NCBI GenBank assembly: GCA_002304435.1
Contig: NEUZ01000013.1
Coordinates: forward strand, 1 to 33,673
DNA: 33,673 nt
Direction: 5' to 3'
Source of the DNA: Opitutia bacterium Tous-C8FEB
GTDB taxonomy: Bacteria > Verrucomicrobiota > Verrucomicrobiia > Opitutales > Opitutaceae
The position numbers and the translations under genes were made by a program. The notes beneath the pieces were generated by a model. It ran no database searches and was not told the DNA's origin. It saw nothing but the letters and a program-made list of their open reading frames with translations. Within the stretch, counting starts at the first letter, position 1. Each line of letters begins with the position of its first letter. Shown piece after piece: positions 1 through 33,673 of this stretch.

Positions 1-404
1 CGGGGCAGGGCGGGACCTGGGCAGACGGGGTCCGCCGCGATCGGCTGGGCGCGGCTTGGCCCGAAGGGTTTGCGGGCGAGGACCGCGGGGTGCGCGAGAA
101 TGTGCTCTACCAAGTGGCGTACCAGGGCTACCTGGAACGAGAGGAGCGCCAATGGCGCCGCCGCGAGCACGTCGACCGGATCCGGCTGCCGGAGACGCTC
201 GACTACGCCGGGATCCGCGGCCTGCGGCGCGAGGGCGCGCAGAAACTCGCCGCAGCGCGGCCGCTGACCTTGGGCCAAGCCAGCCGCATCAGCGGCGTCA
301 CGCCCGCGGATATCAGTATTATTCTAGTGTGGCTCGAAGCCCGGTCGGGCAGGGGAGGGGACGGCCCCGGAACGTGCCTGGCGGAGCCGCCGGCGCTGGC
401 GTGA
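1..404 (+). CDS. mnmG: MnmG (GidA) C-terminal fragment, tRNA uridine-5-carboxymethylaminomethyl synthesis enzyme
   Basis: This is the 3' end of a gene that starts before the window; the first complete codon is at 3. MnmG is the FAD-containing partner of MnmE and modifies U34 of tRNAs that read codons ending in A or G. The fragment shows the family's C-terminal helical domain: a YQGYLERE segment, then residues matching the family pattern DYAGIRGLRREGAQKL, then the signature GQASRISGVTPADI followed by a hydrophobic helix (IILVWLE). This C-terminal domain contacts MnmE and tRNA. A tail of about 20 residues rich in Gly and Pro follows the conserved part before the TGA. The GTG at 90 is an internal codon, because the frame stays open to the window edge and the upstream residues continue the domain. 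Confidence 0.9.
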   Translation, partial: GQGGTWADGVRRDRLGAAWPEGFAGEDRGVRENVLYQVAYQGYLEREERQWRRREHVDRIRLPETLDYAGIRGLRREGAQKLAAARPLTLGQASRISGVTPADISIILVWLEARSGRGGDGPGTCLAEPPALA

Positions 405-553
405 GGCGTCCGGGCGCGATCCGGAAGCGGGGCCTCGTTCCGCCTCCAGCGGCTCGGTAATTGAATAGGTAAGCCATTGCGGGAAAGGAAATTAACTTCT
501 AATTAACCCCCGCGAAATCACCCGGGGCTCGGTCGCGCGCAGCCGGTAGCGTC

Positions 554-586
554 TGCCTCCAGTGTGCCTTCAGTGTGCCTCCAGTT
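554..586. repeat. Three 11-bp tandem repeats, block A
   Basis: Three consecutive 11-bp units are visible: TGCCTCCAGTG (554-564), TGCCTTCAGTG (565-575) and TGCCTCCAGTT (576-586). They differ at only one or two positions. The period is about one DNA helical turn, so a protein could contact every unit on the same face of the helix. Confidence 0.8.
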
Positions 587-590
587 CTCC

Positions 591-623
591 TTCGATTCTC
601 GTTCGATTGTCGTTCGATGCTCA
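591..623. repeat. Three 11-bp tandem repeats, block B
   Basis: Three consecutive 11-bp units are visible: TTCGATTCTCG (591-601), TTCGATTGTCG (602-612) and TTCGATGCTCA (613-623). The unit differs from block A but has the same 11-bp period, and the preceding TCCAGTTCTCC (580-590) matches it at 7 of 11 positions. The whole stretch 554-623 is therefore periodic. OmpR/PhoB-type winged-helix regulators are known to bind direct repeats spaced by 11 bp; that link is inference. Confidence 0.8.
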
Positions 624-751
624 TTTCATCGGTAAGCCCGGCTGAAACGACCAGTTTGGCTGACCCGCGGAGTCTCGGCTCGCCAGCGCCGCGGGGGCGG
701 GCCAAGAAACGGCCGCTCCCGTCCGCCGCCCGGGGAGCAAAATAACTTAAA

Positions 752-1351
752 GTGTTAACAGAAAAGTACTTAAATATAATTAAAGACCGCCGGGAAGGCC
801 TCCGGCGGGATTTGGCGCCGCTCTTCCCGGGTCCGGCGGCGCGGGACTTTACCTGGGAAGTGGGCTGCGGGCACGGGCATTACCTGACGGACTACGCGGC
901 GGCCCACCCGGGGGAACTCTGCGTGGGGATTGACCTGCTGGCCGACCGGATCGTGCGGGCGAACCGCAAGCGCGACCGGGCCCGCGCCGCGAACCTCCAC
1001 TTCCTCCAGGCGGAGGCGCGGTTATTCCTCAGTGAATTGCCCGCCGCGGCCCGGATCGGGCGCCTGCTGCTCTTGTTTCCGGATCCCTGGCCCAAGGCGC
1101 GGCACCACAAACACCGCATCCTGCAGGCCGATTTCCTCTCCGCGGTGGCGGGGCGGGCAGCGCCGGGGTGCCGGTTTTACTTTCGGACGGACTTTGCGCC
1201 TTACCTAGAGGAGGGCCGGACCGCCCTCGCCGGGCATCCGCGGTGGGAGGTGGTCGACGAACCCTTCCCGTTTGAGCGGGAAACGGTCTTCCAGGCCCGG
1301 GCGCCCACCTTCGGCTCCTGCGTGGCCCGGCTCCGGGACGGGGGTCATTAG
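752..1351 (+). CDS. trmB: tRNA (guanine-N7-)-methyltransferase TrmB
   Basis: TrmB transfers a methyl group from S-adenosylmethionine to N7 of G46 in the variable loop of tRNA, in the cytoplasm. The 199-residue length fits the family. A SAM-binding glycine motif EVGCGHGHY lies at residues 36-44, an acidic ribose-binding GIDLLADR around 59-66, and the hallmark FPDPWPKARHHKHR around 109-122, which carries catalytic and tRNA-binding residues. The C-terminal part (FRTDFAPYLEEG, then FERE near the end) also matches. The start is GTG at 752. An in-frame TAA at 743-745 rules out anything further upstream, and a GGGGAG at 732-737 sits about 14 nt before it. The first dozen codons are unusually A/T-rich for this genome, which fits low mRNA structure at the start. 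Confidence 0.93.
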   Translation: MLTEKYLNIIKDRREGLRRDLAPLFPGPAARDFTWEVGCGHGHYLTDYAAAHPGELCVGIDLLADRIVRANRKRDRARAANLHFLQAEARLFLSELPAAARIGRLLLLFPDPWPKARHHKHRILQADFLSAVAGRAAPGCRFYFRTDFAPYLEEGRTALAGHPRWEVVDEPFPFERETVFQARAPTFGSCVARLRDGGH

Positions 1352-1369
1352 TTGCCCCCGGGGGGTCAA

Positions 1370-1402
1370 GCTGGCCGCTTATTTTCCTCCGAACGGGCCA
1401 GC
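1370..1402 (+). terminator. Possible trmB terminator hairpin
   Basis: GCTGGCC (1370-1376) and GGCCAGC (1396-1402) form a perfect 7-bp inverted repeat with a 19-nt loop, 18 nt after the trmB stop codon. A short ATTTT follows at 1410-1414. The long loop and weak T-tract make this only a possible terminator separating trmB from the ATP synthase operon. Confidence 0.3.
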
Positions 1403-1430
1403 CCGGCGATTTTGTAAGGTTGACGGCAGG

Positions 1431-1442
1431 GGAGGGGGAGGG
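1431..1442 (+). promoter_or_regulatory. Strong Shine-Dalgarno-like purine run before atpB
   Basis: GGAGGGGGAGGG ends 6 nt before ATG 1449. It is one of very few convincing Shine-Dalgarno sequences in the window and is the reason for choosing 1449 rather than the in-frame ATG at 1485 as the atpB start. Confidence 0.6.
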
Positions 1443-1448
1443 CTTTTG

Positions 1449-2357
1449 ATGTTCGTTTGCCTCCTTCCTGTAACCTGCGTGCCGATGCCTTGGGTTAAAT
1501 TTCTTCTCCTCTTCCTCGCCGCTTGCGGTCTCACCGGGCCGTTGCTGGCCGAAGGCGTCGCGCCGAGCGCGGCCAAGTTGGTGGACTTCGGCGGCGGCTG
1601 GTCGATCACCAACGCGATGGCGACCGGCTGGGTGTTGTCCGCGGTGCTGGTGGGGTTCATCCTCTGGCTAATCGGCAAGCCCGCGGTGATCCCTAGCAAA
1701 GGGCAGGCCGTGGTGGAGTCGCTGATCGAGGCGCTGCGCGGCGTGCTCGAGCCGATCGTGGGCCCGAAGGCATTTCCCGCTTCCTTCCCGCTGCTGATCA
1801 CTTTCTTCATCTTCATCCTGTTTCATAACTGGATGGGCCTGCTGCCCGGCGTGGGCACGATGGGCTGGGGCCAGATGGTCGATGGCCACTTCCAGCTCAC
1901 GCGCCCGCTGATCCGCCCGCATAACGCGGACTTCAACGGCACGGTGGCGCTCGCGCTCGTCTCCTTCGGCGCGTGGGCCATTATCGTCTTCAAGTTCGCC
2001 GGCCCGAAGGTGATCTTCGCCGATCTCTTCGGCAACAAAGCGGACAAGCGCGAGACGCCCGGCTGGCTCTACCCGATCCTCTCGTTGGTGTTCCTCGTGG
2101 TCGGCTGCATCGAGGTGTTCTCGATCGCCATCCGTCCCTTCACCCTTTCGGTGCGACTCTTCGGCAACGTCTTCGGTGGCGAGAACCTGCTGCACGGGAC
2201 CGGCTTTATCTTCGTCTTCTACTTTATGGAGCTGATGGTCGGCGTCATTCAGGCGCTCGTCTTCACGCTCCTGACGGCGGTGTACATCGGGCTGCTCTGC
2301 AACCACGAGGGCGGCGACCACGGCCACGAGGAAGGCCACGGCGAGGCGCACCACTGA
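1449..2357 (+). CDS. atpB: F0F1 ATP synthase subunit a
   Basis: Subunit a is the membrane stator that forms the two proton half-channels against the c-ring. The protein is 302 residues from ATG 1449. An alternative ATG at 1485 would give a more classical signal-like start (MPWVKFLLLF), but it has no ribosome-binding sequence. The open frame extends upstream into trmB, which I do not believe is translated. Diagnostic sequence is FTLSVRLFGNVFGGE at about 231-245, containing the essential arginine (about Arg236) that faces the c-ring carboxylate. Five or more hydrophobic helices are visible (about 57-76, 112-134, 164-184, 208-228, 253-284). The C-terminus ends in a histidine- and acid-rich tail (residues about 286-302, with seven His). 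It opens the ATP synthase operon; no atpI-like gene precedes it. Confidence 0.95.
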   Translation: MFVCLLPVTCVPMPWVKFLLLFLAACGLTGPLLAEGVAPSAAKLVDFGGGWSITNAMATGWVLSAVLVGFILWLIGKPAVIPSKGQAVVESLIEALRGVLEPIVGPKAFPASFPLLITFFIFILFHNWMGLLPGVGTMGWGQMVDGHFQLTRPLIRPHNADFNGTVALALVSFGAWAIIVFKFAGPKVIFADLFGNKADKRETPGWLYPILSLVFLVVGCIEVFSIAIRPFTLSVRLFGNVFGGENLLHGTGFIFVFYFMELMVGVIQALVFTLLTAVYIGLLCNHEGGDHGHEEGHGEAHH

Positions 2358-2430
2358 GACCCTTTCCCGCCGGGAGCGTGCCAAAGCGTGCGCACGGCGG
2401 ATCTCCAACCACACAACGAAAGACACCACC

Positions 2431-2640
2431 ATGATCCCCGTCCTCGCTGAACTGCAGGGCAATATCGCGAGCGCCTTCGGCCTCCTCGGCGCCGCCCTCG
2501 GCGTCGGCCTCATCGGCTTCCGCGCCGTCGAGGCGGTCGGCCGCAACCCGGCCGCGTCCGGCAAGATCCTCGTCCAAGCCATCATCGGTATGGCGCTGGC
2601 CGAAGGTCTCGGCATCCTCGCGCTGTTCCTCGCGAAGTAA
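2431..2640 (+). CDS. atpE: F0F1 ATP synthase subunit c
   Basis: Subunit c is the proton-carrying proteolipid that oligomerises into the membrane rotor ring. The product is 69 residues with two hydrophobic helices joined by the polar loop [12 protein letters not shown] (about 31-42), which contains the conserved Arg-Asn-Pro that contacts gamma and epsilon. The ion-carrying carboxylate is Glu58, in ALAEGLGI. Helix 1 ([14 protein letters not shown]) carries the glycine-rich packing motif and has no Gln or Glu, and no Ser/Thr follows Glu58, so the sodium-binding signature is absent and proton coupling is expected (inference from known c-ring families). The start ATG has no Shine-Dalgarno; the leader is rich in A and C. 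A terminator-like hairpin follows the gene. Confidence 0.96.
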
Positions 2641-2653
2641 TTGTCCCTTACCC

Positions 2654-2690
2654 GGCGGCGGGCCTCCTAGTCCGCCGCCCTTTTCCTTTT
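2654..2690 (+). terminator. Terminator-like hairpin between atpE and atpF
   Basis: GGCGGCGG (2654-2661) pairs perfectly with CCGCCGCC (2672-2679), extendable by one G-U pair, leaving an 8-10 nt loop. CTTTTCCTTTT follows directly. This has the form of an intrinsic terminator or RNA-processing signal 13 nt after the atpE stop codon and 23 nt before atpF. The downstream genes must still be expressed, so partial read-through or 3'-end protection of atpE mRNA is the likely role. That would favour the high c-subunit copy number. Confidence 0.65.
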
Positions 2691-2702
2691 CCCGCACCTG
2701 CC

Positions 2703-3248
2703 ATGACGCTTCCCCTCTTCCTCGCCGCCGCCCAAGGGGCCGCCCAGCCCGGTATCGTCGAGACCTTCGGTCTCGAGACGAAGTACATCATCATGCAGGT
2801 GGTCAGCTTCCTGATCGTCCTGGGGGTGCTGTACAAGTTCGGTATCAAGCCGGTCACCGCCACGATGGAGGAGCGGAACCGCAAGATTGAGGCCGGCATC
2901 CGCCACGCCGAGGAAATGCAGGCCAAGCTCGCGGCCACGCAGGCCGAGAGCGCCGCCATCGTGAAGCAGGCGCACGGCGAGGCCGCGCGCATCGTCGATG
3001 ACGCCCGCAAGTCCGCCAAGGAGTTCCTCGATAAGCAGACCCAGGAGGCGACGGCCAAGGCCAATGACCTCATCGCCAAGGCCCAGCAGGCGACCCAGCT
3101 GGAGCACCGCCGGATGCTGGCGGAGGCCCGCGCCGAGGTGGCCCGCCTCGTGGTCACGACCACCGAGCGCGTCCTCGCTCGTAAGCTCACGGATGCCGAC
3201 CGCGCCGCCTATAATGATGCGGCCACGCGCGAGCTGACCAGCGTCTAA
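2703..3248 (+). CDS. atpF: F0F1 ATP synthase subunit b
   Basis: Subunit b is the peripheral stalk that ties subunit a to F1. The 181-residue product has a short N-terminal extension, then one hydrophobic helix (about residues 28-48, [19 protein letters not shown]), then a long charged, Ala/Glu/Lys-rich helix (about 55-165) typical of the dimeric coiled coil, including the [21 protein letters not shown] region. The C-terminal segment around [18 protein letters not shown] corresponds to the delta-binding end. Only one b gene is present, so the stalk is probably a homodimer. The ATG lies in a C/T-rich leader (CCCGCACCTGCC) without Shine-Dalgarno. Confidence 0.93.
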
Positions 3249-3266
3249 GCCTTTCCCCGCGTCCCA

Positions 3267-3662
3267 ATGGCCTCCGGCAAGAAGCAATCCCAGCAGTTCG
3301 CGCGGCAGCTATTGGAGCTGAGCCTGGTTGACGGCGCCGTCTCCCCTGAGCACGTGGCCGGGGTGCTCGCCTACCTCGAGCGCACCCGCCCGGCCAACGC
3401 CCTGCGCGTCCTCCGCGCGTACCAGCGCCTCGTCACCAGCGCCATCGCCCGCGGCCAGGCGGTGGTCGAGCACGCCGGTTCGATCAACGACCGAGCGCTG
3501 GCCGATATCGCCGCCGCGATGAGCCGCCGCTACGGCCGCTCGATTACCGGCACCGCTCGCCGCAACGATGCGCTCCTCGCCGGCCTCCGCGTCCGCGTCG
3601 GGGACGATGTGTATGAGTCCTCTGTGGCCGGCCAGCTCGCCCAGCTCGCCGCCGCCGTCTGA
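3267..3662 (+). CDS. atpH: F0F1 ATP synthase subunit delta (short form)
   Basis: Delta joins the b stalk to the N-termini of the alpha subunits. The gene sits in the canonical place between atpF and atpA. Its C-terminal part matches the family's most conserved stretch: DALLAGLRVRVGDDVYESSV (about residues 101-120), the counterpart of the classical 'GG..VRIGD...DGSV' block, followed by QLAQLAAAV. At 131 residues it is well short of the usual 170-180. The N-terminal six-helix domain seems reduced, with recognisable helices only from about residue 5. There is no in-frame extension, because the atpF stop lies 18 nt upstream. The identity rests on position and the C-terminal motif. Confidence 0.88.
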   Translation: MASGKKQSQQFARQLLELSLVDGAVSPEHVAGVLAYLERTRPANALRVLRAYQRLVTSAIARGQAVVEHAGSINDRALADIAAAMSRRYGRSITGTARRNDALLAGLRVRVGDDVYESSVAGQLAQLAAAV

Positions 3663-3695
3663 TCCCACTCCCTGCCTCCACCTCCCCGTTTTCCG

Positions 3696-5222
3696 ATGAG
3701 CTCCGTCCTCGAACAAATCGAACAACAGATCGCCAAGCTGTCCGCCAAGGCGGTCAAGAAGAACACCGGCACCATCCGCGCGGTCGCCGACGGCGTCGCC
3801 AAGATCGAAGGCCTCTCGGAGGTGATGTACAATGAGATGGTGCAGTTCCCGGGTGGGGCGATCGGAATCGCCCTCAACCTGGAAGAGGACGAGGTCGGCT
3901 GCGTGGTGCTGGGCGACATTTCGCAGCTGAAGCAGGGCGACGAGGTCCAGACCACGGGTCGCCTGCTGTCGGTGCCCTGCGGCAAGTCGCTGCTCGGCCG
4001 CGCGGTCGACGCGCTGGGCAACCCGGTTGATGGCAAGGGCCCGCTCGGCGCGTCCGAGTTCTATCCGGTGGAGCGCATCGCCCCCGGCATCATCGTCCGC
4101 AAGTCGGTCTCGCAGCCCCTGTTCACGGGCATTATGGCGATCGACTCGATGATCCCGATTGGCCGCGGCCAGCGTGAGCTGATCATCGGCGACCGCGGCA
4201 CGGGCAAGACCACCATCGCGATCGACACGATCATCAATCAGGCGAAGATCAACAAGGTCGGGCTCGCGAGCGGCGATAAGAACTTCCGCCCCGTCTATTC
4301 GATCTACGTCGCGGTCGGGCAGAAGAATTCGAATATTGTCCGTACCATCAGCGCCCTCGAGGCCGCGGGCGCGCTGGAATATACGATCATTGTCGCCGCC
4401 CCCGCGGCGGACAACCCCGCCAATCAGTACTTGGCCCCGTTCTCGGGTGCCGCGATGGGCGAGTGGTTTATGGAAAACGGGATGGATGCGCTGATCGTCT
4501 ATGATGATCTCTCCAAGCACGCCGTCGCCTATCGCCAGATCTCGCTGATCCTGAAGCGTCCCTCCGGCCGCGAGGCCTACCCGGGCGACGTGTTCTATCT
4601 GCACTCGCGCCTGCTGGAGCGTTCCGCCCGCCTCGAGGGCAAGGGCTCGCTCACCGGCCTGCCGATCATTGAAACCCAAGCGGGCGACGTCTCGGCGTAC
4701 ATTCCGACGAACGTAATCTCCATCACCGATGGACAGATCTTCCTCGAGACGGACCTCTTCAATCAAGGTATCCGCCCCGCGGTGTCGGTCGGTCTCTCGG
4801 TGTCCCGCGTCGGTTCCGCCGCGCAGATCAAGGCCACCAAGCAGGTCGGCGGCAAACTGAAGGGTGAGCTGGCGCAGTTCCGCGAGCTCGCGGCTTTCGC
4901 GCAGTTCGGCTCTGACCTCGACGCGAAGACCAAGGCCCAGCTGGACCGTGGCTCCCGCATCGTTGAGCTCTTCAAGCAGCCCCAGTTCAGCCCGCTGCCG
5001 ATCGAGCTGCAGGTGGCGATTCTCTTCGCGATGCAGAAGGGCTTCTTCGATCCGATCGACGTCAAGAAGGTGGTCGCCGCGGCCTCCGCGATGAAGGAGT
5101 TCTTCACCCGTCGGAAGGACGCTCTCCTCACCGAGATCCGCACCAAGGCCGCTCTCGACAAGGACCTCGAGGCCAAGCTCCTGGCCGCGTGCGAGGAGTG
5201 GAAGGCCGGTTTCACCGCCTGA
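3696..5222 (+). CDS. atpA: F0F1 ATP synthase subunit alpha
   Basis: Alpha carries the non-catalytic nucleotide sites and contributes the arginine finger to the catalytic sites on beta. The product is 508 residues. The N-terminal beta-barrel ([16 protein letters not shown], about 25-40) leads to [13 protein letters not shown] and the P-loop GDRGTGKT at 165-172. Most alpha subunits read GDRQTGKT here, so the usual Gln is Gly. A segment of about 13 extra residues relative to E. coli follows the P-loop helix (about 183-202); a similar lengthening occurs in mitochondrial alpha. [37 protein letters not shown] and [22 protein letters not shown] are all present, as is [10 protein letters not shown] with the arginine-finger region. 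The leader is C/T-rich and ends TTCCG directly before ATG. Confidence 0.97.
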
Positions 5223-5228
5223 TCCCCG

Positions 5229-5247
5229 GGCGCCTTTTCCCGGCGCC
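5229..5247 (+). other. Small inverted repeat between atpA and atpG
   Basis: GGCGCC (5229-5234) and GGCGCC (5242-5247) flank a 7-nt loop TTTTCCC, 6 nt after the atpA stop. No T-tract follows. It could be an intercistronic RNA hairpin but may be chance in this GC-rich DNA. Confidence 0.25.
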
Positions 5248-5291
5248 AGCCCACCTTACGCCTCCGCCGCTTCCCGCCTCCCTTCCCGCAG

Positions 5292-7629
<2,338 letters not shown>

Positions 7630-7636
7630 TCCCGTT

Positions 7637-8044
7637 ATGCCGCTCACCCTCGAGATCGTCACGCCGGACGCCCGCGTGTACTCCGATACCATCGACACCG
7701 TGGTCATCCCCACGGTTGAGGGTGAGATCGGCATCTTGCCCGGGCACATCCCGCTGCTCACCCAAGTGGAGCACGGGGAACTCCGGGTCACCAAGGGAGC
7801 CGCCACCTCGTTCCTCGCCGTGAGCGGGGGGTTTGCCGAGGTCGGGGGCGATGTGGTCCGGGTTCTGGCCGAGAACGCCATCACTGAGGAGAAGATCGAC
7901 GAGAATGCGGTCGAGGCGGCCTTGCGCCGGGCGCAGGCGGAGATCGAGTCGGCCAAGCACCTGGATCCGCAGCAGTACGAGCACTTGCAGGAGCTCGTGC
8001 GCTACTCCGGCGTCCAGCTGGCCCTCAAGCGCCGCCGCCGCTAA
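7637..8044 (+). CDS. atpC: F0F1 ATP synthase subunit epsilon
   Basis: Epsilon binds gamma at the foot of the central stalk and can inhibit ATP hydrolysis. The 135-residue product has the N-terminal beta-sandwich (LTLEIVTPDARVY, then EGEIGILPGHIPLLTQVEHGELRV at about 30-53 and SGGFAEVGGDVVRVLAENA), then a C-terminal helical hairpin (about 88-131) ending in the basic run KRRRR. It starts 7 nt after the atpD stop and closes the operon. Confidence 0.95.
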   Translation: MPLTLEIVTPDARVYSDTIDTVVIPTVEGEIGILPGHIPLLTQVEHGELRVTKGAATSFLAVSGGFAEVGGDVVRVLAENAITEEKIDENAVEAALRRAQAEIESAKHLDPQQYEHLQELVRYSGVQLALKRRRR

Positions 8045-8150
8045 GCTCGGGTTGGGTGGGGGAAAGCCCCGCCGTATTTCCACTCGGCAAATCCGGCTCG
8101 CCAATGCAGCGGAGCCGGCGTTTCCTTCTGATACCCGGTCTCACTCCCGT
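8045..8150. other. Intergenic region between the atp and feo operons
   Basis: This 106-bp gap has a possible terminator (8093-8126). I searched by eye for a Fur box (GATAATGATTATC-like) and did not find one, so iron control of feo cannot be argued from this sequence. Confidence 0.4.
8093..8126 (+). terminator. Possible terminator of the ATP synthase operon
   Basis: CCGGCTC (8093-8099) pairs perfectly with GAGCCGG (8112-8118) across a 12-nt loop. A T/C-rich run (TTTCCTTCT) follows from 8121. It lies 49 nt past the atpC stop, in front of feoA. Confidence 0.5.
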
Positions 8151-8405
8151 ATGTCCGCCTCACCCTTCCCGCTGACCCCGCTCTGCCAGCTGCCCGCTGG
8201 GGAGACGGGTCGTATCCTGCGGCTGACGGGGGACGAGGGGTTTTGCCAGCGGATCCGGGAGATGGGCTGCGGGGAGGCGGCTTTGGTGACGAAGCTTTCC
8301 GGCACCACGATGAGTCTTTGCCGGGTGAAGGGGATGCGCCTCGCCCTGAACCATCGCGCGGCGATGAGCATTTTGGTGGAGCACCTGCCGTTGGCGCCGC
8401 GCTGA
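8151..8405 (+). CDS. feoA: Ferrous iron transport accessory protein FeoA
   Basis: FeoA is a small cytosolic SH3-like protein that binds the FeoB ferrous iron transporter and supports its activity. From ATG 8151 the product is 84 residues. It shows the family pattern: LCQLPAGETGRILRLTGDE near the N-terminus, RIREMGCGEAA in the middle (the usual 'R..ELG..pG' turn, with GEA in place of PGA), then VTKLSGTTMSLCRVKGMRLALN and a C-terminal helix with the typical 'A..I' (AAMSIL). The frame is open further upstream, but the family length and the feoB neighbour support ATG 8151. feoB begins 16 nt after the stop, so the two are probably co-transcribed and translationally linked. Confidence 0.9.
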   Translation: MSASPFPLTPLCQLPAGETGRILRLTGDEGFCQRIREMGCGEAALVTKLSGTTMSLCRVKGMRLALNHRAAMSILVEHLPLAPR

Positions 8406-8421
8406 AGCGCCTTCTCGCCAG

Positions 8422-10602
8422 ATGGCCGACGAACCCCGTCCCCGGCCCGAGGGAGCCGACGCCGCGGCGCCGCTCCCCGCCCACATTGGCGGGTCACCGG
8501 GCCGCCGCCGGACGCCGGCCGAGCGGATGCCGGTCTATGCCTTGGTGGGCAATCCGAACTGCGGGAAGACGACCCTGTTCAATGCGCTGACCGGCCTGCG
8601 GCAGAAGGTGGGCAACTATCCGGGCGTGACCGTGGAGAAGAAGGTCGGTGAGACCTATTCCCAGCACGGCCACGCCATCAAGGTGATCGATCTGCCGGGT
8701 GCTTATTCGTTGGCCGCTAGGTCGCCGGACGAGGCCGTGACGCGGGATGTGTTGCTGGGTCGGCGGTCGGACACGCCGCAGCCGGACCGGATCATCTGCG
8801 TGGTGGACGCGTGCAACCTGGAGCGCTGCCTGTACTTCGTGCACCAGATTCTCGATCTGGGCCGGCCGGTAATCGTGGTCCTCAATATGATGGACCTCAC
8901 CGCGCGCTCTGGGCTGGAGGTGCGGGCCGCGGAGCTGGAGGAGGCTTTGGGCGTGCCGGTGATCCCGTGCGCGGCGGTGCAGGGCCGGGGGCTGGTCGAG
9001 TTGAGGTTGGCGATGAGCCGGCACGAGCTGCCTTTGGCGCGGCATTCGTGGACCGTGCCGGCGCCGATCGCCCCGGCGGTGGCAGAGTTGCAGGCCTCGC
9101 TGGTGGCAGCGGATGGGCGGCCGCCGCTGATTGCGCGGGCGGAGGCGTTACTGCTGCTGACCGATCAGGACTCCGTGCGGGTGGCTGGTTCGACCCCGCT
9201 GAGCGCGGCGACTGGAGCGGTACTGGAGAATTGGCGGCGGCGCTGGACGGGCCAGGGGACCGATTGGTCCGCGACCCTGATCAAGGCGCGTTACGAGGCG
9301 ATCCAAGGCCTGTGTCGGGAGGTGATCCGGCGGACGGGGGAGCGCGGGCCGTCGCTGGCGGACCGGGCGGATGCCGTGCTGGTCAATTCCGGCTGGGGCT
9401 GGCTGGCGTTTGGGGCGGTGATGGCGCTGATGTTCTACGCCATCTTCACGTTGGCGGAGCACCCGATGAACCTGATCGACGGGGCGATGGCGGGCCTGGC
9501 GGATCAGGTAAAGGATGCGATGCCGCCGGGCGATCTGCGGGACTTGGTGACCTCCGGGATCATCGGTGGGGCGGGGGGCGTGGTGATCTTCCTGCCGCAG
9601 ATCTTGATCCTGTTTTTCTTCGTCGGGCTGCTGGAGAGCACCGGCTATATGGCGCGGGCGGCGGCGCTGATGGATCGGCCGATGAGCCGGGTGGGGTTGC
9701 ACGGCAAGTCGTTCATTCCGCTGCTCGGTTCGTACGCGTGTGCGATCCCGGGCATTATGGCGACGCGGACCATTGAGAACGCGAAGGACCGGCTCGTGAC
9801 CATTCTGGTGGCGCCGCTGATGAGCTGTTCGGCGCGTTTGCCCGTGTATCTGCTGATGATCGCGACGCTGTTGCCGGGCGACGCGGTGCCGGCCGCGACT
9901 AAGGCCGGATTAATGTTTTTAATGTATGCGCTCGGCACGGCGGGGGCGTTCGGCTTCGCGTGGCTGTTCAAGCGGACCCTCCTGCGGGGCGAGGCGCCGC
10001 TGATGATTATGGAGCTACCGGCGTACCAGCGGCCCCATTTCGGCGAGATCCTGCGGCAAATGCTGGAGCGTGGCTGGCTGTTTATGAAGAACGCGGGGAC
10101 CATCATCCTCGCGATCTCGATCGTGCTGTGGTTCCTCAGCACCTATCCGAAGCATCCCGACCCGGCGGCGTCGGCCGAGGTCCAGATCGCGCACAGTTTC
10201 GCGGGGCAGGCGGGGCGGGTGATCGAACCGTTGATCCAGCCGCTCGGCTTCGATTGGCGGATTGGCATCGGGTTGGTCACCTCCTTTGCGGCCCGTGAGG
10301 TGTTTGTGAGCTCGATGGGCGTCATCTTCGGGGTGGAGGGGGCGGAGGACGACACGGCGCCGTTACGCGATGCCCTGCGAGCGGCGCACTGGCCGGATGG
10401 CGCGCCGCTATTTACCCCACTCGTGTGTCTGGCGCTGATGGTGTACTATGTCTTCGCAATGCAATGTATGAGCACCGTGGCGGTGGTGAAGCGGGAGACC
10501 AACTCGTGGCGTTGGCCGCTGTTCCAGCTGGCCTATATGACCGGCACGGCGTGGATCGTGACCTTTTTGGTGTATCAGGGCGGGCGGCTCCTGGGGTACT
10601 GA
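8422..10602 (+). CDS. feoB: Ferrous iron transporter FeoB
   Basis: FeoB is an inner-membrane ferrous iron transporter with an N-terminal G-protein domain. The product is 726 residues. About 35 residues of low-complexity, charged sequence precede the G domain, longer than in many FeoB proteins. G1 is GNPNCGKT at 43-50, followed by the switch region GNYPGVTVEKKVG at about 64-76, G3 DLPG at 90-93 and G4 NMMD at 155-158. The membrane domain contains two Gate (nucleoside-recognition-like) repeats, including FLPQILILFFFVGLLESTGYMARAA and the conserved SFIPLLGSYACAIPGIMATR, and the motif SCSARLPVYLL. A C-terminal helix ends the protein. It is followed after 4 nt by a Cys-rich small gene. Confidence 0.97.
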   Translation: MADEPRPRPEGADAAAPLPAHIGGSPGRRRTPAERMPVYALVGNPNCGKTTLFNALTGLRQKVGNYPGVTVEKKVGETYSQHGHAIKVIDLPGAYSLAARSPDEAVTRDVLLGRRSDTPQPDRIICVVDACNLERCLYFVHQILDLGRPVIVVLNMMDLTARSGLEVRAAELEEALGVPVIPCAAVQGRGLVELRLAMSRHELPLARHSWTVPAPIAPAVAELQASLVAADGRPPLIARAEALLLLTDQDSVRVAGSTPLSAATGAVLENWRRRWTGQGTDWSATLIKARYEAIQGLCREVIRRTGERGPSLADRADAVLVNSGWGWLAFGAVMALMFYAIFTLAEHPMNLIDGAMAGLADQVKDAMPPGDLRDLVTSGIIGGAGGVVIFLPQILILFFFVGLLESTGYMARAAALMDRPMSRVGLHGKSFIPLLGSYACAIPGIMATRTIENAKDRLVTILVAPLMSCSARLPVYLLMIATLLPGDAVPAATKAGLMFLMYALGTAGAFGFAWLFKRTLLRGEAPLMIMELPAYQRPHFGEILRQMLERGWLFMKNAGTIILAISIVLWFLSTYPKHPDPAASAEVQIAHSFAGQAGRVIEPLIQPLGFDWRIGIGLVTSFAAREVFVSSMGVIFGVEGAEDDTAPLRDALRAAHWPDGAPLFTPLVCLALMVYYVFAMQCMSTVAVVKRETNSWRWPLFQLAYMTGTAWIVTFLVYQGGRLLGY

Positions 10603-10606
10603 GCCG

Positions 10607-10774
10607 ATGAACGCGGACCTCCAAGCGAAGCTGGCGCTAGCGATCGTCGCGGGGGCGGTCGCGGGTTTGTTGGTGGCGTGGTGGCGGCGCCGGCAGCGGC
10701 CCGCGGGCTGTGGCGGTGATTGTGGGTGCGCGGCTAAGCCGGCCAAGGTCGGTGGCCCGCGCGGGCGGCGCTAA
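10607..10774 (+). CDS. FeoB-associated Cys-rich small membrane protein
   Basis: This 55-codon gene was found by reading past feoB: the TGA of feoB is at 10600-10602 and an ATG follows at 10607. The product has one hydrophobic segment (about residues 8-26, LALAIVAGAVAGLLVAWW including flanks), then a basic stretch RRRQR and a cysteine cluster CGGDCGC (Cys35, Cys39, Cys41), then a basic tail. That is the architecture of the FeoB-associated Cys-rich membrane protein family, found directly behind feoB in many bacteria, where it takes the place of feoC. Its exact role is not settled; metal or redox sensing or a structural role in the Feo complex is proposed. Position and the motif make this a confident call despite the small size. 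Confidence 0.82.
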   Translation: MNADLQAKLALAIVAGAVAGLLVAWWRRRQRPAGCGGDCGCAAKPAKVGGPRGRR

Positions 10775-10817
10775 ACTGGTCGGAGAAGGGCGCGCGGGAC
10801 TCCCGCCGCCATTGCCT

Positions 10818-10837
10818 TTGCGCGGACGGCCGCGCAA
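10818..10837 (+). other. Perfect 8-bp tetraloop hairpin before the TIM-barrel gene
   Basis: TTGCGCGG (10818-10825) and CCGCGCAA (10830-10837) flank a 4-nt loop ACGG. The hairpin ends 12 nt before ATG 10850, where a Shine-Dalgarno would normally lie, and the spacer is CCTCCGCGCCCG. It could be a feo-operon end structure without a T-tract or a leader hairpin of the next gene. Confidence 0.5.
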
Positions 10838-10849
10838 CCTCCGCGCCCG

Positions 10850-11845
10850 ATGCACCCCTCCGTCCCCGCCCCCGAGTCCCGCCGCCACTTTGTCTCCCGG
10901 CTCGCCGCCGTCGGCGCCGTGTTGCCCCTCGCGCCGCTGGTCGCGGCCGAGGGCCGGAAGAAGGAGCCGGCCGCGCCGCTGCCGGCGTGGCAGGGCGGGA
11001 AGACCCAGCTGCACGTGTTCTCGAAGCCGTTGCATTGGCTGTCGTGGGCGGACACCGCGGCGATGGTGAAGGCTGCGGGTGGGGACGGCGTGGATTTCAC
11101 GGTGCGGAATGCGCAGGGCCACGTGTTGCCGGAGAAGGTAACGGAGGATCTGCCGCGCGCGGTCGACGCGTGCCGGGCGGCTGGGCTGAAGGTCGAGATG
11201 ATTACGACCGAGATCCAGGGCCTGCAGACGCCGCACGCCGAGAAGCTCCTGCGCGCCGCGGCCAAGGTGGGCGTGAAGTACTATCGCCTAGGCTTCTTCA
11301 ACTATGACTTCCGCAAGGGCGTGAAGGGGAGCCTCGACGCGCTTCGGCCGCAACTGCGGGAACTGGCGGCGTTGAACCAGAGCCTCGGCCTGCACGGAGC
11401 GATTCAGAACCACGCCGGCCCGCGCGTCGGCGGCCCGATGTGGGACCTCTATGAGTTGCTGAAGGATATCGATCCCCGCTGGCTGGGGGTGCAGTTCGAC
11501 ATTCGCCACGCGGTGGCCGAGGCGGGCCAGTCGTGGCCGATCACCCTCCGGTTGCTCGCGCCGTGGATCCGCTGCACTGACATTAAGGATTTCCGCTGGG
11601 AGCAGGGTCCGGGTAAGGCGGCGATCGAGAACGTCCCGCTCGGTCAAGGGATCGTCCCGTACGCCGCCTACCTGCGGCTGGTGCGTGAGCTGCAGTTGGC
11701 GGGTCCGATGTCGCTGCACCTCGAGTATCCGCCGTTTGAGCGCGCCCCGCTTTCCGAGGCGGACAAGCGGCAGCAGTTCCCCGCGCTAATGCGGAAGGAT
11801 ATCGACACGCTGAAGGGCTGGATGGCGCAGGCGGGAGTCAGCTGA
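10850..11845 (+). CDS. Tat-exported sugar phosphate isomerase/epimerase-like TIM-barrel protein
   Basis: The 331-residue product begins with a twin-arginine signal: SRRHFVSR at residues 10-17 followed by a hydrophobic stretch (LAAVGAVLPLAPLVAA). It should thus be exported folded to the periplasm. The rest fits the xylose-isomerase-like / AP endonuclease 2 TIM barrel: GDGVDFTV early, then KVEMITTEI, KYYRLGFFNYDF, GLHGAIQNHAG with a probable metal-ligand region, GVQFDIRHAVAE, and IKDFRW plus LHLEYPP near the C-terminus, the positions where Asp, His and Glu ligands usually sit. Exported members of this family are frequent in Planctomycetota and Verrucomicrobiota and usually act on unusual or oxidised sugars; the substrate here is unknown. 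It overlaps the next gene by one base (TGATG), indicating translational coupling to the enolase-superfamily enzyme. Confidence 0.85.
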   Translation: MHPSVPAPESRRHFVSRLAAVGAVLPLAPLVAAEGRKKEPAAPLPAWQGGKTQLHVFSKPLHWLSWADTAAMVKAAGGDGVDFTVRNAQGHVLPEKVTEDLPRAVDACRAAGLKVEMITTEIQGLQTPHAEKLLRAAAKVGVKYYRLGFFNYDFRKGVKGSLDALRPQLRELAALNQSLGLHGAIQNHAGPRVGGPMWDLYELLKDIDPRWLGVQFDIRHAVAEAGQSWPITLRLLAPWIRCTDIKDFRWEQGPGKAAIENVPLGQGIVPYAAYLRLVRELQLAGPMSLHLEYPPFERAPLSEADKRQQFPALMRKDIDTLKGWMAQAGVS

Positions 11846-13146
11846 TGAGCGCTCCCGGCCCCATCACCATTGCCCGCGTCGGCGCCAACTTCGAGCGCGA
11901 GCCGCTCGTGCGGCCGTTTGGCTTCAAGGGTGGTTATCAATCCGAGATCTGGCAGAGCGCGACCCTGCTCGAGGGCGCCTCGGGCCGGCGTGGCCTTGGC
12001 CTGTGCACCCAGGGCGTGCTGTGGAGTGACGCGCGGGTGTTCGCGGCGCATTCCGAGAGTGGCGGCAACGCTCTGATGTACGCGGTGACCGAGTGGGCGG
12101 TGCAGCGCCTGAAGGGCGTGCGCTTCACCGATCCGATGGCGCTCCTGGAGGAGCTGCGGCACGAGGTGCACGCGCACGCGCGGGTCCTTACCGGCCAGCG
12201 GGACTTGCGGGAGACCTTCACCCTGAACGCGCTCGTGGGGGTCGATCTCGCGGTGTGGCTGCTGTACGCGGCGGAGCGGGGCATCACCTCGTTCGACGAC
12301 CTCATCCCGGCCGCCTACCGTCCGGCGCTAGCCTCGCGCCACCGCCGCGTGGCGAGCATTCCGCTGATGGCGTACGCGGTCCCGATTGAGGAAATCCGCG
12401 GTGCCGTGGAGCAGGGCTACTTCTTCCTCAAGGTGAAGCTGGGCCAGCCAGGCACGCAGGAGGAGATGCTGGCGAAGGATATGGCGCGGATCTCGGCGAT
12501 CCACGCGGCCATCGGCGGCGCGCGGACCCCGCACACGGCCGACGGGCGCCTGCCGTACTACTTCGACGCCAACGGCCGGTACGAGAGCAAGGAGACCCTG
12601 TTGCGCCTGCTCGACCACGCGCGGGCCATCGGCGCCTTCGATCAGATCGCGCTCGTGGAGGAGCCGTTTCCGGAGGAGCTCGAGGTGGACGTAAGCGATG
12701 TGCCCGTGCGGCTCGCGGCCGACGAGAGTGCGCACACCGACGCGGACGCGCTGAAGCGCATCCAGATGGGTTACCGGGCCATCGCGCTGAAGCCGATCGC
12801 CAAGACCTTGTCGATGTCCCTGCGGATCGCGCAACTGGCGCACGAGCGGGGTGTGCCGTGCTTCTGCGCGGACCTCACCGTGAGCCCGCGGCTCGTCGAG
12901 TGGAACAAGAACGTGGCTGCGCGCCTCGCGCCTTTCCCGGGCCTCGGTGGGCTCGGCCTGCTCGAGACCAACGGCCACCAGAACTACCGGAACTGGGAGG
13001 CGATGCGCGCGCACCACCCGGCGCCGGACGCCTCGTGGGCCCGGACCCGCGCGGGGGTGTTCGAGCTGGACGATAGTTACTACGCGGGGAGCGGCGGGGT
13101 CTTTACGCCCGACGCCCATCACGCGGGGCTGTTTCCGCCCGCCTGA
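11845..13146 (+). CDS. Enolase-superfamily (mandelate racemase/muconate lactonizing-like) enzyme 1
   Basis: Enolase-superfamily enzymes abstract a proton alpha to a carboxylate using a Mg-stabilised enolate, commonly as acid-sugar dehydratases, racemases or cycloisomerases. This 433-residue protein has the capping domain (about 1-170) and a barrel with FLKVKLG (KxK pair at about 196-198), the metal-ligand Asp in YYFDANGRY (about 241), a Glu in LVEEPFPEE (about 272) and the DES of LAADESA (about 293-295), then a Lys in IALKPIAK (about 316). So the three carboxylate metal ligands and lysine acid/base residues all seem present, and an active enzyme is expected. No signal peptide is seen, so it is cytosolic. 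The start overlaps the preceding stop. The specific reaction cannot be read from the sequence. Confidence 0.83.
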   Translation: MSAPGPITIARVGANFEREPLVRPFGFKGGYQSEIWQSATLLEGASGRRGLGLCTQGVLWSDARVFAAHSESGGNALMYAVTEWAVQRLKGVRFTDPMALLEELRHEVHAHARVLTGQRDLRETFTLNALVGVDLAVWLLYAAERGITSFDDLIPAAYRPALASRHRRVASIPLMAYAVPIEEIRGAVEQGYFFLKVKLGQPGTQEEMLAKDMARISAIHAAIGGARTPHTADGRLPYYFDANGRYESKETLLRLLDHARAIGAFDQIALVEEPFPEELEVDVSDVPVRLAADESAHTDADALKRIQMGYRAIALKPIAKTLSMSLRIAQLAHERGVPCFCADLTVSPRLVEWNKNVAARLAPFPGLGGLGLLETNGHQNYRNWEAMRAHHPAPDASWARTRAGVFELDDSYYAGSGGVFTPDAHHAGLFPPA

Positions 13147-13159
13147 GCCTCGCTGCCCG

Positions 13160-14575
13160 ATGATCCGCCTTGTCGCCGCCGTCCTGCACCGGTTGGAGCT
13201 CCGCGCGCGGATGCCGTTCCGCTACGGCATCGCGACGATGACGGATGTGCCGCAGGTGATCGCGCGGCTCACCTTCGAGTTGCCGGGCGGCCGCGAGTGG
13301 GGCCTGGCGGCGGATCTCCTGCCGCCCAAGTGGTTCACGAAGGATCCCCAGCAGCCGCTGGACGAGGAGGTCGCGGCGATGCTGGGCGTGATCCGCGGGG
13401 CGATTCGCCGCGCGGCGGACGTACGGGCTGCGACGCCGTTCGCCTTTTGGCGCGAGGTGCACACGGCGCAGGGCGCGTGGGCGGAGGAGGCCGGGTGCCC
13501 GCCGCTGCTGGCGCATTTCGGCACGTCGTTCGTCGAGCGGGCCCTCCTGCACGCCGTGTGCCGCGCGAATCGAACGAACCTTTCGGCGGCGCTGCGCGGG
13601 GACCTCTTCGGCCTCGACTTGGCGGCGCTGGACCCGGAGCTGGCGGGGCTGCGACCGGCGGACTTCCTGCCGGCGCGACCGCCGGAACGGATTCATTCGC
13701 GGCACACGGTGGGTCTAGCGGACCCGATCACCCCGGCGGATGTGCCGGCGGGCGAACGGCTGACGGATGGATTGCCCCAGACCTTGGAGGAGGTGGTGGC
13801 GTTCTACGGCCAGCGTCATTTCAAGCTGAAGGTTAACGGCGATGCGGCGCGCGACCGCGAGCGGCTCGCGCGGATGGCCCGCGTGTTGGCGACGGTGCCG
13901 GGAGGGGCGGCGTTTTCCCTCGATGGCAACGAGAGTTTCCGGGAGGTCGCCGCGTTCCGGGATTACTTCGGAGAACTGCGGGCCGACCCGGCGCTCGCCC
14001 CGCTTTGGCCGCAGCTCCTGTACGTGGAGCAGCCGTGGCACCGTGACGTTGCGCTGAGCCCGGCGCTGGGGGCCTTGGCGCGCGACTGGCCGGAGCGGCC
14101 GCCGATCATCATCGACGAGAGTGATGCGGGCCTGGACGACCTGCGGGTAGCGCTGCGGCTGGGTTACGCGGGCACCAGCCACAAGAACTGCAAGGGGGTC
14201 TTTAAGAGTGTGGTGCACGCGGGTCGGTTGGCGCGGCGGCGTGCGGCGGGGCTGCCGGCGGTGCACAGCGGGGAGGATTTGGGCAGCGTGGGGCCGATCT
14301 CCCCGCTGCAGGATCTCGCGGCGCAGGCGGCGCTCGGGATCACGAGCGTGGAGCGCAACGGGCACCATTACTTTACGGGTTTGCGGCAGTTTCCGGCGGC
14401 GCTGCAGGAGCACGCGCGGCGGCACCATTCGGACTTGTACGTGCCGATGGACGATGGCGTGCCGCGGCTCGACCTGCGCGGCGGTGAGCTTCGGGTGGGT
14501 TCGCTTAATGCGGCCCCGTTCGGCGTACCCGGGGAGCCGGACCTGCCGGCGATCCCGGCCGAGACGGTGGTCTGA
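13160..14575 (+). CDS. Enolase-superfamily (mandelate racemase-like) enzyme 2
   Basis: This second enolase-superfamily protein has 471 residues from ATG 13160, 13 nt after the previous stop; the open frame upstream lies inside the preceding gene. Motifs are HFKLKVNGD (KxK at about 222-224), metal-ligand Asp in FSLDGNESF (about 255), Glu in YVEQPWH (about 290), DES in IIIDESD (about 319-321), and a Lys-containing turn GTSHKNCKG (about 338-346). A His follows in PAVHSGEDLGS. It differs strongly from its neighbour (longer cap, different active-site contexts), so it is not a recent duplicate. The two probably act on successive or alternative acid-sugar intermediates. It is presumably cytosolic, and its substrate is unknown. 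Confidence 0.8.
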   Translation: MIRLVAAVLHRLELRARMPFRYGIATMTDVPQVIARLTFELPGGREWGLAADLLPPKWFTKDPQQPLDEEVAAMLGVIRGAIRRAADVRAATPFAFWREVHTAQGAWAEEAGCPPLLAHFGTSFVERALLHAVCRANRTNLSAALRGDLFGLDLAALDPELAGLRPADFLPARPPERIHSRHTVGLADPITPADVPAGERLTDGLPQTLEEVVAFYGQRHFKLKVNGDAARDRERLARMARVLATVPGGAAFSLDGNESFREVAAFRDYFGELRADPALAPLWPQLLYVEQPWHRDVALSPALGALARDWPERPPIIIDESDAGLDDLRVALRLGYAGTSHKNCKGVFKSVVHAGRLARRRAAGLPAVHSGEDLGSVGPISPLQDLAAQAALGITSVERNGHHYFTGLRQFPAALQEHARRHHSDLYVPMDDGVPRLDLRGGELRVGSLNAAPFGVPGEPDLPAIPAETVV

Positions 14576-14590
14576 GGTCGCCGCGGCCTT

Positions 14591-14611
14591 GCGCGCGGCG
14601 GCGCGGCGCGC
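14591..14611 (+). other. GC-only inverted repeat before the SGNH hydrolase gene
   Basis: GCGCGC (14591-14596) and GCGCGC (14606-14611) flank a 9-nt loop and end 11 nt before ATG 14623. The arms are alternating G/C and self-complementary, so this is weak evidence taken alone. It is listed because its position matches hairpins before other exported-protein genes here. Confidence 0.2.
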
Positions 14612-14622
14612 CATCGAGGCTG

Positions 14623-15882
14623 ATGCCCCGCGTGTTCCCCCGCCGCTTCCGGCTGCCCAGTCTCGTGGCGGCTTGCCTCGCCGCTCTGTTCCTCGCACCC
14701 GCTGCTGCGGCTGCCGCCGCGGAATCTGCCCGCCCCGCGGGTTATGATCCGGCGCGACTGCCGGGTGCGACCGACTACTTCACGTTGCGGGCTGGTCTGG
14801 ACCACGCGCGGGCGCGATTCGCGGCGGGTGGCCCCGCGCGCGTCGCGTTCCTTGGCGGCTCGATCACCGCGATGAGCGGGTGGCGCGAGCGGGTGATGGC
14901 CGACCTGCGGCGGCGCTTCCCGCGGACCGAGTTCGACTTCATCGGGGCCGGCATCGGCTCCCTCGGCTCCGTGCCGCACGCCTTCCGGTTCAGCCGCGAT
15001 GTGCTGGCGCGGGGCGAGGTGGACCTGCTGTTCGTGGAGGCAGCGGTCAATGATGCGAGTAACATCCCCGACCAGCCCGCGCGGATGCTCCGCGGGATGG
15101 AGGGCGTGGTGCGGCAGGCGCGGCTGGCGAATCCGCGGATGGGCATCATCCACCTGCACTTCGCGATGCCGGAGCACCTCGAGGCTTATCGCGCGGGACA
15201 GGTGCCCGAGGTGATCCGCCAGCACGAGCGCGTCGCGGCGGCCTACGGTAATCCTTCGCTCGACCTCGCGCGCGAATTGACCGAACGGATCGCGGCGGGG
15301 CAGTTCTCTTGGGAAAAGGATATCCGCAACCTGCACCCCTCGCCCTTTGGGCACGAGGTGTACGCAGCGGCGATCGGCCGGTTGCTGGACGCGGCTTGGG
15401 CGGAGGTGCGGGAGCCGGGCCCGGTGCGGCCGCTGCCCGCGGCGCCGCTGGACCCGGGGAGCTACTTCCGCGGGCGCCTCGTCGATCCGGCGACCGCGCG
15501 GGTAGTCCGCGGCTTCACCCTCGATCCCGCGTGGCGGCCCGCCGACGGCAAGCCGGGCCGAGCCGGGTTTATGTCCGTGCCGGCGCTGGTGGGCACCGGC
15601 GCGGGGGCGGAACTCGAATTTGCGTTCACGGGCACTGCGGCGGGCCTCTTTCTGACTGCGGGGCCGGACACTGCGCGCCTTGAGGTGAGTATCGACGGTG
15701 GACCCTTTAAGGCGGTCGACTCCTGGACGCGCTGGAGCGCCTCCCTGCACCTGCCGTGGGCGCTGATGCTGGCGGACGGCCTTCCGTCCGGCCCGCACCA
15801 GTGCCGGGTGCGGCTTGCGGCGCGCTTGGCGGGAGAACCGGGCGGCGAGGCGCTCCGCGTGTTCCACCTGCTGGTGAACTGA
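14623..15882 (+). CDS. Exported SGNH/GDSL-type hydrolase
   Basis: The 419-residue product starts with a Sec signal peptide (basic MPRVFPRRFR, hydrophobic core, Ala-rich cleavage region near residues 28-34). Block I of the SGNH fold is VAFLGGSITAMSGW, with the predicted nucleophile Ser80 in the GGSIT variant of GDS. Block II Gly lies in GAGIGSLGS (about 108-116), block III Asn in VEAAVNDAS (Asn143), and block V His in NLHPSPFGHEVYA (His238). The Asp normally three residues before that His is not there (Arg); Asp233 five residues before may substitute. A C-terminal beta-rich domain (about 265-419) follows. Family members deacylate glycans or act as lipases; with the sugar-acid genes around it, a carbohydrate esterase is the likelier role (inference). 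The gene lies 47 nt after the second enolase-superfamily gene. Confidence 0.82.
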   Translation: MPRVFPRRFRLPSLVAACLAALFLAPAAAAAAAESARPAGYDPARLPGATDYFTLRAGLDHARARFAAGGPARVAFLGGSITAMSGWRERVMADLRRRFPRTEFDFIGAGIGSLGSVPHAFRFSRDVLARGEVDLLFVEAAVNDASNIPDQPARMLRGMEGVVRQARLANPRMGIIHLHFAMPEHLEAYRAGQVPEVIRQHERVAAAYGNPSLDLARELTERIAAGQFSWEKDIRNLHPSPFGHEVYAAAIGRLLDAAWAEVREPGPVRPLPAAPLDPGSYFRGRLVDPATARVVRGFTLDPAWRPADGKPGRAGFMSVPALVGTGAGAELEFAFTGTAAGLFLTAGPDTARLEVSIDGGPFKAVDSWTRWSASLHLPWALMLADGLPSGPHQCRVRLAARLAGEPGGEALRVFHLLVN

Positions 15883-15901
15883 TTCTGGCTGGTTGCCCAC
15901 C

Positions 15902-15937
15902 CGCGATCCCGCCCGGCGGCTGGAAACCGGGATTGCG
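15902..15937 (+). other. 10-bp hairpin before the PQQ dehydrogenase gene
   Basis: CGCGATCCCG (15902-15911) pairs with CGGGATTGCG (15928-15937) over ten positions, one of them G-U, with a 16-nt loop. It ends 12 nt before ATG 15950, and the spacer CCCCGCGCGCCG resembles the one before the gene at 10850. No T-tract follows. Confidence 0.5.
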
Positions 15938-15949
15938 CCCCGCGCGCCG

Positions 15950-17413
15950 ATGCGTCTTCTCTCGACAGCTGTGATTACCCTTCCCCGCGTCCCCCTTGCC
16001 ACCGCGCTCGCGCTCGCTGGCGCTGCCGTGCTCTGCGCCGGCCAGCCCCGCCCCAACAATGTCGCCCAGCGTTACCAGCAGCTCTGTGCGAACTGCCACG
16101 GCGACAAGCTGCAGGGTGGCCAGGCCGGCTCGTTGCTGGACGACGTGTGGACCGCGGGGGCGGACGATGCCGCGATCGAGCGCAGCATCCGCCAAGGGTT
16201 TCCCGAGAAGGGGATGCCTGCGTGGGGCAGCGCAATCCCCGACAAGGAGATCCGCGCGATGGTGATTTATATCCGCGAGCAGCGGGCTTTGCACGCGGCC
16301 GGCCAGCTTAAGTTCGCCAAGCCGGCGGATTTTGTGACCGCTCGCAGCCAGCTGCACGAGTATCAGGTGTCGACGTGGGTCGGCGGGATGAAGGAGCCGT
16401 ACTCGCTCGCGTTCCTGAAGCCCGATCTGGCGATCGCCACCGAGAAGCGCGGCCACGCCTTTCTGATCGAGAAGGGCAAGTTGGCGCCACGGCCCCTGCT
16501 CGGCCTGCCCGCGGTCGATACTGGCGGTCAGGCGGGCCTGTATGACATCGTCCCGCACCCGGACTATGCGCGCAACGGCTGGGTTTACTTCGCTTTCAGC
16601 GATCCGCAGCGCAACGCCAAGGGCGAGCCCGTCAGCCTAACCCGCGTGGTGCGCGGTAAGATCAAGGACAATACTCTGATCGAGCAGGAGACCATCTACC
16701 AGGCGCGGATCGAGCATTACACCAAGGCGGGTGGCGTGCACTTTGGCGGGCGGCTGGCCTTTGACCGCGCTGGGTTCCTTTACCTCACGATCGGTGAGCG
16801 CGGCGGCAAGAGCGTGGCGCAGGACCTCGGCCTGCCCATCGGCAAGGTCCACCGCCTGCACGACGACGGTCGGGTCCCGGCGGATAACCCCTTCGTCAAA
16901 GACTCCAAGGCCCTGGCCTCCATCTGGAGCTACGGCCACCGCAACCCGCAGGGCCTCGCGTTCGAGCCGGGTACTGGGCGCCTCTACAGCACCGAGCACG
17001 GGCCCCGGGGTGGGGACGAGCTGAACTTGGTCGAGCGCGGCCGCAACTACGGCTGGCCGGTCATCACCTATGGGATGGAATACAGCGGAGACGCCATCAC
17101 CCAGATCACGAGCCAAGAGGGAATGGAGCAGCCGTTGACCTACTGGGTGCCTTCCCTCGCGGTGTGCGGGATCAGCTTCTACGAGGGCAATCTCTTCCCG
17201 CGCTGGAAGGGCCAGCTGTTCCTCGCGACCCTTGCGGCGCAGGAGCTGCGGCGGATCGAACTGCGGGACGGCAAGGTCGTGGCGCAGGAGGTGGTCTTCA
17301 AGGAGCTCGGTCGCATCCGTCACGTTGTGGCGGGTCCGGACGGTGCCCTTTACGCCCTGCTGCCGGAGCGCATCGCGCGCATCGCGCCCGCGGCGACCGT
17401 GGCCGCGCCCTGA
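15950..17413 (+). CDS. Exported cytochrome c-PQQ sugar dehydrogenase (GSDH/sorbosone dehydrogenase family) fusion
   Basis: From ATG 15950 the product is 487 residues with an N-terminal hydrophobic signal (about 8-31). A class I cytochrome c domain follows: CANCH at 46-50 binds heme, and Met89 in EKGMPAWG is the likely sixth ligand. From about residue 118 the protein matches the PQQ-dependent glucose/sorbosone dehydrogenase beta-propeller: GGQAGLYDIVPHPDY, GWVYFAFSD, HFGGRLAFD, YLTIGERGG, GKVHRLHDDGRVPADNPF, IWSYGHRNPQGLAFEP, STEHGPRGGDELN and NYGWPVITYGMEYSG. It should oxidise an aldose or similar sugar in the periplasm and pass electrons through its own heme to the respiratory chain. The upstream in-frame GTG/TTG region is rejected, since the signal peptide begins at 15950. 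Confidence 0.9.
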   Translation: MRLLSTAVITLPRVPLATALALAGAAVLCAGQPRPNNVAQRYQQLCANCHGDKLQGGQAGSLLDDVWTAGADDAAIERSIRQGFPEKGMPAWGSAIPDKEIRAMVIYIREQRALHAAGQLKFAKPADFVTARSQLHEYQVSTWVGGMKEPYSLAFLKPDLAIATEKRGHAFLIEKGKLAPRPLLGLPAVDTGGQAGLYDIVPHPDYARNGWVYFAFSDPQRNAKGEPVSLTRVVRGKIKDNTLIEQETIYQARIEHYTKAGGVHFGGRLAFDRAGFLYLTIGERGGKSVAQDLGLPIGKVHRLHDDGRVPADNPFVKDSKALASIWSYGHRNPQGLAFEPGTGRLYSTEHGPRGGDELNLVERGRNYGWPVITYGMEYSGDAITQITSQEGMEQPLTYWVPSLAVCGISFYEGNLFPRWKGQLFLATLAAQELRRIELRDGKVVAQEVVFKELGRIRHVVAGPDGALYALLPERIARIAPAATVAAP

Positions 17414-17420
17414 GGGTAGC

Positions 17421-17443
17421 GTAGCGCGACGGAAACGCGCTGC
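17421..17443 (+). terminator. Possible terminator hairpin after the PQQ dehydrogenase gene
   Basis: GTAGCGCG (17421-17428) and CGCGCTGC (17436-17443) pair over eight positions (one G-U) around the loop ACGGAAA, 7 nt after the stop codon. No T-tract follows, so a terminator role is only possible. Confidence 0.35.
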
Positions 17444-17480
17444 CGATTGACGGGCTGGGTGCGGCGGGCACCTTGGGCCC

Positions 17481-19565
17481 GTGCTCCACGACGCCTTCGC
17501 CGGCCTGCAGAAGCTGATGCTGCCCGACCGGTGGCAGGCGCTGGCTTTGCAGGGCCTGCGCGCGGGCCGGGATGTGATCGTCAGCGCGCCAACCGGGGCC
17601 GGAAAGACCTACGTGTTCGAGCGCTGGGTGGAGCAGACCGCGTTTGGGCGGCGAGCGCTTTTCACCGTGCCTACGCGGGCCTTGGCCAACGATAAGTTCG
17701 CCGAGTGGCGCGCGCGGGGCTGGGAGGTGGGCATTATGACCGGCGACCTCTGCGTGCGGCCGGAGGCCCCGGTGGTCGTCGCGACCCTGGAGGCGGTGCA
17801 GGGGCGGATCGTCGACGCGGCGGATGGCGGTCTGGAGGAGCCCTTCCGACTCCTTGCGGTCGATGAATATCATTGGCTGGCGGATGCGCACCGCGGGAAT
17901 CACTACGAGGGCGTACTGTTTTCGGCACCGCGGGAACTGCAGCTCCTGTTACTCTCCGGGGCGGTGGCGAATCCAGAGGACGTCGCGGCGTGGTTCCGCC
18001 GGTTGGGCCGTGAACCCGAGGTCGTCGCGCACCACGAGCGTCCCGTGCAGCTGGAGGAGGTCGAGGTGGACGAGCTGGTGCACGGCCTACCGCGGTGCAT
18101 CGAGGGCTTCTGGTCCCGCCGGGTGGCGGGGGCGCTCCGCGAGGGTTTGGGGCCGGTGCTGATCTTCGCGCCCCACCGAGCGGATGCGGAGCGGCTGGCG
18201 CGGCAGTTCGCGCGGGAACTACCGCTCGCGGATCCGCTGACCCTCACGCCGGAGCAGGAACAGTTGTGTGGTCCCGTCCTGAGCCGCCTGTTGCGGGCGC
18301 GAGTCGCGTTTCACCACAGTGGTCTGAGCTACGCGCAGCGGGCCGGCGTGATCGAGCCGCTGGCGAAGGCCGGGCAACTGCGGGCGGTGGTCGCGACCCT
18401 CGGCCTAAGCGCAGGCATCAACTTCTCCCTCCGCTCCGTCCTCATCACCGCCGCCTCCTACCGCCACGACCATCTCGAGCGCGAGATCGCGCCCCACGAC
18501 CTGCTACAGATGGTCGGACGGGCCGGGCGCCGCGGCCTGGACGAGGCCGGTTACGTGCTGGTCAGTGCGGGGACGCCCCGGTTGCGCCGGGCCGAACCGT
18601 TGCGCTTGCGCCGCGCGGCGCCTCTGCCGTGGGCGGTGCTCCTGCGGCGCCTGCGCGGGGGCCGGGATGCCGGGGAACTGGCGCGCGAAGCCGCCGGCCG
18701 CTTCTTCAGCGAAGAACGCCTGCCGCTCGGCACCGAGCAGACGCCGCCCGAGTTGGCTGCTACCTTGCCGTGCGGCGAGCGGACCGACACCGGCCGCGCG
18801 CGGCTCGTGCGCCGCGACCGTAACCCCAGTCCTGCCTGCCCCGCTTGCCCGCAGCGCGCCGCCTGCTTGGCCCTTTCCCCGGAGCCCACGCTGCTTTGGC
18901 AATGGCAACGCACAGGCGTGCTCGACCGGCAACTGCGCTTGACCGTGCGGGGCGAGATCGTCGCGGGTTTCCTCGGGCCTGAGGGCCTCGCGCTGGCCGC
19001 GGCGTTGGAGGACCACCGGTACCCGCTCGATGACCTCCTGTTTGATACCGCCAACCTGTTTGCGGGTGACCGGTTCACTGGGACTAATCCGCGCTGGCTG
19101 GGGCGCCTCGCCGAGGCCTGCGGACGGGCGTACCGGCGCCTGACCATCGAGGGTTGGCTGCGCGAGGGCGTGCCCGTGCAGTACGGCGCCGGCGCGGCCG
19201 AAGCGGTGCGCGCGGTGGTGGCGGAAGGTGCGCGGAGTCGGGAGGTACTCGACGAAGTGGAGACCGCGGGCCGGGGCGACCTCGATCGCCTGCTGACCGA
19301 GTGGCGCAGCCTGCTGCGGCAGGCCGCCGCGGCGCCGCCTCTCGTGGGGGACGGCCAGGCGATGACCCCGCGGGACCATTTCCTTGCGGAGCGGTGGGAT
19401 ACGTTTCGCGCGCTAGCTCGGTATTGGCTGCGGGAGGCGCGGGCGGACGCGTTGCCGGACTTGCCGCCGCTCACCGCGGACCAGCGCCGGCCGGTCAATC
19501 ACCGTGTCCTGCGGGCCGCTGCGCCCCCGCCGCCGGGGCGGGCCGGGGCGGGGCGGGCGGCGTAA
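17481..19565 (+). CDS. Ski2-like superfamily 2 DEAD/DEAH-box helicase with a cysteine cluster
   Basis: The 694-residue product is an SF2 helicase. Motif I is SAPTGAGKT (P-loop 36-43), motif Ia VPTRALAN, motif II DEYH at 128-131, motif III LLSGAVANP, motif V ATLGLSAGINF at about 305-315, and motif VI QMVGRAGRRG at about 343-352. This resembles the Ski2-like group. After the motor core it carries a cysteine cluster, CPACPQRAAC (Cys453, Cys456, Cys462), possibly joined by Cys431, which may bind zinc or an iron-sulfur cluster, and then a helical C-terminal region. The start is taken as GTG 17481; the first internal Met is at residue 13. The gene stands alone on this strand after a 67-bp gap. I do not recognise a named family; an RNA or DNA unwinding role in repair or RNA turnover is possible. 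Confidence 0.8.
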   Translation: MLHDAFAGLQKLMLPDRWQALALQGLRAGRDVIVSAPTGAGKTYVFERWVEQTAFGRRALFTVPTRALANDKFAEWRARGWEVGIMTGDLCVRPEAPVVVATLEAVQGRIVDAADGGLEEPFRLLAVDEYHWLADAHRGNHYEGVLFSAPRELQLLLLSGAVANPEDVAAWFRRLGREPEVVAHHERPVQLEEVEVDELVHGLPRCIEGFWSRRVAGALREGLGPVLIFAPHRADAERLARQFARELPLADPLTLTPEQEQLCGPVLSRLLRARVAFHHSGLSYAQRAGVIEPLAKAGQLRAVVATLGLSAGINFSLRSVLITAASYRHDHLEREIAPHDLLQMVGRAGRRGLDEAGYVLVSAGTPRLRRAEPLRLRRAAPLPWAVLLRRLRGGRDAGELAREAAGRFFSEERLPLGTEQTPPELAATLPCGERTDTGRARLVRRDRNPSPACPACPQRAACLALSPEPTLLWQWQRTGVLDRQLRLTVRGEIVAGFLGPEGLALAAALEDHRYPLDDLLFDTANLFAGDRFTGTNPRWLGRLAEACGRAYRRLTIEGWLREGVPVQYGAGAAEAVRAVVAEGARSREVLDEVETAGRGDLDRLLTEWRSLLRQAAAAPPLVGDGQAMTPRDHFLAERWDTFRALARYWLREARADALPDLPPLTADQRRPVNHRVLRAAAPPPPGRAGAGRAA
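19535..19557 (+). other. Five-run G-quadruplex motif at the 3' end of the helicase gene
   Basis: Five G-runs separated by 1-2 nt are visible: GGGG (19535-19538), GGG (19540-19542), GGGG (19545-19548), GGGG (19550-19553) and GGG (19555-19557). This meets the usual G-quadruplex pattern on the coding strand. It lies in the last codons of the helicase gene, 20 bp before the end of the convergent TonB-dependent receptor gene. Confidence 0.7.
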
Positions 19566-19577
19566 GGCGGGGCGGCG

Positions 19578-22500
19578 TCAGAACTCGAAGGAGTTCGTGA
19601 TCGTCCACTTGTTCGGCTGCGGGATGCGGGCGCTGGCGACCTGGCCGTTGGGTTGCGCCGTGACCCCGATCAGGTCCTCGCTGCCGAAGATGTCCCGGAT
19701 GTTCAGCTGCACGCTCCAGCGGACCTTGTCCGTGAGGAAGCGGCGGCCGTAGCGGAACCAGAGGTCGTAGTTGATCTGGGCGCTCCCGTAGTAGGGGCGG
19801 GTGACATCGTAGACCCAGGCCCCGGCGGCGTTCTGCTTGGCGGGGAAGCCGATGGCGACGCGGTCCTGCCAGCGGGCGGCGCCGCCGACGCTCCAGCCCT
19901 TGAGCGGGCCGGTGCGGAAGTCGTAGTTCGTCACCGCGTTGAAGCGCCAGCGGCGGAGCTCCTGCACTGGGGAGCCGTTGGCCGCGAGGGCGTTCAGGTA
20001 GGGCACGTACATATTGATGATCGCGAGGTTCCCGAGCTGCGAGGTCCCGAACGAGTTGAAATAGATGATATCCTCGAAGCCCTCCATCTCGCGGAGGTTC
20101 GTCGCCAGCTTGCCGTTGCCGTCGGTCCAGAGCGGCAGGTTGCGGTTGATGAACTCCGTGAAATCGGCCCCGACGTTGGCGCGGCTGGCCTCCTGGCGGG
20201 CGGCGTTGAAGGTGAGGCGCCAGTGCGGCAGCGGGTTGAAGGTCCCCTCGAACTCCCAGCCTTCCGAGACCGTGTCGGCGACGTTGCCCACGTTCGGCGG
20301 CCGGGTGGCGCTCCAGTTCCCGCCGTTGGGGGCCTGGGTGAAGTTCCAGGTCTGGGCGAGGAGCGGGTCAACCGGGCGGAGCCACTCCTCGCGGGTGCGC
20401 TGCGTGAACCAGAGGTTGCGCGCGGCGCTCTCGGCGGCGGTGAGCCCGGGGTTGAGCACGCCGGCCTGCGCGGGGTTCGTGAGGCTCGCGCGCAGCGGCA
20501 GGTAGCGCGGATCGGAGGGCGTGAAGCCGAACCATTTGTTGATCAGCACCTCGTTGGTATTGGAGCCGCGGAGGCCGTTCATCGCGCGGACCGTGTCGTT
20601 GCCGGGCCAGAACGTGTTGTAGAAGGTGGCGGAGTCATTCGTCTGGGTCGTGCGGTAGCGGTTCACGCGTAGGGTGAACTTCCGCTCGAGCGCGGAGAGG
20701 GTGATGCCGAGGTCCTTGGTGCGGCCGGCGGGCGGCGCGAAGGGGCGGCCGTAGACGTCGGCGATCGTCGATGAGGGGCGGAAGTTGCGGGCCTCGTTGT
20801 ACGAGAAGCTGACGTCGGTGCCGCGGGGCAGGCGGCGGCGGACCCAGTCGGGCGCGTGGAGCACGCCGCTCCAGCTCAGGGTCGAGTCCTTGGCGTAGAT
20901 CGTGGGCTTGGCCGGCAGGGTCCAGGCGGGATTGAACGGGTCGGTCTCGCCGGTGCCGGAGGCGAGGCGGGCGGGGCCGGCGTCGCGGAGGTCGAACTCG
21001 TCCTCACGCCAGCCGACGAGGCCGACCAGTTTGTCCCCGAGCAGGTAGCCCTGCCAGATGGCGGACTGGCTGCGGGTGCGGTTGGCGTTCTTGGAGGCGC
21101 CGGAGTAGAGTTTGCTGATGTCCCGCTCGTCGGCGGAAATCGTGGTGACGGGGACGCGGACCATCTGGTTCACGCGGGCATCGAAAAGCAGGGCGGTGCC
21201 GGCGGGCTGGGGCACGTGGAGGGCGGTGATGCCGCTGATGCCGGCCCCGGCGGGGGAGTTGAGCTGGGCGATGGAGGGCCCGAGGTAGTGGATCGCAGCG
21301 TAGGAGGGGTAGGTGGTGGCGGCGGGGTTGTTGGCGTAGGCGTTCACGTCGAGGCCATACGAGTACCCGTTGATGCTGCGGTTGAAGGTGGCGTTACGCT
21401 GGTCGGTCCAGTTGCCGGTGAACACGTGGCGGCCGAGGTGGCGCTGCCAGCCCGGGCGGCGGCGCAGGTCGAGCGTGGCGTAGGCGGTGGCGCGCTTGGC
21501 CTCGCGGGTGACCTCAGAGAAGTTGTTGCCGATCGAGTCGGAGGCGACGTAGGGCCGGCCGAAATTCGGATTGGGCGCGCCGTCGACGAGCTTCGTGTTG
21601 AAATCGACGAACAGCGTGTACGCGTCGAAGCCGAATACCCCGAAGTTCTCCCGGTTGAAGGTCTGGCGGTCGTAGGCCAGCTCGAGGCCGAAGAGGTCGC
21701 GCAGGAACGTCTGGCGGAAGGTGGCGTTCAGGGCGCGGAAGTCCGACTCCTCGCGCTTGTTGGGGCCGTCGAGGAGGACGTCGTAGAAGTTGAAGGTCGA
21801 GGGGTCGCGGATCTCTTGGTAGCGCCAGAGGCCGGTGTAGGCCTGCCCCGGGGGCGCGAACTGGCGGTTGAGGAAGAAGTTCGGGTTGTTGCCCTGGGCG
21901 GCGTAGGCGCCGATGGCGTACCACGAGACGAACGGCGTACCGCCGCGGCTGATCATAAACGGCGGGACGCCGTTGCCGCCTTGCGTGGCCGAGGCCGGGT
22001 CGGTGAAGACTGCGCCGATCTGGCCGAACCAACGGCCGGGCGCGCCGAGGTGCGCGAAGAGCAGGGGGTTGGTTGTGACCGCGGTGGGGTTGGTGGGGTC
22101 GACCGCCGCCTTGTTCAGCACGCTGTACCAGGCCGTGAGGCCGTCCTGCGGCGGGGTGGGGCGGGGGCGGTTCGAGCGCGTGTAGCCGCCCTCGTAGCTG
22201 ACCTGGAACTGGGTGAGGCCGTCGCGCACGAGCCGCGGCTCCCATTTCGCGGTCACGAAGGCGCGGCGGTCATCCTCGAAGGCCGGCTTCTGGCGGTAGC
22301 CCTCGGCCTTATTCAGAGCAATGAAGCGCACGCCGAGCCGACCGGCGACGACGGCCTGATTTACGTCGAGGACCTCGCGGTGGCTGCCGAAGCGCCCGAT
22401 CGCGCTGCTGAAGGCCCAGCTGTTGCGGCCGAGCTGCGCGGACTTGAGCTGGTTGTTGATGATGCCGGCGGGGCTGCCGAGGCCGAAGAGGATCGCGTTG

Positions 22501-23006
22501 GCGCCGCGGGAGATGTCCACCCGCTCCGTGTTGTAGGAATCCAGCGGGATGTTGGTGAGGAAGAAGTCCCGCGTGAGATCGGCGCCCGCGAGGCCGCGCA
22601 CGCGCGTGGAGTTTTGGGGGCTTTGGAGCAGCGACTCGGCGCTCGAGAAGCGGTTGCCGGTGTCGACCCCGGAGAAGTTACCCTCGAAGCCGCCGGCCTC
22701 GGTGTTCGTGGTGTAGACGAGAAAGTCGCGCGCGTTGGTCGAGCCCGTGTCCAGGAGGAACTGGGACGTCACCACCGAGATGGCGGCGCCGACGTCACGG
22801 AGGTCCGTGCGCAGGCGGGTGCCGGCGAGGGTGGAGGTGGCCGCGTAGCCGCGGTCTTGGGCCTCCTCGACCACGAACGGGCTGAGCGTGAGGGGAACGT
22901 CATCCGCGGCGGTGGGCGGGCGCGGCGCGGGCACGGTCTGGGCGCGAAGGGCGGCGGGGAGGCACAGGACGGCCGCCACGAGGAGGCGGGGCAGGGTGGT
23001 CTTCAT
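19578..23006 (-). CDS. TonB-dependent outer membrane receptor
   Basis: This 1142-residue protein has a Sec signal peptide (MKTTLPRLLVAAVLCLPAALRAQ), then a short linker with LTLSPFVVEE (about 39-48), a motif that recurs near the N-terminus of Opitutaceae receptors and may serve as a TonB box. The plug domain follows (about 60-180: RTDLRDVGAAISVVTSQFL, and RVDISRGANAILFGLGSPAGIINN, the typical plug end). The remainder is a long strand-rich barrel with many aromatic residues, ending NSFEF, a standard C-terminal Phe outer-membrane signal. No carboxypeptidase-like N-terminal domain is seen. It imports a siderophore, metal chelate or glycan-derived ligand using proton-motive force via TonB; the ligand cannot be deduced. 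It is transcribed with or after the kinase gene and ends 12 bp from the convergent helicase gene. Confidence 0.92.
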   Translation of the reverse strand: MKTTLPRLLVAAVLCLPAALRAQTVPAPRPPTAADDVPLTLSPFVVEEAQDRGYAATSTLAGTRLRTDLRDVGAAISVVTSQFLLDTGSTNARDFLVYTTNTEAGGFEGNFSGVDTGNRFSSAESLLQSPQNSTRVRGLAGADLTRDFFLTNIPLDSYNTERVDISRGANAILFGLGSPAGIINNQLKSAQLGRNSWAFSSAIGRFGSHREVLDVNQAVVAGRLGVRFIALNKAEGYRQKPAFEDDRRAFVTAKWEPRLVRDGLTQFQVSYEGGYTRSNRPRPTPPQDGLTAWYSVLNKAAVDPTNPTAVTTNPLLFAHLGAPGRWFGQIGAVFTDPASATQGGNGVPPFMISRGGTPFVSWYAIGAYAAQGNNPNFFLNRQFAPPGQAYTGLWRYQEIRDPSTFNFYDVLLDGPNKREESDFRALNATFRQTFLRDLFGLELAYDRQTFNRENFGVFGFDAYTLFVDFNTKLVDGAPNPNFGRPYVASDSIGNNFSEVTREAKRATAYATLDLRRRPGWQRHLGRHVFTGNWTDQRNATFNRSINGYSYGLDVNAYANNPAATTYPSYAAIHYLGPSIAQLNSPAGAGISGITALHVPQPAGTALLFDARVNQMVRVPVTTISADERDISKLYSGASKNANRTRSQSAIWQGYLLGDKLVGLVGWREDEFDLRDAGPARLASGTGETDPFNPAWTLPAKPTIYAKDSTLSWSGVLHAPDWVRRRLPRGTDVSFSYNEARNFRPSSTIADVYGRPFAPPAGRTKDLGITLSALERKFTLRVNRYRTTQTNDSATFYNTFWPGNDTVRAMNGLRGSNTNEVLINKWFGFTPSDPRYLPLRASLTNPAQAGVLNPGLTAAESAARNLWFTQRTREEWLRPVDPLLAQTWNFTQAPNGGNWSATRPPNVGNVADTVSEGWEFEGTFNPLPHWRLTFNAARQEASRANVGADFTEFINRNLPLWTDGNGKLATNLREMEGFEDIIYFNSFGTSQLGNLAIINMYVPYLNALAANGSPVQELRRWRFNAVTNYDFRTGPLKGWSVGGAARWQDRVAIGFPAKQNAAGAWVYDVTRPYYGSAQINYDLWFRYGRRFLTDKVRWSVQLNIRDIFGSEDLIGVTAQPNGQVASARIPQPNKWTITNSFEF

Positions 23007-23016
23007 AAGGCAGGGT

Positions 23017-23032
23017 CCGCCGGAACCGGCGG
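23017..23032 (-). other. Perfect inverted repeat just upstream of the TonB-dependent receptor gene
   Basis: CCGCCGG (23017-23023) and CCGGCGG (23026-23032) flank the dinucleotide AA. On the minus strand the repeat ends 10 nt before the receptor ATG. It is 51 nt beyond the kinase stop, so it may end the kinase mRNA or lie in the receptor leader. The 2-nt centre means the innermost pairs would open in a real RNA hairpin. Confidence 0.4.
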
Positions 23033-23082
23033 GAGGGTAAGAACGTACGCGGCGGGCGCGGCTTGGCCAGAGTGGAATCGCC

Positions 23083-23745
23083 TCAGCGGCGCCGCGGCCG
23101 CGGGAGCAGATCGAGGATGCGGCGGCTCAGGTCCGCGAGGGCCGTTTCCTCCAGCTCGCCGCCCACCACGACGTGGGCCCGGTCGCGCTGGGGCGCCACG
23201 TGGCGCCGGAACATCGGCTCGACCTGCTCCCGCCATTGGCGCCGCACGGAGGTGGCGGTACGGCCGCGCTCCCGGGTGTCCCGCTCCAGTCGCCGTTCCC
23301 GCCGCACTGGCGTGGCGGTGTCGCGGTAAATCCGAAGGTCGAACCGTTCGCGCAGGGCGGGCCGGACCCACGGCCAGAGCCCCTCGACCAACACCACGGG
23401 GCGCGGGGCCCAGCGGCGGGACTGGCCGTGGCGGGTGTGGCGGGTGAAGTCGTACCGCGGTACCGGGGGGCGCCCGCCTGAAGCGATCCCGTCCAGCACG
23501 GCGGCGAGCGCCGCCCAGTCGATCGCGGCGGGCCGGTCAAAGTTGCGCCGCGCGCGCCGCGCAGGGGTCAGGTGGCCGAGATCCTGGTAGAAGTCGTCCA
23601 GCGACAGGAGCGCCGCGCGCCGGCCGAGGTGACGCCGCAGGGCCTGCGCGAGCCAGGTCTTGCCCGAGCCGCTCCCACCGGCGATCGCCACGAGCACGAC
23701 GCGGGGCGCGCGGCCGGAGGGGGAGGCGGGACGGGTGGGAGGCAT
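23083..23745 (-). CDS. Uridine kinase-like P-loop kinase
   Basis: From the ATG at 23745 the product is 220 residues, the usual length for uridine kinase relatives. The P-loop GGSGSGKT is at 23-30, followed by LLSLDDFYQD (about 45-54), the conserved substrate-binding Asp-Asp-Phe-Tyr of this family. NFDRPAAIDW, PRYDFTRHTR and VVLVEGLWPW follow, the last matching the 'vivEGi' strand, and the lid-region RRERRLERDTRERGRT and WREQVEPMFRRHVAP match the family's 'R...RD...RGR' and 'V.PM...FV.P' patterns. It would phosphorylate uridine/cytidine or a related small molecule with ATP. The open frame extends 44 codons upstream, but that part is low-complexity and lacks motifs. It is divergent from the thioredoxin-like gene, 143 bp away. 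Confidence 0.8.
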   Translation of the reverse strand: MPPTRPASPSGRAPRVVLVAIAGGSGSGKTWLAQALRRHLGRRAALLSLDDFYQDLGHLTPARRARRNFDRPAAIDWAALAAVLDGIASGGRPPVPRYDFTRHTRHGQSRRWAPRPVVLVEGLWPWVRPALRERFDLRIYRDTATPVRRERRLERDTRERGRTATSVRRQWREQVEPMFRRHVAPQRDRAHVVVGGELEETALADLSRRILDLLPRPRRR

Positions 23746-23847
23746 CGCGAAATCCGGTCGCGAGCGTGTGCCCTCCTGCGCGCTTGTCGAATCCGCGCTG
23801 GCGCCTGCGGGATTGCGATCCGCGCCCCGGTCGCCAGCTTCGCGGTC

Positions 23848-23878
23848 GGTGGCGCGCCGCGGTCGCGGTTCCGCCACC
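23848..23878 (+). other. 7-bp hairpin before the thioredoxin-like gene
   Basis: GGTGGCG (23848-23854) and CGCCACC (23872-23878) form a perfect 7-bp inverted repeat with a 17-nt GC-rich loop. It ends 10 nt before ATG 23889; the spacer is TCCCTCCCCG, with no Shine-Dalgarno. Confidence 0.4.
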
Positions 23879-23888
23879 TCCCTCCCCG

Positions 23889-24998
23889 ATGCGCTCCCCG
23901 TCCCTCCCGCGTTGCCTGTTCCTGCTGGCCGCCCTCGGCCTCGCGCCCTTGCCGGCGGCCGATAAGTCCCCCGCCGACGCGGCCTTCGAGGCGGCCCGCA
24001 CCGCCATTGTAACGTCCAATCCCGAGGGCGAGCCGGCCCTCGCGGCGGGTTTTACGTTCCTGCTGGGGTTCCCGGACGATTCCCGCACGCGCGGGCTTTT
24101 GCCGGCCCTCGAGGCCCTCGCGGAACGCTTGCCGGAAGCGGCTCGCGCCGGCTACCGCGCCGCCTACGCGCAGCGCATCGAGGCGGCCCTCGCGCGCAAG
24201 GACCTCCCGCCGGCGGCCCGCGAGGGCATCCTCTCGGGAATCGCCTCGGCTGCGCTGAGCCGGCAACTCGACGCCGAGCAGCCGGACCCCGCCGCCCTGG
24301 CCGGACCCCTGCGTGCGTTGGAAGAGCAGTTCCCCACCTCCCGCGCCTTGCCCGCGTTGCGCCTGGGCGAGGCGAAGCTCCTCGCCGCGCGTGACCCGGA
24401 GGCCGGTCTCACGCGGATGCGCGCCCTTGCTGCCAGTCCCGATCCTGAGGTCGCGCGGCAAGCGGCGGCTGAAGTGCGGATGGTCGACCTGCGGACGAAG
24501 CCGCTCGACCTGAAATTCACCGCCGTCGACGGGCGCGAGGTGGATTTGGCGAAGCTCCGCGGCAAAGTTGTCCTGATCGACTTCTGGGCCACGTGGTGCG
24601 GCCCCTGCATCGCCGAGCTCCCCAACCTGCTCCGCGTCTACGAGCAGTATCACCCGCAAGGGTTCGAGATCGTCGGGATCTCCTTCGAGAATTCCGGCGT
24701 CGTCGACGAGGAGACCCGCCGCAACCCCCGCAACGCCGGCCGCTCGCTCGACACCCCGGAGCAGGCCGCGGCCAAGCTCGCGGCCGCGCGGCAGAAGCTC
24801 ACCGACTTCACGCGGGACCGGAAGATGCCGTGGCCGCAGCACTTTGACGGTCGCTACTGGGACAACGAGTTCGGCCGGCAATTCAACATCCGCAGCATCC
24901 CCGCGATGTTCCTCCTCGACCGGGAGGGGCGCATCGTCGACACGAACGCGCGCGGCGCGAAGCTGGAGCCGCAGGTGCGCCGGCTACTGGGTCTGTAA
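23889..24998 (+). CDS. Exported TlpA-like thioredoxin-fold protein
   Basis: From ATG 23889 the product is 369 residues with a Sec signal peptide (MRSPSLPRCLFLLAALGLAPLPAA). Residues about 25-200 are an Ala/Leu-rich helical region that may form helical repeats. Residues about 205-369 are a thioredoxin-like domain of the TlpA/AhpC-TSA type: LDLKFTAVDGREVDLAKLRGKVVLIDFWATW, then WCGPC at 236-240 as the redox pair, the FEIVGISFEN strand, an insertion, and RSIPAMFLLDREGRIV with the cis-proline. It probably reduces or shuffles disulfides, or reduces a bound cofactor, in the periplasm. Its stop codon overlaps the start of the next gene (TAATG), so it is translationally coupled to the caspase-like lipoprotein, which it could keep reduced and active. 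Confidence 0.87.
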   Translation: MRSPSLPRCLFLLAALGLAPLPAADKSPADAAFEAARTAIVTSNPEGEPALAAGFTFLLGFPDDSRTRGLLPALEALAERLPEAARAGYRAAYAQRIEAALARKDLPPAAREGILSGIASAALSRQLDAEQPDPAALAGPLRALEEQFPTSRALPALRLGEAKLLAARDPEAGLTRMRALAASPDPEVARQAAAEVRMVDLRTKPLDLKFTAVDGREVDLAKLRGKVVLIDFWATWCGPCIAELPNLLRVYEQYHPQGFEIVGISFENSGVVDEETRRNPRNAGRSLDTPEQAAAKLAAARQKLTDFTRDRKMPWPQHFDGRYWDNEFGRQFNIRSIPAMFLLDREGRIVDTNARGAKLEPQVRRLLGL

Positions 24999-26842
24999 TG
25001 GTGAACCGACCGGCGCAGACGCGGCGGGAATTCCTACGCCTCGGCCTCGCCGGCGTCGGGGCGGTGCCGTGGCTGGCCTCGGGTTGTGCGGGTCCGGGCG
25101 CGGGGCTGTTGGCGCCCGCGGACGGCCCCGCGGTCTTCGTGATCCTGTCGGGCGGCGGCACGCCCCTGACCAACAATTACTCGCAGTACCTGCAGGCGCG
25201 CGCGTGGGCCGGGTGGCTGGCGCGGACCCGGCCGGCGGCCCCGCGGTGGTGTTTCTTCGGGGTGGGCAACCGCGAGGGCTCCCCGGCGGTGCTGGCGGAC
25301 ACCTACCGCGAGGTGGAGCGCGACGGCGGTTACGAGCCGGAATGGCTGCCGGGATTCCTCCCGGACAACCGGCCCGCGACCCGCGAGTCCCTCTTCCGCG
25401 CCCTGCGCGAGGAGATCCTGCCCGTGGTGCGCGGGGGTGGCACCCTGTTCCTCCTCGTGGGTGACCACGGCGAGCTGTCCGGCCGCGACGCGGCGCAGGA
25501 GAGCGCGATCACGATGTGGCAATTGAAGCGCGGCGGCCGCCAAGGCTGGCGCACCGACAACAGCGAGGTGCTCGGCGTCGCGGACCTGCGGCGGGAGCTG
25601 GCGGCGGGCCTCGGCCGCGGCCGCGTGGTGTTCGGGATGACGCAGTGCCATTCGGGCGGATTCCACGAGCTGGCCGTCCCGCGCGTCCTGGTGCCGCCGC
25701 GGGCGTGGTTCAGCCGCGATCCGGAGGGCATCGCCGGCCGCCCCGCGCGGCTGCAACTGGCGGCAGCGGGGTTCACGGCCACGGATCAGGCCTCGCCGGC
25801 GGCGGGGTGCGAACCCGACCCGGAGCCGGACCGCTGGGCGGGGTACGAGCGGTTCTTTCCGGAGGCGCTGCTCGGGTCCGACCTGATGACCGGTGTCGTC
25901 CGCGGCGCGCCGGCCCCTACGCTCGACGCCGCCCACGCGGCGGCCGTGCTGGTCGACCACACCATCGACAAGCCGCGGTCGACCTCCGAGCACTATCTGG
26001 AGGCGTGGGCCCGCCTGATTGAGGAGCGGCTGGCGACCACCCTCGCGATCACCGAACCGGTCCAGCGGGCCGTGGTGGCCTTCCAGCGGGCCGTGGACAC
26101 GGGCGAGGCGGAGGTCGCGGATCCGGGCTGGGTGGCGTTGCGGGAGCGGTACGGTCGTTTCCAGGCCGCGCTGATCGCACAGCTGCCGACGGGCCGGGCG
26201 CTCCTCCAACTCGGCGACCGCCGGCGGCTCACCGCGGCGTTGCGGCCGGTGGCCGAACCCGCGCGGGACCCCGGGGCGCGGCGGCGGAACGCGCTCACCG
26301 CGGCCCGCCGCGCGTGGAGCGCCACTCTGCGCCCGGCGTGGAAGGCGGCGGTGGAGGCGGACCGCGTCCCTGGTCTGGGCGGGCCCGCGCGGGACTTTGA
26401 ACGGCACCTGCTGCGGCTGGAGGACGAGGGGCGGAGCCTGCTCCTCGGCCGCCGCGACGGCGAGGCGCTGCTGCAGGAGGTCTATTGGCGCTCCGGCTAC
26501 GCGCAGCCGGGATCCGTGGAGCCGGCGGCGGCCCGCGCCGTGGCGCGCTGGGGCGTCGCGCGGCGGGAGCGGATCGCTGAGTGGGGCCGCACGGTGGCCG
26601 ACCCGGCGGTGCGCACGGCGGCCGAGCAACTGGCGGCGGTCCCGCCGCCGGAGATGCCAGCGGGGCCCGGGCTCACGCTGCCGATCGCGGCGGAGCGCGT
26701 GCTGTTCCAGCGGAGGGTCCTCGCGGCGTGGCGGTTCCTGCTGGAGGTGGGTCACGCGCCGGCCCTCGCGGAGCTGGCGCAGTTGCGCGCGTTGGAGATC
26801 ACCCCGCTGCCGCCCGTGGGGGCCGGCGTCCCGGCAGCCTGA
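24998..26842 (+). CDS. Tat-targeted lipoprotein with clan CD (caspase/legumain-like) cysteine peptidase domain
   Basis: The 614-residue product opens with a twin-arginine motif (TRREFLRLG, residues 8-16) and a hydrophobic stretch ending in a lipobox-like LASGC (Cys30), so it looks like a Tat-exported lipoprotein. The next 200 residues follow the clan CD pattern: a strand with VFVILSGG (about 46-53), an ordered set of helices, FLLVGDHGE with the predicted catalytic His157, and VVFGMTQCHSGGF with the predicted nucleophile Cys217. FTATDQAS follows, resembling the 'a.s.a.d.' strand after the Cys in C13/C14 peptidases. The last roughly 300 residues are Arg/Ala-rich and helical and match nothing I recognise. 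Overlap with the thioredoxin-like gene suggests a functional pair. The peptidase call is motif-based; substrate specificity is unknown. Confidence 0.68.
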   Translation: MVNRPAQTRREFLRLGLAGVGAVPWLASGCAGPGAGLLAPADGPAVFVILSGGGTPLTNNYSQYLQARAWAGWLARTRPAAPRWCFFGVGNREGSPAVLADTYREVERDGGYEPEWLPGFLPDNRPATRESLFRALREEILPVVRGGGTLFLLVGDHGELSGRDAAQESAITMWQLKRGGRQGWRTDNSEVLGVADLRRELAAGLGRGRVVFGMTQCHSGGFHELAVPRVLVPPRAWFSRDPEGIAGRPARLQLAAAGFTATDQASPAAGCEPDPEPDRWAGYERFFPEALLGSDLMTGVVRGAPAPTLDAAHAAAVLVDHTIDKPRSTSEHYLEAWARLIEERLATTLAITEPVQRAVVAFQRAVDTGEAEVADPGWVALRERYGRFQAALIAQLPTGRALLQLGDRRRLTAALRPVAEPARDPGARRRNALTAARRAWSATLRPAWKAAVEADRVPGLGGPARDFERHLLRLEDEGRSLLLGRRDGEALLQEVYWRSGYAQPGSVEPAAARAVARWGVARRERIAEWGRTVADPAVRTAAEQLAAVPPPEMPAGPGLTLPIAAERVLFQRRVLAAWRFLLEVGHAPALAELAQLRALEITPLPPVGAGVPAA

Positions 26843-26954
26843 GACTGGCGGGCTGCTTTGGGTACGTCCGCCTTCCCGGCAACGGTCAGCGCGCGGGTTC
26901 CAGGAACTCAGGCCCCGGCCGGGCACCGGTTTTCCCGCGATGCGCCGCAGGGAA
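26843..26954. other. Convergent intergenic region
   Basis: This 112-bp gap lies between the 3' ends of the caspase-like gene (plus) and the glycosyltransferase gene (minus). It holds GC-rich palindromic pieces and a CCGGTTTT at about 26917-26933, but I see no convincing terminator or gene. Confidence 0.4.
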
Positions 26955-27695
26955 CTAGGGCGTGCGCTGCCGCGTCAGCGCCGATGGCCAGAGCCGGTGG
27001 ACCAGGGCGACGCGGACGCAGCCGAGGCCGTAGCGTACCGAGCGCGCGAAGCTGATCGAGCTGGCCTCGGGGAAATAGCGCGTCGGGCAGGTCACCTCGC
27101 CGACCCCGTAGCCCTGGCCTAGAACCCAGACGAGCATCTGGTTGTCGAAGATGAAATCATCGTCGAAGCGATCCAGCGGTGCCCGGGCCAGCAGCTCCCG
27201 TGAGAAGGCGCGGTAGCCCGTGTGGTACTCGGAGAGCTTGGCGCCGAGGACCAAGTTCTGGAACAGGGTCAGACCTCGGTTGGCCACGTAGCGCCACCAA
27301 GGCATCCCGCCGCGCTGGGCATAGCCCCCGAGGATCCGTGAACCCAGGGCGCAGGGATACACGTCGAAGGCGATCAGGCTGGTCAGGGCGGTGAGGAGCT
27401 TGGGCGTGTACTGGTAGTCGGGGTGGATCATCACCACGATGTCCGCCCCGGCGGCGAGCGCGGCCCGGTAGCAGGTCTTCTGGTTGGCGCCGTAACCGCG
27501 GTTCTGCGGATGCTCGATCACCTCGAGGCCGGGAAGTCCCCGCGCGGACGCCACGGTCGCGTCCCGGCTGCCGTCATCCACCAGGATCATATGGTCGACA
27601 ACGCCCTGGGCGCGCACCTCCTCGTAGGTCTGGTGGAGCGTGCGTTCCGCGTTGTAGGCGGGAAAGACCACCACGATGCGGCGTCCATTGATCAT
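26955..27695 (-). CDS. Family 2 glycosyltransferase (dolichyl-phosphate mannose synthase-like)
   Basis: The 246-residue protein matches GT2 enzymes of the DPM1/polyprenyl-phosphate glycosyltransferase type. The N-terminal RIVVVFPAYNAERTL (about 6-20) begins the GT-A fold. LVDDGSRD (about 38-45) binds the nucleotide-sugar, NRGYGANQKTCYRAAL follows, and VVMIHPDYQYTP (about 87-98) holds the DXD-like position with Asp93. SEYHTGYRAFSREL and DFIFDNQMLVWVL match the later family motifs. It has no clear C-terminal transmembrane pair, so it may be a soluble or peripheral enzyme. It transfers a sugar from a nucleotide-sugar, probably to a lipid carrier or surface glycan. The ATG at 27693-27695 has no Shine-Dalgarno. 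Confidence 0.88.
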   Translation of the reverse strand: MINGRRIVVVFPAYNAERTLHQTYEEVRAQGVVDHMILVDDGSRDATVASARGLPGLEVIEHPQNRGYGANQKTCYRAALAAGADIVVMIHPDYQYTPKLLTALTSLIAFDVYPCALGSRILGGYAQRGGMPWWRYVANRGLTLFQNLVLGAKLSEYHTGYRAFSRELLARAPLDRFDDDFIFDNQMLVWVLGQGYGVGEVTCPTRYFPEASSISFARSVRYGLGCVRVALVHRLWPSALTRQRTP

Positions 27696-27889
27696 CGCTT
27701 TAGGCGGGAACGGCCCGCGGTGCCCGGGAGCGAGCCGGAGGTACGATGGAGGGGCAAATAAAACCTTTCCGTCCCGGGCTGCGATTCACGCCGGCACGAT
27801 GTGCTCCCTGAGACGCGGGGCCGATGGTGCGATGCCGCCCGGCGAGGTTCAGGTTGGACATCCTCCGCGGGCCCCAGCCAATTCCCGTA
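27696..27889. other. Divergent intergenic region
   Basis: This 194-bp region separates the glycosyltransferase (minus) and hydrolase (plus) starts and should hold both promoters. The only A/T-rich patch is about 27752-27770 (GGCAAATAAAACCTTTCC), a candidate promoter element for the leftward gene. No gene or clear operator is visible. Confidence 0.4.
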
Positions 27890-28747
27890 ATGTCCGACTT
27901 GCTGCTCTCGTACGCGATTTCGCGCGGCCGCGCCCTGCCGCCGCCGCCCCACGATGACGAGGTGCTGGGGCGCCTCGCGGCCGCGGTCTACCTGCATCCG
28001 CTGCGTGAGGGCCGGCGCTCCCCGCGGGAGGAGGCCTATCTGGCCGGGGCCACGCCCCAAAGGCTCGAGACGTCGCAAGGCCTCGTGTCCACCTGGCGGT
28101 GGGGTCCTGCCGATGGTCCGCTGGTCGGGCTCGTGCACGGTTGGCAGGGGCACGCCGGCCAGCTGGGTGGCTTTGCCGCGCCGTTGGCGGCCGCGGGTTT
28201 TGGCGTGCTGGCCTTCGATGCCCCCGGCCACGGGGATTCCCCGGATGCCGAGCTCAGCGTCCCTTCGCTCGCCCGGGTGGTGACGGATCTCGGGACGCGG
28301 CTCGGCGGCTTCTTCGGCCTAGTTGGGCATTCGATGGGCGCCGCGGCCGCGGCGATGGCCACGACGCTCGGGGTAAGGCCGGCGGCGCTGGTCCTCGTTT
28401 CGCCCCCGCTGTCGCAGGCGGAGAGCGTGGCGCGGATGGCCGATCGCCTGCAATTCACGCCCGCGGTCGCGGAGGCCTTCGTCCGGGCCCTCGAGCAAAA
28501 GTCAGGTTTTCGTCACGGCGAGGTGGATATGCGGGTCGCCGCCCGGAGAGCCGGGTTTCCGGCCCTGCTGTTTCACGATCCGGAGGACCGCAGCACTCCT
28601 TTCCGCAATTCCGAGCTGATCGCGGTGGAGTGGCCCGGGGCGCGGATCGTGCCCTGTCCCGGGCGCGGGCACCTGCGCATTCTCTCCACCCCCTCCGTGC
28701 ACGAGCAGACCGTCACGTTCCTCTCCGCGCGCCGGCCGCCGGGTTGA
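27890..28747 (+). CDS. Alpha/beta-fold hydrolase
   Basis: From ATG 27890 the product is 285 residues. LVHGWQGHAG (about 81-90) supplies the oxyanion-hole HG, LAFDAPGHGDS (about 107-117) is the conserved strand and turn, and LVGHSMGAAAA holds the nucleophile elbow with Ser148. LLFHDPEDRSTP (about 226-236) carries the acid, most likely Asp229 or Asp232, and GRGHLRIL the catalytic His (about 260). There is no signal peptide, so it should act in the cytoplasm as an esterase, lipase or thioesterase-like enzyme; the substrate is unknown. An upstream in-frame GTG/ATG extension (to 27824) is rejected because the alignment-like region begins at 27890. It is followed by a strong terminator. Confidence 0.86.
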   Translation: MSDLLLSYAISRGRALPPPPHDDEVLGRLAAAVYLHPLREGRRSPREEAYLAGATPQRLETSQGLVSTWRWGPADGPLVGLVHGWQGHAGQLGGFAAPLAAAGFGVLAFDAPGHGDSPDAELSVPSLARVVTDLGTRLGGFFGLVGHSMGAAAAAMATTLGVRPAALVLVSPPLSQAESVARMADRLQFTPAVAEAFVRALEQKSGFRHGEVDMRVAARRAGFPALLFHDPEDRSTPFRNSELIAVEWPGARIVPCPGRGHLRILSTPSVHEQTVTFLSARRPPG

Positions 28748-28816
28748 CCCGCGCCAGACGCGGCCGGTAGCCGTTCTCGCCGGTTCCCCGGGGCAGGTTT
28801 CCTGAGCACGGCCGGA

Positions 28817-28851
28817 TTCCCGGGGTCGGGGGCGTGCCCCCGGGAACTTTT
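28817..28851 (+). terminator. Terminator between convergent genes, possibly bidirectional
   Basis: TTCCCGGGG (28817-28825) and CCCCGGGAA (28838-28846) form a perfect 9-bp stem with a 12-nt loop, followed by CTTTT on the plus strand. A second, competing perfect stem CGGGGGC (28827-28833) / GCCCCCG (28836-28842) lies inside it. It is 70 nt after the hydrolase stop and 54 bp beyond the convergent MBL-fold gene end. Confidence 0.6.
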
Positions 28852-28899
28852 GCTGACGCTGGCCCGGAGGCCCCCATCGGCCCCGGGTCCCTCCATGGT

Positions 28900-29619
28900 T
28901 CAGGACCTGAATTGGCCGTTGCTGCTCCCGCTCTGCGGCCGTTGTCCCGCCCGCCAGCGTGCGACGTCAGCGTGGGCTAGGGGCCCGCCGTGACCGACGT
29001 GCAGCCAACCACGCGCCGTCGCCAGCACGCGGTCGAGGCTGCGCATCCCTTCCGCCGCGTCCTCGGCGAAATAATGGAAGTTGGGCTTACCCGGCCGGAT
29101 CCTCCCGCCCAGATGACCGCCCATCAGCAGGTCGCCGACAATCGCGTCCCCGGAATCCAGCACGAGCGAGATCGAGCCGCGAGTGTGGCCGGGAGTGTAG
29201 ATCACGGTGGCCGCGAGGCCGAACGCGTCCAGCCGTTGCCCGTCGGTCGCGGGCAGATCCGCGACGAAAGAGGGGAAGGCCGCGCCGGAGAAGAATGGCG
29301 CCATCAGTCGGCCTCGCAGGCCCACGCTCCGAAGCCGGCCGTTGTGCCCCCGGGCCGCCAGCTCGCGGTCGCCCGCGTGGTGGCTCACCGGACAACCCGC
29401 GCGCCGGGCCCACTCCGCCGTGTTGCCGCCGTGGTCGGAGTGGACGTGCGTGTGAAGGATCAATGCCAGATCCCGCGGGTTCACGCCCGCGGCGGCACAG
29501 CCGGACTCGAGGGCCTGCCCGTCGCCGGGCGAGCCGGTGTCGACGAGCACCGGCCGGTGGTCGCCCGTCAGCAGGTAGGCGTTCGACAGCCGCAGCCGCA
29601 GTGGGTGGATGCGCGTCAC
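28900..29619 (-). CDS. MBL-fold metallo-hydrolase
   Basis: The 239-residue product has the metallo-beta-lactamase fold. PVLVDTGSPGD (about 23-33) is the opening strand, and HTHVHSDHGG (about 56-65) contains the HxHxDH metal motif (His58, His60, Asp62, His63). YTPGHTRGSISL holds His145, DAIVGDLLMGGH the bridging Asp, and HVGHGGPL the last His. All ligands of a di-zinc or di-iron site seem present, so it is probably an active hydrolase, for example of an ester, thioester or lactone. It starts with GTG at 29617-29619, preceded by AGGTGA. It lies 19 nt behind the TIM-barrel isomerase gene and is probably the last gene of that operon, where a sugar lactonase is one possibility. Confidence 0.88.
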   Translation of the reverse strand: MTRIHPLRLRLSNAYLLTGDHRPVLVDTGSPGDGQALESGCAAAGVNPRDLALILHTHVHSDHGGNTAEWARRAGCPVSHHAGDRELAARGHNGRLRSVGLRGRLMAPFFSGAAFPSFVADLPATDGQRLDAFGLAATVIYTPGHTRGSISLVLDSGDAIVGDLLMGGHLGGRIRPGKPNFHYFAEDAAEGMRSLDRVLATARGWLHVGHGGPLAHADVARWRAGQRPQSGSSNGQFRS

Positions 29620-29638
29620 TTCACCTGCTGCCGCGGCT

Positions 29639-30526
29639 TCAGGCCGCCGGCAGGATCTCGCGGAGGTTGTGCAGGCAGATGCGCGAGGCCTCCTCGCCGC
29701 CGCGGGAGAAGCCGTAGCCGGCCGGCAGGTGCAGGTCCGCCTCCGCGATCGGGATCACGCGCCAGTGCGTCTCCAGCGAGAAGCGCCCGTCGTAGCCGCT
29801 GCGCGCGATCTCCGCGAGGTGCGCCGTCCAGCCCACGTGGCCCAGGCCCACGGGCGCGGCGACGGCCGGATGGCCGCCGGGCTTCGGGGTCACGCGGCGC
29901 GCGTCCTTCACGTGGATGTGGTGGATCCGCCCGCGCAGCGCGGCGAATCCCGCGGTGGCGTCCGCCGGCGAGCCGGGCGTGTAGAGGACGTTGCAGGGGT
30001 CCCAGACGATCCCGAAGCGCGGGTCGGGTAGGTGCCGGAGGATTTCCGCCGCCTCCAGGCCGGTGCCGATGATGCACGAGGCCTCGTTCTCCACCCCGAT
30101 CCGGACGGAGGTGCCCTGGGCGGCGGCCGCCAGCGCGCCGAGGTGCTCGACGATGCGCGGGACGGCCGCCGCGTTCTCCGCCGCCGAGCGGCGCAGGAAG
30201 GTGAAGACGCGGATCAGGTCGCAACCGAGCTCGTGCGCGACGCCCAGCGTGCGCCGGAACTCTTCGACGTGCGCGCGCACCGCCGGGGCGTCATCCAGGT
30301 CGCATTTGAACACCGGCGAGGAGCAGCCGAAGATCCGCCAGCCCTCGCCCAGGGCCACGCGCTTCACCTCGGCGATGTCCGCCGGCGTGAGGTCCTTGAA
30401 GGCCCGCCCGAACATGCTGCGGAGCTCGTAGCCGGGCAGGGCGAACTCCTTGGCGAAACGGACGAGGTCCGGGAGATCCTGCGAGATCTCGTCGGAGATG
30501 ACGGTGAAGCGGGCGGGGAAATTCAT
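29639..30526 (-). CDS. Sugar phosphate isomerase/epimerase (AP endonuclease 2-like TIM barrel)
   Basis: The 295-residue protein matches the xylose isomerase-like TIM barrel family. It begins FTVISDEISQDL, a start common in these enzymes. Candidate metal ligands are Glu in VRIGVENEA (about 146-148), Asp in GIVWDPCNV (about 176), His in IHHIHVKDA (about 202-205) and Glu in FSLETHW (about 252), which is the usual Glu-Asp-His-Glu set. It has no signal peptide, so it is cytosolic, unlike the Tat-exported relative at 10850. It likely isomerises or epimerises a keto- or aldose sugar supplied by the neighbouring oxidoreductase. The ATG follows a C/T-rich leader (CCTTTCCTCATCCAGCC). Confidence 0.88.
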   Translation of the reverse strand: MNFPARFTVISDEISQDLPDLVRFAKEFALPGYELRSMFGRAFKDLTPADIAEVKRVALGEGWRIFGCSSPVFKCDLDDAPAVRAHVEEFRRTLGVAHELGCDLIRVFTFLRRSAAENAAAVPRIVEHLGALAAAAQGTSVRIGVENEASCIIGTGLEAAEILRHLPDPRFGIVWDPCNVLYTPGSPADATAGFAALRGRIHHIHVKDARRVTPKPGGHPAVAAPVGLGHVGWTAHLAEIARSGYDGRFSLETHWRVIPIAEADLHLPAGYGFSRGGEEASRICLHNLREILPAA

Positions 30527-30569
30527 GGCTGGATGAGGAAAGGCAATGGAGGGGTGGAGGGCTAACGGA

Positions 30570-30604
30570 GCCGGGCGGGCGCGACCAAGCGAAAACCGCC
30601 CGGC
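30570..30604 (-). other. Perfect 9-bp intercistronic hairpin
   Basis: GCCGGGCGG (30570-30578) and CCGCCCGGC (30596-30604) form a perfect 9-bp stem with a 17-nt loop. It lies between the Gfo/Idh/MocA gene and the isomerase gene, 18 nt after the former's stop on the minus strand. No T-tract follows on the minus strand, so mRNA processing or stabilisation is as likely as termination. Confidence 0.5.
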
Positions 30605-30622
30605 GCCGTCCCGTCGCGGCGT

Positions 30623-31603
30623 TCAGCGGGGCTGGTTGGCCGCGACCACGTCGGCGACCTTCACGGGCGCGCCGCCGCGCCGCTTGCTCTCGTCCGCCGC
30701 CTCCATAAACGCCATCAGCTCCAGCGTCTCCTCGGCCGAGACCGGCGGGACCCGCGTCTGGAAAAACTTCACCACGTCGCGCAGCAGCGGCGCGTAGCCG
30801 GTCTTGATTTCGGGACTCACCACGTTCGTCGAACCGAACACCGTCAGCCCGTAGGCCCCCTTGGTGGCGCGGTTGCCCCGCACCGTGCCCACGCGCCCGT
30901 CCGCCCAGACGCCGGTGACGACGTCCACGTTCTTGGTGTGGGTCCGCTGGACGGTCACGCAGCCGGTGCCCATCACGGTGTAGAGCATCTCGCAGGCGTG
31001 GATGCCGTACCAGTAAAGGTCCGGGTGCGTCGGCTCGATGTCGCAGGGACCGAAGGTGGTCGCGCCGCGCAGCTCCCCGTATTTCACGTCCTTGAGCGCC
31101 GCCTGCACGGCCTGGCGCAGCGAGGAGGAGCTGAAGACGGGCGTGTTGTGCTTCTTGGCCAAGGCGTAGATCGCGATCGAATCGCGCAGGGATCCGCCCA
31201 CCGGCTTGTCGATGAAGGTCGGTTTTCCCGAGGGCAGGACCTCCTGCGCGTACTTCAGGTGCGGGCGGCCGTCGACGCTCTCAATCATCACCGCGTCCAC
31301 ATTCTTCACCAGCTCCGCCACGGTGTCATACAGCTTGATCTCGGGGTACTTCAGCAGGTCGCGGGTGAAGCCCTCGACGCGGTTCGCGCTGGAGGGGATG
31401 TCCGGGCTGCCCCCTTTGAACACCGCTACGACGCGTGCGCCGGGCACGTGGTCCTTCGCCTTGGGGTCATTGAGGGTCTTGGTGAAGGCGATGACGTGCG
31501 AGGTGTCCAGGCCGATGAGGCCCACCCGCAGGTCAGCGGCGCGGGCCTTCAGGCCGAGGAGCGAAAACAGGGCGAGCAGGGAGGTGAGGGGGCGGAGGTT
31601 CAT
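30623..31603 (-). CDS. Exported Gfo/Idh/MocA-family oxidoreductase
   Basis: From ATG 31603 the product is 326 residues with an N-terminal hydrophobic signal (MNLRPLTSLLALFSLLGLKARA). It has no twin-arginine motif, although relatives such as GFOR use Tat. The Rossmann strand LRVGLIGLDTSHVIAF (about 25-40) carries the variant GLIGLDTSH instead of GxGxxG/A. VDAVMIESVDGRPH and the FIDKPVGGS motif (Asp-Lys-Pro at about 132-134, usually Glu-Lys-Pro) supply the nicotinamide-side lysine. WYGIHACEML holds the probable catalytic His (about 202). It would oxidise or reduce a sugar hydroxyl with bound NAD(P), as in 3-keto-sugar or inositol pathways. Its neighbours support sugar catabolism. The leader ends CCCCG directly before ATG. 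Confidence 0.85.
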   Translation of the reverse strand: MNLRPLTSLLALFSLLGLKARAADLRVGLIGLDTSHVIAFTKTLNDPKAKDHVPGARVVAVFKGGSPDIPSSANRVEGFTRDLLKYPEIKLYDTVAELVKNVDAVMIESVDGRPHLKYAQEVLPSGKPTFIDKPVGGSLRDSIAIYALAKKHNTPVFSSSSLRQAVQAALKDVKYGELRGATTFGPCDIEPTHPDLYWYGIHACEMLYTVMGTGCVTVQRTHTKNVDVVTGVWADGRVGTVRGNRATKGAYGLTVFGSTNVVSPEIKTGYAPLLRDVVKFFQTRVPPVSAEETLELMAFMEAADESKRRGGAPVKVADVVAANQPR

Positions 31604-31641
31604 CGGGGAAGGAAGGGTTGTGAGCGTCCGTCCGTGGCGGG

Positions 31642-32685
31642 TCAACCGAGCCAGCGGGAAAGATTCTGGGCGACGAAGGCGTTGTCCACCAGCCAAGGGT
31701 AGGCAGCGGTCACGCGGTCGAGCTCGCGCGCCTGGCCGGGCGAGAGGCGCTCCTGCGGGTCGAGGCACGCGGTGGTCGCGAACAGGCCCTGGCGCCGCAG
31801 GATCTCGTGGATGCCCGGCAGGCAGCCCGCGAAGTCGTGCGCCGCGTCAAAGACGGCCGCGTTCGCGTCGGTCAGCGCCGCATTCCGCTCCAGCCAGCGG
31901 GCGTCGAGCCGCGCCCGGCCGCGCGCCCGCCGCACCTCGTCCAGCAGCGCGACGGCGCGCTCGGTCCACACGCCCCACTGCCCCAGTAGCCCGCCGGTGA
32001 TGTGGCGCGTCCGCCCGCCGAAGGTGAACGGGGTGAGGAGGTCCGCGAGGATGTTGTCGTCGTTCCCGGTGTAGAGCGCCACGTCGTCCCGGCCCGCCTC
32101 GAGCACCGCCCGCACGACGTCGAGGGTCCGGTAGCGGTGAAACGGGGCGATCTTCACCGCGACGAGGCCGGGGATCTCCGCGAAGTCCCGCCAGAAACGG
32201 TAGCTCAGCACGCGCCCGCCCACGGCGGGTTGCAGGTAGAAGCCGACCAGCGGCAGCTCGCGCGCCACCTCCCGGCAGTGGCGCAGGATGGCGCGCTCCT
32301 CGTCCGCCGCCCACGCGCCCAGGCTGAGCAGGCCCGCGTGGTAACCGAGCCGGGCCGCGAGGGCGGCCTCGCGCTGCGCCTGCGGGGTGCGGCCGCACAC
32401 GCCCGCGATCAGGACGAACGGCCGCCGCGGGTTCGCGCCGCGCCACGCGTGCACTGTCTCCCGGGCCAGCGCGAGGACCGGCTCGTGCAACCCGATCCCC
32501 GGGTCGCGGATCGCGAATTGGGTCGAGTGCACGCCCACCGCCAGGCCCCCCGCTCCGGCATCCACATAGTATCGGATCACCGCGCGCTGCCGCGCCTCGT
32601 CCCAGCGCCGGCGGCGGTCGAGGGCGAGCGGCAGGGCGGGAATCACCTGCCCGGCCAAAAGATGCGCGCGGAGGGTGGCGTTCAT
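31642..32685 (-). CDS. Dihydrodipicolinate synthase-family (class I aldolase-like) enzyme
   Basis: From ATG 32685 the product is 347 residues, longer than typical DHDPS (about 290) because of a C-terminal helical extension. Family features are VIPALPLALD at the N-terminus, YYVDAGAGGLAVGVHSTQ (about 39-56, the counterpart of the 'G..gl.v.GttGE' block), PLVGFYLQPAVGG with the Tyr of the 'Y..P' motif (about 150) and VAVKIAPF with the Schiff-base Lys178. The usual GTTGE threonines are replaced by GVHST, so it is unlikely to be the lysine-biosynthesis enzyme. A retro-aldol cleavage or dehydration of a keto-acid sugar is more likely, given the operon. It is 38 nt upstream of the Gfo/Idh/MocA gene. 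Confidence 0.84.
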   Translation of the reverse strand: MNATLRAHLLAGQVIPALPLALDRRRRWDEARQRAVIRYYVDAGAGGLAVGVHSTQFAIRDPGIGLHEPVLALARETVHAWRGANPRRPFVLIAGVCGRTPQAQREAALAARLGYHAGLLSLGAWAADEERAILRHCREVARELPLVGFYLQPAVGGRVLSYRFWRDFAEIPGLVAVKIAPFHRYRTLDVVRAVLEAGRDDVALYTGNDDNILADLLTPFTFGGRTRHITGGLLGQWGVWTERAVALLDEVRRARGRARLDARWLERNAALTDANAAVFDAAHDFAGCLPGIHEILRRQGLFATTACLDPQERLSPGQARELDRVTAAYPWLVDNAFVAQNLSRWLG

Positions 32686-32734
32686 CGGGGCAAGTTGGGC
32701 GGGTCGCGTGCCGCGGGCGAGCGTCGAGCGCGCC

Positions 32735-33673
32735 TCAGAAACGCCCATCGCGGCGCTCAAACCCGGTCGGCTTGCCCCAAGTGCCGCCGCCCTGCAGGAG
32801 CCACGCCGCCACCCACCGTTGCATCGTGGTCAGGTCTGTTGGCGGCGGCCCGAAGCGGCGGTGTGCCGTGCGGGCGTCGTTGAGCCACGCGGTCGGCGCC
32901 TCCACCCCCACCAGCCGCGGCTCCCGCCCGAGCAGGCGCCCGAAGTCCCGTGCCAGGTCCCGCACCCGAAGGATGCCGGGTCCGGTGACGTTCAGCGGCA
33001 CGGCCGGCGCCGCGGCCACCTCCAGCGCGCGCACCGTGTGCACGAGCGCGTCCCGCTGCCAGATCACGTTCACGTGGCCGGTCGTGACGTCCACCTCCTC
33101 CCCGCGCAGGACGCGCCCCGCGATGTCGGCCAGGACCCCGTAACGGAATTCCACGGCGTAGTTGAGCCGGAGCAGGGTGACCGGCGTGCCGTGGCGGCGT
33201 GCGCCCTCGGCGAACGCCTCCTCCCGCCCGAGGCAGGAAAGCGCGTAGTCGCCGGGTGGCGCGGGCGGGGTCGCCTCGGTCGCGCCGCCGGAGTCCGGGG
33301 TGACGAACGGGTAGACGCAGCCAGTGGAGAAGGCGACGATCCGCGCGCCGGCGAAGCGGGCCGCGACCAGCCGCGGGACCTCGACGTTCATCCGGTGCAG
33401 CAGCTCGGGTGCGGCGGCGGTGCCGAACTTGACCCCGGCGAGGAAAAACACGGCGCCCGCGTCCGGCAGGGCCGCCACCGCCGCCGGATCGGAGAGGTCG
33501 GCCGCGTGCGTCGCGATCCCGTGGCGGGCGAAGTCCGCCCCGTCGCGCAGGGTGGTGAACCGCGACACGGCGAGGAGGTCCGCCCCGCGGCCCAGCGGGC
33601 GGAGCGCGCCCTGCAGCAGCAGGCACAGGTGGAGGCCCATCTTGCCCCCGGCCCCGAGCACGAGCACCCGTCC
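32735..33673 (-). CDS. NAD-dependent epimerase/dehydratase-family protein (5' partial)
   Basis: The frame is open to the window edge, so the gene starts beyond 33673; the visible part has 312 codons. An N-terminal Rossmann glycine motif LVLGAGGKMG is present, followed by ADLSDPAAVAALPDAGAVFFLAGVKFG, matching the extended SDR NAD-binding fold. Around IVAFSTGCVYPF the catalytic Ser/Thr region is visible, but the YxxxK position reads YALSC, with the Lys replaced by Cys. The GTG at 33667 is probably internal (the residues before it are GR). It may be a UDP-sugar epimerase relative or an oxidoreductase for the same sugar as its neighbours. It is the first gene of the cluster seen here, with 49 nt to the aldolase-like gene. 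Confidence 0.83.
   Translation of the reverse strand, partial: GRVLVLGAGGKMGLHLCLLLQGALRPLGRGADLLAVSRFTTLRDGADFARHGIATHAADLSDPAAVAALPDAGAVFFLAGVKFGTAAAPELLHRMNVEVPRLVAARFAGARIVAFSTGCVYPFVTPDSGGATEATPPAPPGDYALSCLGREEAFAEGARRHGTPVTLLRLNYAVEFRYGVLADIAGRVLRGEEVDVTTGHVNVIWQRDALVHTVRALEVAAAPAVPLNVTGPGILRVRDLARDFGRLLGREPRLVGVEAPTAWLNDARTAHRRFGPPPTDLTTMQRWVAAWLLQGGGTWGKPTGFERRDGRF

Follow-up and report, generated by a model that had tools for sequence, protein, structure and literature searches.

The window, by which we mean the whole 33,673-nucleotide stretch of DNA that was analysed, comes from a bacterium of the Opitutaceae and contains two overlapping genes, one for a predicted exported thioredoxin-like protein with a WCGPC motif (P0001) and one for a lipoprotein (P0002) that is likely a clan CD peptidase related to family C13 (Table 1). 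The reductases that recur upstream of the peptidase gene in related genomes suggest a link, as yet unproven, between this peptidase and thiol reductases. The reading as a whole, namely a C13-related peptidase of the envelope that would be kept supplied with reductant by the WCGPC protein or by DsbD, is one to which we give about even chances.

Table 1. Coordinates of the gene pair, of the predicted parts of its products and of other features in the window.
Feature	Position	Strand	Remarks
Thioredoxin-like gene P0001, WCGPC	23889-24998	+	369 aa
Parts of P0001	23889-24998	+	Signal peptide (by eye), N-terminal region of ~180 residues, redoxin domain with WATWCGPC
Lipoprotein gene P0002	24998-26842	+	614 aa; likely clan CD peptidase domain, related to C13, followed by a helical C-terminal region
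P0002 export signal	24998-25087	+	TRREFLRLG (Tat-like); lipobox LASGC ending in Cys30
P0002 putative catalytic domain, residues 43-347	25124-26038	+	Contains N59, H157, C217, C271; from alignments, HHalign to C13 and model
His157 codon	25466-25468	+	Candidate of catalytic dyad; invariant 27/27
Cys217 codon	25646-25648	+	Candidate nucleophile; invariant 27/27
Cys271 codon	25808-25810	+	Second invariant cysteine; 27/27
P0002 helical C-terminal region, residues 350-608	26045-26821	+	Predicted helices; possible prodomain
FeoB-type ferrous iron transporter	8422-10599
Glucose/sorbosone dehydrogenase domain fused with cytochrome c domain	15893-17410
TonB-dependent receptor plug protein	19578-23006	-	Opposite strand to the pair; adjoins the pair in G015 too (L074)

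The gene pair

The junction of P0001 and P0002 reads TAATG, and both frames and the single shared base are present as the initial annotation had described them. The overlap was compared in the four nearest relatives that have the pair: G009 also shows TAATG, and G010, G015 and G021 show a two-base GTGA overlap when GTG is taken as the start. Purifying selection acts on the lipoprotein gene: its dN/dS is 0.050/0.433 against G010 and 0.055/0.565 against G015 (564 codons).

From its sequence, P0001 is predicted to be a TlpA/ResA-like exported thiol-disulfide oxidoreductase, given that an export signal (recognised by eye) and a redoxin domain with a CxxC motif are both present. Two Pfam models match it above their cut-offs (Redoxin, 1.1e-16; AhpC-TSA, 1.7e-15); the NCBIfam ResA model gives 1e-19, yet its 71.1 bits are below the cut-off of 170. 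The WATWCGPC motif is found in the five copies of the clade, and reduction of the partner lipoprotein is a candidate activity of P0001.

Conserved residues and signals of the lipoprotein

The two residues proposed earlier as a dyad, His157 within LVGDHGE and Cys217 within MTQCHSGG, lie at the positions claimed, and N59, H157, G158, C217 and C271 are unchanged in all 27 aligned homologues (21 full-length sequences, four full sequences from more distant sources and two near copies that are partial). Because this invariance includes three homologues that are only 24-27% identical to the domain of the window, the H157 and C217 motifs are not due to chance. Across the 21 aligned full-length sequences 37 positions are invariant, these five among them. 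Moreover, past residue 36 the sole cysteines of L018, L025, L026 and L027 are C217 and C271.

The twin-arginine signal and the lipobox read from P0002 itself are both there (Table 1), but inspection of the alignment by eye showed the complete TRREFL motif in no clade other than that of the window, so that the full Tat motif is apparently not a feature of the lipoprotein family. An RR pair without the full motif occurs in L015, L018, L022, L023 and L029, whose start codons are uncertain, and the signals of these copies, again judged by eye, look like Sec lipoprotein signals. All 18 full-length Opitutaceae copies keep the lipobox Cys30; in the full-length distant copy of G555 no clear lipobox was found in the alignment. 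The helical C-terminal region, which the initial annotation had also pointed out, consists of predicted helices and is kept in all 18 aligned full-length Opitutaceae copies. A C-terminal end shared with the distant relatives, noticed by eye, was dropped as a candidate, with 0.3% in HHalign and no detectable homology.

Relationship to peptidase family C13

Searched alone, P0002 found no match in Pfam, PDB sequences or NCBIfam at an E-value of 10. The earlier interpretation was upheld in part. Its clan CD reading is supported by a profile-profile match to C13 and by the dyad kept in 27 of 27 sequences, the window protein itself being unmatched by PF01650; its redox partnership stays conjectural. 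A comparison with HMMs of clan CD families had been proposed as a check, and here too P0002 itself was unmatched, but three distant relatives matched PF01650 below its cut-off (L033, 3.7e-4; L034, 0.057; L035, 0.0026), two of them also carrying a weaker unrelated match. The PF01650 match was absent from L029, which was scanned alongside, and no C13 match was found in L089 of G315, a close relative of the three. A profile built from the three distant relatives alone retrieved both the window protein (6.3e-8) and a G283 protein (7.3e-7), and the latter exceeds the PF01650 cut-off (38.1 bits versus 22.8).

The alignment by HHalign of 18 Opitutaceae catalytic domains with four Pfam-recognised C13 domains (L092, L094, L102 and L103) gave 94.7% and an E-value of 5.9e-8, which is the value for one comparison, with SGGG..N, His-Gly and Cys-x-[SA]-G-G aligned between the two groups. 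Five unrelated families used as controls (thioredoxin, DsbD, helicase, aldo-keto reductase and M16) gave 0.1-3.9%, and a second, divergent PF01650 set (L096, L098 and L100) gave only 4.0%. We place P0002 next to C13 within clan CD, outside the legumains.

No C14 Pfam match was found in P0002, L029, L033, L034, L035 or L089, and no PF01650 match at 1e-5 in the window's own genome (G000). Profiles of 21 rows and 3 rows matched PDB sequences at chance level only, viral contigs scanned twice yielded no relative of the lipoprotein, and a tblastn search of plasmids with the G283 C13 domain gave no match. PF01650 was recorded in one of 188 genomes of the class, one of 14 control genomes and 10 of 95 genomes of the order of G283. 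The C13 domains of L092/L095 (G283), L094, L102 and L103 lie in very large open frames of 1790-3113 aa from another order of the phylum.

As to the putative active site, we take N59 to be the catalytic Asn found at this position in C13. C271 presumably aligns with a Cys of the legumain S1 region; a Cys at this place is absent from the four C13 sequences compared. In the 27 sequences, position 215 (two before Cys217) is T, V or A, position 61 is Y, V, I or L, position 62 is S or Q, and no Arg is present within three residues after N59. The acid two before the Cys is E in the C13 sequences L092, L094, L102 and L103, and the residues of the plant legumain S1 pocket were taken from the accessible part of PMC5995516. 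Legumain specificity of P0002 is unlikely, because P0002 lacks this acid, and an Asn/Asp-specific peptidase activity is conjectural. GPI8 represents a transamidase/ligase branch of C13, and P0002 might, like GPI8 and the plant-ligase branches, be a transamidase or peptide ligase that attaches or processes surface proteins; the replacement of the C13 S1 acid by T, V or A at position 215 would agree with this. The accessible part of PMC5995516 describes legumain as a dual protease-ligase, but there is no positive sign for ligation over proteolysis in P0002, and we consider a ligase very improbable.

Structure models

The models were built from alignments of just 7 and 8 rows, with a mean pLDDT of 53.8 and a pTM of 0.38 for full-length P0002, and of 49.3 and 0.54 for the catalytic domain. 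The C-terminal region is modelled as helices, and 15 of its 27 ten-residue blocks have a pLDDT of 71-91. In the low-confidence domain model, His115 and Cys175 (model numbering) come shortly after the predicted strands 107-112 and 167-172, respectively.

When the domain model was searched against the PDB with Foldseek, legumains took ranks 1-3 and 5-8, an enoyl reductase took rank 4 and caspases came lower. The top matches were 4d3z (E 0.019, probability 0.85) and 4awb (E 0.030, probability 0.87); TM values were about 0.3 and none of the matches reached an E-value of 0.001 or below. For the full-length model, unrelated proteins headed the list and no match was found at 0.001; the highest listed probabilities (0.57-0.63, E 0.22-0.36) belonged to three legumain chains. 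The legumain-led list of the domain model agrees with C13 homology and falls short of proof. Models of such low confidence, together with an activity that we infer, would also suit a non-catalytic lipoprotein of caspase fold, but the invariance of H157 and C217 in 27 of 27 sequences argues against it, and we find this reading scarcely credible.

Distribution of the lipoprotein gene

A match to the lipoprotein was found in 26 of 95 related genomes: 20 of the 27 genomes of the window's genus (its own included), three elsewhere in the family and three in the order's other families. When 384 genomes sampled from the class were searched with a profile, 8 matched, among them the window's own and, weakly, G632 and G655, and a profile of three distant members matched 4 of 387 genomes sampled from the phylum, again with the window's own. 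It follows that the lipoprotein gene is frequent within a single genus and rare outside it. The assembly of the window comprises 2.17 Mb and is 70% complete.

Upstream neighbours of the peptidase gene

The upstream neighbours were tallied in 20 assessable Opitutaceae from the 26 matching genomes. G007 (a remnant) and G019 and G051 (whose contigs begin at the peptidase) were left out, and the distant G061, G077 and G086 were counted apart; tblastn placements were preferred over antisense calls of a simple gene finder (e.g. L072, L074 and L081). The co-occurrence of the pair, for which a survey had been suggested, proved to be partial: in 7 of 20 genomes (G000, G009, G010, G015, G021, G003 and G056) the WCGPC gene is the immediate upstream neighbour, in the same orientation. 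The first five of these form one close clade. In G003 a gap of ~230 bases separates the WCGPC gene from the peptidase gene, and the upstream copy of G056 is a shortened one of 247 aa, with an uncertain start of the peptidase.

A divergently oriented gene for DsbD, a thiol reductant of the membrane, is directly upstream in seven genomes (G001, G013, G014, G018, G020, G024 and G025), DsbD being called by PF11412, PF02683 and Thioredoxin_7 in the G013 representative and by similarity to the G013 protein elsewhere. A redox link is favoured because DsbD thus occupies the upstream position in another 7 of 20. An M16 peptidase, recognised in both cases, is directly upstream in G012 and G026, and G006, G008, G023 and G043 have other upstream neighbours. 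Neither reductase adjoins the peptidase in 6 of the 20 genomes, and for the more distant members the ORF lists show no evident reductase neighbour.

These six genomes fit a rival explanation that we entertain tentatively, at rather less than even chances, in which P0002 is a C13-related peptidase of the envelope and its reductase neighbours result from shared locus ancestry and from the abundance of TlpA-like genes, with no functional dependence. On the peptidase tree, constructed without the partial copies of G009 and G021, the DsbD label requires one change (support 76/82, not firm) and the WCGPC label two; the seven DsbD-adjacent cases may be one event, as independence would have it. In the same direction, G005 is without the peptidase, and its DsbD adjoins the aldo-keto reductase which in G001, G003 and G025 borders the peptidase; the peptidase thus seems to be an accessory to a locus that stands without it. 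A search of 30 genomes found DsbD in 26, with or without the peptidase, so that DsbD is not tied to the peptidase; DsbD was not found in G010, G019, G051 or the window's own 70% complete assembly, the last of which also favours independence.

Each of 27 genomes of the genus has 6-42 matches to the redoxin family, and each of 30 genomes has 0-3 matches to DsbD, in most cases one. By a post-hoc estimate that assumes one gene per kilobase, the chance that a given upstream slot is filled is ~0.2-0.5% for a redoxin gene and ~0.02% for DsbD. Chance adjacency becomes easier because the peptidase locus of G003 and G056 is a run of P0001-family genes. Independence is likewise consistent with the alternation of such genes with TonB receptors and with the P0001 homologues of G012 (63%) and G043 (52%), which are on contigs other than that of the peptidase; P0001-family genes also lie near TonB receptors in G043 and G056, again on other contigs.

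Against independence stand three observations: two different reductive thiol systems fill the upstream slot in separate lineages, the coupled overlap is retained in two forms across five genomes, and a single apparent deletion in G007 took most of both genes. The G007 remnant joins residues 1-36 of the WCGPC protein (50% identity; E 1.2e-5 when one locus was searched) to residues 534-614 of the peptidase (77%), which reflects either a joint loss of the two genes or an assembly error at this place.

Some further features of these loci were recorded. In L070 502-20000 (G056) and L071 102-9781 (G003), TonB-dependent receptors alternate with P0001-family redoxin genes of the WC[GV]PC type; an M16 peptidase occurs once in these runs, and the G003 run ends in the peptidase gene. 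The G007 remnant lies at L163 7169-6858, and the adjacent kinase also looks fragmentary. A shared ancestral locus, considered on account of a helicase near DsbD (L076, L080-L082) and in the window, was dropped, the 12 kb stretch of G015 being without the helicase.

Proposed function

In the reading that we prefer, with a peptidase dependent on reductases, P0002 would be a lipoprotein anchored in the envelope. Its first half would be a divergent cysteine endopeptidase of clan CD, related to C13, with a specificity pocket that probably differs from that of legumain. The helical C-terminal half may be a legumain-like inhibitory or stabilising domain, and could thus autoinhibit proteolysis. P0002 would need a reducing supply because its nucleophile sits outside the cytoplasm. 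Judging from the neighbourhood, C217 might be reduced by the co-translated WCGPC protein in the window's clade and by DsbD or its clients elsewhere; the protection of single envelope cysteines through DsbD is a precedent. The task of P0002, the weakest step, would probably be the turnover of envelope or captured extracellular protein, for which the M16 peptidases and TonB receptors near the peptidase in some relatives provide a context.

A more elaborate version, which we regard as improbable, is a redox-switched envelope peptidase in which a C217-C271 disulfide would be inactivating and electrons from DsbD, passed through a co-translated or neighbouring TlpA-like protein, would activate the enzyme. 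If so, protein digestion would follow the redox state of the envelope.

Comparison with known systems

With C13 (PF01650), P0002 shares SGGG..N, His-Gly and Cys-x-[SA]-G-G, in the same order and with the last two each following a strand. It differs from C13 in that it is unmatched by PF01650, is a predicted lipoprotein, lacks the acid two before the Cys, belongs to a family without an Arg in the three residues after N59, and carries a C-terminal region of ~260 residues without detected relatives. This helical region is reminiscent of the C-terminal prodomain of legumain, which, according to the accessible part of PMC4357240, controls the zymogen and autoinhibits prolegumain. Caspases and metacaspases (C14) have in common with P0002 the His-Cys dyad and, presumably, the clan CD fold, but no C14 Pfam match was found in the six members scanned. 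The gingipains (C25) and RagAB offer a parallel, with a clan CD cysteine peptidase at the envelope and, in some relatives of P0002, TonB receptors nearby; however, they belong to another family and the resemblance is an analogy only.

The accessible part of a clan CD review (PMC12445089) names eight families, and the group of P0002 is not among them. Among the matches listed in a search of the open-licence literature, no such peptidase-reductase pair was described, and nothing joined peptidase C13 with Verrucomicrobi. P0002 would stand for an unrecognised bacterial branch beside C13 that the Pfam model misses.

With the TlpA/ResA/DsbD systems the likeness lies in P0001, which is of redoxin type, and in DsbD adjoining the peptidase in seven genomes. 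The clients of these systems include cytochrome c maturation, DsbC/DsbG and others, and we know of no clan CD peptidase among them. At the level of the genome, the recurrent neighbours would connect a cysteine protease located outside the cytoplasm with DsbD/TlpA as a reducing system, and the gene pair would make testable a practical question, namely how a catalytic thiol is kept reduced in an oxidising compartment.
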